NCBI GenBank assembly: GCA_022821545.1
Contig: JAJEDJ010000049.1
Span: 1 to 64,000, forward strand
DNA from: Caldilineaceae bacterium
Lineage (GTDB): Bacteria; Chloroflexota; Anaerolineae; Caldilineales; Caldilineaceae
Length of the DNA stretch: 64,000 nt
Direction of reading: 5' to 3'
Shown: in pieces, positions 1 through 64,000 of the stretch
Layout of the letters: each line of letters begins with the position of its first letter
How positions within the stretch are numbered: position 1 is the stretch's first letter
Translations under genes and position numbers: made by a program
The notes under the pieces: generated by a model
Databases searched by the model: none
Seen by the model: only the letters and a program-made list of their open reading frames with translations
Told to the model about the DNA's origin: nothing

Positions 1-270
1 CCCCCAACCTGCCCCCACCCCCCCATTTTCCCCCCAAACTCTCACACTCTCTCATACAACGCCCCCAAATCGCCGCAGCGCTAAAAACTGAAAACCAAAA
101 ACTAAAAACTGCCCTTCCAAAAACTGCCCTTCCCAAAACTGCGCCGAAAAGTCTCTTTCACAGGTACGGCGATTGGCGATAGAATGAAATCCGAGAGACA
201 ACAGAAGGCCTTGGCCAGTCCCGGTCCAACGCGCCGACCCGCCCAACGCCCACAAAGAGGCAGCAAGACC
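1..270. other. Low-complexity upstream region, no gene seen
   Basis: The first 60 bases are C-rich homopolymer-like sequence. Positions about 80-140 carry an imperfect A-rich repeat in which the core aaaaactgcccttcc and shorter variants recur. I see no convincing coding frame. The end of this stretch supplies the ribosome binding site (aaagagg near 254-260) for the sugar kinase that follows. It may hold that gene's promoter, but no clear -35/-10 pair is visible. Confidence 0.4.
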
Positions 271-1254
271 ATGTTCACCGTCGTCGGCACCGCCACTGTC
301 GATCTTTTCGTCTCCAACCTGGCCGCCATGCCCCGCAGCGAGGGGGACGAATTCACCGTGGACAGCCTCGTCTTTCACGACCAGCCGCTGCGAACTTCGC
401 TTGGGGGAAACGGCGCCAATTCAGCCTATGCCTTGGCGCGTTTGGGGACGACCGTGGAACTGGTCGGGGGTCTGGGCGATGACCACCTCGGCAACTGGAT
501 GGCCGACCAGCTAGTTGACGCAGGAGTCGGCATGCAGAGCGTCAGGAGATATCCAGGCAAGGGCACGGCAACGACGCTTATCCTCAGCGACAGGCAACAG
601 AATCGTCTGGCCTTTCACCACGAAGGCGCCAACAGGGCCGTTGACAGCAGTTCCCTCGACAGTTCACTCATTCGCGGCTCGGACATCCTGTTGCTTACGA
701 GCTACCCGATAATGCCCGGGCTGCGTCCCCAAGGCGCAGTCGAACTGTTCCGGGAAGCCGGCCAGGGCGACACTCGCACCGCCGTAGACATCGGTCCGGC
801 CATCGGCGAGCCGGCCCTCCTGGAGGAGCTGCGTCCGCTGCTCGCCTGCACGGACTACTTCATCTGCAACGAGCACGAATTGGCCGTTTGTACGGGAGGG
901 GCGGAGCTGACCGCGGGGATGGCGGCTGTCCTGGAGGGCGGCGCAGGATGTGTGGTGATCAAAAGGGGCGCTGCCGGCGCCGTCGTTCTGCAGCGGGAGA
1001 ACGGGGACATCGCTTCTGCGGGCCCTACGGGCGGGCCGGCATTCGTGCCCGGGTTCTCCGTCGAAGTTCAGACTACCGTTGGCGCAGGTGATTCATTCAA
1101 TGCCGGATTCCTGCTGGCGGTACAGGAGGGGGCATCGGCTGAGCAGGCGGCCCGCTTCGCAAACGCCGTCGCGGCCACCGTCGTCTCTACACCTGACAGA
1201 CCGCTGGACGCCCTGTCGCGCGAGGCTGTCAATCGCCTTATAGAACCGACATAG
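271..1254 (+). CDS. PfkB-family carbohydrate kinase
   Basis: A 327-residue ribokinase/PfkB-type kinase, expected to phosphorylate a sugar or nucleoside with ATP in the cytoplasm. The N-terminal substrate-binding signature GGNGANSAYALARLG lies near residue 45. The C-terminal signature TVGAGDSFNAGF lies near residue 270 and holds the catalytic Asp and anion-hole glycines. The length fits the family. I chose the ATG at 271 because aaagagg lies about 11 bases upstream and the protein then begins MFTVVGTATVDLF, as family members do; an in-frame ATG at 184 would add 29 unconserved residues. The 3' end overlaps the convergent metallo-hydrolase gene by 17 bp. The exact sugar cannot be told; neighbouring Gfo/Idh and UlaG-like genes suggest sugar-derivative catabolism. 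Confidence 0.88.
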   Translation: MFTVVGTATVDLFVSNLAAMPRSEGDEFTVDSLVFHDQPLRTSLGGNGANSAYALARLGTTVELVGGLGDDHLGNWMADQLVDAGVGMQSVRRYPGKGTATTLILSDRQQNRLAFHHEGANRAVDSSSLDSSLIRGSDILLLTSYPIMPGLRPQGAVELFREAGQGDTRTAVDIGPAIGEPALLEELRPLLACTDYFICNEHELAVCTGGAELTAGMAAVLEGGAGCVVIKRGAAGAVVLQRENGDIASAGPTGGPAFVPGFSVEVQTTVGAGDSFNAGFLLAVQEGASAEQAARFANAVAATVVSTPDRPLDALSREAVNRLIEPT

Positions 1255-2113
1255 CGCCGGCAGCCGCCTTTTCGACCGTACAGCGCTCTCCCGCCTGCAG
1301 CACGCGCACCGGCTGCTCCAGGGCGGCGGCCGCGGCGATGAAGGTATCCGGCGATGCGGTGTTGAACGAAAACATCTCGTAGTGGCAGGGGATCGCCAGC
1401 TTCGCGTTGATGGCGCAGGCGAGCGTGGCGGCTTCGATTCCGTTGAGATTGCCGGCAACTCTCCGCTCCGGCCTGCTGCCGTTGATCGGCAGGATCGCCG
1501 CGTCCACGTTGAAAGGCGTCAGCCGCTCCACCAGCCCGCTGTAGTGGACCGTGTCCCCGCTGTGATAGATCGTCCAAGGACCGAAGCGCGCCACATAGCC
1601 AAGGAATCTGCACCGACCCTCCTCGTCCCTCTCCAACTCTTCGTGTGCGGCGGCGATGCCGTGGAAGCGGAACGCGCCCGCCTCTCTGTAGTCACCGTCG
1701 TCCAGGCCCACAGGCCAGGCCGGGTCGCAACCCAATCGCCCGGCGACGAATGCCCGGTTGGCCTCGGGAATAACGAGCTGCAAGCCGGTATTCGCCGCCA
1801 TCAGAGGACCGAGCGTTTCTCCATCCAGATGATCCGTGTGGTTGTGGCTTGAAGTGACTACGTCGACAAAGTTGAGGCGTTCGGGCGCGACCACCCGTTC
1901 GGTCATGCGAATGTGGGGCTTGTCGGTGGCGGCGTATTTCTTTGTCAGCGAATCGGAGAGGTAGGGATCGAAGAGCAGAAAGCGGCTCTGCCATTTGAGC
2001 AGAAAGCCGCTCTGACCCAGCCACCAGATGTGCAGGACGCGTTCGTCTCCCTTAGCATCCTGCACATCCCGTAGGAAGGCCTCTTCCTGCAGGAACGGTT
2101 TGATCAGTGACAT
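1238..2113 (-). CDS. UlaG-like MBL-fold metal-dependent hydrolase
   Basis: A 291-residue metallo-beta-lactamase-fold protein. The metal-binding motif SHNHTDHLDGET near residue 92 is the HxHxDH signature. Further likely ligands are in the YHSGDTVHYSG and CHYEMFSFN segments. Spacing and length resemble the UlaG (L-ascorbate-6-phosphate lactonase) branch of COG2220 rather than true beta-lactamases. It is probably a cytoplasmic hydrolase of a lactone or phosphoester sugar derivative. It lies 9 bp downstream of the Gfo/Idh/MocA gene on the same strand, so the two are probably co-transcribed. No strong Shine-Dalgarno precedes the ATG at 2113, consistent with translational coupling to the upstream gene. 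The substrate is unknown. Confidence 0.82.
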   Translation of the reverse strand: MSLIKPFLQEEAFLRDVQDAKGDERVLHIWWLGQSGFLLKWQSRFLLFDPYLSDSLTKKYAATDKPHIRMTERVVAPERLNFVDVVTSSHNHTDHLDGETLGPLMAANTGLQLVIPEANRAFVAGRLGCDPAWPVGLDDGDYREAGAFRFHGIAAAHEELERDEEGRCRFLGYVARFGPWTIYHSGDTVHYSGLVERLTPFNVDAAILPINGSRPERRVAGNLNGIEAATLACAINAKLAIPCHYEMFSFNTASPDTFIAAAAALEQPVRVLQAGERCTVEKAAAGAMSVL

Positions 2114-2122
2114 CGGCAGGGG

Positions 2123-3376
2123 CTATGCGTTCTCGATAATCTCCTGGCTGAGCTCGCCGGTCTCCTCGTTCTTGAGAATGACCTTGACCTGGCCGCCCGG
2201 CATCCGTTCCCGTTTCAGGATAGTCAGGCCGGCCGCGGCGGCCAGCGCTTCGGCCGGGTCCGGTTCGGTTGCGGCTGCGGCCGCCTGCCCGCGACTGTCC
2301 CGAATGAGGGGTACGTTTTCGCGCCCGCGCCAGACCTCCAGCGCCACCGGCTCCCACTGCCGCGAGGAGGCGGAGCGGTAGCAGGCGTCGATGACCGCGT
2401 TGACGATGTACCCGTCATAGAACGTCTCTCTGGGTTCCCTGCCCTGGTCGAGAGAGTCGAACATGTCGTCAAACATGTCGTTGTAGCCGAGTTCGACCAC
2501 CTCGTCGCCGACCGGGAAGAGCCAGCCGCTCTCGGATTCGGCCTTTTCGGCGACGTAGCCTGCGCCGGCGCCGCTGGTATACATTTCATAGCCGGTGCGC
2601 AGGAAGTGATTGAGCCAGATGGTGCCCTCGGTGCCGGCGACCTCGTCGCGCAGGTCCATGCCGCCGCGGAAAGACCAGCTCACCTCGAACTGGCCGATGG
2701 CTCCGTTTTCAAAGCGGATCAATGCGATGCCGTTGTCTTCGGCGTCGATGGGATGGACGAGCGTGTCGGCCCAGCACATGACCTCGACGGGGCGGATCTC
2801 TTTGCCGATAAAGCTGCGCACGATCTCGATACAGTGGCAGCCCAGGTCAACGATGGCGCCGCCTCCCGCCTGTTCGAGGTCCCAGAACCAGTCGCTGTGG
2901 GGGCCTGGATGCGTCTCCCTGGAGCAGGCCCAGGTGACATCGCCAAGAGCGCCTTCCTCCACGGATGCGATGGCCTTCAACGTCTTGGGCGTGTAGCAGA
3001 GGTCTTCGAGATAGCCCCCGAAGACACCGGTCGCTTCGACTTTGTCCATCATGCGCTTGGCTTCGGCGGCAGTGCGGCCGAGGGGCTTCGTGCAGAGAAT
3101 TGCCTTGCCCGCGCCGGCGGCCAGGTCTACGCACTCTTCATGAATGTGGTTTGGCAGCCCGATGACAACCGTGTCGATATCGTCGGAAGTACAGGCTTCT
3201 GCCAGGTCGGTCGTCCATGCCGGGATCTCCCACTCCTCCGCAAAGGCCCTGGCTCTCTCTTCCGTCCGTGAGTAGACGAGCTGCACTCTGTCTCTGCCCC
3301 TGCCGCCGTTGAGGGACATTGTGTAGAACATGCCGATCAGTCCGGTGCCCAGCATTGATACCCTATGTTCCTGCAC
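2123..3376 (-). CDS. Gfo/Idh/MocA-family oxidoreductase
   Basis: A 417-residue NAD(P)-dependent dehydrogenase of the Gfo/Idh/MocA family, typically acting on sugars, inositols or their derivatives. The Rossmann motif GTGLIG is at the very N terminus, TKPLG matches the family's conserved EKP-type substrate-site motif near residue 100, and DLGCHCIE resembles the catalytic Asp/His region. I chose the GTG at 3376 because AAGGAG lies 8 bases before it; an upstream ATG at 3454 would add 26 residues without support. The C terminus carries an Ala-rich linker and about 25 further residues (around [18 protein letters not shown]) beyond the usual fold. It is first gene of a leftward pair with the UlaG-like hydrolase. 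The substrate is unknown. Confidence 0.85.
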
Positions 3377-3533
3377 GTTTATCGCTCCTTCCGAGTCTGA
3401 TGAAAGGTGGTCTGATTTGCGGACTATGATAGTCAGTAAGGAACTCCGCGTCAATCCTGTATCTGGCTTCGCACACTGAGATTCTCAAGGGCAGATTCTC
3501 AAAGGCTGACTCTCAAAAACATTGCGCGCGAGC

Positions 3534-4595
3534 TCAATGGCTCTTCGCGACCTCCAGGGCGGCCTGAGCCGCCGCGGGGATGCGCGGGCCGAAGGCCGCA
3601 AAACGTTTGTCCTGCGTCTGTCCGCGCACGTAGCGGACGTAAATCTGGGCGATGATGACCGTCACCCGGAACAGGCTCAGGGCATGGTAGAAGTGAATGT
3701 CGGACAGATCGCGGTTGCTGTGTGCGGCATAGCGGGCGATGAGCTCCTCGCGGCGCAGGAAGCGGCTGTCCAGGGGCATCATCGCCATCGTCCTGAAGTG
3801 GGGCGGATCGTCGGGCAAACACCACCAGGCCAGCAACGCCCCCACGTCCGAAAGCGGATCGCCGAGCGTACACATGTCCCAGTCAAAGACGGCAACGATG
3901 TGGCCCGGGTCTTCCGCGGCCAGCATGACGTTGTCCAGTTTGTAATCGTTGTGAACGAGCGAAGGCGCGCTCTCCGCGGGTTCATTGCTGCGCAACCAGT
4001 CATAGACCGCGTCCATCGCAGGCAGTTCCTCCAGCTTCGCAGCCTGCCAGCGCCGCCGCCACCCCTCAATCTGTCTCCTGATGAATCCGGCCGGCCGGCC
4101 CAAATCTCCCAGACCGATAGAACCGTAGTCGACTGCGTGGAGTTCGGAGAGCGCCTCGACAAGCGCGATGCTCATGCGCGCCGGGGCATCGTCCCAAGCG
4201 TCGTAGACGGCGGGAATCGAATTCCTGACGACGATGCCTTGGCGTCTCTCCATCACGAAGAAAGGCGCGCCAACGATCGACTCGTCATCGGAGAAGAGGA
4301 ATGCACGGGGCGCGAACGGGTACGATTCCCAGAGCCGCAGCAGCACTTTCGACTCTCTGGCCATGTCATGTGCGGACGGCGCAACCGGACCAAGCGGCGG
4401 CCGGCGCAGGACGTACTCGTGGCTGCCATAGTCAAGCAGATAGGTAAGGTTGGCCGCGCCGCCCCCGAATTGGCGCACAGTAATGGGATTCTCAGTACCG
4501 GGCAGCTTTCCGCGCAGGAATGCCTCGACTGCGCGTTCGTCAAAACGCTCATCGGCGCGGACGCTGATTGTATCTGAAGGGTGCCGTGAGGTCAT
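3534..4595 (-). CDS. APH-family phosphotransferase (kinase-like fold)
   Basis: A 353-residue protein of the aminoglycoside phosphotransferase/choline kinase fold. The catalytic-loop motif HNDYKLDNVML near residue 215 provides the Brenner-type H-D-N residues. FDWDMCTLGDPLSDVG, about 25 residues on, is the Mg-binding DFG equivalent and is typical of the ACAD10/11-like subgroup often found beside acyl-CoA dehydrogenases. It probably phosphorylates a small hydroxylated metabolite. Nothing here argues for antibiotic resistance. It is a monocistronic leftward gene, separated from the next leftward gene by about 160 bp. The ATG at 4595 lacks a strong ribosome binding site, so the start is moderately certain. 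Confidence 0.82.
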   Translation of the reverse strand: MTSRHPSDTISVRADERFDERAVEAFLRGKLPGTENPITVRQFGGGAANLTYLLDYGSHEYVLRRPPLGPVAPSAHDMARESKVLLRLWESYPFAPRAFLFSDDESIVGAPFFVMERRQGIVVRNSIPAVYDAWDDAPARMSIALVEALSELHAVDYGSIGLGDLGRPAGFIRRQIEGWRRRWQAAKLEELPAMDAVYDWLRSNEPAESAPSLVHNDYKLDNVMLAAEDPGHIVAVFDWDMCTLGDPLSDVGALLAWWCLPDDPPHFRTMAMMPLDSRFLRREELIARYAAHSNRDLSDIHFYHALSLFRVTVIIAQIYVRYVRGQTQDKRFAAFGPRIPAAAQAALEVAKSH

Positions 4596-4969
4596 CGAAC
4601 TAAATCATGTTGGCGAGATCGCCTGAGCGGCGTGACACGGTATCCACCACTATTGCTATCCGCCACTGTTTATCACCACTGTCTTTCACCACTATATTGC
4701 GGGCGATTATATCGCAGTTTCGCAATTCTGTCCCTTCAGTGGGGAACTGCTTCCGAAAACGTTAAGCCGGTCTCTTGCTGCGCACGCGGGCTTTGACAAC
4801 TCCCTCGAAATCAAGTACCGTTCATGCGCGGATGAGGAAGGGCGAGGAGCGAGAATTCATAAGCCTTTCTCCGTACCGGGAAAGCCTCGTCCCAGGATAA
4901 GAAACCGGACACGACCTCTAGGCAAATCCATTCACCACAACCGATTTAGTAGCGTGGAGACTGTTTGAC
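4596..4969. other. Divergent intergenic region with control signals
   Basis: About 370 bases between the leftward phosphotransferase and the rightward dehydratase. Positions about 4640-4695 contain a short degenerate repeat (tatccaccactatt, tatccgccactgttt, tatcaccactgtc, ttcaccactatatt) of unknown meaning. A candidate rightward promoter begins at 4793. I see no coding frame or RNA gene. Confidence 0.4.
4793..4821 (+). promoter_or_regulatory. Candidate sigma70-type promoter for the sugar-acid cassette
   Basis: TTGACA at 4793-4798 is followed after 17 bases by TACCGT at 4816-4821. The -35 is consensus and the -10 is weak. It is correctly placed and oriented for the dehydratase/dioxygenase/amidohydrolase genes starting at 4970. 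Confidence 0.35.
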
Positions 4970-6133
4970 ATGAAAATCACTGACATTCGCGCTGTTCGCG
5001 TCAACTTCCCTGCACCTGAAAAGAGGACGGAGCCCCGGCGCAAGGGCTGGGCCGAAACCGCCGAAGTCGCGAACCCAATGTCCTGGTATCCAAAGGTCAA
5101 GCGGCATCGCAGCATGTGGACGCCCAAGCGCTGGGGTGCTGTCTGGTGCAAAGTTACCCTGGAGGACGGCACCTGGGGTCTGGGGTTGACTGACAACGGG
5201 CGGGTGGCCGCGGCCATTATCGATGATCACATTGCCCCGAACCTCATCGGCGAGGACGGACTGGCAATTCAGCGGTTGTCGGACATGATGTTCCGGATGA
5301 CCAAGCCGTACGGCTCGGTTGGACTGGCTGCTTACGCTGTCAGCGCAGTGGACCTGGCCCTTTGGGACGCCAAGGGCAAACTGCTGGGACAGCCGGTTTA
5401 CAGCCTCATCGGCGGCCCGCAAAAGGAAAAGCAGTTCTGTTATTCGACCGGGAATGACTTGGACTGGTACAAGGAACTGGGCTTCCGCGCCTTCAAACTG
5501 GCCTGTCCCTATGGCCCGGCAGACGGACTGGACGGTCTGCGCAAGAACGAACAGATGGTGGCCGAAGCCAGGGAGCTGGTCGGGGACGAAGCCGAACTGA
5601 TGCTGGACTGCTGGATGGCCTTCGATATTGAGTACACAGTCCGCCTGGCCGAAACTCTGCGCCCTTACCGGCTTAAATGGATGGAGGAGTGCCTCCTTTC
5701 GGAAGACCTTGACGGCCATGTTGAAGTGAGAGAGCGCATCCCCTGGCAGACACTGAGCACCGGCGAGCACTGGTACACACACATGCCCTTCCAGTGGGCC
5801 TTACGGCACAACGTTGTCGACATTTTGCAGCCGGACATCAACTGGGTCGGCGGTCTGAGCACCTGTCTCAAGATCGCTTCCGCGGCGGACGCCGCCGGCA
5901 AGAAGGTGATCCTGCACGGCGGCGGACGCAACGCCTTTGGCCAGCATTTCACCCATGCCGTCGCCTGCGTCCCGTGGTTGGAGTACTTCATCGGTTCCGC
6001 GCCCGGCGTTCCGTTAGCGGAGTCGGCGGGCACTCCCGGCCAAGCTGTCGCAGAGGACGGCTGGCTGGTCCCCACAGACGCGCCGGGCTTCGGGCTTGAT
6101 ATTCCGGAAGGGTGGATTGAACCCTATTTTTGA
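4970..6133 (+). CDS. Enolase-superfamily sugar-acid dehydratase (L-rhamnonate dehydratase-like)
   Basis: A 387-residue member of the mandelate racemase/muconate lactonizing branch of the enolase superfamily. Segments resembling E. coli RhmD include VDLALWDAKGKLLGQPVYSL, the metal-ligand strand LMLDCWMAF, the KWMEECL segment with its Glu ligands, STGEHWYT, and QPDINWVGGLST. These point to dehydration of a six-carbon aldonic acid such as L-rhamnonate to a 2-keto-3-deoxy acid, in the cytoplasm with Mg2+. The length is close to RhmD. A GGAG site lies about 12 bases before the ATG. It is first gene of a rightward cassette with the PhyH-like and amidohydrolase genes. Substrate assignment within the superfamily is uncertain. 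Confidence 0.82.
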   Translation: MKITDIRAVRVNFPAPEKRTEPRRKGWAETAEVANPMSWYPKVKRHRSMWTPKRWGAVWCKVTLEDGTWGLGLTDNGRVAAAIIDDHIAPNLIGEDGLAIQRLSDMMFRMTKPYGSVGLAAYAVSAVDLALWDAKGKLLGQPVYSLIGGPQKEKQFCYSTGNDLDWYKELGFRAFKLACPYGPADGLDGLRKNEQMVAEARELVGDEAELMLDCWMAFDIEYTVRLAETLRPYRLKWMEECLLSEDLDGHVEVRERIPWQTLSTGEHWYTHMPFQWALRHNVVDILQPDINWVGGLSTCLKIASAADAAGKKVILHGGGRNAFGQHFTHAVACVPWLEYFIGSAPGVPLAESAGTPGQAVAEDGWLVPTDAPGFGLDIPEGWIEPYF

Positions 6134-6200
6134 GACCGATGAAATCGAATTCTGAAATCATAGCGCTGTTCGCCTTTCCTATCTACCAAGGAGCATCAAC

Positions 6201-7061
6201 ATGCTGACCCGACAACAGATCGACTCTTATCACGAGAACGGCTATTTGGGCGTGGAAGGCGTCCTCTCGGCTGATGAGGTTGCGGATTTGCGCAGGGTGA
6301 CCGATGAGTTCGTCCAGCTCAGCGCCGGCGTCACCGAGCATACCGACGTCTTCGACCTTGAGCCCGGTCACACCCCGGACTCTCCCAAGCTGCGCCGGCT
6401 CAAGGACCCCGTATTGCAGCATGACGTATACCGCCAGTGCCTCAGCCACCCCGGCATCCTCGACATTGCCGAGCAGCTTGTCGGACCGGGCCTGCGCACG
6501 AACGGAAACAAGCTGAATATGAAATCGCCGGAATACGGCAGCCCGGTCGAGTGGCATCAGGACTGGGCCTTCTACCCGCACACCAATGATGACCTGCTGG
6601 CCGTCGGCGTCTGCATGGACGACATGAGGTACGAGAACGGCTGCCTGCTTGTCATCCCCGGCTCACACAGAGGCCCGATCTACACCCATCACCAGGACGG
6701 ACACTTTGCCGGCGCAGTCACGGTCGAAGTGCCGGACGCCGATAAGGCCGTGCCGATTGAGCTGGAGGCCGGAGGCATCTCGATTCATCATGTGCGGACG
6801 CTCCACGCCTCCGCAAAGAACGTCTCCACCCGCCCTCGAAGATTGCTGCTCTATCAATACTGCTCAGTCGACTCCTGGCACCTTCAAGGTTACGCCAATT
6901 GGGACGCTTATGCGGATTCCGTGTTGCGGGGCGAACCGTGCAACCGTCCCCGGCTGGCCGACGTGCCGGTGTTGATGCCTTTTCCGGAGTCCTTGCGCGG
7001 GGGTTCCATTTACGAGACGCAGACGATTCTCGAAAAGCCCGTCTTCGCCCGCGCGGCATAG
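6201..7061 (+). CDS. Phytanoyl-CoA dioxygenase (PhyH)-family protein
   Basis: A 286-residue non-haem Fe(II)/2-oxoglutarate dioxygenase-like protein. WHQDWAFYPHTNDD near residue 115 contains the HxD iron ligands, and the distal His is probably in ISIHHVRTLHAS near residue 198, followed by RPRRLLLYQY with the likely 2-oxoglutarate-binding Arg. Many bacterial family members hydroxylate small metabolites and not phytanoyl-CoA, so no substrate is inferred. AAGGAG lies about 10 bases before the ATG. It sits 67 bp after the rhamnonate dehydratase-like gene and 7 bp before the amidohydrolase, so it probably belongs to the same sugar-acid cassette. Confidence 0.85.
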   Translation: MLTRQQIDSYHENGYLGVEGVLSADEVADLRRVTDEFVQLSAGVTEHTDVFDLEPGHTPDSPKLRRLKDPVLQHDVYRQCLSHPGILDIAEQLVGPGLRTNGNKLNMKSPEYGSPVEWHQDWAFYPHTNDDLLAVGVCMDDMRYENGCLLVIPGSHRGPIYTHHQDGHFAGAVTVEVPDADKAVPIELEAGGISIHHVRTLHASAKNVSTRPRRLLLYQYCSVDSWHLQGYANWDAYADSVLRGEPCNRPRLADVPVLMPFPESLRGGSIYETQTILEKPVFARAA

Positions 7062-7068
7062 AAATCTC

Positions 7069-7917
7069 ATGATCATTGACAGCCATTGCCACGCGTGGGA
7101 ACGCTGGCCCTACGAGCCGCCTGTGCCGGATTTTCACGGCAAGGGCCGCTTCGAGCAGTTGCTCAACGAGATGGACAACAACGGCGTGGACCGGGCCTTC
7201 CTGGTCTGTGCCGGGATCGAACACAACCCGCGCAACAACGACTACATCGCCCGGATGAGCGGCCTCTACTCCGGGAGAATTAGCCAGGTGGCCGACGTAG
7301 ATTGCAGCTGGTCGGAGACCTACCACACGCCGGGCGCAGCCGGTCGGTTGCGGCAGGCGGCGGAGCGCTGGTCGTTGTCGGCCTTCACCCATTACATGAA
7401 GGCCGACGACGACGGCAGCTGGCTCTTTGGCGAGGATGGACTGGCGTTCTTCAGTACCGCGGCCGAGTTGGGCTTGATCGCCAGTATCGCCTGCTCGACG
7501 CATCACCATGCCGCGCTGCACAAAGTGGCCGAACGCTTTCCGCAGTTGTCCATTTTCATCCACCACCTGGGGCATCCAGGGGTCGGCGACAGGGAGAAGC
7601 TGGCCCAGGTCCTGGCCTCGGCGCGGTATGCCAATATAGGTGTCAAGGTTTCGGGGTTCTACTATTCGACACAGCGGGGTTTCTGGGATTTCCCTTACGC
7701 CGATTCGATTCGGGAAATCGTGCAGCCGCTGTACGACGCGTTCGGTCCCCGGCGACTCTATTGGGGCTCCGACTATCCCGTCTGCCTGCGTTTCATGACC
7801 TACCGCCAGGCAATCGAATGCTTCCGCAGCCACTGTGACTTCATCACGGATGCGGACCAGGCGCTGATCATGGGGGAGAATCTGCGCCGCCTGCTCGACT
7901 TAGGCGGTGACGGGTAG
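7069..7917 (+). CDS. Amidohydrolase-family (TIM-barrel) hydrolase, possible sugar lactonase
   Basis: A 282-residue amidohydrolase of the COG2159/COG3618 type. It opens with the metal-binding DSHCHAW motif, has HHLGHPG in the middle, and ends its barrel with YWGSDYPVC, whose Asp is the conserved catalytic/metal residue. This group includes L-rhamnono- and L-fucono-lactonases and various decarboxylases. Placed 7 bp after the PhyH-like gene and downstream of a rhamnonate dehydratase-like enzyme, a lactonase role feeding the dehydratase is attractive but unproven. Its 3' end overlaps the convergent ABC exporter gene by 18 bp. Confidence 0.8.
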   Translation: MIIDSHCHAWERWPYEPPVPDFHGKGRFEQLLNEMDNNGVDRAFLVCAGIEHNPRNNDYIARMSGLYSGRISQVADVDCSWSETYHTPGAAGRLRQAAERWSLSAFTHYMKADDDGSWLFGEDGLAFFSTAAELGLIASIACSTHHHAALHKVAERFPQLSIFIHHLGHPGVGDREKLAQVLASARYANIGVKVSGFYYSTQRGFWDFPYADSIREIVQPLYDAFGPRRLYWGSDYPVCLRFMTYRQAIECFRSHCDFITDADQALIMGENLRRLLDLGGDG

Positions 7918-9714
7918 GGGGCGTGCGGGAGGGGTCCACACCGGCTGCTGCTCTACGACCAGTTCCTTTTCCTCTGCGTTCAGACGGGACTGTACGAGAT
8001 TCAGGTGGCGGTAGATGCCGTCCACTGCCATCAGTTCGTCATGGCTTCCCTGTTCGGCGATCCCCTCATCCTGAAGCACGACGATCTGATCGGCATTGCG
8101 GATCGTTGACAGCCTGTGAGCGATCATCAGGGTTGTGCGACCGGCCATCAGCCGTTCCAGCGCCTGCTGAATGAGTTGCTCCGTCTCGGTATCCACTGAC
8201 GAAGTCGCCTCGTCCAGGATCAGAATCGGGGCGTCTTTGAGCACGGCGCGGGCGATGGCCAGGCGTTGTTTCTGGCCGCCGGAGAGCTTCACGCCCCTTT
8301 CGCCGATCACCGTGTCGTAGCCTTCCGGCAGTTTGTCTATAAACTCGACTGCATTGGCGACGCGCGCCGCCTCCTCCATCTCCTCGTCGCTTGCGCCCGG
8401 CCTTCCAAATAGGATGTTCTCGCGTACGGTGCCGTGAAATAGGAAGACGTCCTGCAAGACGATGCTGATCTGACTGCGCAGACTCTCCATCGTCAGGTCG
8501 CGGATGTCATGCCCGTCCAGCGAAATCTGCCCTTCGTTTACGTCGTAAAAGCGGGGGACCAAGCTCGCCAGCGTACTCTTGCCCACGCCTGTCGGTCCGA
8601 CAAGTGCCGCCACCGACCCGGCGGGTATCTCCAGATCGATGTTGCGCAGTATCGGCCGGTCGGACAGGTAGGAGAAGCTGACGTTGTCAAAGAGGATGTC
8701 TCCCTGCGCCCGCCCTGGGTATGTCAATGCGCCGGGCCGGTCGACAATGTCCGGCTCCTCCTGGAGCAGTTCGCTCACGCGCTCCGCGCCGGCCAGCGCC
8801 TCCTGGATCGCTTCCCAGGCATGGCTCAGATGCCGCACCGGTTGGTAAAACAGCTCCAGGTACAAGAAGAAGGCCACCAGGTCCTCGATTGGCAGTTCGC
8901 CCCCCAGGGCCAGCCTGCCGCCGAAGTAGATGACGACAACGACGCCTAGCGCCGAAGCGAAGTGGACGAACGGTTCAAAGGTGGCCAGCAGTCTCAGCGC
9001 GCGCAACAGTGAGCGCTTGTAATTGTCTATGCGGACGCCGATGCGCTCCGACTCCATCCTTTCCCGGGTGAAGGTCTTGATTTCGCGGATGCCGGAAAGG
9101 TTGTCCTGCAGGATTGCGTTGAGTTCACCCAACTCTGCCTGGCGCTCGCGAAAGGCTGGGCGCACATATTTGGCAAAGCCCCGCATCGCCAGGACAATCA
9201 GCGGGATGGGAACCAGTGTCAGTACTGTCAGCTGCGCGTTCATGATCAACAGCATCGTACTGACGCCCACCAGTGTGAGCACGTTTACCAGCACGTCGGG
9301 GACGGCGTGGGCGATCAGCTTTTCCAGGAGATCGGAGTCGTTGACCACCCGCGACATCAGCTGGCCGGTCTGCTTGTCTTCGTAATAGTGCAGTGACAGC
9401 CGCTGCAGATGTCGGTAGATTGCGACCCGAACATCGGCCACTACGCCCCAACCGGCCACGTGGGCCATGTAACTGCGCAAGAACTCCAATCCGGCTCTGG
9501 CCGCGTAAATGGCCAGGGCAAAGAGGGCGAGTCGACCTATCAGGCTGTATGAGAGTGAGTCCGCGTTTCCGGAGCGCACAGTTGCGATCAGTTCACGGAT
9601 GAACCAGGGAGCAAACAGCTGCACACCCACCAGGAGGACCATGCTGAGGATGGTTGCCAGCAACGGAGTTCGATAGGGAATGGTAAATCTGAAGAGTGTC
9701 CTGGTGAATTCCAT
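7900..9714 (-). CDS. ABC exporter, fused permease and ATPase (MsbA/MDR-like half transporter)
   Basis: A 604-residue half-size ABC exporter. About 310 N-terminal residues form a six-helix transmembrane domain; the C-terminal ATPase has Walker A GPTGVGKST near residue 375, signature LSGGQKQRLAIARA, Walker B ILILDEATSS and the H-loop in IAHRLST. Such proteins export lipids, peptides or drugs as homo- or heterodimers. The only other ABC genes in the window are importer parts, so it probably acts as a homodimer. It lies 100 bp downstream of the M23 peptidase gene on the same strand and may be co-transcribed with it. The substrate is not predictable. Confidence 0.92.
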   Translation of the reverse strand: MEFTRTLFRFTIPYRTPLLATILSMVLLVGVQLFAPWFIRELIATVRSGNADSLSYSLIGRLALFALAIYAARAGLEFLRSYMAHVAGWGVVADVRVAIYRHLQRLSLHYYEDKQTGQLMSRVVNDSDLLEKLIAHAVPDVLVNVLTLVGVSTMLLIMNAQLTVLTLVPIPLIVLAMRGFAKYVRPAFRERQAELGELNAILQDNLSGIREIKTFTRERMESERIGVRIDNYKRSLLRALRLLATFEPFVHFASALGVVVVIYFGGRLALGGELPIEDLVAFFLYLELFYQPVRHLSHAWEAIQEALAGAERVSELLQEEPDIVDRPGALTYPGRAQGDILFDNVSFSYLSDRPILRNIDLEIPAGSVAALVGPTGVGKSTLASLVPRFYDVNEGQISLDGHDIRDLTMESLRSQISIVLQDVFLFHGTVRENILFGRPGASDEEMEEAARVANAVEFIDKLPEGYDTVIGERGVKLSGGQKQRLAIARAVLKDAPILILDEATSSVDTETEQLIQQALERLMAGRTTLMIAHRLSTIRNADQIVVLQDEGIAEQGSHDELMAVDGIYRHLNLVQSRLNAEEKELVVEQQPVWTPPARPLPVTA

Positions 9715-9814
9715 AAAAGATCTGATCCGGCATGCGCGCGGGGCCCCGCCCCGCAGACATTGGAACTACCCGAAATTGAAATTGGCAACGGTTTCCCGAA
9801 AGTCAGAGGATAGT

Positions 9815-11536
9815 CTACTGCTGAGTGCGCAATTCGACAAAGGTTGTTTCACCGTCACGCACACTGATTTCCTGCCTGACCTCCTCGCCGTTGACAAAGC
9901 CGGACAAGAGATATGTGCCGACGGGTATGTGGCTCAGAGCGCCGTTCTCGCCCCATGACGGGTCAGGACCGATGCTCTCCTTTTCGGGGTAGGTCTCGAC
10001 AACGCGATACCAGCGGACGCCCGCCTCTTCATATCGGTACAGGGAGAGTTGAACGCCGGGCCACGTACGGCCTGCCGCGGAGAGCAGTCGGACCGCCACC
10101 GTGCCGGTATAGGCCGCAGGACGCATCCACAAGGCAGGGTTTACGGTATGCAGGTAACTGTTTTGCCCAATGCGCACCTCCATGTGCAGGTGAGGCCCAA
10201 TTGCGATGCCGGTCATGCCAACGCCGCCCAGATAGTCGCCCGCGCCTACCCACTGGCCTTCCTGCACGTCCACGCTGACAAGATGGCCGTAGAGGACAAA
10301 GACGTCCTGCTCTCCGCGTGAAGTGTTCAGCTTTCGATCAAGGCGAATAACGACCGAATTCCCGTAGAAATCGTTGTACGGGCCGAGTAGGGTGGGATTG
10401 TCCGGCCCGGCATGTACCACCTCGCCCGAAGCAGTGGCCAGCACGGGCGTACCGACCGGATTGCCAATGTCCACACCGTGGTGGATTCTGTAGCGGCCGC
10501 CGCCTGTGCTTCCGAACTGATAGCCGGGGCTGTACAGCTGGTTGAAACCGCCTGGAAACGGCGAATCCAGCCAAAAGTGCTCCTCGCTGATTGGACTTGG
10601 TGGTTCAAATGTCGGCCAGAGGCTGCCGGGCCCGCTCGGTGAGCGCGGCCCAAGACCGGTATCCGCGCCCGCATCGACCTGAATCGAAAGGGAAGTGCGC
10701 GCCTTGTCGATCTCTTTGCGCAGGACACTCAACTCGCCCATAGGAGGCCTGGAAGCGAATTGAGGAGCCGCATTCTCTGAGGGCACAGGAGTGCTTAAGG
10801 CGATCGGCCTGAGTATGTTCCACCCGGACATCGGGGGCCTCGAAACGAACTCGTCGCGAATCGTGGGGTTGAGTTCATCTCGGTATGGCTCCGGCAGCAG
10901 CATACCTTCGACGTCAAGCTGGGAAAGGGCTTCCGGATCGTAGCGGTAAATGGGATCGATTTTGGCAGGCGCATCCTGCGTAGTAGAACTGTTTGCGAGT
11001 GGAGCGCCCTGTGTCGAAGCGCCCTGTGTCGAAGCCCCCTGTGTCGAAGCGTCGGGTTCAACCCCTTCTGCGGCCCCTCCTTCACCTTGAACGTTCACCG
11101 GCGCCAGCGGAGCAAGTTCTGCCGCAGGACGGTCCGCAGCTTGTGAAAGTGAGGCCGGATTCAGTTGGGCGACGGGAGTCGAGCTTGCGGTGGACGCTGT
11201 TTGTGTATCTTGCAACTGCGTATTTGGGGCGGGAAGTAAGATGGCGGACGTAGGAGCCGGCACCGGTATGGGGACCGGCTTAAGCCCTTGCGAAGCAACG
11301 GGCGCCACGAGGCGGCGAGGCAAGTAAAGGCAACCGACAAGAACAACTGTCAGGGCGATTGCAAACTGGGACCGGAGTGGAGAACGCCGGCGCCTGAAAA
11401 GGCCCGGCCAGGCGCTGGTTGCAGGTTCTTCGTCTGCCTGCGGACCTCGCGGTTGTGCTACAATGAGGGTGCGAATGCGTCGCAGAAGCTGCTTCCATCG
11501 GTTCGGCTTCGGACGATGGAAACTGCCGTCCACCAT
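9815..11536 (-). CDS. M23-family (LytM/Peptidase_M23) membrane-anchored peptidase
   Basis: A 573-residue protein with a basic cytoplasmic N terminus, one membrane segment ([18 protein letters not shown], about residues 55-72), a long low-complexity extracytoplasmic region rich in P, A, S, T and Q, and a C-terminal LytM domain. Zinc ligands are visible in HHGVDIG and GPHLHMEV, with LYGHLVSV between them. It probably cleaves peptidoglycan peptides or regulates an amidase outside the membrane. A small C-terminal beta domain follows the peptidase. The low-complexity region has a 15-bp DNA repeat encoding tandem GASTQ units. I chose the ATG at 11536: a longer frame to 11677 would overlap divergent trmD by 87 bp. 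Confidence 0.82.
11004..11048. repeat. Three tandem 15-bp units encoding GASTQ
   Basis: Three adjacent copies of gcgccctgtgtcgaa (the third with one change) lie inside the M23 peptidase gene, in its low-complexity linker. Being a multiple of three, copy number can change without a frameshift. Confidence 0.85.
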
Positions 11537-11590
11537 CGAGTCCGCCAGCCGCCGAAAGTAGGCCAGACCCAGGGCGGTCAAGAGGAAATC

Positions 11591-12532
11591 ATGGCCCAGA
11601 GTAACGTGCTGGAGGAACGACCGGATGACCAGTCCGATAATGCCTGTATTCAAGAGGAGGCTCCCCGCACCATCCACTTCGATGTATTCACCCTGTTTCC
11701 GCCCATGTTCTCAGGGGCGCTCTCAGAGAGTATTCTGGACCGGGCACAGAAAAGAGGCATTCTCCAAGTAACGCTGCACAATATACGAGACTACGCTACC
11801 GATCGACATCACACCTGTGACGGTTACCCCTACGGCGGCGGCGGCGGTATGGTGATGCGCCCTGAGCCTCTGGTTCGTGCCGTCGAGACCGTTTTGAGCC
11901 GGCCCCGGGGCTGGCGTCTGCCTGAGGGAAGGGCACATCTCGATTTGCCGGCCTGGAGTGCGGACCAACCGCCGGTCCTGCGCCAGCCCACCCCTGTCAT
12001 TCTCCTGACGCCCCAGGGCCGCCGCTTTGATCAGAGCGTCGCCGCAAGACTCAGCATGCACGGGCGTCTGGCCCTTGTTTGCGGACGCTATGAAGGCGTG
12101 GACGAACGGATTCGGACCCAATTGATTACGGATGAACTCAGTATAGGCGACTTTGTCTTAAGTGGAGGTGAAATCGCTGCCCTGGCGATCATCGACGCCG
12201 TGACAAGGACGCTTCCCGGCGTTCTCGGTCACGAATCAGGCGCACTGTACGACAGTTTTTCGGACGGATTGTCCGGCCTCCTTGAAGGGCCTCACTATAC
12301 GCGGCCCACGGCTTTTCGGGGAGAGGTCGTACCGGAAGTTCTGGTCAGCGGACACCATGCCAATGTCGATCATTGGCGCCGGGAACAGTCACTCCTGCGC
12401 ACGCTCCAAAGGCGTCCGGACCTGCTGGCGCAAGCGACTGAAGCCGGGCATCTCACGCCGGAGGACCGCCAGTTTCTGTCCAGCCGGGGGTGGCAAGCGC
12501 CAACGGATACCGCAGGCCCTTCTGGCTCCTGA
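11591..12532 (+). CDS. trmD: tRNA (guanine-N1-)-methyltransferase TrmD
   Basis: A 313-residue SPOUT methyltransferase that makes m1G37 in tRNAs reading CNN codons, preventing frameshifts. Family hallmarks are present: [10 protein letters not shown] at the start, the GGGGGMVM segment, [10 protein letters not shown], the knotted cofactor-binding region with [10 protein letters not shown] and [10 protein letters not shown], and GPHYTRP. It is longer than the usual 240-260 residues because of about 25 extra N-terminal residues and an insertion near residue 100. The ATG at 11591 follows AGAGGAAATC. It is divergent from the M23 peptidase with a 54-bp gap. The usual rpsP/rimM/rplS neighbours are absent here. 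Confidence 0.93.
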
Positions 12533-13006
12533 CATGGAACGGGATGCTGCTGCTCCTCCGTCTCTTATGCGCAGCGAGGCCGAACAGGCGCCTGTTTCTG
12601 CCCTGGCCTCAGACCCCCGCCAACGCCAATACCACTCTGTGAGCAGCGCTATTTTACCACCGCGGATCGGCCCGATCCAAATATAATTGCACACATCCTG
12701 GCCACGGCTTGACTACGAACGCAACTCAAGGGCTACGGCTCGCGGGCGAACTGGCAATTCAGGAGATTCCGGCCGCTTTTCCGGTGGTGGACATAACCGT
12801 GCAAAAGAGGCATACTAGGAGCCATCGGATACGGGACACCACTGAAAAGCGCCACTGTCGTAGATCGAAATCGATTGTTTGAATTCCTGGAGACGAACGA
12901 TAACTGAACTGAACCACATCGCCCCCTAAATCTCCAGACTTCAAAGTAGACCGGGACGGTTACGCGGTACGCATTCGGGTGGAGCACGGGTCGGGGAGCC
13001 ATTCAA
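12533..13006. other. 474-bp intergenic region before the RRM gene
   Basis: No credible coding frame or RNA gene is visible. The region must end trmD transcription and start that of the RRM gene. A TTGACT at about 12709 lacks a matching -10. The gene's Shine-Dalgarno (ggggag) is at its right end. The long AT-richer leader could be a regulated 5' UTR, but I cannot show it. Confidence 0.35.
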
Positions 13007-13300
13007 ATGACCAAGCGTATTTATGTAGGCAACTTGCCCTACTCGGCGACTGAGGAGGAGGTCCAGGAGCTGTTTTCCCAACACGGAGAGATCATCAGCC
13101 TGGCGATGATCACCGATAGGGAGACTGGTCGATTTCGTGGATTCTGTTTCGTAGAGATGGAGGATGACGCGGCTGATGCAGCCATTGAAGCTCTGAATGA
13201 CCAGGAGATGGGTGGACGCTCGCTCAGGGTAAATGAAGCGCGCCCGCGGGAGGACCGCGGCGGTCAGGGCGGTTATCGAGACCGCGGCAGCCGCTGGTAG
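13007..13300 (+). CDS. Small RRM-domain RNA-binding protein
   Basis: A 97-residue single-RRM protein like those of cyanobacteria and Chloroflexota. RNP2 (IYVGNL) is at residues 4-9, RNP1 (RGFCFVEM) near residues 44-51, followed by a short Gly/Arg-rich tail (about residues 82-97). It probably binds single-stranded RNA in the cytoplasm, perhaps as a cold-induced RNA chaperone. A ggggag site precedes the ATG by about 9 bases. A clear intrinsic terminator 40 bp downstream and a long upstream non-coding region indicate a monocistronic unit. Confidence 0.9.
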   Translation: MTKRIYVGNLPYSATEEEVQELFSQHGEIISLAMITDRETGRFRGFCFVEMEDDAADAAIEALNDQEMGGRSLRVNEARPREDRGGQGGYRDRGSRW

Positions 13301-13339
13301 CTGCCAGCCCGTAAGAAACCCTTCATCCATACCGGATGT

Positions 13340-13377
13340 GCCGCCTCCCTTCGCTGCCAGGAGGCGGCTTTCTGTTT
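13340..13377 (+). terminator. Rho-independent terminator after the RRM gene
   Basis: A perfect 9-bp stem, gccgcctcc (13340-13348) pairing with ggaggcggc (13360-13368), has an 11-base loop and is followed by tttctgttt. Confidence 0.85.
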
Positions 13378-13426
13378 CAGCTGCATGCAGGTGACTCTGT
13401 TCCCCCGCGCATTGGAAAGCGACCGC

Positions 13427-14107
13427 ATGGACCCAATCGTTCGTCTGGCCGGACCGCAGGACGCCGCAGGAATCCAGGCGATCTATGCGCCCATCGTGCG
13501 CGCAACGCCCATTTCCTTCGAGGTCTTGCCGCCCTCTGAAGAGGAAATGGCAGCCCGCGTCGCCAAAACACTGGCCCAATACCCCTGGCTGGTTTGCGCT
13601 GCCCGCGAAAGAGTGCTGGGCTATGCCTACGCCGGAGGACACAGTGAACGGGCCGCCTACCGGTGGTCGGTCAATGTATCCGTTTATGTCCATGACCGTT
13701 GCAGGCGTTTGGGCGTGGGGCAGGCGCTGTACAACACACTCTTTGCCATCTTGCGCTTGCAAGGCTTCGTTCGCGCCTTCGCGGGAATCTCTCTGCCGAA
13801 CGAGGCCAGCGTAGGCTTTCATGAATCCTTTGGGTTCAGGGCCGCGGGAACATTCGAGCAGGTAGGTTACAAAATGGGCGCGTGGCACGATGTGGGCTAC
13901 TGGCAGCTGACGATTCAGCCCGGCAACGACAGCCCCGCCCCGCCTCAGCCGTTGCCCATCCTGTTAAATGACGGGAAACTGCATGAGGCACTGACGGCCG
14001 GATCGATGATGGTTGACCGCGACGTTGACGAGGTTGTCCAGGCCATTGACACCGATCGTCTTGCCCGGGCAGACGGAGATCCGGAACCGGCGGCGTTCGC
14101 GAAGTGA
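13427..14107 (+). CDS. GNAT-family N-acetyltransferase (phosphinothricin acetyltransferase-like)
   Basis: A 226-residue acetyl-CoA-dependent N-acetyltransferase. The first 165 residues match the Pat/Bar layout: IVRLAGPQDAAGIQAIY at the start, SVYVHDRCRRLGVGQAL as the acetyl-CoA pyrophosphate-binding motif A, GISLPNEASVGFHESFGF and GAWHDVGYWQL at the end. About 60 further residues are Pro-rich and then unrecognised, so the protein is longer than typical. The ATG at 13427 is preferred over the upstream frame at 13385 because the fold begins there. The substrate could be an amino acid, a methionine sulfoximine-like compound or a small amine; resistance is not implied. Confidence 0.82.
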   Translation: MDPIVRLAGPQDAAGIQAIYAPIVRATPISFEVLPPSEEEMAARVAKTLAQYPWLVCAARERVLGYAYAGGHSERAAYRWSVNVSVYVHDRCRRLGVGQALYNTLFAILRLQGFVRAFAGISLPNEASVGFHESFGFRAAGTFEQVGYKMGAWHDVGYWQLTIQPGNDSPAPPQPLPILLNDGKLHEALTAGSMMVDRDVDEVVQAIDTDRLARADGDPEPAAFAK

Positions 14108-14241
14108 GTCCACCGGCGTCTTTGCCCTCACCCCTGATTGACTGGTAGAATGCCCCCGGAATCCCCTCGTTTCGGTAACGTCAGGCCCACGTCCAGGGAC
14201 AAGAACTTGGAACGGCCGCAACAGCCCAATGGAGTGCAGCG

Positions 14242-16056
14242 GTGAATGACCTCTCGGCCCAGGACGGCGCGGCCGGCGCCCCATCAACTCTGGCCGAAGT
14301 ACGCGCCGGCGCCTACTATGATTCCGTCGTCCTGATGCTGCTTCAGCGCGCCCTCGCCGGGTTGCCCGGCATCCTCGACGCAGGCGTGGTCATGGGCACT
14401 CCGGCCAACAAGGAGCTGCTTGCGCAAAGCGCTCTCTTGACCGAGGACCTACAGGCCGCTGCTCCGGAGGACCTGATCCTGGTTGTCAAGGCGGCATCGA
14501 AATCGGCGGGCCGCGCCGCTCTGGCCCGCGTGGATGAACTCCTGACCGCTCGCAGATCGCAACAAACCGGTGCATATCGCCCCAAGAGTCTGGCATCTGC
14601 GACACGTATGATTCCGGAGGCAGCGTGGGTCCTGATCTCTGTTCCGGGCCGCTACGCAGCTGCGGTCGCACGCGACGCTCTCAATCTGGGCAAGAACGTC
14701 TTCCTCTACAGCGACAATGTGAGTCTTGAAGACGAAATCTCCCTCAAGGAAACCGCCGCGGCAAAGGGTCTGCTGGTGATGGGGCCGGACTGCGGCACTG
14801 CCAGAATCGATGGTGTCGGGCTAGGCTTCGCCAACCGGGTCCGCAGAGGCAAAGTCGGAATCGTCGCCGCTTCAGGTACTGGCCTGCAGGCAATTATGGT
14901 CGGCATTCACCGCCTTGGGGGAGGCGTCTCCCAGGCATTCGGCACAGGGGGTCGCGACCTGTCGCACGGCGTGCAGGCGCTATCGGCGCAAGATGCGCTC
15001 AGAAGGCTGAGGGACGATCCGCAGACCGATGTGATCGTTATCGTCTCAAAGCCGCCCGCAAAGTCGGTTGCGCAGGAACTGATGTCCCAGGCCGCGTCCT
15101 GCAACAAACCGGTGGTTATGGATTTCATCGGGTACTGTTCAGGGCAGAACGAGGGTGATGCTGCTGCCAACATTCACTTCGCCGGGACCCTGGACGAGGC
15201 GGCCGAGCTTGCGGTGAGTTTGACGAAATCCGCGGACCCGGTATGCGGCACAGAGCAGCGCCCATTTTCCTCGCAGGCGTGGGCAGAGCCGCAGGCTTTA
15301 CCGTCTCCCCCGCCGCAGTCATATCTGCGCGCGCTCTACTCCGGCGGCACCCTGGCTTACGAGGCGCTCTACCTGTTGCAGGATGCCCTGCCGTCGGTCT
15401 CTTCCAACGGGCCGTTGCCGGGAGGCAGGCTCCTGGAGAACCCGCACCGCAGCCAGGGTCACACGGTCGTGGACTTGGGCGGGGACGCTTTCACCGTCGG
15501 ACGTTTGCATCCCATGCTCGACAACGAATTGCGAGTTCGCCGCTTATTGCAGGAGGCGCAAGACCCAGAGACGGGACTCATACTTCTCGATGTCCTGCTG
15601 GGCGATGGAGCGCACGCCGATCCGGCCAGTGAACTTGCCCCGGCCATTGAACAGGGGACCGCAGCTGCTGCCCGGGACGGCAGAACTCTGCCGGTCGTGG
15701 CGGTGGTCATCGGAACCGGCGGCGATCCACAGGGGTTGGACGGACAGATCGAGCGGTTGAAAGCGGCGGGGGCCTACGTCTTCACCAGGCATGACGATGC
15801 CGTGCGCGCCGCGGCCAGCGCTTTTTCCGGCAGGGGGTACGGTCGTTCCTGCAGGCCGTCGCAGTTGGGACCAGGCCCCCCGGAAGCATCGGAGGACGTG
15901 CATGTCTCGTCCAGTCTTGCAGCCATCAATGTGGGACTGGAGTCTTTCTCGGACAGCCTGCGCGACCAGGGCGCCGAGGTCGTGCATGTCGACTGGCGGC
16001 CTCCTGCCGGAGGCGACGAGAGGCTGGCCGGCCTGCTGGCGCGACTCAGACAGTAA
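14242..16056 (+). CDS. fdrA: FdrA-like protein (succinyl-CoA synthetase-related, oxamate carbamoyltransferase subunit family)
   Basis: A 604-residue FdrA-family protein. The middle (about residues 195-320) resembles the CoA-binding and ligase domains of succinyl-CoA synthetase alpha: GPDCGTARIDGVGLGF, GKVGIVAASGTGLQ, FGTGGRDLS and VSKPPAKS are visible. In E. coli FdrA acts with YlbE and YlbF in allantoin catabolism and is assigned to oxamate carbamoyltransferase. The GTG start at 14242 follows ggag by 7 bases. A DUF1116 (YlbE-like) gene follows 96 bp downstream, supporting a two-subunit complex. It is first gene of the accessory catabolic island. Whether the acceptor is oxamate or another carbamoylated product is unknown. 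Confidence 0.85.
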   Translation: MNDLSAQDGAAGAPSTLAEVRAGAYYDSVVLMLLQRALAGLPGILDAGVVMGTPANKELLAQSALLTEDLQAAAPEDLILVVKAASKSAGRAALARVDELLTARRSQQTGAYRPKSLASATRMIPEAAWVLISVPGRYAAAVARDALNLGKNVFLYSDNVSLEDEISLKETAAAKGLLVMGPDCGTARIDGVGLGFANRVRRGKVGIVAASGTGLQAIMVGIHRLGGGVSQAFGTGGRDLSHGVQALSAQDALRRLRDDPQTDVIVIVSKPPAKSVAQELMSQAASCNKPVVMDFIGYCSGQNEGDAAANIHFAGTLDEAAELAVSLTKSADPVCGTEQRPFSSQAWAEPQALPSPPPQSYLRALYSGGTLAYEALYLLQDALPSVSSNGPLPGGRLLENPHRSQGHTVVDLGGDAFTVGRLHPMLDNELRVRRLLQEAQDPETGLILLDVLLGDGAHADPASELAPAIEQGTAAAARDGRTLPVVAVVIGTGGDPQGLDGQIERLKAAGAYVFTRHDDAVRAAASAFSGRGYGRSCRPSQLGPGPPEASEDVHVSSSLAAINVGLESFSDSLRDQGAEVVHVDWRPPAGGDERLAGLLARLRQ

Positions 16057-16152
16057 TGACGGGCCGACTCCTTTTCGGCCGGAGATGGCCTAAAGGCGTA
16101 CCAAGAACATCGAAACGATTCCCGAACCAGCAGTGCCGCCCGGAGGGGCTTC

Positions 16153-17400
16153 ATGGCAGGTGACATAGACAGCGCCAATACGACCGCCGTAGAGCGTATG
16201 ACTGAGGCCCGGCCCGTCCTGACGGGGCTGGGCAAAGCGCTCGAACTCATTCCGGGCATGCACGAAAACCTGCTCCTTCATGCCGGCCCCCCGATTGCCT
16301 GGGAGCAGGCCTCCGGCCCGTTGCGCGGCGCTCTGATCGGGGCGCTGATCTTTGAAGGCAGGGCCGGCGGCGTGGAGGCGGCTGAGCGGCTGATCGTAAA
16401 CGGGGAAGTCCAGCTCGCGCCCTGCCATCACCATAGTGCCGTCGGGCCGATGGCAGGCGTCATCTCGCCTTCAATGGCCGTGTACGCGGTGGAGAACACG
16501 ACCCGCGGCAACCGGGCATATTCGAACCTTAACGAAGGATATGGCAAGGTCTTGCGCTACGGGGCCTACAGTGAAGAGGTGCAGGCAAGACTGCGCTGGA
16601 TGCACGATGTGATGGCGCCCGTACTTGGCGCCGCAATTGAGGCCTGTTCGGGAGTGGACGTTCGGGCCCTGCTGGCTGAGGCGCTGCACATGGGTGATGA
16701 GGGCCACAATCGCAATAAAGCGGGTTCGGTCCTCTTTACCAGGCAGCTGGCCCCGCACATAGCCAGGACGGCGCCAGACCCGGCAACGGCCGGCGCAATC
16801 ATCGAAGCCTTGGGCGATAATGCGCTCAGTGTCCTCAACCCTGTCATGGCCGCCTGCAAGGCCATGGCCGACGCCGCACACGGCGTCGAGAAAAGCACGA
16901 TCGTCACGACCATGGCGCGCAACGGAACCGAATTCGGCATTCGGGTCAGCGGGCTGGGTGGGCGCTGGTTCACTGCCCCCTGTCCGCAGCCGGTCGGCCT
17001 CTATTTCCCGGGCTTCAGCGCGGAAGACGGCAATCCCGATATCGGAGACAGCACCATCACGGAGACGGCCGGGCTGGGGGCCTTTGCGATGGCGGCCGCG
17101 CCGGCCATCGTCACCTTTGTCAGCGGAACGCCCCAGGACGCGCTCAACGCCACCATGGAAATGTACGAGATTACGGCTGCTGAACATGGCGCCTTCACGA
17201 TCCCGCAGCTTGACTTTCGAGGCACGCCGGTGGGAATCGACCTGCGAGCGGTCGTAGAGACCGGCATCACGCCCAGGGTCAACACCGGCATTGCTCACAG
17301 AGAGGCAGGTGTCGGCCAGATCGGCGCCGGGCTTGTTCGCCCGCCGTTGCAGCTGTTCACCGAGGCGCTCGAGGCTTTTGCAGACAATTATGGATTTTAG
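16153..17400 (+). CDS. DUF1116 / YlbE-like protein, probable FdrA partner
   Basis: A 415-residue DUF1116 protein, the family of E. coli YlbE, assigned with FdrA to oxamate carbamoyltransferase. Recognisable segments are LHAGPPIAWEQASGP, CHHHSAVGPMAGV with a conserved His cluster, MGDEGHNRNKAG and MARNGTEFGIRVSGLG. A ggagg site lies just before the ATG at 16153. It probably forms a soluble complex with the FdrA protein encoded immediately upstream. The third E. coli partner, YlbF (DUF2877), has no counterpart in this window. The cyclase-family gene begins 53 bp downstream, suggesting one operon. Confidence 0.85.
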   Translation: MAGDIDSANTTAVERMTEARPVLTGLGKALELIPGMHENLLLHAGPPIAWEQASGPLRGALIGALIFEGRAGGVEAAERLIVNGEVQLAPCHHHSAVGPMAGVISPSMAVYAVENTTRGNRAYSNLNEGYGKVLRYGAYSEEVQARLRWMHDVMAPVLGAAIEACSGVDVRALLAEALHMGDEGHNRNKAGSVLFTRQLAPHIARTAPDPATAGAIIEALGDNALSVLNPVMAACKAMADAAHGVEKSTIVTTMARNGTEFGIRVSGLGGRWFTAPCPQPVGLYFPGFSAEDGNPDIGDSTITETAGLGAFAMAAAPAIVTFVSGTPQDALNATMEMYEITAAEHGAFTIPQLDFRGTPVGIDLRAVVETGITPRVNTGIAHREAGVGQIGAGLVRPPLQLFTEALEAFADNYGF

Positions 17401-17453
17401 GTGCAGGAATTGACCCCATAGCCGACCATGATCGATTTCAGGAGAACAGGGCA

Positions 17454-18242
17454 ATGATCCCTTATGATCTTTCACAACCTCTGAACGCAGACTGCTCATT
17501 CTGGCCTTTCTATCCACCATTTGAAGTCAAGTACTTCAAGCGCAAATCCGAGCACGGCGTCAATGCGCAGTACATTCAGTCGTCGAACCATATGGGTACG
17601 CATCTGGATGCCCCTCGCCACTTTGTTACAAATGGCAAAACCATCGATCAGATTCCACTGAACTGGCTTTACGGCGAAGGCGTAATCGTAGACCTGAGCG
17701 ATATGCTTGACGAGTTGGACATCTTTCGCCCGGAGGATATCGAGGAGCGGGTAGAGGTGCGGAAGGGGGACATTCTCTTCATAAATACCGGCTGGCATCG
17801 CTACTCCTTCCTGGCCGAGGAGGGCGACGAGGAAAAGTACATCCTCCGCCATCCGGGACCTCATCACAGCATCTGTCAGTGGTTGTTGGACAAGGAGATC
17901 CACATTTGGGGCGTGGACATGATCTCGACCGATCATCCCATGAACTTGCCCATAGGACGCTTTCTTGGCAGAGGCGCCCTTGAGCAGTGGCAGCGCGTTC
18001 GCAATCAGTGCGAGGAGAAGTTCGGCGGTTCGGACGCCGTGGACGAGCTGTTCCCCGAAGAAGCCTATCAGCTCACCCATAATGCGCTTTTCCCCCACGA
18101 CTGCATGCACGTGGAGAACATGGGCGGACAGATCGGCGCGCCCGAGCTGCAGAACCGGCGGCTGACGGTGGGCGTCTTCCCCTGGTTGTTCAAGGGCGGA
18201 GAGGCGGCCTTCTGTCGGGCGGTCGCCTTCGTGGAAGAGTAA
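17454..18242 (+). CDS. Cyclase-family metal-dependent hydrolase (kynurenine formamidase-like fold)
   Basis: A 262-residue protein of the cyclase/kynurenine formamidase superfamily. The metal-binding signature SNHMGTHLDAPRHF near residue 45 is of the HxGTHxDxPxH type. INTGWHRYSF, GPHHSICQWL and GVDMISTDHP provide other conserved positions. Family members hydrolyse amide or cyclic amide bonds; isatin hydrolase and N-formylkynurenine formamidase are known examples. The ATG at 17454 follows AGGAGAAC. Its place between an FdrA/DUF1116 pair and a molybdenum hydroxylase suggests ring opening of an oxidised heterocycle, which is an inference. Confidence 0.85.
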   Translation: MIPYDLSQPLNADCSFWPFYPPFEVKYFKRKSEHGVNAQYIQSSNHMGTHLDAPRHFVTNGKTIDQIPLNWLYGEGVIVDLSDMLDELDIFRPEDIEERVEVRKGDILFINTGWHRYSFLAEEGDEEKYILRHPGPHHSICQWLLDKEIHIWGVDMISTDHPMNLPIGRFLGRGALEQWQRVRNQCEEKFGGSDAVDELFPEEAYQLTHNALFPHDCMHVENMGGQIGAPELQNRRLTVGVFPWLFKGGEAAFCRAVAFVEE

Positions 18243-18306
18243 GGGACAGTGATTCTCACATTGCAAATGCCATCCGCGCCTTGCCCTTGCGGAAACAACT
18301 TGCTTC

Positions 18307-18352
18307 GCGGAAGCAACTTTATCCGCGGGAACAACCGCTTCCGCAGGAAGGG
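18307..18352 (+). promoter_or_regulatory. Hairpin next to the coxM ribosome binding site
   Basis: gcggaagc (18307-18314) can pair with gcttccgc (18337-18344), directly before the Shine-Dalgarno aggaaggg (18345-18352). The region also contains three imperfect copies of cgcgga(a/g)(a/g)caac. It could influence translation of the next gene; no function is shown. Confidence 0.35.
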
Positions 18353-18361
18353 ACGGGCAAG

Positions 18362-19258
18362 ATGAAACCCGCAGCCTTTGACTATTCAGCGCCCCGGACA
18401 CTGGAAGAGGCCCTGGACCTGCTCGCGGACTACGGAGGCGATGCCAAGCTCCTTGCCGGTGGGCAGAGCCTGGTGCCGACGATGAACTTTCGCCTTGCCC
18501 AGCCTGCCGCTCTGATCGATCTCAACGGCATCGACGAACTGTTCTTCATTCGAGAAGACGAGAGCGGCCTCCGCTGCGGAGCCATGACGCGGCAGCGTTC
18601 GGTGGAGCGCAGCGCCCTGGTGCAGCGGGCCACGCCGCTTCTCCACGAAGCCATGCCGTACATCGCTCATTCCCAGATTCGCAATCGCGGCACCATTGGG
18701 GGCAGCCTGGCCCACGCCGACCCGGCCGCTGAGTTGCCCGCCCTGGCCGTCGCGCTTGACGCCCGCATGTATGTGCGCAGCGTTACAGACGCGCGCTGGG
18801 TCGCGGCGCGAGACTTCTATGTAGGACTGTTCGCCACCGCGATGTTGCCGGAGGAAATGCTCGTCGAAGTGGCGTTCCCCTCCCTGCCCCCGGGCAGCGG
18901 TTGGGCCTTCGACGAGGTTGCCCGTCAACACGGCAATTACGCTATGTGCGGGGCAGCGGCGGTCGTTGGACTGGACGCTGGGGGAGCGGTAGAAAAAGCG
19001 CGGCTCGTATTCCTCAGCGTTGGCGAAGGCCCGGTCGAAGCGAAACGGGCTGCCGGTCTGCTGGTCGGCGAACGGCCGACGGCAACGGCCATTCGGGCCG
19101 CGGCCGATGCGGCGGCGACGCAGGACATTGACCCTGTGGGAGATATCCACGCCGGCCCGGCTTTCCGCCGGCATCTGTCACGCGCCGTTGCGGAGCGCGT
19201 CCTTTCCAGGGCGATTGAAAAGGCGGCTGGCAAGGCAATCGAGGCCGGCGCACATTAG
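18362..19258 (+). CDS. FAD-binding medium subunit of a molybdenum hydroxylase (CoxM/XdhB type)
   Basis: A 298-residue flavin subunit of the xanthine dehydrogenase/CO dehydrogenase family. It carries the two FAD-binding motifs LLAGGQSLVP (near residue 33) and TIGGSLAHADPAAELP (near residue 112). It passes electrons from the iron-sulfur subunit through FAD to an acceptor. The ATG at 18362 follows aggaaggg by 9 bases; an upstream in-frame ATG at 18281 would add unconserved residues from a repeat-rich leader. The genes for the 2Fe-2S and molybdenum subunits follow on the same strand, separated by one membrane-protein gene. Confidence 0.9.
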   Translation: MKPAAFDYSAPRTLEEALDLLADYGGDAKLLAGGQSLVPTMNFRLAQPAALIDLNGIDELFFIREDESGLRCGAMTRQRSVERSALVQRATPLLHEAMPYIAHSQIRNRGTIGGSLAHADPAAELPALAVALDARMYVRSVTDARWVAARDFYVGLFATAMLPEEMLVEVAFPSLPPGSGWAFDEVARQHGNYAMCGAAAVVGLDAGGAVEKARLVFLSVGEGPVEAKRAAGLLVGERPTATAIRAAADAAATQDIDPVGDIHAGPAFRRHLSRAVAERVLSRAIEKAAGKAIEAGAH

Positions 19259-19275
19259 AGGAACGGGACTGGACT

Positions 19276-19770
19276 TTGGACCGGACTTTGGACCGGACGA
19301 TCACTGTCAAGGTAAATGGCCGCGAGTATGAACGCTCGGTCGAGCCGCGACTGTTGCTGAGCGACTTCCTGCGCCACGAAATCGGTTTGACAGGCACGCA
19401 CGTCGGCTGTGAACACGGTGTCTGCGGCGCATGTACTGTGCTGCTCGACAATGAAGCAGTGCGCTCCTGCTTGCTCTTCGCCGTGCAGACCAACGGGCGA
19501 GAGGTGGCAACGGTTGAAGGATTGGACGCCGGCCCCCAACAGTTGCATCCGATACAGCATGGATTCTGGGAAGCTCACGGTCTGCAGTGCGGATTCTGCA
19601 CGCCCGGAATCCTCATGTCTTTGGTCCCCTTTCTCGAACAGAATCCCGACCCAACTGAAAAGGAGATCCGCGATCTCCTTTCGGGCAACATCTGCCGTTG
19701 CACGGGATACCAGAAGATCGTCGAGGCTGTGCAGTTGGGCGCCAGATTGATACAGGAGAAATCCTCGTGA
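19276..19770 (+). CDS. 2Fe-2S small subunit of a molybdenum hydroxylase (CoxS/XdhC type)
   Basis: A 164-residue iron-sulfur subunit with two [2Fe-2S] clusters. The plant-ferredoxin-type cluster uses C45, C50, C53 and C65 (GCEHGVCGACT and RSC). The second cluster uses the QCGFCTPG and NICRCTGY cysteines. The length is typical. It relays electrons from the molybdenum site to FAD. The apparent start is TTG at 19276, but TTG at 19288 is equally possible because a 12-bp direct repeat (ggactttggacc) duplicates the site. The stop overlaps the GTG start of the next membrane-protein gene by 3 bases, indicating translational coupling. Confidence 0.9.
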   Translation: MDRTLDRTITVKVNGREYERSVEPRLLLSDFLRHEIGLTGTHVGCEHGVCGACTVLLDNEAVRSCLLFAVQTNGREVATVEGLDAGPQQLHPIQHGFWEAHGLQCGFCTPGILMSLVPFLEQNPDPTEKEIRDLLSGNICRCTGYQKIVEAVQLGARLIQEKSS

Positions 19771-21041
19771 GTTCATTGTTCTTGCAGGGCCTGGTGTTTT
19801 CCGGACTGGCTATTGGCGTCTTGGCGTTCCTGGCATGGTGGCTCTATCTTTCGCCCGTGAAGCATCTGGATAAAACCGGCGCTTCAGCTGCGGTTCACGG
19901 CAGGAATGCCTTCTCCAACTCCCCCCTGCTTTTCAACTCTCTGGCGCTTATGGTTGGCATTGGCGCACTCCTGATCTGTGTCGGAGGATACTGGGATCTC
20001 AGCGAGCATGTCGTCACGGGAATCGTTCCTGGAGGAGAGGACTTCCTGTGGCCCCCTCACCTGTTGATCTACGCCGGCTTTCTGCTTGCATTTCTCGTCG
20101 CCGTCGGCGGACTGTCAGCCCTCGCCGTTCCCAACCTGAGAGCCGGTGTCATCGATCCTCGCCGCTGGGTCAGACGCAATCCATACGTGGGCGCAACCGT
20201 ACTCGTCGCCGGCTACGGTATCTTCTCCATCCCCGGCGACGCAATCTGGCATGAACTCTACGGTATCGATCTGACCGCCTGGAGTCCTCCCCACATCTTC
20301 ATAGCATTGTCTTCCGCCAGTCTGCCCATCTTCGCCGCCGGGCTCCTGATCGGCGCCGGGAATAGGGCGCGTCCCGGTGGAGAGAGATTCTCCGGGCCGG
20401 ACTGGCGCAGTTTCGTCAACCTGTTCTACCTCGCCATAGCCTTGTCTGTTTTTCTCATTGTCGGCACGTCAGAATGGGAAATAAGCGAGGTAACCGGTCA
20501 CGTGGCCCAGCGCCCCGTCTGGCTCTATCCTACGGCAATCGGAGTATCCTCTTTCTTCCTGTCCGTCCTGGCTCGAAAGATAGTGCCCGGTCCCTGGTCT
20601 GCTACCGCATTCGCGCTCTTCTTCTTCGGGATGAGAATCGCGGCGACCAGCTTTGCCGAAGTAGTCAGTGGGGCTATGCCAAGGCTAACCCTCGTCTTCA
20701 TTCTTGGCGCCATTCTCCTGGACCTGACCTGCCGGTGGATGGAACGCCTCGGCTTCAAACCCGGCGACTGGCAGGTGAGACTTGCGGCATCCGGCGCCTT
20801 CATGGTTGGCTATACGATCGTCGCCCAGCCAACTATCGAATTCCTGTTCCTCAGATTCTTGCCCCACTTTACAGTGCCGGACCACCTCCTCACCGCCCTG
20901 TTCACTTTCCTTTTGAGCGCTGCGCTCTATCCCGTGCCGGTGGCGCTGGGCAGCTGGCTGAGAAACTCAGGCAGGGAAGTGACGGCTGCGCAACAGGACT
21001 TGCCAGAGGCTATGACAGCGCCGGCCAAAGTATCGTTATAG
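19767..21041 (+). CDS. Unrecognised polytopic membrane protein inside the Mo-hydroxylase operon
   Basis: A 424-residue integral membrane protein with roughly ten or eleven hydrophobic helices; I do not recognise the family. Conserved-looking motifs are WDLSEH, FLWPPHLLIYAG and IWHELYGID followed by WSPPHIFI, so two PPH motifs and several Trp/His/Asp residues lie near membrane boundaries, as in some haem or metal-binding membrane proteins. The GTG at 19767 overlaps the stop of the 2Fe-2S gene and follows AGGAG by 8 bases; a longer frame to 19698 lies wholly within that gene. It ends 3 bp before the catalytic subunit gene. It could anchor the enzyme, take its electrons or transport the substrate, none of which is shown. 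Confidence 0.75.
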   Translation: MSSLFLQGLVFSGLAIGVLAFLAWWLYLSPVKHLDKTGASAAVHGRNAFSNSPLLFNSLALMVGIGALLICVGGYWDLSEHVVTGIVPGGEDFLWPPHLLIYAGFLLAFLVAVGGLSALAVPNLRAGVIDPRRWVRRNPYVGATVLVAGYGIFSIPGDAIWHELYGIDLTAWSPPHIFIALSSASLPIFAAGLLIGAGNRARPGGERFSGPDWRSFVNLFYLAIALSVFLIVGTSEWEISEVTGHVAQRPVWLYPTAIGVSSFFLSVLARKIVPGPWSATAFALFFFGMRIAATSFAEVVSGAMPRLTLVFILGAILLDLTCRWMERLGFKPGDWQVRLAASGAFMVGYTIVAQPTIEFLFLRFLPHFTVPDHLLTALFTFLLSAALYPVPVALGSWLRNSGREVTAAQQDLPEAMTAPAKVSL

Positions 21042-21044
21042 GTC

Positions 21045-23396
21045 ATGTCCACGCGTCAGTTCGGCCAGCCGATCAAACGCAATGAAGACCCGCGGCTGCT
21101 GACCGGCCGCGCCCTCTTCACCGACGACGTGCAGATGGCGGGGATGCTTCACGCAGCCTTCCTCCGCAGCGACCTGGCCCACGCAAGAATTCGTTCAATC
21201 GATGTACAGGGCGCAAGCCGGCGCCCTGGCGTGGCCGCCGTCTACACCGCCGGCGATCTGGGCGAATTCTGGCAGCCGGGCCCTCTCCTGGTGCCGCCGC
21301 CTCCGGTAGAGCAGCTCGAATTCCATCAGCGTACGCAGGTACCCCTCGCCAGGGGCAAGGTACGTCATGCAGGCGAAGCCGTGGCGATGGTCGTGGCGGA
21401 GAGCCGGTATCTCGCTGAGGACGCGCTCGACGACATCTTCGTCGAATACGAACCCCTGGACGCGGTTATCGATCTGGAAGCCGCGCTGAGCGAGGGCGCC
21501 CCCCTCGTGTACGAGGACCTGGGACATAATGTCAGCGCGCGCGTAACCCAGACCAAAGGCGACTGGACGCAGGCCGAATCGGAAGCGGACCTGGTCATTC
21601 GACGCCGCTTCCTCTACGACCGCGGCGCCGCTGCTGCGCTGGAAAACCGGGGAATCGTCGCCAGCTGGGACGAGAAAAGCCAGAGACTGACTATCTGGGA
21701 CACGACCCAGGCGCCCATAGCCATACGCAACGGCCTGGCGTCCATGTTGGGGCTGTCGGAGCGCCAGGTGCGCGTAATTGCGCCTTTCATTGGCGGCGGC
21801 TTCGGCCCCAAGATCATGATGTTCTACCCCGAGGAGGTATTGCTGGCCTGGGCGGCATTGCAGCTGGGCAGTCCTCTCAAATGGATCGAAGACCGGGAGG
21901 AAAACTTCTTCGCCACCACGCAGGAACGGGGCCAGGTGCATGATGCCGCCATCGCCCTGAAAGCCGACGGTACAATTCTGGGCGTGAAGGACATATTCCT
22001 TCATGACGCCGGCGCCTACGCTCCCTACGGTCTGACCGTTCCCATCAACAGCCAGTGTACCCTTCTCGGCCCCTATGTCGTGCCCAGTTACCACTCGGAG
22101 TTCACCAGCGTCTTTACGAACAAGCCGATCGTGACCCCTTACCGCGGCGCCGGCCGTCAACACGGCGTCTTCGTAATGGAACGGTTGCTGGACCTTGCCG
22201 CGAAAGAGCTGGACCTCGACCTGGTTGAAATTCGGCGCAGGAATTTCATCCCGCCCGATAGTTTCCCCTACTCCAATGAAATAATCTTCCAGGACTTCGC
22301 TCCTCTTGTCTATGACAGCGGCAACTATGAGCCTGCCCTGGAAAGGGCGCTGGAACTGATTGGGTACAGGGAGTTCATCGCGACGGAACAGCCGCGGCGT
22401 GAAAAAGCCGGGGAGCGGGTCGGCATTGCAGTCGTCAACTATATCGAAGGCACCGGCATCGGCCCCTACGAAGGGGCAAGAGTTACAGTTGAGGCCAGTG
22501 GCGAAGTAAGCGTTGCCACGGGGGTTGGTACGCAGGGCCAGGGCCACTACACAAGTTTCGCCCAGGTTGTGGCCGAACAGATCGGGGTGGCCGTATCCGA
22601 CGTCCACGTCGTAACCGGTGACACCGACCTCTTCTACTGGGGAGCGGGCACATTTGCCAGCCGGGGCGCCGTCGTCGCCGGCAATGCCATGCACGCCGCC
22701 GCAGCCAAAGTGCGGGCAAAAATCCTGAAGCTAGCTGGAAAAAAGTTGGAAGCCGCCGAAGAGGATCTGGAGCTGATCGAAGGCCGCGTGCAGGTCAAAG
22801 GCGTGCCGCAGACTTCGATATCTCTCGGCCAGCTTGCCGTCGAAGCCAACCCGATGCGCGGCGCCGTCCAGCCCGGCATGGAGCCTGGGCTGGAGGCCAC
22901 CGAGTATTTCGGGCCTGAACGGGGCGCAACCGCGTCGGGAGTCCACGCCATGATACTGAAGGTGGACCCGGAGACCTTTCTCCTCGAGATAGAAAAATAT
23001 GTTGTTGTCCACGATTGCGGTACAGTGATCAATCCTCTGATTCTTGACGGGCAGATCCAGGGCGGCGTGGCGCAAGGGATCGGCAACGCCTTTTACGAAC
23101 AGTTGCACTTCGACGACAACGGCGCCCTGCTCAATGCATCGCTGATGGACTACCTGGTGCCCACAGCCTCAGATGTCCCGAACGTCGTGAGCGATCATGT
23201 TGTGACGCCGTCGCCGCTAAACCCGTTGGGCGTGAAAGGGGCGGGCGAGGCTGGCGCGATTCCCGTCGGCGCTCTCTTCGCCCAGGCCCTGGACAACGCC
23301 TTTCGCGATATCGGACTGGAGGTGCGCGAGATTCCGCTCAGCCCCAATCGACTGTTTGAGCTGGTGACGGAAACTGCCGCGCGCGAGGCCGTATGA
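21045..23396 (+). CDS. Molybdopterin-binding catalytic subunit of a xanthine dehydrogenase/CoxL-type hydroxylase
   Basis: A 783-residue large subunit that hydroxylates or oxidises its substrate at a molybdenum-cytosine-dinucleotide centre. GQPIKRNEDPRLLTG at the N terminus, FIGGGFGPK, the active-site loop PYRGAGR (about residues 365-371), GTQGQGHYTSFAQ and GVKGAGEAG with catalytic Glu735 are visible. The loop lacks the AYRCSFR sequence of true form I CO dehydrogenase, so CO oxidation is unlikely; a heterocycle, aldehyde or purine hydroxylase is more likely. It starts 3 bp after the membrane-protein gene and overlaps the nucleotidyltransferase gene by 4 bp. Confidence 0.9.
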   Translation: MSTRQFGQPIKRNEDPRLLTGRALFTDDVQMAGMLHAAFLRSDLAHARIRSIDVQGASRRPGVAAVYTAGDLGEFWQPGPLLVPPPPVEQLEFHQRTQVPLARGKVRHAGEAVAMVVAESRYLAEDALDDIFVEYEPLDAVIDLEAALSEGAPLVYEDLGHNVSARVTQTKGDWTQAESEADLVIRRRFLYDRGAAAALENRGIVASWDEKSQRLTIWDTTQAPIAIRNGLASMLGLSERQVRVIAPFIGGGFGPKIMMFYPEEVLLAWAALQLGSPLKWIEDREENFFATTQERGQVHDAAIALKADGTILGVKDIFLHDAGAYAPYGLTVPINSQCTLLGPYVVPSYHSEFTSVFTNKPIVTPYRGAGRQHGVFVMERLLDLAAKELDLDLVEIRRRNFIPPDSFPYSNEIIFQDFAPLVYDSGNYEPALERALELIGYREFIATEQPRREKAGERVGIAVVNYIEGTGIGPYEGARVTVEASGEVSVATGVGTQGQGHYTSFAQVVAEQIGVAVSDVHVVTGDTDLFYWGAGTFASRGAVVAGNAMHAAAAKVRAKILKLAGKKLEAAEEDLELIEGRVQVKGVPQTSISLGQLAVEANPMRGAVQPGMEPGLEATEYFGPERGATASGVHAMILKVDPETFLLEIEKYVVVHDCGTVINPLILDGQIQGGVAQGIGNAFYEQLHFDDNGALLNASLMDYLVPTASDVPNVVSDHVVTPSPLNPLGVKGAGEAGAIPVGALFAQALDNAFRDIGLEVREIPLSPNRLFELVTETAAREAV

Positions 23397-24250
23397 CCAC
23401 AGCGCAGCTCCGTTTCATCAATGCACTCACCGCCCGGGCCGAAGCCGACCCGCGCATACGCGCCGCCTGGCTGACCGGAAGTTTCGGTAAGCAAACGGGT
23501 GACCGCTGGAGCGATGTTGACGCCCATTTGCTGGTCGACGCCGGCAAGTTTGTTGAGTTCCACAACGATGTTGAGACTTGGCTGTGCCGGATCCGGCCCC
23601 TGGTCTTTGCGCGTCTGATGTTCAACGGCCGGATGTTCAACGCAATGACCGACGAGGCAATGCGGCTGGATGTCTGGCTTCACGATGAGGAGATCGCAGA
23701 GGTTACTTCGGGCGAAACGCGCGTCCTGTACGAGGAGGAAGGCGCGCTTTCCTGGTTACCCGGACCCGGCGAGGCGCTCACACCCGAAGCGGCCTCGGAG
23801 CTGTTGCGCCGGGAAACTGCTGAGTTTTGGCGGTGCGTCTCGATGATGCCTGTGGTCGTGGGACGCGGGGAGGGCCTGGTTGGCGCGGCCGGCAACTCGT
23901 TCATTTTGCTCGCGCTTACGAATGTTCTCTGCGCGGCCAGCGGGCTTCGCAGGGACAGGGGCGTCAAAGCCTTGAACGGCTTCCTTCTCCCGCACCATCG
24001 CCGCTGCGTTGAGGAGGCCGTTTTGCCGAACACGCTGCGGTCCAACGAGACGGTGCGTATTCCCCTGCGGTTGGCGCGCATCATGCGCGATCACGGACCT
24101 GCCATTTGCGACCGGTGGAAGGTAGAATATCCCTATGCGATGGAGGCGACCGTCCTGCGTTACGTAACCCGGGAGTTGCGCTCGTTGGGATATGGGTCGC
24201 TGCTTGAGGAGCTGGAACTGCCCGTCAGCTCTTCTGAAACTGTCGCTTAG
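23393..24250 (+). CDS. Nucleotidyltransferase-fold protein coupled to the CoxL-like gene
   Basis: A 285-residue protein with an N-terminal nucleotidyltransferase fold. AWLTGSFGKQTGDRWSDVDAHLL (described as a GS motif followed by a DxD-type pair, about residues 25-46) matches the minimal pattern of the aminoglycoside adenylyltransferase-like superfamily. The remaining helical region is unrecognised. The ATG overlaps the stop of the CoxL-like gene (ATGA), so the two are translationally coupled. Cofactor or enzyme maturation is one possibility, and a resistance-type adenylyltransferase is another; the coupling favours a role in the pathway. The substrate is unknown. Confidence 0.65.
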   Translation: MTTAQLRFINALTARAEADPRIRAAWLTGSFGKQTGDRWSDVDAHLLVDAGKFVEFHNDVETWLCRIRPLVFARLMFNGRMFNAMTDEAMRLDVWLHDEEIAEVTSGETRVLYEEEGALSWLPGPGEALTPEAASELLRRETAEFWRCVSMMPVVVGRGEGLVGAAGNSFILLALTNVLCAASGLRRDRGVKALNGFLLPHHRRCVEEAVLPNTLRSNETVRIPLRLARIMRDHGPAICDRWKVEYPYAMEATVLRYVTRELRSLGYGSLLEELELPVSSSETVA

Positions 24251-24342
24251 TAGATTTTCCGGTTGCCATCCCCGCAATTGGACCGGAAAAGAATTCAACC
24301 CAGGCTGATCTCAATCCTGCCCTGATGACAGGAGGACCCAAA

Positions 24343-25215
24343 ATGTCCCGCATCGTTCGCGGCGCGTTGCTCCAGGCTTCCTGGAGCGGCGACCAGGAGT
24401 CAATGATCCGGAAGCACGAAGAGTACGCCAAGCAGGCGGCTGACCAGGGCGTGCAGATCTTCTGCTTTCAAGAGCTTTTCCACGGGCCCTATTTCTGCCA
24501 GGTGCAGGACCCCCACTGGTACAGTCTCGCCGAGCGCGTTCCCGGCGGGCCCACCACCGAACGTATGCAGCAGCTGGCCTCCGAGACCGGCATGGTGCTG
24601 GTGGTTCCCTTGTATGAGCAGGATCAGCCCGGACTCTATTACAACACGGCAGCCGTTATCGACGCTGACGGAAGCTATCTGGGCAAGTACCGCAAAACAC
24701 ACTTGCCTCACCTGCCCGGTTTCTGGGAAAAATTCTACTTTCGACCCGGCAATCTCGGTTATCCCGTCTTCGACACGGCCGTGGGAAAGGTGGGCGTCTA
24801 CATCTGTTACGACCGCCACTTCCCCGAAGGCGCGCGGATGCTTGGATTGAACGGCGCAGAGATCGTTTTCATCCCGTCCGCTACCTCGCGCGGCCTTTCG
24901 CAGCATCTGTGGCGCATCGAGCAGACCAGCCACGCCATCGCCAACGGGTACTTCGTCGGCACGATAAATCGTGTCGGCGTTGAAGCGGATTTGGGCGGCA
25001 ACGACTTCTACGGCCAGAGCTACTTTTGCACGCCGCGCGGCGAATTTGTGACTACACTGGGAGAACGGGATGACCTGCCGGGGCAGGGCGACCCGTACGC
25101 GGAGGAGCTGTTAGTGCGTGACCTGGACCTGGATCTGATCAAGGAGGTGCGGGACACGTGGCAGTTTTTGCGCGACCGCCGGCCCGACATGTACGACCAA
25201 ATAGTTGCCGCCTGA
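24343..25215 (+). CDS. Nitrilase-superfamily N-carbamoyl amidohydrolase (beta-ureidopropionase-like)
   Basis: A 290-residue carbon-nitrogen hydrolase. The catalytic triad is visible as E44 (FQELF), K118 (KYRKTHLP) and C155 (YICYDRHFPE). Segments such as PHLPGFWEKFYFRPGN and RIEQTSHAIANGYFVGTINRVG resemble beta-ureidopropionases and N-carbamoyl-D-amino-acid or putrescine amidohydrolases. It probably releases ammonia and CO2 from an N-carbamoyl amino acid in the cytoplasm. The ATG at 24343 follows AGGAGG by 7 bases; an ATG at 24325 lies before that site. The dihydropyrimidinase gene begins 16 bp downstream, and its product would be this enzyme's substrate. Confidence 0.88.
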   Translation: MSRIVRGALLQASWSGDQESMIRKHEEYAKQAADQGVQIFCFQELFHGPYFCQVQDPHWYSLAERVPGGPTTERMQQLASETGMVLVVPLYEQDQPGLYYNTAAVIDADGSYLGKYRKTHLPHLPGFWEKFYFRPGNLGYPVFDTAVGKVGVYICYDRHFPEGARMLGLNGAEIVFIPSATSRGLSQHLWRIEQTSHAIANGYFVGTINRVGVEADLGGNDFYGQSYFCTPRGEFVTTLGERDDLPGQGDPYAEELLVRDLDLDLIKEVRDTWQFLRDRRPDMYDQIVAA

Positions 25216-25231
25216 CGGAAAGGAGCTCGAT

Positions 25232-26638
25232 ATGCCAACCGTGATCAAGAACGGAACAATTGTCACTGCCGCCGACAGCGTGCGCGCCGATCTCCGCATT
25301 GAGGACGAAAAGGTGGCGTTGATCGGTCTGGATCTGCCCACCGAGGGCGCGCAGGTGATCGACGCCCAGGACAGGCTCCTGCTGCCCGGCGGAATCGACG
25401 TTCATACCCACTTGGAGCTGCCTTTCGGCGGCACCGTCTCATCGGACGATTTCTTCACCGGCCATCGCGCGGCGGCATTCGGCGCAACCACAACCCACAT
25501 CGACTTTGTCATCCAGCCCGTCGGCGGCACGCTCAAGGAGGGCATCGAAACATGGCATGCAAAGGCCGCCGGCAAAGCGGCGATCGACTACGGATTTCAT
25601 GTTGCGATCACCGACCTGCGCGACGACGTCATGGCGGAAATCCCATCCGTCGTCGACGAGGGCATTACCAGCCTCAAGCTCTTCATGGCCTATAAGGGGC
25701 TTTTCCAGGTCGACGACACGACGCTGTTTCGCGCAATGCAGGTTGCCGCCAAACACGGGCTGCTCGTGATGGTACACGCAGAGAACGGAGATGTCATTGC
25801 CGATTTGACAAAGAGGCTTCTGGATGAGGGCAAGACGGCGCCCAGGTATCATGCGACGGCCCACCCCGCCATGGCCGAAGCCGAGGCGACCGGGCGGGCC
25901 GTTGCATTAGCGGGTATCAGCGGCGCGTCTCTCTACGTGGTCCACATTACCTGCGAGGAGGCGGTCGAGCAACTTGCGCTGGGCCGGGCAAAAGGCTTCC
26001 CCGTGATGGGGGAAACCTGCACACAGTATCTGTTTGTCTTTGAGGAGGATCTGGCCAGGCCCGGGTTCGAGGGGGCCAAGTTCGTATGCTCGCCGCCGGT
26101 CCGGCAGCCTAAGGATGCCGTCATTCTCTGGAAGGCGCTGGCGGACGGCGGCCTGCAGGCGATCTCCACAGACCACTGCCCCTTCTGGTATGAGGGCGGC
26201 GTCCATGGACGTATTGCAGGCAAGGAGTTGGGCATGGAAGGCTTTCACCAGATCCCCAACGGCATGCCCGGCATCGAGGACCGAATGCCGGTGATGTGGC
26301 ATGCCGGCGTGGGCAGCGGCCGCTACAACGCCAACCGGTTTGTTGAAATTGCATGCGCCAATCCGGCCAAAATCTTTGGCCTCTATCCTCGTAAAGGTAC
26401 GATCGCGGTCGGCTCCGATGCCGACGTCGTCATTTGGGACGAGAACAAGGAGCGCACAATTTCCGCGGCCACTCACCATATGAACACCGACTATAACGTC
26501 TACGAGGGCATGCGCGTACGCGGCTGGCCGGAGAAGGTACTGCTGCGCGGGAAGGTGATTGTGGACGGGGACGACTGGTTGGGCGCCGCCGGCGGTGGCC
26601 GCTTTCTGCGGCGAAAACCTTTTGCGGAGGTGTTGTGA
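25232..26638 (+). CDS. Dihydropyrimidinase / D-hydantoinase
   Basis: A 468-residue cyclic amidohydrolase. HTHLELPFGG near residue 57 carries two zinc-binding His, SLKLFMAYKG near residue 150 carries the Lys expected to be carboxylated, and VHAENGD and STDHCPF supply further ligands. It opens a hydantoin or dihydropyrimidine ring to the N-carbamoyl amino acid, the substrate of the preceding nitrilase-type gene. The ATG at 25232 follows AAGGAG by 7 bases. The stop overlaps the GTG start of the ABC permease gene (GTGA), tying hydrolysis to import. The usual dihydropyrimidine dehydrogenase is not in this window. Confidence 0.9.
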   Translation: MPTVIKNGTIVTAADSVRADLRIEDEKVALIGLDLPTEGAQVIDAQDRLLLPGGIDVHTHLELPFGGTVSSDDFFTGHRAAAFGATTTHIDFVIQPVGGTLKEGIETWHAKAAGKAAIDYGFHVAITDLRDDVMAEIPSVVDEGITSLKLFMAYKGLFQVDDTTLFRAMQVAAKHGLLVMVHAENGDVIADLTKRLLDEGKTAPRYHATAHPAMAEAEATGRAVALAGISGASLYVVHITCEEAVEQLALGRAKGFPVMGETCTQYLFVFEEDLARPGFEGAKFVCSPPVRQPKDAVILWKALADGGLQAISTDHCPFWYEGGVHGRIAGKELGMEGFHQIPNGMPGIEDRMPVMWHAGVGSGRYNANRFVEIACANPAKIFGLYPRKGTIAVGSDADVVIWDENKERTISAATHHMNTDYNVYEGMRVRGWPEKVLLRGKVIVDGDDWLGAAGGGRFLRRKPFAEVL

Positions 26639-27552
26639 GATTTGCCAAACCTCCATCGTTCAACGCGATCCGCTATTTCATCCTGATCGTCCTCCTGCTG
26701 GCGCTGCTGTGGGAAGCCTATAAGCTTCTGGGCGCCCCGGGGGGCGCGTATTTGCGGGGCACAGTGCCGGCCCAGGCCGACGGCGGCAAGCCGGTCGGTG
26801 TTCTGTGCGGCTCCGTCGGCCTTTGTGAAGTGGAACTGCCGGTGCGCGCCGACGACCGGGCCATGCCGCACGTTTGGGACATCTTTCAGACGATTTTCGA
26901 GCCGCCGCGGCGCGGCAGCGATACGATTCTCCTCACAATTCTGCTGCGGGCCTCCCTCTTTACCTTGCGGGAGGCCGCGTTCGGTTTCCTCTTCGGCGGA
27001 TGTCTCGGCTTCGCCCTGGGGGTCGTCTTCGCGCACTCAGGGCTGTTGGAGCGGGGCCTGCTGCCCTATGTCGTGGCGTCGCAGACCGTTCCTCTGCTGG
27101 CCATCGCCCCGATGGTCGTCATCTGGCTGGGCGGCAGCTGGTTCTCTGTTGCGGTTATCGCTGCCTATCTGACATTCTTTCCCGTTACGATCAATACCCT
27201 GCAGGGCCTGCGCTCTCCGGAACCTACCTCAATCGAGTTGATGCACTCATACGCGGCCACAAAATGGGACATTCTCTGGAAATTGCGCGTCCCGGCTGCC
27301 CTTCCCTTCATCTTTACCGCGCTGAAGGTCTCGGCCACGGCCAGCGTGGTTGGCGCAATCATAGGCGAACTGCCCAGCGGCATCGCCGACGGCCTTGGCA
27401 GGGTCATCCTCAACTTCAACCAATACTACACAACCGGGCCGGAAAAACTGTGGGCCGCCATTCTCTTCGCGTCGCTCACCGGCATGACCTTCTTCCTGGT
27501 CATCGCCGCGTTGGAGCGCAAGTTCGTCCGGAAACGGGTCTCTGATTCGTGA
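26635..27552 (+). CDS. ABC importer permease (SsuC/NMT1-associated type), first of two
   Basis: A 305-residue inner-membrane permease of the BPD_transp_1 family. One N-terminal helix is followed by an unusual 60-residue extracytoplasmic stretch, then five or six helices. The EAA-type cytoplasmic loop, which contacts the ATPase, is around SYAATKWDILWKLRVPAALPF near residue 205. The GTG start at 26635 overlaps the dihydropyrimidinase stop and follows ggagg. The matching ATPase, second permease and binding protein genes lie at 29410-32384, beyond an inverted sulfatase gene. It probably imports the pyrimidine- or hydantoin-like substrate of the adjacent enzymes. Confidence 0.88.
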   Translation: MRFAKPPSFNAIRYFILIVLLLALLWEAYKLLGAPGGAYLRGTVPAQADGGKPVGVLCGSVGLCEVELPVRADDRAMPHVWDIFQTIFEPPRRGSDTILLTILLRASLFTLREAAFGFLFGGCLGFALGVVFAHSGLLERGLLPYVVASQTVPLLAIAPMVVIWLGGSWFSVAVIAAYLTFFPVTINTLQGLRSPEPTSIELMHSYAATKWDILWKLRVPAALPFIFTALKVSATASVVGAIIGELPSGIADGLGRVILNFNQYYTTGPEKLWAAILFASLTGMTFFLVIAALERKFVRKRVSDS

Positions 27553-27573
27553 ACCCGCCGTCGCGATTCAGTT

Positions 27574-29061
27574 TCACCTCCGCATGTCCGTCGCGTGCGG
27601 CACAACGTCACTGGTCTCCATGAACCAGTGCAGCATGCGTTCTCTGAGCGACGCCAGCACATCTTCGTACGCGGGGTCATCGACAAGATTGCGCGTCTCC
27701 CTCGGGTCTGCCTTCAGATCGTAGAGTTCGTCCTGCTCATAGAAACGTTTGACGTACTTGTGTTCGGCGGTTCTGCACATCGCCGCTTTCGTGTGCTCCG
27801 GCCCTTCGCCCATCTGAAGGCGTAGACGCGGCCAGTAGAGGAATCCCGGCCGGGCGTTGCTTTCCAGCTCCATGCACTGGCGCTCTCCTTGCCGGCGGCC
27901 GCCCTCGCAGAAGACCGCATCGCGATGCGAGTCCGTTTCTCCGGCGAGAAGGGGAAGCAGTGAACGGCCAAAGTGGTCGTAACCCGCTTCGATTCCGGTG
28001 AGCGCGTACACCGTTGCCGGGAAATCGATCAGTTCCACCAGCGCGCTGCAGACGCGCGGGACCACAGGTGTTCCCGCAGGTGGTTTCACCAGCATCGGAA
28101 CACGGGTCAGACAGTCCTGAAATGTGTTCTGTGTCTTCTCGACAAGACCGTAGTCTCCGGTGAAATCTCCATGATCGGAGAAGAAAAAAACCAGCGTGTC
28201 GTCGTAAATGCCTGCCTCTCTCAGCGCCTCCAGGACCATGCCGAACTGGTGGTCCACACGCGCGCACATCCCATAGTAGGTGCGCCGCAACTCCCGTAAC
28301 CGCTGCTCCGACCAGCCCTGCATCTGCTGACCGTCAAAAATCCCTTTCATCAGGCTGGGATAGGCGTCCCAACCGCCTGGCGCGTCGCTCGGCGTTGGCG
28401 TACGGTCGCCTATGCGGGCCGGGTCGATCTGGCTGTACCAGGGGTCCTCGACCGCGTACGGCGGGTGTGGATAGGAGAGGGGCAGATATAGGCAGAGCGG
28501 CTGGTCCGGCGGCCTGTTGTTGATCTGCTCGATCGCGCCTTCCACCATGGCCCAGTCGGAGTCGTATGCCACGCTCTCTCCGGCGGGAATCTCGCTCCGG
28601 CCCGCGTAAAAGGAGTAGTAGTTGTCGCCGTTCGGGTCGCCTCGCCACTCTGCCAGCTGGTGCGGGTTCGGCGTGAGTCGTTCCGGGTGGGGCGGGGCGT
28701 ACTTCACGTCGCAGTAGTCGCTGTATCCGTTTTGGGCCGGGACGACGTCGTTCTTGCCGCCCCACCAGACAAAGTAGCCGTTTTGACGCAGTGTCCGCAG
28801 GAGCATTGGTTCGTCCGGGCGCAGCATGTGGAACATGGTTCGGTGGCCGCGCACGTGAGGATACCAGCCGGTCATGAACGAGCACCTGCTGGGCGTACAA
28901 ACTGGATTCTGGCAGAAGGCGTTTGAGAAAGAGACCCCTTCCGACTGCGCAACCCGGTCCAGCACCGGCGTAACGGCACCGGGGTTGCCCATGTGGCCCA
29001 GCACGTCTCCCCTCCACTGGTCCGGGTTGAAGATCAGAATGTGCGGCAATCTGTCGGACAT
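27574..29061 (-). CDS. Type I sulfatase (alkaline phosphatase superfamily)
   Basis: A 495-residue arylsulfatase-like hydrolase. The sulfatase signature CTPSRCSFMTG starts at C55, the residue normally oxidised to formylglycine. FSDHGDFTGDYGL near residue 295 holds the metal-binding Asp/His pair. No signal peptide is evident, so it is probably cytoplasmic. It reads against the flanking transporter genes, separating the first ABC permease from the ATPase, and ends 21 bp after the permease gene. The ATG at 29061 follows GGGGGAG by about 9 bases; an upstream in-frame ATG at 29154 is less likely. The substrate is unknown and no formylglycine-generating enzyme is in the window. Confidence 0.88.
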   Translation of the reverse strand: MSDRLPHILIFNPDQWRGDVLGHMGNPGAVTPVLDRVAQSEGVSFSNAFCQNPVCTPSRCSFMTGWYPHVRGHRTMFHMLRPDEPMLLRTLRQNGYFVWWGGKNDVVPAQNGYSDYCDVKYAPPHPERLTPNPHQLAEWRGDPNGDNYYSFYAGRSEIPAGESVAYDSDWAMVEGAIEQINNRPPDQPLCLYLPLSYPHPPYAVEDPWYSQIDPARIGDRTPTPSDAPGGWDAYPSLMKGIFDGQQMQGWSEQRLRELRRTYYGMCARVDHQFGMVLEALREAGIYDDTLVFFFSDHGDFTGDYGLVEKTQNTFQDCLTRVPMLVKPPAGTPVVPRVCSALVELIDFPATVYALTGIEAGYDHFGRSLLPLLAGETDSHRDAVFCEGGRRQGERQCMELESNARPGFLYWPRLRLQMGEGPEHTKAAMCRTAEHKYVKRFYEQDELYDLKADPRETRNLVDDPAYEDVLASLRERMLHWFMETSDVVPHATDMRR

Positions 29062-29409
29062 GGCGGCATCTCCCCCGTTCTGTTGATGAATCAAAAGCTG
29101 AACAGGCCCGGACATCGGGAAGGACCGCATTTTCGCTGACCGCTGCGGCCTCAAAACTGCGTTTCGGTCCGGTGAGATACCCGGCGCCGATCAGTCCCAT
29201 TCCGATCTCTCGTGACCTGTGGACAGAATACATTATCTGGCGAATCCTCACACAATGAGGAACAGGTGCGACGATTAACAAGCGCGATGATAAACAGGCG
29301 CGCTTTTCTGGGATTGGCTTCCGCGCAAGGCGTATGCTACAATCGACACCACCTCTGGTCCGGACTACACAGATGTCATCCAGCCGCCCCTTCCGTGTAG
29401 AGCGCACTC
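29062..29409. other. Divergent intergenic region with a possible dehydrogenase-gene remnant
   Basis: About 350 bases between the leftward sulfatase and the rightward ABC ATPase. On the minus strand around 29215-29100 a frame reads SREIGMGLIGAGYLTGPKRS, which resembles the NAD-binding N terminus of a Gfo/Idh/MocA protein but then runs out of frame into the sulfatase gene. It may be a decayed gene fragment or chance. No other feature is visible. Confidence 0.3.
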
Positions 29410-30213
29410 ATGACTGAGCCTGTTGTCGTTCTCGAAAACGTCGATATGATCTTTGGAGAAGGCGCCGCAGACCAGGTCCATGCGCTCAAGAAAATCAACC
29501 TGCAAATCCAGCAAAACGACTTCATATCATTGATCGGTCCGTCCGGCTGCGGGAAGTCCACCCTCCTGCGCGTTGTGGGCGACCTGATTCAGCCATCGTC
29601 AGGGGACGCTGCCATCAACGGGAAGAGCGCCCGCCAGGCCCGTCTCGATCAGGACTACGGAATCGTTTTCCAAGCCGCCACGCTCTACGACTGGCGTACT
29701 GTGGCGAAAAACGTACAGCTGCCGTTGGAGTTGATGGCGTTCAGCCGCTCGGAAAGGGACCGGCGCACGCAGGCCATGTTGGAACTCGTGGAACTGACCG
29801 ACTTCGCCGCGCATTACCCCTGGCAACTGTCCGGCGGAATGCAGCAGAGAGTAGCTATCGCCCGTGCGCTCTCCTTTGAACCATCGATATTGTTGATGGA
29901 CGAGCCCTTCGGCGCGCTGGACGAGATGACGCGCGAGCGGCTCAACCTGGAGCTTCTCAACATCTGGCGCAAGACCGGCACCACCGTGCTTTTCGTCACG
30001 CACAGTATCACGGAAGCCGTCTTTCTCTCGACGAGGGTGATCGTCATGTCCGCCCGCCCCGGACGCATCACCGCCGATATCGCCATAGACCTGCCCCAGC
30101 CGCGCAATTCGGAAACTCGCAGCAACGTTCGCTTCTTCGAGTTGGAGACTGAGGTAAGAGATGCGCTGCGCATCAGCGAGGGCGGTCGGGAAGCCGGCAG
30201 CGCGCCGGCATGA
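29410..30213 (+). CDS. ABC importer ATPase (SsuB/TauB type)
   Basis: A 267-residue ABC ATPase of the nitrate/sulfonate/taurine/pyrimidine-precursor group. Walker A GPSGCGKST is near residue 45, the signature LSGGMQQRVAIARAL near residue 140, Walker B ILLMDEPFGALDEMTRE near 160, and the H-loop VTHSITEAVFLS near 195. It powers import by the two permeases encoded at 26635 and 30210. The stop overlaps the ATG of the second permease (ATGA). The ATG at 29410 begins the protein directly in the first beta strand. Confidence 0.92.
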   Translation: MTEPVVVLENVDMIFGEGAADQVHALKKINLQIQQNDFISLIGPSGCGKSTLLRVVGDLIQPSSGDAAINGKSARQARLDQDYGIVFQAATLYDWRTVAKNVQLPLELMAFSRSERDRRTQAMLELVELTDFAAHYPWQLSGGMQQRVAIARALSFEPSILLMDEPFGALDEMTRERLNLELLNIWRKTGTTVLFVTHSITEAVFLSTRVIVMSARPGRITADIAIDLPQPRNSETRSNVRFFELETEVRDALRISEGGREAGSAPA

Positions 30214-31157
30214 GCGAGAACAGGCAACGCATCTGGGCGCCGGTCTTGATCCTCGTTGCGCTCGTCATATTGTGGGAGACGCTGGTAACAGCCTTCAACA
30301 TTCAGCAGTTCTTGCTGCCGAAACCGTCGGCCATCTTGGGCAATCTCGCTCAGATTGTCGTTCTCGGCGGGTCGGCGTCAACAGGGGAATCCGGCGCTGA
30401 GCCCTCCTTGGGCAACCGTTTCTTCGTTGTCCTGCCCGCCGGACTGTCACCGGAAACTGAGGAGAACCTGCGGAACTCCCGCTGGGTGGAGTTTCCGTTG
30501 GCGGGCCGCAGCGTTTCGGTGGCGCCGGGAAGCAACCTGACGCCAATCCTGGCGGCCAGCTGGTTCACGCTGAAAGAGGCCCTGGGCGGAATGGCCATGG
30601 GCACACTGGCAGGCATTGCCGTAGCGCTTGCTACGACGCGTTGGACAGCCACGCGCGAGGCCCTGCTACCCTTTGCCATCGCGGCCAACTCAATGCCGAT
30701 AATCGCCTTTGCGCCGATTATGAACAACTGGTTTGGCATCGGTAATCCGTTTTCCAAAATGGCGATCGTATCGGTGATGATCTTCTTCCCCATCATGATC
30801 AATACCCTGCGAGGTTTGATTTCGGTCGATAGCCGTTCGCTGGAACTGATGCGCTCCTATGCAGCCAGCGACTCCGAAATACTATTCAAGCTGCGCATCC
30901 CAAACGCCCTGCCGTCTCTGTTTAGCGGCCTGAAGGTAGCGGGGGCGCTTGCCATGATTGGGGCCATCGTTGGCGAGTACTTTGGCGGTCCCCGCATAGC
31001 GCTGGGCGTCTTCATTACCCAGGAGGCGGCGTTATTCCGTTTCGCGTCGGCTTGGGCCGCCATTTTAGTCGCTTGTCTGATTGGCATTACAATCTATCTC
31101 GTCATCCTGCTTGCGGAACGGCTGGCCCTGCCCTGGCATCCGGCCTTCCGCGCATAG
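30210..31157 (+). CDS. ABC importer permease (SsuC type), second of two
   Basis: A 315-residue BPD_transp_1 permease. After the first helix there is an extracytoplasmic insertion of about 75 residues (SASTGESGAEPS onwards to about residue 110), larger than usual for the family and parallel to the insertion in the other permease. The EAA-type loop is at SYAASDSEILFKLRIPNALP near residue 215. It overlaps the ATPase gene by 4 bp. The lipoprotein binding-protein gene follows 84 bp later. With the permease at 26635 it probably forms a heteromeric channel. Confidence 0.9.
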   Translation: MSENRQRIWAPVLILVALVILWETLVTAFNIQQFLLPKPSAILGNLAQIVVLGGSASTGESGAEPSLGNRFFVVLPAGLSPETEENLRNSRWVEFPLAGRSVSVAPGSNLTPILAASWFTLKEALGGMAMGTLAGIAVALATTRWTATREALLPFAIAANSMPIIAFAPIMNNWFGIGNPFSKMAIVSVMIFFPIMINTLRGLISVDSRSLELMRSYAASDSEILFKLRIPNALPSLFSGLKVAGALAMIGAIVGEYFGGPRIALGVFITQEAALFRFASAWAAILVACLIGITIYLVILLAERLALPWHPAFRA

Positions 31158-31241
31158 TCAAACGCATATAGGCAGACGCGCAAAGGCTAACGCGCATAGT
31201 CAAGGTCGTCTCACGCGATCAAAGTTCAACAGGAGGGTGTT

Positions 31242-32384
31242 ATGCAGAATCGAAAAATGCTGTTGCTGACCGGGTGCATAGTTCTCGTTCTGGTTATGGG
31301 AGCGTGCGCGGCGCCGGCTGTCCCGGCAACGGAGTCCGCTGCGGAACAGGCATCAGGCGACGCGGGTTGTGCCGAAACTACGGCGGTCAAGTTGCAGCTC
31401 CAGTGGGTGACCCAGTCCCAGTTCGCCGGCTATTTTGCCGCCGTCGATCAGGGATTCTATGCGGAGCAATGCCTGGACGTGACCATCCTTGAAGGCGCGG
31501 TCGATATCGTTCCCCAGCAAGTGGTCGCATCCGGCCAGGCTGAGTTCGGCCTGGCCTGGGTGCCCAAGGTGTTGGCGTCTCGGGCGGAAGGCGCCGATCT
31601 GGTGAATATCGCTCAGGTATTCCAGCGCAGCGGTACGCTCGAGGTCTCGTGGGCCGACGCGCCGGTTGAGACCATCGCCGACATGGCGGGCAAAAAGGTC
31701 GGAACCTGGGGGTTCGGCAATGAGCATGAGCTGTTCGTGGCGATGCGGGCTGAGGGCATCGACCCCAACAACCCGGACGACGTCACTATCATTCAGCAGA
31801 GCTTCGACATGCTGGCTCTGCTCAACCGGGAGCTGGACGCCGCCCAGGCCATGATCTACAACGAGTACGCCCAGGTGTTGGAGGCGGTTAACCCGGAGAC
31901 CGGCGAACTCTATCAGCCGTCCGACCTGGTCGTCATCGACTTCAACGACGTCGGAACTGCCATGTTGCAGGATCATGTATTCGCCCGCGAGTCCTGGCTG
32001 GCGGAGGAGGGCAACGAGGACATAGCCGTTCGCTTCCTCGCCGCCAGCTTCAAGGGCTGGCAGTTCTGCCGTGACAACTTTGACGCCTGCGTGCAGGTTG
32101 TCCTCGACAATGGCCCCACGCTCGGCCACAGCCACATGAGCTGGCAGCTGAACGAGATCAATAAGCTCATCTGGCCTTCGCCGGCCGGAATCGGCGTGAT
32201 GGACCAGGCCCTGTGGGACCAGACCGTGCAGGTGTCCGTTGAAGGCGGCGTTATCTCCGATGTGCCCAGCGAAGGCGCATTTCGCACAGATCTTGCCGAG
32301 TCGGCTATCGCGCTTCTGGAAGGCGACCTGATGGGAGACAGCTACGCGCCCATCGAGGTCGAGCTTGTGGAGGGCGGCGAATAG
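31242..32384 (+). CDS. NMT1/THI5-like ABC substrate-binding lipoprotein
   Basis: A 380-residue periplasmic-type binding protein. A signal peptide ends in the lipobox VMGAC with C22 as the lipidated residue. The mature part begins with KLQLQWVTQSQFAGYFAAVD, the NMT1/SsuA-like opening strand that lines the ligand cleft. This family binds pyrimidine precursors such as formyl-aminopyrimidines, and also sulfonates and related small molecules. An AGGAGGGTG site lies before the ATG. It completes the importer (ATPase at 29410, permeases at 26635 and 30210) next to a dihydropyrimidinase, so a pyrimidine-like ligand is plausible. A strong terminator follows. Confidence 0.9.
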   Translation: MQNRKMLLLTGCIVLVLVMGACAAPAVPATESAAEQASGDAGCAETTAVKLQLQWVTQSQFAGYFAAVDQGFYAEQCLDVTILEGAVDIVPQQVVASGQAEFGLAWVPKVLASRAEGADLVNIAQVFQRSGTLEVSWADAPVETIADMAGKKVGTWGFGNEHELFVAMRAEGIDPNNPDDVTIIQQSFDMLALLNRELDAAQAMIYNEYAQVLEAVNPETGELYQPSDLVVIDFNDVGTAMLQDHVFARESWLAEEGNEDIAVRFLAASFKGWQFCRDNFDACVQVVLDNGPTLGHSHMSWQLNEINKLIWPSPAGIGVMDQALWDQTVQVSVEGGVISDVPSEGAFRTDLAESAIALLEGDLMGDSYAPIEVELVEGGE

Positions 32385-32414
32385 TCGCTCCAACACCGGA
32401 TAACGGCGAGTCGA

Positions 32415-32451
32415 AAGTGGCCGGTAACCAGGGAGTTACCGGCCACTTTTC
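32415..32451 (+). terminator. Rho-independent terminator closing the ABC/catabolic island
   Basis: A perfect 14-bp stem, aagtggccggtaac (32415-32428) with gttaccggccactt (32435-32448), has a 6-base loop and is followed by a short T-run. The flanking A-run on the other side could also allow function on the opposite strand. Confidence 0.85.
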
Positions 32452-32489
32452 GAGGCGCTCTGAGATAGGATAGGGGAAGGAGAGGCAGA

Positions 32490-33098
32490 GTGCGGAGAGT
32501 GCGGGAAGCGGTGACGGCGAAATATGCTGCACAGACCGTGCAGCTTCCGACCCAGGGTGTGTGGACGTATGACGACTATTCCCGTCTCCCTGACGATGGA
32601 AAGCGTTACGAAGTAATACGGGGAGAACTCTATATGTCGGCCGCGCCGCGACCATTGCACCAGCGAGTCATTACCCGACTTTCATTTTTTCTGGAGGGAT
32701 TTCTCGAGAATTCTGCCCAGGGGACAGCCTTCGTTGCCCCCATTGACGTGATTCTTCCGCAAAAACTGGGTGACCCTGTCCAGCCGGACATTGTCGTCGT
32801 TCGCCGCGAAAGTCTCCATATCATTGACGAACTCAACATCCGGGGTGCGCCCGATCTGCTTGTTGAAGTGCTGTCGCCTTCCAATCCAGCCCACGATCGT
32901 AGCCTGAAATACGACCTCTACGCAGAAGCGGGCGTGCTGGAATACTGGATTGTCGACCCCCGCCAACGCACAGTAGAAATCCATCTATTGCGAGATGGAG
33001 CCTACGAACTGGCCGGACAGTGGGGAGTAGGTGAGGTCGCCCGCTCCGAACTGCTGGACGGATTTGCCGTCTCCGTCGATGAGATTATCCCCGCATGA
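32490..33098 (+). CDS. Uma2-family (DUF820) restriction-endonuclease-fold protein
   Basis: A 202-residue Uma2 protein, a PD-(D/E)XK nuclease-fold family abundant in Cyanobacteria and Chloroflexota. GKRYEVIRGELYM is near the start; QPDIVVV, APDLLVEVLSP and KYDLYAEAGVLEYWIVDP supply the predicted D, E-x-L and K active-site positions. Its biological role is not established. The GTG start at 32490 follows AAGGAGAGG. The stop overlaps the ATG of the NmrA-like gene by 4 bp. It starts a new transcription unit after the terminator at 32415. Confidence 0.88.
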   Translation: MRRVREAVTAKYAAQTVQLPTQGVWTYDDYSRLPDDGKRYEVIRGELYMSAAPRPLHQRVITRLSFFLEGFLENSAQGTAFVAPIDVILPQKLGDPVQPDIVVVRRESLHIIDELNIRGAPDLLVEVLSPSNPAHDRSLKYDLYAEAGVLEYWIVDPRQRTVEIHLLRDGAYELAGQWGVGEVARSELLDGFAVSVDEIIPA

Positions 33099-33940
33099 TC
33101 CTGGTGACCGGCGCCGCCGGCAAGACAGGTAAGGCGGTCCTCGACGCTCTGGCCCGGACAGGACACCCTGCGCGCGCCTGGTTGCGCCGTCCCGAACAAG
33201 CCCACGTTCTGAAAGCGGCTGAAACTGTTGTCGGCGACCTGGGAGATTCACGCCTGTGGCAGGAGGCGTGCCGCGGGATTGAAGCGATCTATCTCATCTG
33301 CCCCAACATGTACCCCCGCGAGCTCCAGGTCGGCCGTTTGGCCCTGCAGTCAGCGCGGTTAGCCGGCGTCAAACACATCGTTTACCACTCGGTGCTTCAC
33401 CCGCAAACGGAAGAGATGCCCCACCACTGGCAAAAACTGCGCGTGGAAGAGGAGATCTTTCGCGCCGGCCTGCCCTTCACAATTCTCCAGCCATGCGCGT
33501 ACATGCAGAACCTCTTTGGCTACCTCGATGAAATTGCGGCGAAAGGCAAGTATATTGTACCTTACGACATTCGGGCCCGCTTCTCTCTCGTTGACCTGGC
33601 CGACGTTGCCCTGGCCGCAGCCCGCGTCCTGACCGAATCCGGGCACGATGGAGCGATTTACGAGTTGGCCGGACCCGCGCATCTCTCCTCGGAGGAGATA
33701 GCGTTGACACTGGGCGAACGTCTGGGCAGCCCTGTAGATGCAGTGCAGATATCTCTCGAGGCATGGGAATCCTCTGCCTCCTCCGGCGGAATGCCCACGG
33801 AAACAGTCCGGGCGCTGGCCGCGATGTTCCGATACTACGACAGTTACGGACTGATTGGAAACGGCAACGTCCTGGGCTGGCTGCTGGAACGTTCTCCGAC
33901 GCCACTGTCCCAATGCCTGGCGCGATCGATTCCTGGCTGA
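33095..33940 (+). CDS. NmrA-family NAD(P)-binding protein
   Basis: A 281-residue atypical short-chain dehydrogenase. The N terminus ILVTGAAGKTGKAVLDAL has the GxxGxxG dinucleotide-binding motif, and RRPEQAHVLKAAETVVGDLGD follows the second and third strands. HIVYHSVLHP and PFTILQPCAYMQNL are typical NmrA/QOR2 segments. It is either a quinone or aldehyde reductase or a redox-sensing regulator; I cannot tell which. It overlaps the Uma2 gene by 4 bp. Confidence 0.87.
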   Translation: MILVTGAAGKTGKAVLDALARTGHPARAWLRRPEQAHVLKAAETVVGDLGDSRLWQEACRGIEAIYLICPNMYPRELQVGRLALQSARLAGVKHIVYHSVLHPQTEEMPHHWQKLRVEEEIFRAGLPFTILQPCAYMQNLFGYLDEIAAKGKYIVPYDIRARFSLVDLADVALAAARVLTESGHDGAIYELAGPAHLSSEEIALTLGERLGSPVDAVQISLEAWESSASSGGMPTETVRALAAMFRYYDSYGLIGNGNVLGWLLERSPTPLSQCLARSIPG

Positions 33941-34014
33941 AGCAGTCCCCGTACTAGCTTGAATGCCCCACTCGATGGGGTCGACTTGAGATCACAGTTG
34001 CCCGGAGAACTGTC

Positions 34015-34860
34015 ATGCGGTTCATTCTATCCACCGGTTCACTATACAACTACAGCCTCGACCGCGTCTTTGCCCTGGCGGCCGAATCCGGATTCGACGG
34101 CATCGAGGTACTCATCGACCACCGCTGGGACTCTCGCCAGTCCGACCATTTGCGGCAGCTGATGGAAAGCCATCAACTGCCGGTCCCGGCCCTCCACAGC
34201 CCATTCAGCCGCAACTGCAGTGGCTGGGGCGAGACTGAGTACGGCGCAATCACCCGCACCGCCGAACTGGCCGCTGAGCTGGGCTCGCAGGTGGTCGTCC
34301 ACCACCTCCCCACGCGTTTCGTATTCGCCTTCATGCAAACCGTCAAAGGCAGCTACCTGATTCCGAACCCTCTTGATTCAAGCCACCGCAAATACACTGA
34401 ATGGCTCAAAGGGGACTATGCCGCGCTCCAGGATGAGACCCAGGTACTCTTGTGCATCGAGAATATGCCCGCTCTCAAAATCTTGGGCAGACGCGTCAAT
34501 CCCGCGCACTGGAACGCACACAGCCGCGCGACCTTCGACGACATAACCCGCTTTCCCAATATCACTCTGGACACGACCCACCTGGGCACTTGGGGGCTCG
34601 ACCCCCTGGAGGCATACGAACGCTGGGGGCAACGCGTGAAGCACGTGCATCTCAGCAACTACGACGGCAGCGAACACCGCCGCCCTGAAGACGGCGTCCT
34701 CAGGCTGGACGCGTTGCTGGCCCGCATGGCCGCGGACGGTTACGCCTACTCCATTTCATTGGAACTGCATCCCGACGCCCTGGAGGCCGGCGCGCCGGAC
34801 AGCCGGATTGTGGAACTATTGCGGGGCAGCCTGAACTACTGCCGGCAGGCCGCTGGCTAA
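34015..34860 (+). CDS. Sugar phosphate isomerase/epimerase-family TIM-barrel protein
   Basis: A 281-residue xylose-isomerase-like TIM barrel (AP endonuclease family 2). The first strand leads into FDGIEVLIDHRWD, and metal ligands are probable in VVHHLPTRF, CIENMPA, TLDTTHLG, KHVHLSNYDG and the terminal SLELHPD. Enzymes of this group isomerise or epimerise sugars, inosose or keto-sugars. A GGAGAAC site lies about 5 bases before the ATG. It faces a convergent Gfo/Idh/MocA gene, a frequent partner of such isomerases in sugar or inositol degradation. The substrate is unknown. Confidence 0.87.
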   Translation: MRFILSTGSLYNYSLDRVFALAAESGFDGIEVLIDHRWDSRQSDHLRQLMESHQLPVPALHSPFSRNCSGWGETEYGAITRTAELAAELGSQVVVHHLPTRFVFAFMQTVKGSYLIPNPLDSSHRKYTEWLKGDYAALQDETQVLLCIENMPALKILGRRVNPAHWNAHSRATFDDITRFPNITLDTTHLGTWGLDPLEAYERWGQRVKHVHLSNYDGSEHRRPEDGVLRLDALLARMAADGYAYSISLELHPDALEAGAPDSRIVELLRGSLNYCRQAAG

Positions 34861-34861
34861 G

Positions 34862-34895
34862 AAAAAGGAGCAGCCTCGTAAGGCTGCTCCTGGCG
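34862..34895 (-). terminator. Rho-independent terminator for the leftward Gfo/Idh/MocA gene
   Basis: An 11-bp stem, aggagcagcct (34866-34876) with aggctgctcct (34881-34891), has a cgta loop. The A-run at 34862-34866 reads as a T-run on the minus strand, so it terminates leftward transcription, ending 25 bp after that gene's stop. It also lies just after the rightward isomerase. Confidence 0.8.
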
Positions 34896-34919
34896 TAAAG
34901 TCCAACGCAATCGCCGTCC

Positions 34920-35900
34920 TCATTCCATCGGATAGCGCAGCCCCCACGCCTCGCGCAGGCCGTCCATCAGACGCATGATCGCCAGCGACTCATCCAGGGG
35001 CATCAGTTCGTGTTCGGTCAGACCTTCTCGCAGACAGCGGCCGCACTCGACGGCCTGATAGTTCCACCCATTGCCGATAAAATCCGGGCGTACCGTCTCC
35101 GGTTCGCGGCCGTCGCGGCTGATGGTAAAGCCTGCCGGGGCCCACCAACGATCATCGGCGCGAATCTCCCCCTCCGTCCCGCTGATGAGGAGCGAATGCG
35201 GCGAATTGGCTCGCACCGCAGTGGACATCACGGCCAGTGCGCCGTCCTCGTATTGGAAGAGCATGCCTGCCAGCTCGTCAACGCCGGTTTCGCCCAGGTG
35301 GGCCAGGGACGCGATTCGAGCGGGGGCCCCCATCAGGTGATGGGCCAGCGAAATCGGATATACGCCAATGTCAAGCAGGGCGCCGCCCCCCAGCGCGGGA
35401 TTGAATGTGCGCCGCTCCGGGTTCACCGGAGCGCGGTAGCAGAAATCTCCTTGAATGAGACGAATGTCGCCGATCTGGCCTTCCTCGATGCGACGGACCA
35501 TCTCACGTATGTGCGGCAGAAATCGCGTCCACATCGCTTCCATCAGGAACACGCCCTCGGCGCGCGCGCAGTCGATCATCTCCTGCGCCTCCGAGCTGTT
35601 TATTGCGAACGGCTTCTCGCACAGCACCGCTTTGCCGGCGCGCAGGCAGCTGATCGTGTTCTCCTTGTGCAGGTTATGAGGGGTGGCGATGTAGATGATC
35701 TCGACCTCCGGGTCGGCGGCAAGGGCCTCGTAGGTAGGATGCCGGTTGGGGATGCCGAAGCGATCCGCAAACGTGTCGGCCGTCTCCTGCGCCCGTGAGC
35801 CTACTGCGACGATCTCGGCATCCTTCTCCGCCCCCAGCCCGGTCGCAAAGTCGCCGGCGATGCGCCCGGTTCCCAGAATACCCCATCGAATCTTTTCCAT
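34920..35900 (-). CDS. Gfo/Idh/MocA-family oxidoreductase (trans-1,2-dihydrobenzene-1,2-diol dehydrogenase-like)
   Basis: A 326-residue NAD(P)-dependent dehydrogenase. Rossmann motif GILGTGRIAGDF is at the start, CEKPFAINSSEA near residue 92 is the family EKP motif with the catalytic Lys, and GGGALLDIGVYP near residue 165 is typical of the dihydrodiol/xylose dehydrogenase branch. The ATG at 35900 follows GGAG by about 8 bases; an ATG at 35924 would add 8 residues. It has its own promoter candidate upstream and terminator downstream, so it is probably monocistronic. Its sequence differs clearly from the other Gfo/Idh protein at 2123-3376. Confidence 0.87.
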   Translation of the reverse strand: MEKIRWGILGTGRIAGDFATGLGAEKDAEIVAVGSRAQETADTFADRFGIPNRHPTYEALAADPEVEIIYIATPHNLHKENTISCLRAGKAVLCEKPFAINSSEAQEMIDCARAEGVFLMEAMWTRFLPHIREMVRRIEEGQIGDIRLIQGDFCYRAPVNPERRTFNPALGGGALLDIGVYPISLAHHLMGAPARIASLAHLGETGVDELAGMLFQYEDGALAVMSTAVRANSPHSLLISGTEGEIRADDRWWAPAGFTISRDGREPETVRPDFIGNGWNYQAVECGRCLREGLTEHELMPLDESLAIMRLMDGLREAWGLRYPME

Positions 35901-35946
35901 ATTTTCAACTCCGAAAGGCTTCATATACGGTCGATACAGTGCGGGA

Positions 35947-35975
35947 AGTTAAACACGACTCCCGCAGACTGTCAA
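35947..35975 (-). promoter_or_regulatory. Candidate promoter for the leftward Gfo/Idh/MocA gene
   Basis: On the minus strand TTGACA (35975-35970) is followed after 17 bases by TTAACT (35952-35947). The -35 is consensus and the -10 is weak. The expected transcript start is about 40 bases before the ATG at 35900. Confidence 0.4.
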
Positions 35976-36005
35976 CCGGTTGGCGCTATGTTATACTGGT
36001 TGCCC

Positions 36006-36055
36006 TATTGGAGATAACTGTGCCGTACTGGAGATAACCGTACTGGAGATAGATG
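36006..36055. repeat. Three short direct repeats containing Shine-Dalgarno-like GGAG
   Basis: Three imperfect copies of tactggagataac (starting at 36006, 36026 and 36041) lie directly before the DegT aminotransferase start. Each contains GGAG; only the last is suitably spaced for the ATG at 36057. Confidence 0.6.
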
Positions 36056-36056
36056 A

Positions 36057-37334
36057 ATGACAGCCAAAAACGCCTCCCTGCTCGCCATACACGGGGGGAC
36101 GCCTGCCCGCAGCAGAGTGGACTCGCAGCTGGCCCCCGGCGGTCAGGCCATTGACGCAGAGGAGGAGCGGGCCGTCCTCGACGTATTGCGCGCCAAACGG
36201 CTGTTTCGTTTCTCCGGCCATGAAGACGGCGAGTCAAAAGCGGACCGCTTCGAGCGGGCGTTCGCGTCATCGGTCGGCGCGGCCCATGCCCTGGCGGTCA
36301 CTTCGGGCACTGCGGCGTTGATCTGCGGCCTGCAGGGGATCGGCATTGGGCCGGGTGACGAAGTGATTCTGCCCGCCTACACCTGGATGGCCTCTGCCAC
36401 GGCCGTCATGGCAGTCGGAGGCATTCCAATCATCGCCGAGATCGATGAGTCGCTGACTCTCGACCCTGTCGACGTGGAGCGCAATATCAGCCCCTATACC
36501 AGGGCCATAATGCCCGTACACATGCGCGGGTCGCCGGCGCGCATGGATGCGATTCTCGAAGTCGCCGGCCGTCACGGGCTGCAAGTCATCGAAGACTGCG
36601 CCCAGGGTAACGGCGCCAGTTTCCAGGGCCGCAGGCTAGGCTCTATCGGAGACGTCGGTTGCTTCAGTTTGCAGTTCAGCAAGATCATCACGACCGGCGA
36701 AGGCGGCATGGTGACGACCGGCGACCGGCAGATCTGGCAGCGGGCCTTCATGTTCCACGACGTGGCCGCCTGGAACCGGCTTGACCTGCCGGACGTTGAC
36801 CTGCTGTGGGGAGCCAACTTCCGCATGGCAGAGATGCCGGCAGCTGTCGGACTTGTGCAGTTGGGACGCTTGCAGGGCCTGGTTGCCGCCGCCCGCGCCA
36901 GAAAGGCGTTGCTGCTGGACGGTATCGCTTCGACCGCTGCCGACAGAGGTGTCACCTTTCGAGATCGGCCCGATCCCGAAGGTGACAGCGCCATCAGCCT
37001 CACCATGTTCCTTGAGACACCCGCCAAGGCCCAGGCCGTAGCGCACGCCTTGAACGCCGAAAACATCTCTGCCGGCGTCCTCTACAGGCCGGATCGACGA
37101 GATTTCCATGTCTTTGCTCACTGGTTACCCGTTCTCTCGAAACGCGCCTGGACCGACGCTGGCGGTCCCTGGCGCTGGGCTGGAAGAGACGTGGCCTACT
37201 CTCCCGAAATGTGCCCGCGTTCCCTCGATATTCTGGCCAGGTCGGTCGTCCTGAATGTGGACCCCGCCATGACCAGTTCGGATGTAGAAGAGACCATCGA
37301 CGGCGTAACGAAGGTTCTTGATGCACTTGCATAG
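36057..37334 (+). CDS. DegT/DnrJ/EryC1/StrS-family PLP aminotransferase
   Basis: A 425-residue fold-type I aminotransferase. TSGTAALICGLQ near residue 82 and DEVILPAYTWMA are cofactor-binding; VIEDCAQGNGA contains the Asp that contacts the pyridine ring; FSKIITTGEGG contains the Schiff-base Lys at 209. Such enzymes typically aminate keto-sugars in nucleotide-sugar or antibiotic pathways (for example glutamine:scyllo-inosose aminotransferase). Nearby glycosyltransferases make surface-sugar synthesis possible. GGAG of the third repeat is about 9 bases before the ATG. Confidence 0.88.
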   Translation: MTAKNASLLAIHGGTPARSRVDSQLAPGGQAIDAEEERAVLDVLRAKRLFRFSGHEDGESKADRFERAFASSVGAAHALAVTSGTAALICGLQGIGIGPGDEVILPAYTWMASATAVMAVGGIPIIAEIDESLTLDPVDVERNISPYTRAIMPVHMRGSPARMDAILEVAGRHGLQVIEDCAQGNGASFQGRRLGSIGDVGCFSLQFSKIITTGEGGMVTTGDRQIWQRAFMFHDVAAWNRLDLPDVDLLWGANFRMAEMPAAVGLVQLGRLQGLVAAARARKALLLDGIASTAADRGVTFRDRPDPEGDSAISLTMFLETPAKAQAVAHALNAENISAGVLYRPDRRDFHVFAHWLPVLSKRAWTDAGGPWRWAGRDVAYSPEMCPRSLDILARSVVLNVDPAMTSSDVEETIDGVTKVLDALA

Positions 37335-37366
37335 TCCGCAGGTCTAATCCCCCAGGGAACTTTGCC

Positions 37367-38689
37367 ATGAACAAGAAGACCCTTTGCGCAACTGTCCTCG
37401 CCCTGCTGCTCTTGGCCGGCTGCGGCCGGCTGAATGTGGGATTTGGACCTCTGCTGCGGGACGTCACTGTTGCCCCCGACCATATTTCTCCCAATGCCGA
37501 CGGCAACACCGATGTCACGGAGATTCGTTATACGCTTAGCCGTTCCGCATTTATCAGCATCTTTTTCGAGAACGAAGACGGCGAAAGGTACTATTTTCGT
37601 CAGAACCGCCGCCGCTCTCCCGGCAGCTACAGCGTGCTCTGGGGCGGAGTCATGGACGAACCCAGGATCCAACAGCTGGAAGGCGGCACTAACGAGATAC
37701 TCAGCCGTGTCTTGCCGGACGGCAGCTACCGCTGGTTTGTGCAGGCTGCCGACGACGAAGACAACAGGGAAACCGTTGACGGTACCATCACGTTGGAGAA
37801 CGGCGACACTGAACTGCCGCAACTTGAGAGCTTTGCCGTCATGCCCAGGGTGTTTCGGCCGAATTTGGACGGTCTGCGCGACGACTGGGTGAGCATCTCC
37901 TATAACCTCTCGAAAGAGGTGCAGAACATTCAGGTCTATCTTCTGGACCCCGACAGTCCGGGCCTGAAGGTTCACATAGCTGAAGGGCCCAATACCATCG
38001 AACCTGAAGAGCCTGGCAATCACACCTACAAGTATTTCGGCGGCGTAGACCTGAACGCGGAGCCGCCCCCTGACGGCGAATACCTGGTTGTTGGGGAGGC
38101 AAACGACCTTGCCGGCAACCGTGTGCGCGTTACGCGCTCTTTGACAATTGAAATGGGAGGCCGGCCGCGAGCCGATGTCGTTCAGGGCGAGATCGACTGG
38201 GTGAACGAGGTCAATCGAGTCGTCAGCGTTCCCCTCGGGCAGAAGCTCTGTTTTACCGCGATCGTTAAGAATGAAGGCGATGTACCTGTCCGCACCAACG
38301 GACCCTGGCCTGGACAGGAGTACCATTTCGCCCAAAACCTCAGCCACGACACTTTCAACACCGTCGCTGCCAGACCGGAAAACCTGGACAAATACTGGTT
38401 TGAGCTGCCTGGCGCCTTTCGTTTCGGACTCAACTTCAGCACAACTGGCTATCCTTATCCATTTCGTTGGGCTATAGGCCGCCAGGAAGACTTGGAGTAT
38501 CTCGAAATCGAAGGGGAGAGCGCCTGGTATCTCATGCCCGGCAAGTCTGGCAGAGTCAGCGGCTGCATTCTCTTTGAAGGTAGACCCCCGGGAGGAAACG
38601 TTCTCTGGTGGGGCGGCCTGATCCACGAAGCCTACGGCCATCCCAACGACTTCATCGACCGCATTACCGTAAATGTTGGACTGGAATGA
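37367..38689 (+). CDS. Secreted lipoprotein with FlgD-like Ig domains
   Basis: A 440-residue lipoprotein: hydrophobic signal peptide and lipobox LAGC with C19 as the lipid-attachment Cys. Two segments, around ISPNADGNTDVTEIRYTLS and FRPNLDGLRDDWVSISYNLS, each followed by a DGxYxWxVxAxDxxxN-type ending, resemble FlgD-like/CHU_C Ig repeats. The C-terminal half, with several Trp and Cys residues, is unrecognised and resembles an intracellular-proteinase-inhibitor-like beta domain in length. It probably sits on the outer face of the membrane. Its stop overlaps the ATG of the glycosyltransferase gene (ATGA), an unusual coupling. Confidence 0.75.
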   Translation: MNKKTLCATVLALLLLAGCGRLNVGFGPLLRDVTVAPDHISPNADGNTDVTEIRYTLSRSAFISIFFENEDGERYYFRQNRRRSPGSYSVLWGGVMDEPRIQQLEGGTNEILSRVLPDGSYRWFVQAADDEDNRETVDGTITLENGDTELPQLESFAVMPRVFRPNLDGLRDDWVSISYNLSKEVQNIQVYLLDPDSPGLKVHIAEGPNTIEPEEPGNHTYKYFGGVDLNAEPPPDGEYLVVGEANDLAGNRVRVTRSLTIEMGGRPRADVVQGEIDWVNEVNRVVSVPLGQKLCFTAIVKNEGDVPVRTNGPWPGQEYHFAQNLSHDTFNTVAARPENLDKYWFELPGAFRFGLNFSTTGYPYPFRWAIGRQEDLEYLEIEGESAWYLMPGKSGRVSGCILFEGRPPGGNVLWWGGLIHEAYGHPNDFIDRITVNVGLE

Positions 38690-39741
38690 ACGTCTCCCCG
38701 CAACACACAGCGCCAGTACGGCAGACGGAAAACCGGATGCGCCTGGCCGTAGTCATCGTCTCCTATAACGTGTGCGAACTGTTGCGCCGCTGCCTGCGGA
38801 GCGTCGCCGGCTCTGCCCGGCAGAGCGAGGAGTGGCTGGCCGTAGACGTAACCGTCGTCGACAACGCCAGCCATGACGGCAGCGCGCAGATGGTTGCCGA
38901 GGAGTTTCCGCAGGTGCATCTCATCGCCCTGACCGAAAATCTTGGCTTTACGCGCGCCAATAACTTCGCGCTGAGAGGGTTGGGCTTCGGAGCCGACTGC
39001 CGGCAGCGCGCCGCCCCGGCTCCCGACCTCGTTCTTCTTCTCAATCCGGACACTGAAGTGGTTGACGATGCGCTGGGCAAGCTGGCTGCCTTCATGCGCG
39101 ACAACCCTGCTGCGGGGGCCTGCGGGCCGCGGCTGCATTACGAAGACGGCAGCCTGCAACATGGTGCGTTCGCCTTTCCGGGGCTGGCGCAAGTCGCTCT
39201 CGATCTCTTGCCGCTGGCGGGGCTTCCCGGCCTGAGCCGCCTGTTTCAGCGACTACTGCACAGCCGGTTGAACGGGCGGTATTCGCGCCGGCAGTGGCTG
39301 GGGATCGCGCCGTTTCCGGTCGACTTTGTGCTCGGCGCCGCGCTGATGGCGCGGGGCGAAAGCATCCGCGCGGTCGGGTTGCTGGATGAAGGCTACTTCA
39401 TGTACTGTGAGGAGATGGATTGGTGCCTGCGCATGGGCGAGGTGGGCTTGCCGACCTATGCCGTGCCTGCGGCACAGATTGTCCATTACGAAGGCCGCAG
39501 CAGCAGCCAGGTCCGCTGGAAGTCATTTGAACGGCTGTGGGCCAGCCGTTTCCGCTTTTTCAGGATGCACGGGCGCCTCTATCCGCAGGGATTTCACCTG
39601 CTCTTGCGTCCGCTCGTGCGCCTTGGCTTGGCCTGGAACGGGTTCATCTCCAGGCGAGAGTTCGCCCAAGGGCGCCTCAGCGGCGATCGGTTGGGTGAGC
39701 AGCTCGATGCGTATGCGAAAGTGCTGGACTTTGGCGGATAG
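38686..39741 (+). CDS. Family 2 glycosyltransferase (rhamnosyltransferase-like)
   Basis: A 351-residue GT-A inverting glycosyltransferase. LAVVIVSYNVCELLRRCLRS is the first strand/helix, TVVDNASHDGS and LTENLGFTRANN bind the nucleotide, and LNPDTEVVDDAL contains the DxD-equivalent. FVLGAALMARGE and FMYCEEMDWCLRM match the conserved acceptor-site and ED motifs of dTDP-rhamnosyl-type transferases. It acts on the cytoplasmic face of the membrane in polysaccharide synthesis. The ATG at 38686 overlaps the lipoprotein stop; a longer frame from 38608 lies within that gene. Confidence 0.88.
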   Translation: MNVSPQHTAPVRQTENRMRLAVVIVSYNVCELLRRCLRSVAGSARQSEEWLAVDVTVVDNASHDGSAQMVAEEFPQVHLIALTENLGFTRANNFALRGLGFGADCRQRAAPAPDLVLLLNPDTEVVDDALGKLAAFMRDNPAAGACGPRLHYEDGSLQHGAFAFPGLAQVALDLLPLAGLPGLSRLFQRLLHSRLNGRYSRRQWLGIAPFPVDFVLGAALMARGESIRAVGLLDEGYFMYCEEMDWCLRMGEVGLPTYAVPAAQIVHYEGRSSSQVRWKSFERLWASRFRFFRMHGRLYPQGFHLLLRPLVRLGLAWNGFISRREFAQGRLSGDRLGEQLDAYAKVLDFGG

Positions 39742-39756
39742 CGCGCTGGCCCTCTG

Positions 39757-39828
39757 TTGCGCTCAATGCCTTTTTTGCGCTCAATGCCTTTTTTGCGCTC
39801 TGTGCCTTTATTGCGCTCTATAGCCTTT
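39757..39828. repeat. Four tandem 18-bp repeats between glycosyltransferase genes
   Basis: Two identical units of ttgcgctcaatgcctttt (39757-39774 and 39775-39792) are followed by two diverged ones (39793-39810 and 39811-39828). They fill the gap between the two glycosyltransferase genes. No open frame or stem-loop explains them. Confidence 0.9.
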
Positions 39829-39868
39829 GGTCGATTCCGTCTGTCTTCCCGCGCCGGGGACGCCTCAT

Positions 39869-40651
39869 ATGCCATCTCATATGCCATTGCGCTTAACGGC
39901 AGTAATCCTCACCAGGAATGAAGCCGAAAACATCGCGGACTGCATCGCCGCCCTGAAGGGATGGACCGACGAGGTCGTCGTGTGGGACTCATGCAGCCGG
40001 GATGACACCCGTCGCGTCGCTCAGGATGCGGGGGCGCATGTGGTCGCCCGTCCTTTTGACGATTACGGCCGCCAGCGGCAGGCCGCGCTGGACAGCATCG
40101 ACAGTGAGTGGATACTTTTTGTCGACGCCGACGAACGGGCCACCCCCGCGCTGGCGCAGGAGGTCTTGGAGGCCTGCCGGGACACGCGGCGCGCTGGTTT
40201 CTGGATCCCGCGACGTAACTTCATCGTTGGTCGCGAAATGCAGGGCGGAGGGTTCTTTCCCGACTATCAGTTGCGCCTTTTGCGCCGGCTCAATGCCCGT
40301 TACGACCTGCGTCGCGAGGTACACGAAATCGTCATACTGGAGGGCGAGGACGGCATACTGGCAGAACCCCTGCTGCACTACAACTATGCAGACTGGCGGC
40401 AGTTTCACCGCAAGCAGGAGATCTACGCTCGCTATGAAGCCAGGATCCTCAAGGAGCGGGGCGTCCAACCGCGACCGCACAACCTGATTCTTCAACCGCT
40501 GCGGGAGCTGCGGCGCCGCTTTGTCACCCTGAAAGGATGGCGCGACGGAATGCACGGGCTCCGCATCGCCCTGCTGCTCGCCTGGTACTACGGCTTCATA
40601 CCCTATTGGCTGCTGATGGAAAACCTGCGCGCTGGGGATAGTCGCGAGTAA
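39869..40651 (+). CDS. Family 2 glycosyltransferase (WaaE/KdtX-like)
   Basis: A 260-residue glycosyltransferase. TAVILTRNEAENIADCIAAL opens the protein, EVVVWDSCSRDDT binds the nucleotide, WILFVDADERATP contains the DxD motif, and REVHEIVILEG resembles the WaaE/LgtF-like acceptor region. A hydrophobic stretch near the C terminus (IALLLAWYYGFIPYWLL) suggests membrane association. It probably adds a hexose to a cell-surface glycan. The start is uncertain between ATGs at 39869 and 39881; the upstream frame from 39827 begins in the 18-bp repeats and is unlikely. Confidence 0.85.
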   Translation: MPSHMPLRLTAVILTRNEAENIADCIAALKGWTDEVVVWDSCSRDDTRRVAQDAGAHVVARPFDDYGRQRQAALDSIDSEWILFVDADERATPALAQEVLEACRDTRRAGFWIPRRNFIVGREMQGGGFFPDYQLRLLRRLNARYDLRREVHEIVILEGEDGILAEPLLHYNYADWRQFHRKQEIYARYEARILKERGVQPRPHNLILQPLRELRRRFVTLKGWRDGMHGLRIALLLAWYYGFIPYWLLMENLRAGDSRE

Positions 40652-40688
40652 ACCTGCAAGCCGGTTGCCGGCAGACTCTACCCGCGTC

Positions 40689-41678
40689 TCACTTCGACTC
40701 AAACGCTTCCCTGTGCGCGTCCCGCACGGCGTTGTCCTCCAGCTTGGCATAAATGCGGGTCGTATTGGGACTTGCGTGGCCCAGCGCCGTCTGGGTAACG
40801 GCCAGGTCGTGAGTTGTCTGATAGATGCGTGTGGCGAAATAGTGCCGCAGCGCGTGCGGCGTGATGCCCTTCGCGCCCAACCCCGCCCTTTCGGCCAGGC
40901 GGCGAACTGTATTCTGGACCGATTGCGTCGAGAGCGGCAACACTTTCGAGCCGGCTTTTCTGTCATGCCGGGCAAAGACCGGCAGTTCGGATAGTGGCCG
41001 GCCGGTCGCGCCATCCAGTTTTTGCCTTGCCTGCAAATAGTATTGGATTGCTTCCCAGGCTCGTTCGTCGAAGTAGACGCGGCGGACTTTGTTGCCCTTG
41101 CCAACGACCCACACCGCAAGGTCCTGGTCTTCCAACTGTTTGCGCGCAATACCGACCATTTCCCCGACCCGCAATCCTGTACAACGCAACGTCTCCACAA
41201 TGGCGATGTCCCGCAGCTTGGCAAGCTGTTCGCGCCAATCTCCGGGACGCCGCGGGACCGTTTCGCGTGCCGCAGCGACCAGCAGTTCCATCTCCTCGGG
41301 CCGGGGGGGATGAGGAATCAACTCCGGCGGTCGTTGGTTCCTGCGGACTTGCCTTACCCCCTCCCGCAAGCGCGCCAGCTCCTGTGCAGTGAACGGCAGC
41401 CAGCCCCTGACCTGCAAGTAGGACACCCACGCCATCATGGCCGCCAAATAGGTAGTCAATGTTCGCTGGCCAATACTGGCTTCCTCCAGAAGCCAGGTTG
41501 AAAACGCCAGCAAACGATCGACATCCAGGTCTTCAAGCTCCTTGACGTCCGGCGGGATCTCCTTTTCCCCAAGATACTGCTGGAAGAGATTCATCGCCGT
41601 ACGATAGGTGCGGCGCGTGTAAGCCGTTCCTGTGTCCGCGGCCTCCAGATAGCTCTCGATAGTTGCAGAAATAGACAT
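40689..41678 (-). CDS. XerC/XerD-type tyrosine recombinase
   Basis: A 329-residue tyrosine recombinase with an N-terminal SAM-like core-binding domain (about residues 1-105) and a C-terminal catalytic domain. The R-K-H-R-H-Y set is visible: TGLRVGEM (Arg), KVRRVYF (Lys region), HALRHYFA (HxxR), GHASPNTTRIYAKL (His and nucleophilic Tyr). Size and layout fit chromosome-dimer resolvases, but the same family includes integrases of small elements. No flanking direct repeats, tRNA or phage genes are seen, so a housekeeping or stand-alone role is favoured. It lies 64 bp downstream of the deacylase-like gene on the same strand. Confidence 0.9.
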   Translation of the reverse strand: MSISATIESYLEAADTGTAYTRRTYRTAMNLFQQYLGEKEIPPDVKELEDLDVDRLLAFSTWLLEEASIGQRTLTTYLAAMMAWVSYLQVRGWLPFTAQELARLREGVRQVRRNQRPPELIPHPPRPEEMELLVAAARETVPRRPGDWREQLAKLRDIAIVETLRCTGLRVGEMVGIARKQLEDQDLAVWVVGKGNKVRRVYFDERAWEAIQYYLQARQKLDGATGRPLSELPVFARHDRKAGSKVLPLSTQSVQNTVRRLAERAGLGAKGITPHALRHYFATRIYQTTHDLAVTQTALGHASPNTTRIYAKLEDNAVRDAHREAFESK

Positions 41679-41742
41679 TTAGCTTATTGCCGAAAGACCA
41701 GTGAAAGTTGGCCCTTGACGGCCGGAGAGGGGTCTGCAGAGG

Positions 41743-43389
41743 TCATCCGGCGCGACCAGGACCCGATACGATCCGCCCCGGCGTCGCGCCCGTGTGCGTA
41801 CCGTCTCTGTAGACGCGTTCGCCATTGACCCAGACATCGCGCACGCCGGCGGAAAGCTGGTGGGGGTCGGTAAAGGTCGCCCTGTCGCCGACCGTTTCCG
41901 CGTCGAAAATGACCACGTCGGCGAAGAAGCCCTCGCGCAGCTGGCCCCTGTCTCGCAGACCCAGCCGGTCGCAAAGCGCCGATGACATCTTGCGCACCGC
42001 GTCCTCCAGGGTTATGACCTTTTCTTCGCGCACGTACTTTCCCAGAACTCTGCTGTAGGTGCCGTAGGCTCTTGGATGATATGGTCCGGTCGGCGCGGCC
42101 CAGGACGGGTCCATTCCTCCGGCGTCAGTGGAGATCGTGATCCAGGGCTGTTGCAGTTGGCGCCGCAGGTTTTCCTCGCTCATTACGAAATAGAAGGTGC
42201 TGATGCGCTGCTCTTCGGATGATAGCAGGTCCATCGCCGCGTCCGGCCACTCTACGCCCCTTTCAGCTGCAATCTCTGAGAGGCGCTTGCCTACATATTG
42301 CTGATTCTCCTCTTTCAGGAAGCCGACGGGCATTACGCCTTGCGGTCCGACCAGGTCGGCCATCGCTTCCCAGTCCCCGGTTGGATGGAGGGCGGCTTCC
42401 TTGATCTTGGCGCGCATTGTGCTGTCGCGTATGTTCTCATATAGTCTATCGCCGGCCGCAGCCCAGGGCGGCAATACGGAGGTCAGCCCTGTTCCTGCAG
42501 CTGCGTAGGTGTACATGTCGGCGGTGACGTCGATTCCCTGTGAACGGGCTTCAGAAATACGCTCCATTGCTGAAGCCAGCTTGTGCCAGTTGCGGGTCCC
42601 GGCCGCCTTCAAATGATAGATTTCGACAGGGACCTGGGCACTGCGTCCGATCAGAAGCGCCTCTTCCAACCCTTCCAAAAGAGCGTCGGCTTCGGATCGC
42701 AGGTGCGTGATGTAGATGCCGTGATATGGGCGAAATGACTTGGCAATCTCAACAACCTCATCAGTGTCGGCGTAGCTGGAGGGAGGGTAGATGAGCGCGA
42801 AGGAGACGCCGAATGCTCCCTCCTCCATCGCTTCGGCGGTAACTCGCTTCATCGTCGCCATTTCGTCGTCGGTAGGTTTGCGCATGTCCATCCCCATGGC
42901 GTACTTGCGCAGTGTGCCGCCGCCGAGAAAGGAGCCTATATTGGGGGAGACACCGTGATCGACCATTGCCTCCAGCCAGTCTCGAAACCGGTCCCAGGAC
43001 GCCATGCGCTCGGCCCAGGCGGGATCCAGAAGCTGCGTGAACTGATGAACCGGCAGGTCGGCGCTGATCCTGCCGCCAACGGGAGCAGGTGTCCACCCCT
43101 CGCCCATCACCTCCGTCGTCACGCCCTGTGAAATCTTGGAGAGGCTGCGGCCGTCCACCATCAGCGACAGGATGGAGTGGCTGAGGATGTCCACGAATCC
43201 GGGGCAGACGACCTGCCCACTGGCGTCCACGACTTCGGCGCAGTTCTCCTTTGCGATTGCGCCGCGGGGCGCGACGGCCGAGATGCGGTCGCCGGACAGG
43301 GCCACGTCTCCATAGCGCCAGGGCGTGCCCGAACCGTCGACGATGCGTGCATTGCGAATAAGAACGGTGTTGTCAGGCATGTGCGTCAT
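41743..43389 (-). CDS. N-acyl-D-amino-acid deacylase-like amidohydrolase
   Basis: A 548-residue amidohydrolase of the D-aminoacylase group (COG3653). VLIRNARIVDGSGTPWRYGDVA and VVCPGFVDILSHS open the protein; ISQGVTTEVMGE, IYITHLRSEAD, VEIYHLKAAG and ISTDAGGMDPSW hold metal or catalytic positions. The usual first HxH motif appears as LSHS, a variant common in this subgroup. It probably removes an acyl group from a D-amino acid or related amide. The ATG at 43389 and another at 43380 are both possible starts. Confidence 0.85.
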   Translation of the reverse strand: MTHMPDNTVLIRNARIVDGSGTPWRYGDVALSGDRISAVAPRGAIAKENCAEVVDASGQVVCPGFVDILSHSILSLMVDGRSLSKISQGVTTEVMGEGWTPAPVGGRISADLPVHQFTQLLDPAWAERMASWDRFRDWLEAMVDHGVSPNIGSFLGGGTLRKYAMGMDMRKPTDDEMATMKRVTAEAMEEGAFGVSFALIYPPSSYADTDEVVEIAKSFRPYHGIYITHLRSEADALLEGLEEALLIGRSAQVPVEIYHLKAAGTRNWHKLASAMERISEARSQGIDVTADMYTYAAAGTGLTSVLPPWAAAGDRLYENIRDSTMRAKIKEAALHPTGDWEAMADLVGPQGVMPVGFLKEENQQYVGKRLSEIAAERGVEWPDAAMDLLSSEEQRISTFYFVMSEENLRRQLQQPWITISTDAGGMDPSWAAPTGPYHPRAYGTYSRVLGKYVREEKVITLEDAVRKMSSALCDRLGLRDRGQLREGFFADVVIFDAETVGDRATFTDPHQLSAGVRDVWVNGERVYRDGTHTGATPGRIVSGPGRAG

Positions 43390-43500
43390 TCCAGAACTGA
43401 GATGATGGTCGTTTCCGCCTCAAAAAATGGTAATCGACACCGGAGGATGCGTCAAGGTGCATGGCGGAATACCGACTGGAAACGATGTAGACGCGATTTC

Positions 43501-43518
43501 ACGATATGATATAATCGT
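43501..43518 (+). promoter_or_regulatory. Extended -10 promoter within an inverted repeat before the subtilisin gene
   Basis: TGATATAAT (43507-43515) is an extended -10 element without a good -35. It lies inside an inverted repeat with arms acgat (43501-43505) and atcgt (43514-43518), which could be an operator. The subtilisin gene starts about 120 bp downstream. Confidence 0.4.
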
Positions 43519-43636
43519 TAAGGCCTATAGACCATTTCCAGGAATTCCGTAGGCTTTCCCAAAGCGCGAACCCGGCGCTTGTACATTCTAACATTCAGTC
43601 TTGCGGAGTCTATTGGCGCTTTGATGCTGCCCTTCC

Positions 43637-45088
43637 ATGGTTACATCCTCCAGCAGTCGTTCAGTTTTCATCTCTCTCATCCTCATTCTCTTCCTTGCTC
43701 TTCTCGCTTCCTGCGCAGGTAGATTGCGGTCTCCGAGACTGATCGGAAACAAGGAGACTTTCGCCTCCGGCCGCATCCTCATCAAGTTCAACCCTGGCTC
43801 GTCCTCCGTTTCGATGGCGGAAGCGGCAAAAAAGTTCGATCTGCGGCCTTCCTCGATCTCATGTGGTTCGGTCCATATACACTCCGTGAGGCCGGGAACG
43901 GAATTGGAAGCGGCGGAGGTGTTCACGCTGGACCCGGCGGTTGACTATGCCGAGCCGGACTATCTGATCTTCGCGGCCGCAGGTGCTGGGTTCGCCGGTG
44001 CAGCGGGACGAGTTTTGGACGAGAGGGGCGATGAACGTGGACTCAGGCAACTGACATTTCAGTCAACGAACGACGCGGGCACACCGAACGATCCCTTTTA
44101 CGACAAACAGTGGGCGCTGGCCAAAATTGAGGCAGAGTCCGCCTGGAAGGTAACCACGGGGAGCAACGTGACGATCGCGGTGATCGATTCCGGTGTCGAT
44201 CTGGACCATCCGGAGCTGGCTGCGCGGGTTGTGGAGGGGTACGATTTTGTAAACGGAGACGCCGAAGCTGACGATGACTACGGACACGGTACGCTGGTGG
44301 CCGGAGTCGCCGCGGCCGCTGCAAACAACAACATCGGTATCGCCGGGCTGGCCTGGAATGCCCGGATCATGCCCGTGAAGGTGCTGGACGGGCAGGGACA
44401 GGGCGTAAGCAGCAACCTGACCTGCGCCCTCCATTGGGCGGCCGACAGTGGAGCAGACATCATAAACATCAGTATTATCAGTTTTGGCCCGTCATTCGGA
44501 ATGCAGAGCGCAATCGACTATGCCGCGAGTGAAGGCGCTTTGATCTTCTCGGCGGCAGGAAATCTGTACGAAGAAGGCAATCCCGTCACCTATCCTGCCG
44601 CTCACGATAACGTCATCGCGGTCGCCGCCACCGATAAAGATGACGCCCACGCCTGGTTCTCAAGCGCGGGCGCCTTTGTAGATATCGCGGCGCCGGGAGT
44701 GGGCATTCTCAGCCCGTTTCCCCCGTCACATCACGAGTACAGATCCGTGTATGGAACCAGCCTGGCAACACCTCACGGGGCGGCTCTGGCGGCGCTGGTC
44801 CTGTCTGCCGTTCCCAGTTTGTCCTCTGAAGAGGTGGAAACGGTTATCAAGCGGAGCGCAGTCGACCTTGGTGACGCCGGCAAGGACGACAAATTCGGTC
44901 ACGGCAGAATCGACGCGTCGGGGGCGGTAGCCCTTACCCTATCTTCGTTGCCCGTACAGCTGCTTCTGCCAGGCGTGAATGCGCCCGTCCCGACTGAGAC
45001 CCCAACAGCCGCTCCCTCGCCTACTTCCGAGACGACCCCCACGCCCGCCACCAGTCCTGCCCCGACGCCAAGCCGGCAACAGAACTGA
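43637..45088 (+). CDS. Secreted S8-family (subtilisin-like) serine protease, lipoprotein
   Basis: A 483-residue subtilase. The N terminus is a lipoprotein signal peptide with lipobox LLASC (C26). The following 120 residues resemble an inhibitor I9-like propeptide. The catalytic triad is visible as Asp in VIDSGVDLDHPE (about residue 184), His in YGHGTLVAGV (about 217) and Ser in GTSLATPHG (about 375). The C terminus is a Pro/Thr/Ser-rich low-complexity tail of about 35 residues. It probably degrades proteins outside the cell while anchored to the membrane. It converges on the aminotransferase gene. Confidence 0.92.
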   Translation: MVTSSSSRSVFISLILILFLALLASCAGRLRSPRLIGNKETFASGRILIKFNPGSSSVSMAEAAKKFDLRPSSISCGSVHIHSVRPGTELEAAEVFTLDPAVDYAEPDYLIFAAAGAGFAGAAGRVLDERGDERGLRQLTFQSTNDAGTPNDPFYDKQWALAKIEAESAWKVTTGSNVTIAVIDSGVDLDHPELAARVVEGYDFVNGDAEADDDYGHGTLVAGVAAAAANNNIGIAGLAWNARIMPVKVLDGQGQGVSSNLTCALHWAADSGADIINISIISFGPSFGMQSAIDYAASEGALIFSAAGNLYEEGNPVTYPAAHDNVIAVAATDKDDAHAWFSSAGAFVDIAAPGVGILSPFPPSHHEYRSVYGTSLATPHGAALAALVLSAVPSLSSEEVETVIKRSAVDLGDAGKDDKFGHGRIDASGAVALTLSSLPVQLLLPGVNAPVPTETPTAAPSPTSETTPTPATSPAPTPSRQQN

Positions 45089-45153
45089 TCGTCGGGCCGG
45101 CCTGAATAACGGGAAAATCAAGGACAACCCCAAAAAACCGAAGTCTGCCGCCG

Positions 45154-46428
45154 CTACACGCCGTAGCGCCGCAGGAACCGGTACATCCGCTCGAGGGCGG
45201 CTTCCAGTTTTGACATTTCGACCGGGTACGCGCAGCGCACGTGCCCCTCGCCCCCGGCGCCGAAACCGCTGCCCGGAATTACGGCCACGCGTTCTTCCCG
45301 CAGCAGTTTGTCGGCGAATTCAAACTCGTCCATGCCGGTTCGCCGAACGCTGGGGAAGGCGTAGAATGCGCCCTTCGGCTCGAAACAGTCCAGGCCGATT
45401 TCGTTGAGGCCGTCGACGAAAAACCGGCGCCGTTCGCCATAGCTGGCCACCATCTCCTGCACGGCAGACTCCGCGGCGGGGTCGGTCAGCGCACACATGG
45501 CAGCGGCCTGGCCGCCGGTAGGCGCCGACATGATCAGGTATTGGTGGATACGACGCATCGCGCCGAGCAGTTCCGCAGGCCCGGCGGCATAGCCGATGCG
45601 CCAGCCCGTCATGGCGTAGTCTTTGCTCATTCCGCCCAGGTGTATGGTCCTCTTCGCCATACCCGGCAGTGCAGCGAACATCACGTGTTCGTGATCATCG
45701 TAGACCAGGCGGTCGTAGATTTCGTCGGATATCACGACCAGATCATGCTTTTCCGCGACCTGCGCAATGGCTGAAAGTTCCTCGCGATTCATCACCGCGC
45801 CGGTCGGATTGCAGGGATAGCCGATGAGCAGGACCTTGGTGCGTGGGGTGATAGCATCCTCAACCTGCCCTGGCGTCAGGACGAAATTGTTGTCCGCATA
45901 GGTGGGAATGTCGACAACTGTGCCGCCGGCCAGTATTACGTCGGCGGTGTAGGATACGAAACAGGGCTGCGGAACAAGAACCTCGTCACCCGGATCGAGC
46001 AGTGCCTGCATCGCCAGATACATGGCTTCGCTAACGCCGACGGTGATGAGAACTTCCGAATCGGCATCATAGGCCGGCGCGCCGTAGAGTTTCGTCAACA
46101 TCGAGGCCACGGCTTCCCGCAGCTCCAATGTTCCGGCGTTGGAAGTATAGGAAGTGTTGCCTTGCAGCAGGCTGTCCGACCCGGCGTCGAGAACCGGTTT
46201 CGGAGTTACATAATCGGGCTCGCCGATTCCCAGGCTTATCACGTCATCCATGGTCGTGGCGAGATCGAAAAAGCGTCGAATCGGCGAGGGCGCAACGCGC
46301 TGCACGCGGCTGCTCAGCCGGCTCTCCAGCGAACGTCGCAGACCGGCGGAAGGAGTTACCTTTTCGTCACTTGAACTGGACCGCAGGGCGGTCGGGGCTT
46401 CAGGAGAGTTCATAAGTATTGTATTCAT
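45154..46428 (-). CDS. Class I/II PLP-dependent aminotransferase
   Basis: A 424-residue aspartate-aminotransferase-fold enzyme. ISLGIGEPDYVTPKPV near residue 64, TSNAGTLELREAVA, GYPCNPTGAV (cofactor contact), VVISDEIYDRLVYD and the Schiff-base region SKDYAMTGWRIGY are present. The final MYRFLRRYGV follows the substrate carboxylate-binding Arg in VRCAYP. It is most like the PatA/MalY-type aromatic or aspartate aminotransferases. About 45 N-terminal residues precede the usual start of the fold. ATGs at 46428 and 46413 are both possible. Confidence 0.88.
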   Translation of the reverse strand: MNTILMNSPEAPTALRSSSSDEKVTPSAGLRRSLESRLSSRVQRVAPSPIRRFFDLATTMDDVISLGIGEPDYVTPKPVLDAGSDSLLQGNTSYTSNAGTLELREAVASMLTKLYGAPAYDADSEVLITVGVSEAMYLAMQALLDPGDEVLVPQPCFVSYTADVILAGGTVVDIPTYADNNFVLTPGQVEDAITPRTKVLLIGYPCNPTGAVMNREELSAIAQVAEKHDLVVISDEIYDRLVYDDHEHVMFAALPGMAKRTIHLGGMSKDYAMTGWRIGYAAGPAELLGAMRRIHQYLIMSAPTGGQAAAMCALTDPAAESAVQEMVASYGERRRFFVDGLNEIGLDCFEPKGAFYAFPSVRRTGMDEFEFADKLLREERVAVIPGSGFGAGGEGHVRCAYPVEMSKLEAALERMYRFLRRYGV

Positions 46429-46430
46429 TT

Positions 46431-46462
46431 CTATTGACTTGTGTGTCTATTGACTTGTGTGC
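46431..46462. repeat. 16-bp tandem duplication
   Basis: Two adjacent copies of ctattgacttgtgtg plus one base (46431-46446 and 46447-46462) lie just upstream of the leftward aminotransferase. Each contains TTGACT on the plus strand, but no gene starts suitably downstream. The remaining 230 bases to gatA show nothing I can identify. Confidence 0.75.
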
Positions 46463-46693
46463 GGCCGGGGCCGGCCGCTTCGGTACTACGGGAACAACCT
46501 GGAGGGTCCGGAAATCGCAGTTCCGGGAAGAAGCCTTTGCAGCCGATTCCACAACGGTCGGCGACTTAACCGAACCGTTGCCGGCAAAATGCACCGGCTG
46601 CGCCCCGAAAATGCTCGGAGCCATGCGGCAGCCGGATCGATCCCCGCGCCGCAGATTCTGTACTCTCTGGGTACGTCATTACGAAAGCAATAA

Positions 46694-48205
46694 TCACAGC
46701 TCCGGTCTCCGCAGACGCCATTCCGTACTCTGTTCGTAGGCGTGGGCAGCCCGCAGTATCTTCTCTTCGCCCAGTGAAGGGCCGAGCAGCTGCAGTCCGA
46801 TCGGAAGTCCTCCGTCATCGAATCCGCAGGGGATGCTGATTCCGCAAAGGCCGGCCAGATTAGCGCTGGTGGTGAATATGTCGGTCAAAATCATCGCCAG
46901 CGGGTCGTCCACTTTTTCGCCGATGCGGAACGCCGTGGTCGGCGAGGTCGGCGAGAGAATGACGTCCACGTCGGTAAAGGCGTTGTCGAAGTCCTGCTTG
47001 ATCAGCGTGCGAACTTGCTGGGCTTTGAGATAGTAAGCGTCGTAGTAGCCGGCGCTCAGGGCATAGGTCCCCAGCATAATGCGCCGCTTCACCTCCGAAC
47101 CGAATCCGGCGCCCCGTGTCTGGCGGAAGTGGTCAAAAACCGTGTCGCCATCGACGCTGAGGCCGAAGCGAATGCCATCAAACCGCGCCAGGTTTGCGCT
47201 GGCCTCGGCGGTTACGACCAGGTAGTAGACCGGCAAGGCCAGCTCCGTGTTGGGCAGGTGGATCGGTACGGTCTCCGCCCCGAGCGAAGCGAACTGCTCG
47301 ATGGAAGCGCGGACCGCTGCCTCGACCTCGGGCTGGATGCCTTCGACGAAATACTCGTGGGGAATGCCGATCCGCATCCCTGAGATCTCTCCGGTCAAGG
47401 CCGCCGAAAAGTCGGGCACGTCCACCGGCATTGTCGTGCTATCGTACGGGTCGACACCGGCAACTGCTTCGAGCAGCAGGGCGGCGTCGGCCACTGACTT
47501 GGTAATCGGCCCGATCTGGTCCAGGCTGCTGCCGTACGCGATGAGCCCATAGCGGCTGACGCGGCCGTACGAGGGCTTCAACCCGACAATGCCGCAAAAC
47601 GCAGCCGGCTGCCGTACACTGCCTCCGGTATCGGTTCCCAGTGCAGCCGGCGCTTCGTCGGCAGCCACTGCGGCCGCAGAGCCTCCGCTGCTGCCGCCTG
47701 GGACGCGTTCCAGGTCCCAGGGATTTCGCGTGGGGCCATAGCCGCTGTTCTCCGTACTCGACCCCATCGCAAACTCGTCGGTGTTGGTCTTCCCCAGTAC
47801 TATCGTTCCAGCCGCCTTCAGCTTGTTCACGGCGGTAGCGGAATAGGGCGGAACAAAACCCTCCAGAATCCGGCTGCCGGCGGTCGTCTCGATCCCGCTT
47901 GTCATCAGCACGTCCTTGATGGCCAGCGGAATGCCCAAGAGGGGACGGCTGTCCCCGTCGGCACGCGCGCGGTCCGCCCCGGATGCCGCTTCGAGCGCCT
48001 CAGCGGGTGTCGTGCGCAAGAATGCATGCAGCGCTCCGTCTAGCCGCTCGATCCGCTCGAGGAACGCCTTCGTCAGATCGACGGAGGTAAAGCGGCCAGC
48101 CGCCAGTCCGGCACTGGCTTCGGCCACCCCAAGGGAAGTTAAATGTTTTGTCGAATTCTGGCTGCCCATCACCCTTGCCGCGCTTTCCGTCTGAGACCTG
48201 TTCAC
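46694..48205 (-). CDS. gatA: Aspartyl/glutamyl-tRNA(Asn/Gln) amidotransferase subunit A
   Basis: A 503-residue amidase-family subunit of GatCAB, which converts misacylated Glu-tRNA(Gln) or Asp-tRNA(Asn) to the amide form. [10 protein letters not shown] near residue 85 has the catalytic-triad Lys, and [17 protein letters not shown] followed by [14 protein letters not shown] contains the cis-Ser and nucleophilic Ser. [14 protein letters not shown] and [10 protein letters not shown] are diagnostic for GatA. The start is uncertain: GTG at 48205 has a GGAAG site about 8 bases upstream, ATG at 48169 gives 491 residues, and a TTG frame at 48253 would overlap gatC. It follows gatC by 28 bp. gatB is not in the window. 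Confidence 0.92.
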
Positions 48206-48233
48206 GCCTGCTTCCGAGCCTTCCCGCTGTCCC

Positions 48234-48533
48234 CTACGCCCCCGATTCGTCAAACACGGCGATTACCCGAAAATAACCGCCGTCGGTATCGGGAGCATTG
48301 TCGACTGCCTGATCGTTTGACAGACTATCCCGCGACGCGTCGTCTGCCAGTACATTGCTGAGCGGCAGTACCTGGGGCGTTGGGGGTACGGCGCTTGTAT
48401 CCACAGACTGGATCTGCTGAGCATATGCCAGAATCTGATCGAGCTGCCCGGCATATTCGTCAAGCTCGGCGTCGCTCAATTGCAGCTTTGCCAGTTCAGC
48501 GACATGCTGAACCTCATCCTTCGTCAGTTTCAC
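48234..48533 (-). CDS. gatC: Aspartyl/glutamyl-tRNA amidotransferase subunit C
   Basis: A 99-residue GatC, the small subunit that wraps around GatA and stabilises the GatCAB complex. [28 protein letters not shown] (spanning about residues 8-35) is the family core, followed by [17 protein letters not shown] and the C-terminal [11 protein letters not shown]. The GTG start at 48533 follows GAGG by about 6 bases. It is first gene of the gatCA unit and begins only about 40 bases after the leader terminator, so its expression should depend on read-through. Confidence 0.9.
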
Positions 48534-48573
48534 AATGACCTCACGGCTTGGGAATAAAGATCGTTTCGGCCAC

Positions 48574-48604
48574 AAAAAAACGCCGTGGTATCAGTCCACG
48601 GCGC
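48574..48604 (-). terminator. Intrinsic terminator in the gatCA leader
   Basis: On the minus strand ccgtgg-type arms pair: the sequence complementary to 48596-48603 (cgccgtgg) with that complementary to 48581-48588 (ccacggcg), loop of 7, followed by seven Ts (48580-48574). It lies upstream of gatC in the direction of transcription, the position of an attenuator. Confidence 0.82.
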
Positions 48605-48673
48605 ATTCCTGCGTTCCCCCGGCGCCGTGGCTCTCCGTCAGTGCCTACGGCGCAGTGTAAACAGCGTTACCTG

Positions 48674-48763
48674 CTACCGCAGCACGCGCGCTGCTGCGCA
48701 CGCTGCTGCACAGTTAGCTATTGTAGGTGAAAAATCCATCTGCCTGGGAATTCCTGATTGCAT
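48674..48763 (-). other. Possible leaderless leader-peptide frame in the gatCA leader
   Basis: A 29-codon frame begins with ATG at 48763, which is also the base predicted as transcript +1, and ends with TAG at 48676-48674. It contains six Ala codons in two runs of three (GCA GCA GCG and GCA GCA GCG, 48709-48689). A second in-frame ATG is at 48739. The Ala codons coincide with a GC-rich hairpin, so the run may simply reflect RNA structure. Confidence 0.25.
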
Positions 48764-48769
48764 GCCCAA

Positions 48770-48798
48770 AGTATAGTATGTGTGTCAGAAAGTGTCAA
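48770..48798 (-). promoter_or_regulatory. Near-consensus sigma70-type promoter for the gatCA leader
   Basis: On the minus strand TTGACA (48798-48793) is followed after exactly 17 bases by TATACT (48775-48770). The predicted transcript start is at or next to 48763, 230 bases before the gatC start. Confidence 0.75.
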
Positions 48799-48827
48799 GT
48801 AGTGGCAAAACCAGAGGCTGCAGGCAG

Positions 48828-48856
48828 TTGACAGACGAAAAACGGTGGGATACAAA
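48828..48856 (+). promoter_or_regulatory. Promoter for the AAC(3)-like gene
   Basis: TTGACA (48828-48833), 17-base spacer, TACAAA (48851-48856). The predicted start is about 38 bases before the ATG at 48901. It is divergent from the gatCA promoter, with 29 bases between the two -35 elements. Confidence 0.6.
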
Positions 48857-48900
48857 AGACAGAATTCGAGAGACTGCAACCGCCATACGGAGGACGCCCA

Positions 48901-49752
48901 ATGGGGAATCCACAGACGCAGGAGCAGATTTGCGAGGCGCTGCGTGCGCTCGGACTGCCGAGCGGCGCCATCGTCTTCGTGCATAGCTCGATGAGCAGCA
49001 TCGGCTACGTTGAAGGCGGTGCCGATGCCCTGGTCGATGCGTTTCTACAGGTCCTCGGCCCGGCCGGTACACTTTCCGTGCCAACTTTCACTTTTTCTCA
49101 CTCCGGAAAGACCGACCCTGTCTTCAATCCCGCGAGCGATCCTTCGGAGATGGGCCGCCTGACCGAGGAGACCCGAACGCGGCCGGGAGCGCAGAGAAGC
49201 TGCCATCTGCTTCACTCGGTCGCCGCCCTCGGAGCGCAGGCAACCGAAATAACTGCCAGCCACGGGCCGTCAGCCTGGGCGAAAGACGGCCCATTCTGGA
49301 AGCTCCATGAGTTGGACGCCTACATTCTGTTGTTGGGCGTGCCCTACCTCCGCTGCACTTTCATTCACTTGTTGGAACTGCTGGTAGACGTCCCCTACCG
49401 ACGCTGGCGCGAAGTAGAGGCCCACGTCCGCGCCCCGGACGGCTCGCATCGACCGCTTCGGACTCTGGCCTTCAGCCCAAAGCCGGACTTTATCGGCAAC
49501 GACTTCAACAGGCTCGGGACAATGTTGGAAGATCGAGGGCTTGTAATGGCAGGAAGTGTGGGCAATGCGGTGACCCGGCTCTTTCGCGCCAGAGATGCGT
49601 TCGAGATTGGCCTGGCGCAATATCGAATCGACCCGGACATCTTTCTCATGAAGGGGCAGAAATATACACAGCTGCGATGCGGCGTTCTGACTGAAGATCT
49701 GCACAATGAGAAATGGGTGCTGGACCCTGCGCAAATCTACCGGAGCCAGTGA
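48901..49752 (+). CDS. AAC(3)-family aminoglycoside N-acetyltransferase-like protein
   Basis: A 283-residue antibiotic-NAT-family acetyltransferase using acetyl-CoA. VFVHSSMSSIGYVEGGADALVDAFL near residue 25, TLSVPTFTFSHSGK near 57, RSCHLLHSVAALG near 98, LGVPYLRCTFIHLLE near 142 and the C-terminal KGQKYTQLRCG fit the family. Chromosomal members are widespread and many do not confer aminoglycoside resistance. The gene is alone under its own promoter, and no mobile element is nearby, so recent acquisition is not indicated. Confidence 0.88.
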   Translation: MGNPQTQEQICEALRALGLPSGAIVFVHSSMSSIGYVEGGADALVDAFLQVLGPAGTLSVPTFTFSHSGKTDPVFNPASDPSEMGRLTEETRTRPGAQRSCHLLHSVAALGAQATEITASHGPSAWAKDGPFWKLHELDAYILLLGVPYLRCTFIHLLELLVDVPYRRWREVEAHVRAPDGSHRPLRTLAFSPKPDFIGNDFNRLGTMLEDRGLVMAGSVGNAVTRLFRARDAFEIGLAQYRIDPDIFLMKGQKYTQLRCGVLTEDLHNEKWVLDPAQIYRSQ

Positions 49753-49792
49753 AATTAGTTGGATTTGATGTTCGTTTCCCGCGCCGGTTGGA

Positions 49793-49821
49793 TTGAATGC
49801 AGCCCTGCCCGGTGCTATACT
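49793..49821 (+). promoter_or_regulatory. Promoter for the SDR/acyl-CoA dehydrogenase genes
   Basis: TTGAAT (49793-49798), 17-base spacer, TATACT (49816-49821) preceded by TGC, an extended -10. The predicted start is about 58 bases before the SDR start codon. Confidence 0.65.
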
Positions 49822-49885
49822 GAAACGACCTGTACCCTCCAGCGCAGTGGGAATCCGAATTCCCGGCGCCGTCAGGAGATAGACG

Positions 49886-50671
49886 TTGGCGAACCCCCCT
49901 GATTTCGATCTTGCGGGCAAAGTTGCAATTGTCACAGGCGCATCCAGAGGCATTGGAGAGGCGATCAGCCGCTGCTATGCGGCGCGAGGAGCCGCGGTCG
50001 TGTTGAGCAGCCGTAAGCAGGCGGCGTTGGAAGAGGTGGCCGAATCGATTCGGGAGGAAGGCGGCCGGGCGCTGGCCGCGGCCGCGCATACAGGTGACAT
50101 GGAGGCGGCGGCGGCTCTGGCCGAGCAGGCGGCGCATGAGTTCGGCGGCATCGACATCCTCGTAAATAATGCGGCCACCAACCCCCACTTCGGGCCGGTT
50201 CTGAGCGCCGACGAGAGCCACTGGCACAAGATCCTCGATGTAAACGTCGTTGGCTACTTCCGCATGGCCAAGGCATGCAGCGCAGAGATGATGAAACGGG
50301 GGGGAGGCAAGATCATCAATGTCGCATCCATTGCCGGAAAACGAGCTCAGCCTGGAATGGGGGTTTACAGTGTCAGCAAGGCCGGCGTCTTGATGCTCAC
50401 AGAAGTGCTGGCCGCGGAACTGGCCGCGGACGGCATTCAGGTCAATGCGATCGCGCCCGGCTACGTCAGGACCGCCTTTAGTCGGGCTATCTGGGAGAAC
50501 CCGGATCTCAACCGGACCGTGCTCGGGGCCATTCCGCAGAAAAGAATTGCAGAAACCGACGAGTTAACCGGCATTGCCCTTTACCTGGCGTCGGATGCGA
50601 GCAGCTTTACCACCGGCGGCACCTTCGTTGTCGACGGCGGCCAGTGGGTTGATGCCGGGCTGGGCGCGTGA
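49886..50671 (+). CDS. Short-chain dehydrogenase/reductase (SDR)
   Basis: A 261-residue classical [13 protein letters not shown] near residue 18 binds NAD(P), LVNNAATNP near 92 is the NNAG-type motif, the catalytic Ser is in NVASIAGKR and the Tyr/Lys pair in YSVSKAG near residue 157. PGYVRTAF and [11 protein letters not shown] are typical endings. The TTG start at 49886 follows AGGAG by 7 bases. It is followed 81 bp later by an acyl-CoA dehydrogenase gene on the same strand, suggesting a short fatty-acid or CoA-ester degradation unit. The substrate is unknown. Confidence 0.9.
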
Positions 50672-50752
50672 AAGGCCGGGCAGGAAACGGGAACAGGCGC
50701 AGCGGCGGCAAAAAAGTCTCTACTTCATTCCAAGCAGGATACGGACCTCTCC

Positions 50753-51940
50753 ATGACAACCGACATTCTTCCTGAGCTCCTTCTCCGTGTTCGCCGGTTC
50801 ATCGACGAAGAAGTGGTTCCGATAGAAAAGCTGCTGATCAGCCTGCCCTGGACCGAGGTAGAGCCGCTGCTCGATCAGAAACGGGCGTTAGTGAAAGAGG
50901 CCGGACTCTGGGGACTGGCTCTTCCGGTATCTTACGGCGGCCAGGGACTGTCGCTGGCAGAGTTCGGACAGGTGAGCGAACTGCTGGGGCGCACGCCCGG
51001 CGGCCATTACGCTTTTGGCTGCCAGGCGCCCGATATGGGCAACATGGAGTTGCTCATCCATGCCGGCACGCAAGCGCAGCGAGATCGCTTCCTGCTGCCG
51101 CTTACCCGCGGGGATATCCGCTCCTGCTTTGCCATGACCGAACCGGAGCACGCTGGCTCCAACCCCGCGTGGATGAGTACGAGCGCTGTCCGCGAAGGCG
51201 GCGAATACGTCATCAACGGCCACAAATGGTTTACGACGGCGGCTGAGGGCGCCTCCTTTGCCATCCTGATGGCGGTGACCAACCCGGACGCTGAGAGCCG
51301 TCACCGCCGGGCCAGCCAGATCATCGTGCCGCTGGATACACCCGGTTTTCATATCGAGCGAAACATCCCGGTGATGGGCGAGGCCCACGGCGGCTGGAAC
51401 AGCCATGCGGAAGTCTGGTTCGAGAATGTGCGTGTGCCGGTAGACCATCTCATTGGTGAAGAAGGCAGGGGTTTTGCCCTGGCCCAGTATCGGCTGGGGC
51501 CGGGACGCATTCACCATTGCATGCGCTGGATCGGAATCTGTGAACGCGCTTTTGATATCATGTGCAGCCGGGCCGCGCAGCGGGAGGTTGCGCCGGGGAG
51601 GCTGCTGGGCTCCCAGGGAATGGTCCAGGCATGGGTGGCCGAGAGCAGAGCGGAGATAAACGCATCACGGCTGATGGTGTTGGATACGGCCCGCAAGATC
51701 GACGCGGAAGGCGTCTACGCGGCCAGAGAAGAGATCTCCTTGATCAAGTTCTATGTCGCAGACGTGCTGATGCGCGTGCTGGACCGGGCGCTTCAGACGC
51801 TTGGCGGTCTGGGCATGAGCGATGACACTCCGATCGCATACTGGTACCGCCACGAAAGGGCCTCCCGCATCTACGACGGGCCTGATGAAGTTCACAAGAT
51901 GAGCGTCGCCCGGCGAATTCTTCAACAATACCCGTCGTAA
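50753..51940 (+). CDS. Acyl-CoA dehydrogenase-family flavoprotein
   Basis: A 395-residue FAD-dependent acyl-CoA dehydrogenase. CFAMTEPEHAGSNP near residue 125 binds FAD and substrate, KWFTTAAEGASFAILMAVT is the middle beta domain, and QTLGGLGMSDDTPIAYWYRHERASRIYDGPDE near the end contains the C-terminal FAD-binding segment. In the ACAD10/11-like subgroup the catalytic base lies elsewhere than in medium-chain enzymes; I cannot assign it here. It removes hydrogens from an acyl-CoA and passes electrons to ETF. It probably shares a transcript with the SDR gene. Confidence 0.9.
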   Translation: MTTDILPELLLRVRRFIDEEVVPIEKLLISLPWTEVEPLLDQKRALVKEAGLWGLALPVSYGGQGLSLAEFGQVSELLGRTPGGHYAFGCQAPDMGNMELLIHAGTQAQRDRFLLPLTRGDIRSCFAMTEPEHAGSNPAWMSTSAVREGGEYVINGHKWFTTAAEGASFAILMAVTNPDAESRHRRASQIIVPLDTPGFHIERNIPVMGEAHGGWNSHAEVWFENVRVPVDHLIGEEGRGFALAQYRLGPGRIHHCMRWIGICERAFDIMCSRAAQREVAPGRLLGSQGMVQAWVAESRAEINASRLMVLDTARKIDAEGVYAAREEISLIKFYVADVLMRVLDRALQTLGGLGMSDDTPIAYWYRHERASRIYDGPDEVHKMSVARRILQQYPS

Positions 51941-52395
51941 GGGCCGCAAGAAGATCGGCGAGCCGTTGGTCATTCCTCTTCTCATTTGACGCGGCGGCAG
52001 ACGACGCGCAACCTGCGCCGCTGAACTGCCCCGTCCTGTGTTGGTATTCAGCAGTTGCCGGAGAACGCCTCCGCACTGCCGAAATCCGTAGTAAACCCAA
52101 GTGTCACTGAGCGCCCCAACTGTTTCGAACGGAATCCTCTGTTCCCGTCACACGGGGAACATGTCAACTCGCGTCTCAAAATACCATTTGTACGAATTGC
52201 ATAAAGAAATGGCTCGTCGCGTTGAATATCTAATTTCAACCGCGTAAGAAAGTTCGCATAAGACTTGGTGAATTGTGCGATACGCATAACATTCATGCCC
52301 TGATTTCGGCCATATTGACAGTTCAATCTCGTGGGGCGCTGAACTATGCTTTGTCGGAGTAGCAGTTCGCTTCACGGAAACAGGAGAATTACCTG
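51941..52395 (+). other. 455-bp upstream region of the nitrate-assimilation operon
   Basis: No coding frame is convincing. A small inverted repeat gttccc/gggaac (52141-52146 and 52155-52160) lies in the middle. A possible promoter is TTCAAT (52322-52327), 17 bases, TATGCT (52345-52350), about 45 bases before the nitrite reductase start. This AT-richer region probably carries nitrogen-responsive control, but no known regulator site is recognised. Confidence 0.35.
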
Positions 52396-54015
52396 ATGAA
52401 GGCGTCCGTTTCAGAAAATGCGCTGGAAACCCCGGCTAAAAGGCCGCAGGCGCACAGCAGTGGTATGGCGAACGGCAACAAAAAAGCGAAGTTGAACAAA
52501 GTTGAGTTGCTGAAACTCAAAAAAAGTCCTCTCAGCCTGATCCACGATATATACCGTTGGGCCGACGAAGGTTTCGACTCAATTCCACCCGAATACTACG
52601 ACCTTTTCAAATGGCACGGGTTTTTCCATCGCAAGCAGACGCCGGGCTACTTCATGCTGCGAATGCGCATCTCGAACGGGATCCTAAACTCAAGTCAGCT
52701 GCGCGCAGTCGCCGAAATCTCGCGCGATTATGGGCGAGGTGTGGGCGACTTCACGACACGACAGAACATCCAGTTGCGCTGGATCACCATCGAAAAGATG
52801 CCCGCTATCATCGAAAAGCTGCAGGCGGTAGGCCTCGGCTCCGAGCAGACGGGAATGGACAATTTTCGCAATGTGACCGGCTGCCCACTCACCGGGCTGA
52901 CGCGACATGAACTGCTTGACACGCGGCAGCTGACCGCGGCGACGGCCCTTTCTCTCTTGGGTCCGGAATTCGAGAACATTCCACGCAAGTTCAATATCTC
53001 GATCAACGGTTGCCGCCTGGACTGTACCCACGCGCAGAGCAACGACATTGGCCTGACGCCGGCCACGGGTCGCATTGGAACCCGCACTGTGCCGGGATTC
53101 AACGTCGTGGTTGGCGGACATATGGGAAGCAGGAACCCTCATCTTGCCGTCCCCCTCGACGCGTTCGTCCGGACTTCCCAGGTGACGCCGCTCTGCCGGG
53201 CCATTTTGACCCTGTTTCGCGACAACGGCAACCGCTCATCGCGGGGAAAGGCCCGCTTGTGGTACCTGATCGACGAATGGGGCATTGATCGCTTCCGCGA
53301 CGAAGTAACAAAGGTACTGGGTGAGAAGCTGCCTTCGGCCGGGGCCTGTAAGCTCTACCGCGATCCGGACCCGCTTGAACAGGACCACGTCGGCGTTCAT
53401 CCGCAGATTCAGGACGGACTGAGCTATGTGGGCATGGTCGTGCCGACGGGCCGAATCACCGCGGAGCAGCTCTTTGCGCTTGCTGAACTGGCGGACGAAT
53501 ACGGCAGCAGGGAAGTACGGCTGACCAACGACCAGAACGTTGTCATCCCCAACGTAACTGATCGAAGACTCGACGAACTGTTGGCGGAGCCGTTGCTGAA
53601 GGAGTGGAGCCCCTCGCCCTCCGGAGTCATGCGAGGGCTGGTCACCTGCACCGGCATCGATCATTGCCACTTCGCGCTCAACGACACGAAGGGCATCTCC
53701 CTGGAAATAGCCCGCAAGCTGGAGAAACGACTGCCCGACCGAGACAAGGTCGTGCGCTTGAACGTATCCGGGTGCGTCCATGCCTGTGGTCGCCACCGCC
53801 TGTCCGAAATCGGTCTTGAGGCTACCCGGCTGCGCCAGGGCGGCCAGGTGATCGACGGCTTCAACATCTATGAAGGCGGTTGCCTCGGTGAAGACGCGAG
53901 ACTCGGAGTCGAGGTCCACCGAAAAGCCACCATAGACGAGACAACAGAGTTGCTGGCGGACGCCATCGCTTCTCGCTACAGGTCTGATGCGGCCCCTGCC
54001 GCAGATCCAGCCTGA
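52396..54015 (+). CDS. nirA: Assimilatory nitrite reductase (ferredoxin-type, siroheme/4Fe-4S)
   Basis: A 539-residue nitrite/sulfite reductase-family protein that reduces nitrite to ammonium with six electrons. The siroheme/[4Fe-4S] ligands are C418 and C424 (CTGIDHC, C-x5-C) and C460 and C464 (GCVHAC, C-x3-C). FTTRQNIQLRWI near residue 118 and GLTRHELLDT are typical of NirA. The Asn/Thr-rich DTK segment after C424 favours nitrite over sulfite reductase, as does its place before a nitrate transporter and nitrate reductase. About 45 basic N-terminal residues precede the conserved fold. An AGGAG site (caggagaat) precedes the ATG by about 8 bases. Confidence 0.88.
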   Translation: MKASVSENALETPAKRPQAHSSGMANGNKKAKLNKVELLKLKKSPLSLIHDIYRWADEGFDSIPPEYYDLFKWHGFFHRKQTPGYFMLRMRISNGILNSSQLRAVAEISRDYGRGVGDFTTRQNIQLRWITIEKMPAIIEKLQAVGLGSEQTGMDNFRNVTGCPLTGLTRHELLDTRQLTAATALSLLGPEFENIPRKFNISINGCRLDCTHAQSNDIGLTPATGRIGTRTVPGFNVVVGGHMGSRNPHLAVPLDAFVRTSQVTPLCRAILTLFRDNGNRSSRGKARLWYLIDEWGIDRFRDEVTKVLGEKLPSAGACKLYRDPDPLEQDHVGVHPQIQDGLSYVGMVVPTGRITAEQLFALAELADEYGSREVRLTNDQNVVIPNVTDRRLDELLAEPLLKEWSPSPSGVMRGLVTCTGIDHCHFALNDTKGISLEIARKLEKRLPDRDKVVRLNVSGCVHACGRHRLSEIGLEATRLRQGGQVIDGFNIYEGGCLGEDARLGVEVHRKATIDETTELLADAIASRYRSDAAPAADPA

Positions 54016-54053
54016 ATCTCGAATCCTTTCCCACCCAAGAGGAGATTTCCCCA

Positions 54054-55403
54054 GTGGACTTCAAAAACAAGGCCACCAGGATCGATCTGTTCAGCTTCAG
54101 AACACCGCAGATGCGAGCGTTCCATGTCACGTGGTTTGCTTTCTTCCTCTGTTTCTTTGGCTGGTTCGGCATTGTGCCGTTGATGAAGGGGGACAGCGGC
54201 GTCATCGCGACCCTTGGCCTCAGCCCGGCTCAGGTCGGCAACTCGGTCATTGCGGCCGTTTCGCTGACAATCATCGCGCGTCTGATTATCGGACCAATGT
54301 GTACCCGCTTCGGCGCGCGTAAGGTCTACACCTGCCTGTTGTTGCTGGGATCGCTGCCGGTCATGGGAATCGGCCTGGCGCAGACTCCGACCCAGTTTAT
54401 CGTTGCAAGGGTCCTGATCGGAACAATCGGCGCTTCCTTCGTCATCACTCAGTACCACACAAGCGTGATGTTCGCTCCCAATGTTGTGGGCGCGGCCAAC
54501 GCAACCACGGCAGGCTGGGGTAATCTGGGCGGCGGCGTCACCCAGGCGGTGATGCCTCTTCTCCTCGCTGCCGTTCTGACCTTCGCGCCCGCGGCTCTGG
54601 GCTGGCGGCTGGCGATGGTCGTTCCCGGGTTTGCGATGCTGTTGACCGCCGCGGCCTACTGGCTGCTGACACAGGATGCCCCTAACGGCAACTATTCGGA
54701 GTTGCGGGCGCGCGGTGAGATGCCTTCGGCGGCCGCTTCAAAGGGCGCGTTTTGGGAGGCCGTCAAGGACTCACGAGTGATCGCCCTCTTCTTCATTTAT
54801 GCGGCCTGTTTCGGCATCGAGCTAACCATAAACGGCACCGCTGCCCTCTACTTTTTCAATCGGTTTGAACTGAATCTCGCGACAGCCGGGCTTGTCGCCG
54901 GCCTCTTTGGTCTGATGAACATCTTTGCCCGATCCATGGGCGGGATGTTCAGCGACTTCATCAACCGCAGCGGTGGCCTCAGGGGGAGGACGCAGTTCCT
55001 GTTTGTATGCCTCCTCCTGGAGGGGATCGCTTTAGTGCTGTTTGCAAACATGGGGGCGCTGGCGCTGGCTATCCCTGCTCTGATCGTCTTCAGCCTCTTT
55101 GTACAGATGTCGGAGGGGGCGACCTATGCAATCGTTCCCTACATCAATAAACGCGCAATGGGCGCAATAGCCGGCATCGTCGGTGCCGGAGGAAATTTCG
55201 GTGCGATGCTGGCGGGGTTTCTCTTCCGTCGAGAGGCGGAAATGTACGGCCAGTCCTACATGATCCTGGGCATTCTAGTAACAGTATGCGCCTTTATGGC
55301 CTTGATGGTTCGCTTCTCGGAAAAAGAGGAGAAGGATGCTGCCGAAGAGACCGCAGCCCGGCTGGCCGCTGAGGGCGATTCGGTCTTGACCGGCGCCGGC
55401 TAA
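54054..55403 (+). CDS. Nitrate/nitrite MFS transporter (NarK/NrtP type)
   Basis: A 449-residue major-facilitator transporter with twelve predicted helices. FHVTWFAFFLCFFGWFGIVP is the first helix, GARKVYTCLLLLGS carries the loop 2-3 motif, and WGNLGGGVTQAVMP and GAGGNFGAMLAG match the two nitrate-signature regions of the NNP family. The GTG start at 54054 follows GAGGAG by about 9 bases. Located between the nitrite and nitrate reductase genes, it probably imports nitrate or nitrite for assimilation. Confidence 0.9.
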   Translation: MDFKNKATRIDLFSFRTPQMRAFHVTWFAFFLCFFGWFGIVPLMKGDSGVIATLGLSPAQVGNSVIAAVSLTIIARLIIGPMCTRFGARKVYTCLLLLGSLPVMGIGLAQTPTQFIVARVLIGTIGASFVITQYHTSVMFAPNVVGAANATTAGWGNLGGGVTQAVMPLLLAAVLTFAPAALGWRLAMVVPGFAMLLTAAAYWLLTQDAPNGNYSELRARGEMPSAAASKGAFWEAVKDSRVIALFFIYAACFGIELTINGTAALYFFNRFELNLATAGLVAGLFGLMNIFARSMGGMFSDFINRSGGLRGRTQFLFVCLLLEGIALVLFANMGALALAIPALIVFSLFVQMSEGATYAIVPYINKRAMGAIAGIVGAGGNFGAMLAGFLFRREAEMYGQSYMILGILVTVCAFMALMVRFSEKEEKDAAEETAARLAAEGDSVLTGAG

Positions 55404-55494
55404 TCGCCGCCTACGGCACTGCTTCGCCAACCGCGAGCGGCCGGCACAGGGTGACTGGCTTGCAGATCACGACGAAAGCGAAACGGCACGGAAT

Positions 55495-57834
55495 ATGATG
55501 AAATCCAGAGACGGTATGCGTGGCAGTGCAAAAGACGGCGGAGATACCGACCGCTGGCACGACACGTACTGCCCTTACTGCGGGGTCGGATGCGGTCTGA
55601 GAGTCGGCATTCACAAGGGGAAGGTTGCCAAAGTGCGCGGCAATCCCGACCACCCCTCCTCTTTGGGCGATCTCTGCCTAAAGCCGATTCACTTGCCCGG
55701 CGCGCTCGATACTCCGGACCGCATTCGCGAGCCGCTTATGCGGTTGAATGGTTCCGGGAGCGATGCGCACTCAGTGAAGGGCGCCTTTCAAAGCGTGTCC
55801 TGGGAGAAGGCGACATCGTACATTGCAAGGAGCCTCAAGCGTATTGCCCGGGATCACGGCCCCGATGCAGTTGCCTTCTACGGATCCGGCCAGTTTACGA
55901 CCGAGGACTACTATGTTGCCAACAAGCTGCTGAAAGGTTTCATCGGCACCAACAACTTCGATGCCAATTCCCGTCTCTGTATGGCTTCGGCAGTGGCCGG
56001 ATACGTCTCGTCGCTGGGCTCGGACGGGCCCCCGCCCGCATATGAAGATATCGACCACGCAGACTGTTTCTTCCTGATCGGCAGCAACATGGCCGACTGC
56101 CATCCGGTCCTCTTCAACCGCATCAAGCGGCGCAAGAAGAAGGATCCCGACAACGTGAAGGTAATCGTGGTCGATCCCAGGGAAACGCGTACCGCCGCCA
56201 TCGCCGATCTCTTTCTGCCGATTCGACCTGGATCGGACGTGGTTCTCCTTAACGGGATGCTGAAGCTCCTCTCTTCCGCAGGAACAGTCGATCGCGCTTT
56301 CATAGACCAGCACACTGACGGTTTTGAAGAGTTGATGGAGGCAAGCAGTCATGTTTCGACCGCTGCAGCCGCCAAAGTCTGCGGCATCTCTGAGGGCGGT
56401 TTGATCCAGGCGGCGCGCCTCTTTGGCGAAGCCAAAGGCGTTCTCTCATTCTGGAGCATGGGGCTGAATCAGAGCGTGAACGGCGTTGCCAAAAACCAGG
56501 CGGTCATCAATCTGCATCTGGCGACCGGCCAGATCGGCAAGCCCGGCAGCGGCCCCTTTTCCCTGACGGGGCAGCCCAATGCGATGGGCGGCCGCGAGGC
56601 CGGGGGACTGTCACACCTGCTGCCGGGCTATCGCACAGTTTCGAACCCCATCCATCGCCGGGAAGTTGAGGAATTCTGGGGAGCTCCGGAAGGTCACATC
56701 GCCGACGGGCCGGGGCTCGCCGCCGTCGACATGTTCGAGGCCGCGGCCCGGGGCGACGTTAAGGCGATGTGGATCATGTGTACCAATCCGGTCGTCTCCA
56801 TGCCCAACATTGACGTCGTTGAAAGGGCTATGCAGAAGCTGGAACTGCTCGTCGTCACCGACGCCTATCACCCGACCGACACAACACAGTACGCCCACGT
56901 TCTGCTGCCGGCGGCCCAATGGTCGGAACGGGAAGGGGTGATGACCAATTCGGAACGGCGCATTACCTATCTCCCCCGCATGGTTGACCCGGTCGGTCAG
57001 GCCAGGCCGGACTGGCAGATCATCGCCGACGTCGGCGCGGCCATGGGGTTTTCACAGGCCTTTTCATATGAATCGTCGAACGAAGTCTTTGACGAGTTTT
57101 CCCAGTTGACCAGGGGCCGGGTTTGCGACTACAGCGGCGTCAGTGTAAGCAGGCTCCGGGCAGAAGGTCCCCTCCAGTGGCCTGTACCCGACGCCGGCCA
57201 TCCTGGCACAGTGAGACTCTACCCCGGTCTGCACGCCGACCAGCGCGAAAAGCCCGTCGCCAGGCAGCGCGGCGACGGTGAACCGCTCGCGCAGGAAACG
57301 GCGAGCGCCGGTCTGGAGGCGGCTGCGCCGGTTTTCGCTTCTGCCGATGGCAAGGCAACATTCCATACGCCGGTTTTTGTGCCGCCCGCCGAACTGCCGA
57401 ACAGGAGGTTTCCTCTGCTTCTGACGACGGGCCGCCTGCGGAATCAGTGGCATACCATGACCCGGACCGGCAAATCAGAGAGCCTGATGAAGGGCGCACG
57501 CCAGCCTTTTCTGGAGATCCATCCTGTCGACGCCGTGCGGCGGCAGATAGAGAATGGCGATGTGGTCGAAATTCGCTCACGGAGGGGCAGGGTTTGGGCC
57601 GAAGCGCGCGTAACGGAGAAAATCCGGGAGGGGGCCTGCTTTATGCCCTTTCATTGGGGGCGCCTGGCGGGCCCGTACAGCGCCGCAAACAACGTGACTC
57701 TGGCTGCGGTGGATCCGATCTCAAAAGAGCCTGAACTCAAGGCATGTGCGGTCGAAGTGCGACTGCGCCCAGGGTATGAGGCAATTCGGTCCTCGAAGCT
57801 CTTCCAGCGCCTGGCTGGAGCGCTGAAACGATAG
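55495..57834 (+). CDS. Assimilatory nitrate reductase, molybdopterin catalytic subunit (NarB/NasA type)
   Basis: A 779-residue molybdopterin-bis-guanine-dinucleotide oxidoreductase. The [4Fe-4S] cluster ligands are C26, C29, C33 (CPYCGVGC) and C61 (GDLCLKP). GSNMADCHPVLFNRIKRRKK, VIVVDPRETRTA, TGQIGKPGSGPFSLTGQPNAMGGRE and LLTTGRLRNQWHTMTRTGKS are typical of the NarB/NasA branch, in which the Mo ligand Cys is in NSRLCMAS. It reduces nitrate to nitrite for assimilation, probably with ferredoxin, as no NasB-like electron-transfer gene is present. It is the third gene of the operon. Confidence 0.9.
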   Translation: MMKSRDGMRGSAKDGGDTDRWHDTYCPYCGVGCGLRVGIHKGKVAKVRGNPDHPSSLGDLCLKPIHLPGALDTPDRIREPLMRLNGSGSDAHSVKGAFQSVSWEKATSYIARSLKRIARDHGPDAVAFYGSGQFTTEDYYVANKLLKGFIGTNNFDANSRLCMASAVAGYVSSLGSDGPPPAYEDIDHADCFFLIGSNMADCHPVLFNRIKRRKKKDPDNVKVIVVDPRETRTAAIADLFLPIRPGSDVVLLNGMLKLLSSAGTVDRAFIDQHTDGFEELMEASSHVSTAAAAKVCGISEGGLIQAARLFGEAKGVLSFWSMGLNQSVNGVAKNQAVINLHLATGQIGKPGSGPFSLTGQPNAMGGREAGGLSHLLPGYRTVSNPIHRREVEEFWGAPEGHIADGPGLAAVDMFEAAARGDVKAMWIMCTNPVVSMPNIDVVERAMQKLELLVVTDAYHPTDTTQYAHVLLPAAQWSEREGVMTNSERRITYLPRMVDPVGQARPDWQIIADVGAAMGFSQAFSYESSNEVFDEFSQLTRGRVCDYSGVSVSRLRAEGPLQWPVPDAGHPGTVRLYPGLHADQREKPVARQRGDGEPLAQETASAGLEAAAPVFASADGKATFHTPVFVPPAELPNRRFPLLLTTGRLRNQWHTMTRTGKSESLMKGARQPFLEIHPVDAVRRQIENGDVVEIRSRRGRVWAEARVTEKIREGACFMPFHWGRLAGPYSAANNVTLAAVDPISKEPELKACAVEVRLRPGYEAIRSSKLFQRLAGALKR

Positions 57835-57946
57835 AACCGCTTGCGCTGGGTAGATGCCGGAAGAAACGGTCCCGTGCCGGGCTTTACCTCCATGGCCACT
57901 GCATGGCCGCTGAAAGCCCCCGTATGGCCCCTGCACGGCGCCCTCT

Positions 57947-58720
57947 TCACGCTTTCGCCGCTTCCATCAGATAGTTGCGGGCTTCGTACACAAGCTCGCC
58001 CCGTGACAGAATCTGTTTCTGCAGTGCCATCAGATTGGCCGTATGCGACCCCACGGTGAAGCCGGGAACAAGCCACGGAACCGCCTTCAGGTAGTAGACG
58101 ATCGCCCCCACGTCGGTAAACACCAGCCTGCCCGACCACTCCTGAACGTCAACAACGCTGAGTCCCGCGGCCCGCATTAGCGGCGCGTATTTCTGCGGCG
58201 TCGCATCCGGCCACTGCGGCGTTGCGTCGAAAGCGGCGAGCAGGTCTTGCGCCCACAGCCCGTGAACTTGCCGGGTAAGAAGACGGCCCCCTGGGACAAG
58301 CATGCGCGCGATCTCATCCACGTGCAACGCGCCGTGCCGGTTCAAAATAAGGGAAAACTCGCCGTCTTCGAACGGCATCGGGCTGTACTCGTCATTGTTC
58401 AGATCTTCAACGCGCACACCCAGAGGTTCCAGCCGCTGACGAGCCAGCGCCAAGTTCGGGGGATAGCCTTCGGTCGCTGCCACTGTCTCCGGCCAGCTGT
58501 CCCTCATCGACAGAAGACGCTCACCGCCGCCCGTCGCGATATCCAGAACCGAGGCTGATGAGCGCATCAGTTCGCAGGCGCGGGTCGAGTAGGACCACGG
58601 CGGCTGTTCCAGGAGCATTCGCCCGTCAAGGTACGAAAAGTCCCAGCCTGTGAAGGGCTTCCCTTCTTCTGCCTTCCAACCTTCAATCAGTTTTTCATTC
58701 TGTCGTGAGCATGTACTCAT
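57947..58720 (-). CDS. Class I SAM-dependent methyltransferase
   Basis: A 257-residue Rossmann-fold methyltransferase. ASVLDIATGGGERLLSM near residue 62 is motif I, ATEGYPPNLALA is motif II with the acidic ribose contact, and the FSLILNRHGALHVDEIARMLVPGG region covers motifs III-IV. The segment MLLEQPPWSYSTRACELMR upstream resembles a group of Actinobacterial and Chloroflexota methyltransferases of unknown substrate. The ATG at 58720 is chosen; a TTG at 58729 would overlap the DUF2905 gene. It starts 5 bp after that gene's stop. Confidence 0.85.
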   Translation of the reverse strand: MSTCSRQNEKLIEGWKAEEGKPFTGWDFSYLDGRMLLEQPPWSYSTRACELMRSSASVLDIATGGGERLLSMRDSWPETVAATEGYPPNLALARQRLEPLGVRVEDLNNDEYSPMPFEDGEFSLILNRHGALHVDEIARMLVPGGRLLTRQVHGLWAQDLLAAFDATPQWPDATPQKYAPLMRAAGLSVVDVQEWSGRLVFTDVGAIVYYLKAVPWLVPGFTVGSHTANLMALQKQILSRGELVYEARNYLMEAAKA

Positions 58721-58725
58721 TGCAA

Positions 58726-58932
58726 TCAACGATTCAAGAGATTCAGCAGCAACGTCAATATGAGGCTAACGACAATCATTGATGTGATCGGAATGAAAAC
58801 GCTGACCGACTCTCTCTTGATATTGATGTCGCCGGGAAGTTTGCCAAACCAGCCGAACAGCCAGGGCGCAAACTGAAGCGCTGCCCCGATGAGCAGAAGA
58901 ACTGCGCCAAGAATAATGAACCACTTTGCCAT
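58726..58932 (-). CDS. DUF2905 small membrane protein
   Basis: A 68-residue protein with two hydrophobic helices (IILGAVLLLIGAALQFAPWLF and IPITSMIVVSLILTLLLNLL) separated by GKLPGDINIKRESVSVFIP, which matches the DUF2905 consensus. Its function is unknown. The ATG at 58932 is chosen because the family begins with MxKxxII and because an extended -10 promoter overlaps the alternative ATG at 58989. It is co-directional with and 5 bp from the methyltransferase gene. Confidence 0.82.
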   Translation of the reverse strand: MAKWFIILGAVLLLIGAALQFAPWLFGWFGKLPGDINIKRESVSVFIPITSMIVVSLILTLLLNLLNR

Positions 58933-58987
58933 TGTTTTTGTCTTCAACGCAATCAGGGACGGGACCGGCCCGCGGTCGGCGTTCGTC

Positions 58988-58996
58988 ATTATAGCA
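58988..58996 (-). promoter_or_regulatory. Extended -10 promoter for DUF2905/methyltransferase
   Basis: TGCTATAAT on the minus strand is a consensus extended -10. The -35 region is weak. Predicted start near 58981. Confidence 0.5.
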
Positions 58997-59379
58997 GAAG
59001 GCCATTCGACCCATTACACTGAAAATCAGGCAGACCGCTGACGTCAAAGGCGGCGTCCGCGAATTGACAGTTTTGCCCTGGAAAGTGGCGGAGTTACGTC
59101 AGCTGCAGGCTGCCAGGGAAGAGAAAACGAAGTCGTAGTTGGATCGTAGGCAAATTACCCAGTTCGCCTGTTGGGCCAAATGAAGGCCCGCTCATTGCTT
59201 TGGACCATCGATCTCCAGTGTAAATGCCTGGACTGCGGCGAGAAGCTCCCTCTGTTCGTATACACCCCTGATGACCGAATTCTCTTGACTTCAGCCCTGA
59301 AACGGTGCAGAATTTCATTGTCAAGTCAAGCAGGCTTCCGATTATCTGCACAAGCCCATATTCATATAGGACTGGCACA
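58997..59379. other. Divergent intergenic region, nothing else seen
   Basis: About 380 bases between the leftward DUF2905 gene and the rightward LysM/PA14 gene. Short frames exist on both strands but lack family resemblance and good starts. No tRNA or strong hairpin with T-run was found. Confidence 0.35.
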
Positions 59380-61629
59380 ATGAGTTCAGATTCGCTTCTT
59401 ACCTTTTGGATTCGACGCTGGCAGAGCGGAATTCTCGTGGCTGCCCTGCTTTTGTCCCTGCATTCTCAAGTCGCCGTTGCAGGTACTACCGACCCTTTTG
59501 AACATGAATTGAACTGCGCAAGCTTACATACTGTCACGGCCGGAGAAACCCTGACCGGCATAGCCTTGAGGACAGGCGTTTCCCTGTCCGCCCTGGCAGA
59601 GGCCAATCACCTTTCGACGACCGCCCAGGTACTGATCGGTCAGGTGTTGTGTATCCCCCGCACGATTAGTGCGGGCTCCCCGGTAGCGCCTGCCGCCCCT
59701 TCCGCGCCTGCTGCACCTGCCGCGCCCGCTGCCCCTGCCGCGCCGGTCGTGCCGGCCCCAACTGCGCGAACGGGAACAGCCGCCAATTGGACCGGCAAAT
59801 ACTACAACAGTCAGGACCTCAGCGGCGATCCCGTACTGACGCGCCAGGACGCCTCCATCGACTTTAACTGGCAATCCGGCAGCCCGGACACAAACATAGC
59901 CAGCGACGGTTTCAGCGTATCCTGGACGGCAAACGTAGTCTTTGAGACTGGCGCCTACCGGTTCACCGCTGTCGCCGACGATGGCGTCCGCATTTACGTG
60001 GACGACTCGCTCGTCCTGGAAGACTGGAACGTTCACCCGGCTTCCACGACGGTGCGTGACACCGAGATCGCGGAAGGAAGCCACACGGTAAAGGTCGAGT
60101 ACTTCGAGGCAGGCGGAGAGGCATCGATTTCGGTTTCGTGGGTGAAGCAGGCAGCGGAAACGCCCAGCTGTAACATTCAGCCCCACGATAGTCTGGCCAC
60201 CTATTGGGCCCACTCTTCCTTGGGATGCGCGAGTGCCGCGGCGGCAACCGTTTGGGCTGCCTGGCAGCCGTTCGAGGGCGGCCACATGATCTGGCGTCAG
60301 AATGATGTCGCAGTGTATGTCTATGCCGACGGCGGAAACTGGGCCCGCTTCAACGACGATTGGAACGAACAGCCCCTCAGCAACAACAGGGGAACGCCGC
60401 CGGCCGGTCTACAGTCCCCCGTGCGGGGTTTCGGTCATCTGTGGGAAACGAATGACGATGTGTACGGCGACCTGGGCTGGGCCACCGCAGATGAGAAGGG
60501 CTTTTGCGCTCGAATCCAGCAGTTCGAAAGAGGCATACTCTTGATTGCCGATACTGTCGAGACGTGCCGCGAAAACTCGCATAACTTTGCGTCAGAAACA
60601 TTTGTCGCCAACAACGTCCTGCAGGCGTTGTCCGGCGGGGAGTGGACCCTGGTCTGCGATAAGCGGACGCATGAGAGACTGGCGCCCTACTGGAATCAGG
60701 ACGATGTCGGGTGCCCGTTGTCCGGCGGCGCTACGTTATGGACTGCCTGGCAGCCGTTTCAGAGAGGCTATATGCTCTGGCGGCAGGATGACGATGCGGT
60801 GTTCGTGTTCACCGACGAGCAGGAATGGGCGCGTTACTCGGATGACTGGGACAGCCAGGAATATGCGCCGACCCGGGGCACTCAGCCCGAAAACATGCAC
60901 ACGCCCGTACGCGGTTTCGGCTATCTGTGGGCGACGAATGACGATGTCTTTGCGGACCTGGGATGGGCAACCGATGGCGAAAAGGGCGCCTGTACGCTGA
61001 TTCAGGCGTTCGACGATGGCGCACTGCTCACCGGTGATCCGGTGGATTCCTGCTTCGATGGGGCTGACAACCTGGTGTCGGATACTCTGGTGGGTTCGAG
61101 TACGATCGAGGCTTTGAATTCGGGCAGCTGGGAAATTGCCTGCGTAAACCCGGTTCACGAGGATCTGGACCACCTTTGGGATCATGCTGAGTTTGGCTGT
61201 CCCCTCGCGGCCGGCGGAATTCTGTGGTCGTCATGGCAGCCGTTCCAGTCAGGCCACATGATCTGGCGGGAGAATGATGACGCCGTTTTCGTCTTTGCAA
61301 ATGGTGAGGACGCGCGACGATTTGCGGACGCCTGGGACGATCAGGCATATTCAACGAACCGGGGCACACCGCCCGAAGGTCTCCAAACGCCTGAACGAGG
61401 CTTCGGCTATCTCTGGGAAAACGATGACGACGTCTACGGCGATTTGGGCTGGGCGACTGCTGACGAGAGAGGTTTTTGCGCCGTGTTCCAGCAGTACGAG
61501 AAAGGCTACCTTATCGTGAGCAGCTCCGTGCCCTCATGTAGAGACGGTCACAGTAACGAGGCGACGGAGTTCGACTTCGCACTCCATTCACTGAGCGTCC
61601 TCAACGACGGAACCTGGACGCTCAGATAG
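59380..61629 (+). CDS. Secreted LysM-PA14 protein with three novel C-terminal repeats
   Basis: A 749-residue exported protein. A signal peptide (about residues 1-33, ending QVAVAG) is followed by a LysM domain (HTVTAGETLTGIALRTGVS, about 48-95), a Pro/Ala-rich linker, and a PA14-like carbohydrate-binding domain (about 137-262, with WTGKYYNSQDLSG and AVADDGVRIYVDD). The rest is three repeats of about 155-160 residues (coding near 60181-60640, 60664-61130 and 61150-61626), each with GCxxxxxxxxWxxWQPF, MxWRxxDxAVxVF and RGFGYLWxxxDDVxxDLGWAT motifs and paired Cys. It probably binds peptidoglycan and an external glycan. The repeat family is not one I can name. Confidence 0.78.
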   Translation: MSSDSLLTFWIRRWQSGILVAALLLSLHSQVAVAGTTDPFEHELNCASLHTVTAGETLTGIALRTGVSLSALAEANHLSTTAQVLIGQVLCIPRTISAGSPVAPAAPSAPAAPAAPAAPAAPVVPAPTARTGTAANWTGKYYNSQDLSGDPVLTRQDASIDFNWQSGSPDTNIASDGFSVSWTANVVFETGAYRFTAVADDGVRIYVDDSLVLEDWNVHPASTTVRDTEIAEGSHTVKVEYFEAGGEASISVSWVKQAAETPSCNIQPHDSLATYWAHSSLGCASAAAATVWAAWQPFEGGHMIWRQNDVAVYVYADGGNWARFNDDWNEQPLSNNRGTPPAGLQSPVRGFGHLWETNDDVYGDLGWATADEKGFCARIQQFERGILLIADTVETCRENSHNFASETFVANNVLQALSGGEWTLVCDKRTHERLAPYWNQDDVGCPLSGGATLWTAWQPFQRGYMLWRQDDDAVFVFTDEQEWARYSDDWDSQEYAPTRGTQPENMHTPVRGFGYLWATNDDVFADLGWATDGEKGACTLIQAFDDGALLTGDPVDSCFDGADNLVSDTLVGSSTIEALNSGSWEIACVNPVHEDLDHLWDHAEFGCPLAAGGILWSSWQPFQSGHMIWRENDDAVFVFANGEDARRFADAWDDQAYSTNRGTPPEGLQTPERGFGYLWENDDDVYGDLGWATADERGFCAVFQQYEKGYLIVSSSVPSCRDGHSNEATEFDFALHSLSVLNDGTWTLR

Positions 61630-61719
61630 ACGAAACTGACCGGGAGGGACTGCTGAGAGCGGTCCTCTCCCGTCCTTCGGTTGCCTGCTGCAGCTTGCGG
61701 CGGTACGGCAAGACTCCTG

Positions 61720-63279
61720 ATGTCCCGCGCCCCCCACCTCGTCCGCTCCTCCTTCCTCGTAATTTTCATATTCGGCCTGGACAAAGTAACCGGCTTTGTG
61801 AAGCTGCTGTTGACGACCCGGTTGTTCGGGACCGGGCCGGAAGTTGACGCGTTTGCAACGGCCAATCAGCTGCCCGAGCTCTTGCTGGCGCTGCTTGCTG
61901 CCGGCGCCCTCTCAGCCGCTTTCATTCCCGTCTATTCCGGCTACCTGACGCAGTCCCGGCAGGGCGAAGCCGAGTCGCTTGCCGGGACTGTATTGACGCT
62001 GACCGCGATCGTAGTCGGCACGGCCTGTCTACTGGCCATCCTTGCCGCGCCTTGGCTCGTTCGCGTCGTCCTCGCGCCCCATTTCCCTGAAGAGACACAA
62101 CAGCTGACGATTCAGATGATGCGGATCTTTCTTCTGGCCGCCGTGTTGATCAGTGTTTCCGGCGTGTTCGGCAGTGTGCTGCATTCGCACCAGCACTTTC
62201 TGACCCCAGCCCTGGGCAGTGTTCTGATCGACCTGGGTCAAATCGCGGGCATGATCGCGCTAGTGCCGATTTGGGGCGTCTCCGGCATGGCATGGGGCAG
62301 CGTCCTGGGCGCGGCGCTTACTGTCCTCGTACAACTCCCGGCCCTGGCGCGACTGAAACTGCGGCTGCGGCTGCAGATCAATCTCAGGCTCGAAGGAGTA
62401 CGAGAGGTTTTGCGCCTGATGGGCCCGCGCCTCGTGACCCTCGGCTCCTTTCAGGCGGTGGACCTTGTCTTCATTCGCCTTGCCTCTGCCCTGCCTGCCG
62501 GCAGTATTGCCGCCTTCCATTACGCAATGCTGGTGATGCTGTCGATGCCTAAATCTCTCTTTGGGGCCGCGATTTCTCAGGTGATCTTTCCGACGATGGC
62601 CGAGCAGTACAATACCGGAAGCGGTCGCCAGCTGCGCGAGACCGTGACGCACGGGTTGCGGGCGACCTGGCTGCTCCTGCTGCCGGCTGCGGTCGGTCTG
62701 CTGGTCCTGGGAAGGCCGGCGGTGGCCTTTCTGTTTGAGAGGGGAGCGTTTGGCCCGGAAGCGAGCGCGCTGGTTTACCTGCTGATGGCGATCTTTTCAG
62801 TGCGTCTTCTGGGCGAGGCGTCATACGACGTGCTGACGCTGACCTTTTTCGCCCAGCACAACACGCACGTGCCGATGTGGGCGACACTGGGTTGGATGAT
62901 TCTGAATGCCGGTTTGAGTGTCCTTCTTGTCGGGCCTTTCGGGATCGCCGGCCTGGCTTGGGCCGCGTCGATTGCGGGGGCGGCCTTGGCGGCGGCGCTC
63001 TTTGCGCTCAACCTGCGGGTCGGCGGCGTGGACGTGCCGCTGCTGCGCGCTGCGTTAAGGCGGGCAACCGTGGGCAGCCTGGGGATGTGCGGTGTCGTCC
63101 TCCTCCTTCACCAGCTGCGGCTGCCGCCGGCGCTCTTCATTCTGGCCAGTGCCGGCAGTGGGGGCATTGCGTTTTTCGGGATATACGTACTGCTCGGCGG
63201 CAGCGAAGTCCTGACCGTGCTGGGGCACCTGCGCCGCGGGCTGCAGAGCAGGATCAGCCTGGAAACTCATTCAGACTGA
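61720..63279 (+). CDS. murJ: Lipid II flippase MurJ
   Basis: A 519-residue polytopic MOP-superfamily protein with about fourteen helices. FGLDKVTGFVKLLLTTRLFGTGPEVDAFATANQLPELL near the N terminus is the MurJ signature region, and ALSAAFIPVY, FAQHNTHVPMWATLG and the central LFGAAISQVIFPTMAE match the family. It flips the peptidoglycan precursor lipid II across the membrane. The ATG at 61720 fits the family N terminus; a TTG frame from 61681 adds 13 unlikely residues. It follows the LysM/PA14 gene by 90 bp, so both may serve the cell wall. It converges on a PhyH-like gene. Confidence 0.9.
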   Translation: MSRAPHLVRSSFLVIFIFGLDKVTGFVKLLLTTRLFGTGPEVDAFATANQLPELLLALLAAGALSAAFIPVYSGYLTQSRQGEAESLAGTVLTLTAIVVGTACLLAILAAPWLVRVVLAPHFPEETQQLTIQMMRIFLLAAVLISVSGVFGSVLHSHQHFLTPALGSVLIDLGQIAGMIALVPIWGVSGMAWGSVLGAALTVLVQLPALARLKLRLRLQINLRLEGVREVLRLMGPRLVTLGSFQAVDLVFIRLASALPAGSIAAFHYAMLVMLSMPKSLFGAAISQVIFPTMAEQYNTGSGRQLRETVTHGLRATWLLLLPAAVGLLVLGRPAVAFLFERGAFGPEASALVYLLMAIFSVRLLGEASYDVLTLTFFAQHNTHVPMWATLGWMILNAGLSVLLVGPFGIAGLAWAASIAGAALAAALFALNLRVGGVDVPLLRAALRRATVGSLGMCGVVLLLHQLRLPPALFILASAGSGGIAFFGIYVLLGGSEVLTVLGHLRRGLQSRISLETHSD

Positions 63280-63311
63280 CGGCCCGGTCAGCTGCCGCGC
63301 CCAGGCCGGTC

Positions 63312-64000
63312 TCACACCCCCAGCACGATGCGCTGCGCTTCGCTGATGCGCGCCGCCGTCTCCGATCGGAAAAGGCCGCGCTGGTCCGTCTGTGGTTTGA
63401 GGTCGCGGCGGCAGTAATAGCAGTGGAGCGCACGGCGCGGGCTGTCCGAACGGTTGACAGTTCCTCCGTGCCAGGTAAAGGCGTTGAAGACGAAGACCGT
63501 GCCCGCTTTGCCCTGAACGAGCACTTCGTCTGGGTGTGCCGCCTTCGGATCCTCCATTCCGTCGCGGGGATCCAGGCCAAACAGATGTGAGCCGGGAACA
63601 AGGCGGGTTGCCCCGTTTTCCGGCGTAAAGTCGCTGAGCAGCCAGATAGAGTTGCAGACGTTATAGCGCCGGCGGCCGTCCTGCACGGTAGGCGCAAAGT
63701 CCTGACTGCTGTGGGAGCCGTCGCAGTGCAACGCCTGCAAGCCATGACCTGGAAGCGCCGCGCGCGCATTGAGCGAAGACAGCTTCAAATCGCCGTCGAG
63801 CACGTGGGCCATGGCTGCCAGCACCTTTGCGTTGGCCCACACCAGGTCGAAAAGCGGATCCTTATTCGCCAAATTGGCGAGCCGGTCGGTGCCGTCCTCC
63901 TGATGCACCTCCTTGCCTGCATCCTCGCCTTCTTCATCTTCCAGCTCCTGCAGTCGCTTACGGATCGATTGCACCTGCGCCTGCGTCAGTATTCCGGGAA
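63312..64000 (-). CDS. Phytanoyl-CoA dioxygenase (PhyH)-family protein, partial at the window edge
   Basis: At least 229 residues of a PhyH-like Fe(II)/2-oxoglutarate dioxygenase, whose frame stays open to the right edge and therefore lacks its N terminus. LHCDGSHSS contains the HxD iron ligands, GATRLVPGSHL is the typical beta-strand segment, FTWHGGTVNRS contains the distal His and PRRALHCYY the 2-oxoglutarate Arg. Residues before the GTG at 63974 (GILTQAQ) fit the usual helix before the core, so that GTG is internal. It is distinct in sequence from the PhyH-like protein at 6201-7061. The substrate is unknown. Confidence 0.82.
   Translation of the reverse strand, partial: PGILTQAQVQSIRKRLQELEDEEGEDAGKEVHQEDGTDRLANLANKDPLFDLVWANAKVLAAMAHVLDGDLKLSSLNARAALPGHGLQALHCDGSHSSQDFAPTVQDGRRRYNVCNSIWLLSDFTPENGATRLVPGSHLFGLDPRDGMEDPKAAHPDEVLVQGKAGTVFVFNAFTWHGGTVNRSDSPRRALHCYYCRRDLKPQTDQRGLFRSETAARISEAQRIVLGV

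Follow-up and report, generated by a model that had tools for sequence, protein, structure and literature searches.

In the trp- and his-type attenuators of E. coli and Salmonella, a leader peptide contains runs of control codons, the leader transcript can adopt alternative nested hairpins, and the stop codon is placed so that a ribosome finishing the peptide masks the antiterminator arm. In Streptomyces lividans, alaL encodes the leader peptide MNVIGRNIFATARATSSPVAAA upstream of alaS, an arrangement that is reported as a type new to bacteria (PMC8079986). Leaderless leader ORFs are known from trpL of Sinorhizobium meliloti (PMC7298713) and from S. lividans (PMC8079986).

We analyzed the region upstream of gatC in a contig of an uncultured Caldilineaceae bacterium (Chloroflexota), of which the whole stretch of 64,000 nucleotides is referred to as the window. 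Here, translation of a tiny alanine-rich leader peptide appears to decide the transcription of the gatCA operon, and from the comparative sequence analysis described below we estimate a probability of roughly 0.8 that this leader attenuates transcription through the ribosome, using alanine control codons. The features of the locus are collected in Table 1.

Table 1. Features of the gatC leader and its downstream genes, with positions in the window
Feature	Coordinates	Strand	Details
Sigma-70 type promoter of the leader, TTGACA-17-TATACT	48770..48798	-	11 of 12 consensus matches
Predicted leader ORF MQSGIPRQMDFSPTIANCAAACAAARVLR, 29 codons plus UAG	48674..48763	-	ATG at 48763; UAG at 48676-48674
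Alanine control codons GCA GCA GCG TGC GCA GCA GCG	48689..48709	-	Codons 19-25 of the leader ORF
Segment Y, GTGCTGCGG (codons V-L-R)	48677..48685	-	Antiterminator 5' arm; directly before the stop codon; pairs with A
Small hairpin GTAACGCTGTTTAC	48657..48670	-	After the leader-ORF stop; different sequence with pairing retained in L012 and L017
Segment A, GCGCCGTAGGCAC	48641..48653	-	Partner of Y or B
Segment B, GCCACGGCGC	48622..48631	-	Partner of A or C
Segment C, GCGCCGTGG	48596..48604	-	Partner of B or D
Segment D plus U7, terminator 3' arm and tail	48574..48588	-	D at 48588-48581
Intrinsic terminator	48574..48604	-	Hairpin 48604-48580, U7 tail to 48574
gatC, first structural gene	48234..48533	-	GTG start at 48533; TIGR00135, 78.6 bits (cut-off 47.1)
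gatA	46694..48253	-	ORF as listed; TIGR00132, 600 bits (cut-off 481)
Class I aminotransferase, third gene	45154..46428	-	Best NCBIfam match PRK07682, 485.6 bits (under the cut-off, 620)

The original prediction had described a near-consensus promoter, a leader of about 190 nt and a terminator 41 nt before gatC, and our promoter and terminator scan confirmed all three: an intrinsic terminator precedes the first structural gene at exactly this distance. Within the 3 kb scanned, two promoter-like sites were found versus 0.7 expected from shuffling, and the TTGAC and TAT..[CT]T boxes are kept in all 17 members of the genus and also in most other genera. The same scan gave two terminators versus 2.6 expected. 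Terminators as such are thus not rarer than chance, so the real evidence for this one is its conservation. Secondary-structure folding, which had been suggested as a check, gave -81.8 kcal/mol for the 191-nt leader (z = -3.8), better than all 200 shuffles. A divergent gene for an AAC(3)-like N-acetyltransferase adjoins the leader (48901-49752, plus strand), with all its NCBIfam AAC_3 matches below the cut-off; many loci of the genus carry it, others do not, and none was found at loci from other genera.

The four alternately complementary segments of the prediction, A to D, lie where they had been described. Together with a fifth segment, Y, they can form two exclusive states, in which Y:A and B:C make up the antiterminator, and A:B and C:D the terminator. 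The sequence of Y varies across genera (GUGCUGCGG, GUGCUCCGG, GUGUCCCGG, GUGCCCCGG, GCGUCCCGG, GUGUUGCGG) and A changes in step, so that eight or nine of the nine Y:A pairs are formed in 41 of 41 leaders, with compensatory changes. When A was permuted among 15 genera, the observed Y:A score was reached in none of 20000 trials. We calculated covariation statistics on alignment A4, where 94.6% of antiterminator pairs and 96.7% of terminator pairs are formed, seven pairs in each structure have changed on both sides, and none of 500 shuffles reaches the covariation score of either; sliding of the partners, used as a control on the same alignment, abolishes both. The leader thus conserves a terminator and an antiterminator that exclude each other, and covariation in both of two incompatible structures is what one would expect of a switch. 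This supports the earlier proposal that transcription attenuation controls gatCA.

The energies of the individual helices in the window are -8.8 (Y:A), -17.0 (A:B), -17.5 (B:C) and -16.2 kcal/mol (C:D), and in 17 of the 18 leaders compared the terminator state is the more stable of the two (in the window -33.2 kcal/mol, versus -26.3 for the antiterminator). The metastable antiterminator would have to form in the order of transcription, and our model relies on that order, on which the antiterminator of trp-type attenuators likewise depends. Equilibrium folding showed no clean switching between the states, and the similarity of the tandem hairpins makes it uninformative as a test of the switch. 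Many other genera also have a U-run after A:B and so carry two terminators in tandem; in nearly all genera Y is directly followed by the stop codon. We also considered a universal X:Y protector hairpin and rejected it, since such a hairpin is clear only in the genus of the window.

The original prediction saw the attenuator but missed both Y and the short ORF that ends directly after it, and hence could not name the sensor, which would be the translating ribosome. This predicted ORF lies between the promoter and the terminator. In the genus of the window its ATG, frame, length (28-29 codons, with only 3-nt indels) and UAG are kept in 17 of 17 species, and other genera of the family have an Ala-rich ORF ending at Y. 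The ATG of the window follows the -10 box by 6 nt, and its ORF is probably read from a leaderless mRNA; the distance is at most 11 nt in 31 of 39 leaders. In L046, L048, L057, L075, L077, L079 and L082 the first in-frame ATG lies 26-90 nt after the -10 box and the ORF is not leaderless, so the arrangement does not need a leaderless start.

Codon content was counted over the 14 codons before the last three, which amounts to 210 codons in 15 genera. Alanine accounts for 103 of them (49%), versus 42 +/- 5.3 in dinucleotide shuffles, and none of 5000 shuffles is as high, a significance that is nominal and too strong given the shared ancestry of the 15 genera. The counts of GCN in the three frames, with the ORF frame first, are 103, 22 and 6. 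All four synonymous codons are used (GCA 40, GCC 30, GCT 22, GCG 11), which argues that the amino acid rather than a nucleotide string is conserved. In the same shuffles 11.2 glutamine codons were expected and 4 are seen, and 8 asparagine codons, present in 7 of the 15 genera, compare with 3.0 expected. Control codons for these two amino acids were therefore rejected, glutamine being below the shuffle mean and asparagine only slightly above it. The earlier proposal that the leader senses charged tRNA was thus right in kind, but its suggestion of Gln or Asn supply is not supported; the tRNA sensed is most probably Ala-tRNA. In 15 of 15 genera a distance of at least 12 nt separates the over-represented alanine codons from Y downstream, and a ribosome stalled on them would leave the antiterminator arm exposed.

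Since the stop codon abuts Y and the alanine codons lie this far upstream, a ribosome finishing the peptide would mask Y and a stalled one would free it. In the model that we propose, RNA polymerase would begin transcription at the leader ATG or immediately beside it, and the leaderless or nearly leaderless mRNA would be taken up by a ribosome. When Ala-tRNA is plentiful, this ribosome would pass the alanine codons and reach the stop, and with Y masked the A:B and C:D helices would form and transcription would stop 41 nt short of gatC. If Ala-tRNA runs short, the ribosome would stall on the alanine codons, at least 12 nt short of Y; Y would then pair with A, and B with C, so that no terminator forms and gatC, gatA and the aminotransferase gene are transcribed. 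In genera with a U-run after A:B, two terminators in tandem would be governed by a single ribosome position.

Each of the 17 species of the genus carries the leader (the 16 relatives are 69-85% identical), and other genera of the family, while too divergent for a good BLAST match, share the same anatomy of a promoter, a short Ala-rich ORF and two hairpins. A covariance search across relatives had been recommended with the prediction. Our covariance model R1, built from 23 leaders, was searched against 46 Caldilineaceae genomes. It matches in 41, each time at a single place located 5' of gatC, and the pairings covary; the few second matches come from the opposite strand at this locus. Among the five negative genomes, gatC was not found in two (G020, G033), the contig ends near gatC in one (G043), and the leader has decayed in two (G028, G038). 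The decayed leaders, L081 in G028 and L076 in G038, retain the promoter and a single terminator hairpin and have lost the Ala-rich ORF. No convincing second copy was detected in the genome of the window, and none elsewhere in the family genomes using R1. In the other families of the class no such leader was found before gatC, where many genes have a TATAAT-like box nearby and others have coding sequence up to gatC; an ancient origin within the class was rejected for this reason. A search of Rfam 15 gave no match at the gathering score, and the T-box covariance model gave none at its gathering threshold or at E-values up to 5. A T-box or known riboswitch is therefore rejected, in line with the prediction, which had recognised neither.

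Two look-alike attenuators were observed in other families of the class, L208 (G092:C668:4778-4909, minus strand) and L210 (G071:C414:3430-3507, plus strand). Both have a promoter, a Shine-Dalgarno sequence, a leader ORF (MRTAMFIATALRLRDNSGDLLLPCRSAPFE and MEHVVLAASGPALLTGGSAARVPRRSAPIRC, respectively) and tandem terminators, and the two peptides have RSAP in common near the end. L208 precedes an ABC transporter, and L210 an ORF of no identified family.

Wherever a family locus extends far enough to be read through to the third gene, the order gatC-gatA-aminotransferase is conserved. The original prediction had taken gatCA as the whole target, but the aminotransferase follows in every genus with a readable locus. 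The true start of gatA is probably an ATG near 48169. Between gatA and the aminotransferase gene no minus-strand terminator or promoter was found in the window, and we predict that the three genes are co-transcribed; a point against the model is that the gap exceeds 500 nt in some genera. The solved chains closest to the aminotransferase in sequence are 1dju and 1gd9 (aromatic and aspartate aminotransferases). Its best model, PRK07682, presumably takes in YugH (AlaT) of B. subtilis. That enzyme is reported to be the major alanine-forming transaminase of this species (PMC12893347). No alanine dehydrogenase (TIGR00518) above the cut-off was found in the 17 genomes of the genus or in the four of g16.

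The control codons specify alanine, the third gene encodes an aminotransferase that matches below the family cut-off, and gatCA does not belong to an alanine pathway; the connection of gatCA with alanine is indirect. Because the aminotransferase follows gatC and gatA in every genus with a readable locus, the leader most likely serves end-product control of alanine synthesis, with the aminotransferase predicted to be alanine-forming. Control of the whole GatCAB complex was rejected, since gatB lacks this leader, and so was an alanine regulon that takes in alaS: none of 20 regions upstream of alaS has an Ala-rich ORF (in L183 the stretch lay inside coding sequence).

A second conserved structured RNA was observed in the gap between gatA and the aminotransferase gene (window positions 46528-46604, minus strand), with the core GCCGGCAAC-stem-GTTGTGNAATCGGC. 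Model R2, in which only 5 pairs are modelled, finds it as a single copy in 39 of 46 family genomes, in this same gap where it could be read; it is absent from g16 and essentially absent outside the family. It has no Rfam match, its stem shows compensatory changes, and we consider it a candidate cis-regulator of the aminotransferase. Tentatively, a single Ala-tRNA sensor may link the supply of alanine, and thus of amino nitrogen, with the indirect Gln/Asn-tRNA pathway as well as with an alanine-forming transaminase, through a cascade of ribosome positions that in many genera would act on two tandem terminators at once, the gap RNA adding a further layer.

Several other readings of the leader were weighed. 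The same ribosome-mediated switch might sense, through its alanine run, drugs of the chloramphenicol/oxazolidinone type that bind the peptidyl-transferase centre, or general translation stress, instead of Ala-tRNA. Chloramphenicol and linezolid arrest translation best with alanine, from any codon, at the penultimate position of the nascent chain (PMC8987054), which would make poly-alanine an ideal trap for such drugs, and the look-alike attenuators precede an ABC transporter (G092) and an unclassified ORF (G071). However, the genes downstream of the family leader are gatC, gatA and the aminotransferase in every readable genus, not resistance genes, and the AAC(3)-like gene, which is divergent, did not turn up at loci from other genera, so we regard drug sensing as unlikely. 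It is less probable still that a ligand or an RNA-binding protein controls the attenuator independently of translation, with the ORF being incidental. The strongly conserved RNA structure and the small extra hairpin after the stop would fit such control, but in 15 genera the frame, the alanine content with its synonymous drift and the position of the stop are under selection, Y lies inside the ORF, and Rfam has no match.

Marginally less credible again is the view that the alanine codons are a by-product of RNA structure, GCAGC repeats pairing with Y, and that the leader reports general translation. In the genus of the window GCAGCA is indeed complementary to the TGCTGC of Y; against this, g16 keeps GCC GCG GCA GCC GCC despite a different Y, and all four alanine codons are used. 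The end of the peptide is its most conserved part within the genus, which might point to nascent-peptide arrest of the TnaC type at the V-(L/S/P)-R-stop end in response to a small molecule. This conservation is explained by Y:A base pairing, however, and the residues vary with compensation in A (one site has Leu, Ser or Pro, and L047 has Trp in place of Arg). Moreover, holding a ribosome at the stop would keep Y masked, which favours termination, and to this reading we give the lowest weight.

Our literature search, which covered the open literature, returned no description of gatCA attenuation, found alanine control codons only in S. lividans alaL and in a reporter with an Ala-substituted trpL, and gave no trp/his-type attenuator described for Chloroflexota. 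If our reading is true, alanine joins the amino acids controlled by attenuation of this type, with covariation across the family in support, and the type reaches a phylum where we found no case in the literature. The reading also suggests that tRNA amidotransferase subunits can come under alanine control, and it predicts that the aminotransferase forms alanine.

Like T-box riboswitches, the leader would read tRNA charging through the choice between a terminator and an antiterminator; those bind tRNA directly and have no ORF, and the leader has no T-box match. With S. meliloti trpL, whose attenuator releases the short RNA rnTrpL, it would share an ORF starting at the transcription start, but trpL has Trp codons, targets trpE and belongs to Alphaproteobacteria (PMC7298713). 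The alanine-dependent leader peptide of S. lividans alaL resembles it by description; alaL comes from another phylum and a single genome, the available part of the report does not describe covariation, and its target is alaS, which has no leader in Caldilineaceae (PMC8079986). As the defining anatomical features of the trp/his-type attenuators are present, the leader looks, from its sequence, like a variant of ribosome-mediated attenuation. It differs in its alanine control codons, its mostly leaderless or nearly leaderless mRNA and the two tandem terminators of many genera, and what appears new is alanine sensing and the control of gatCA, together with an aminotransferase, in Chloroflexota.
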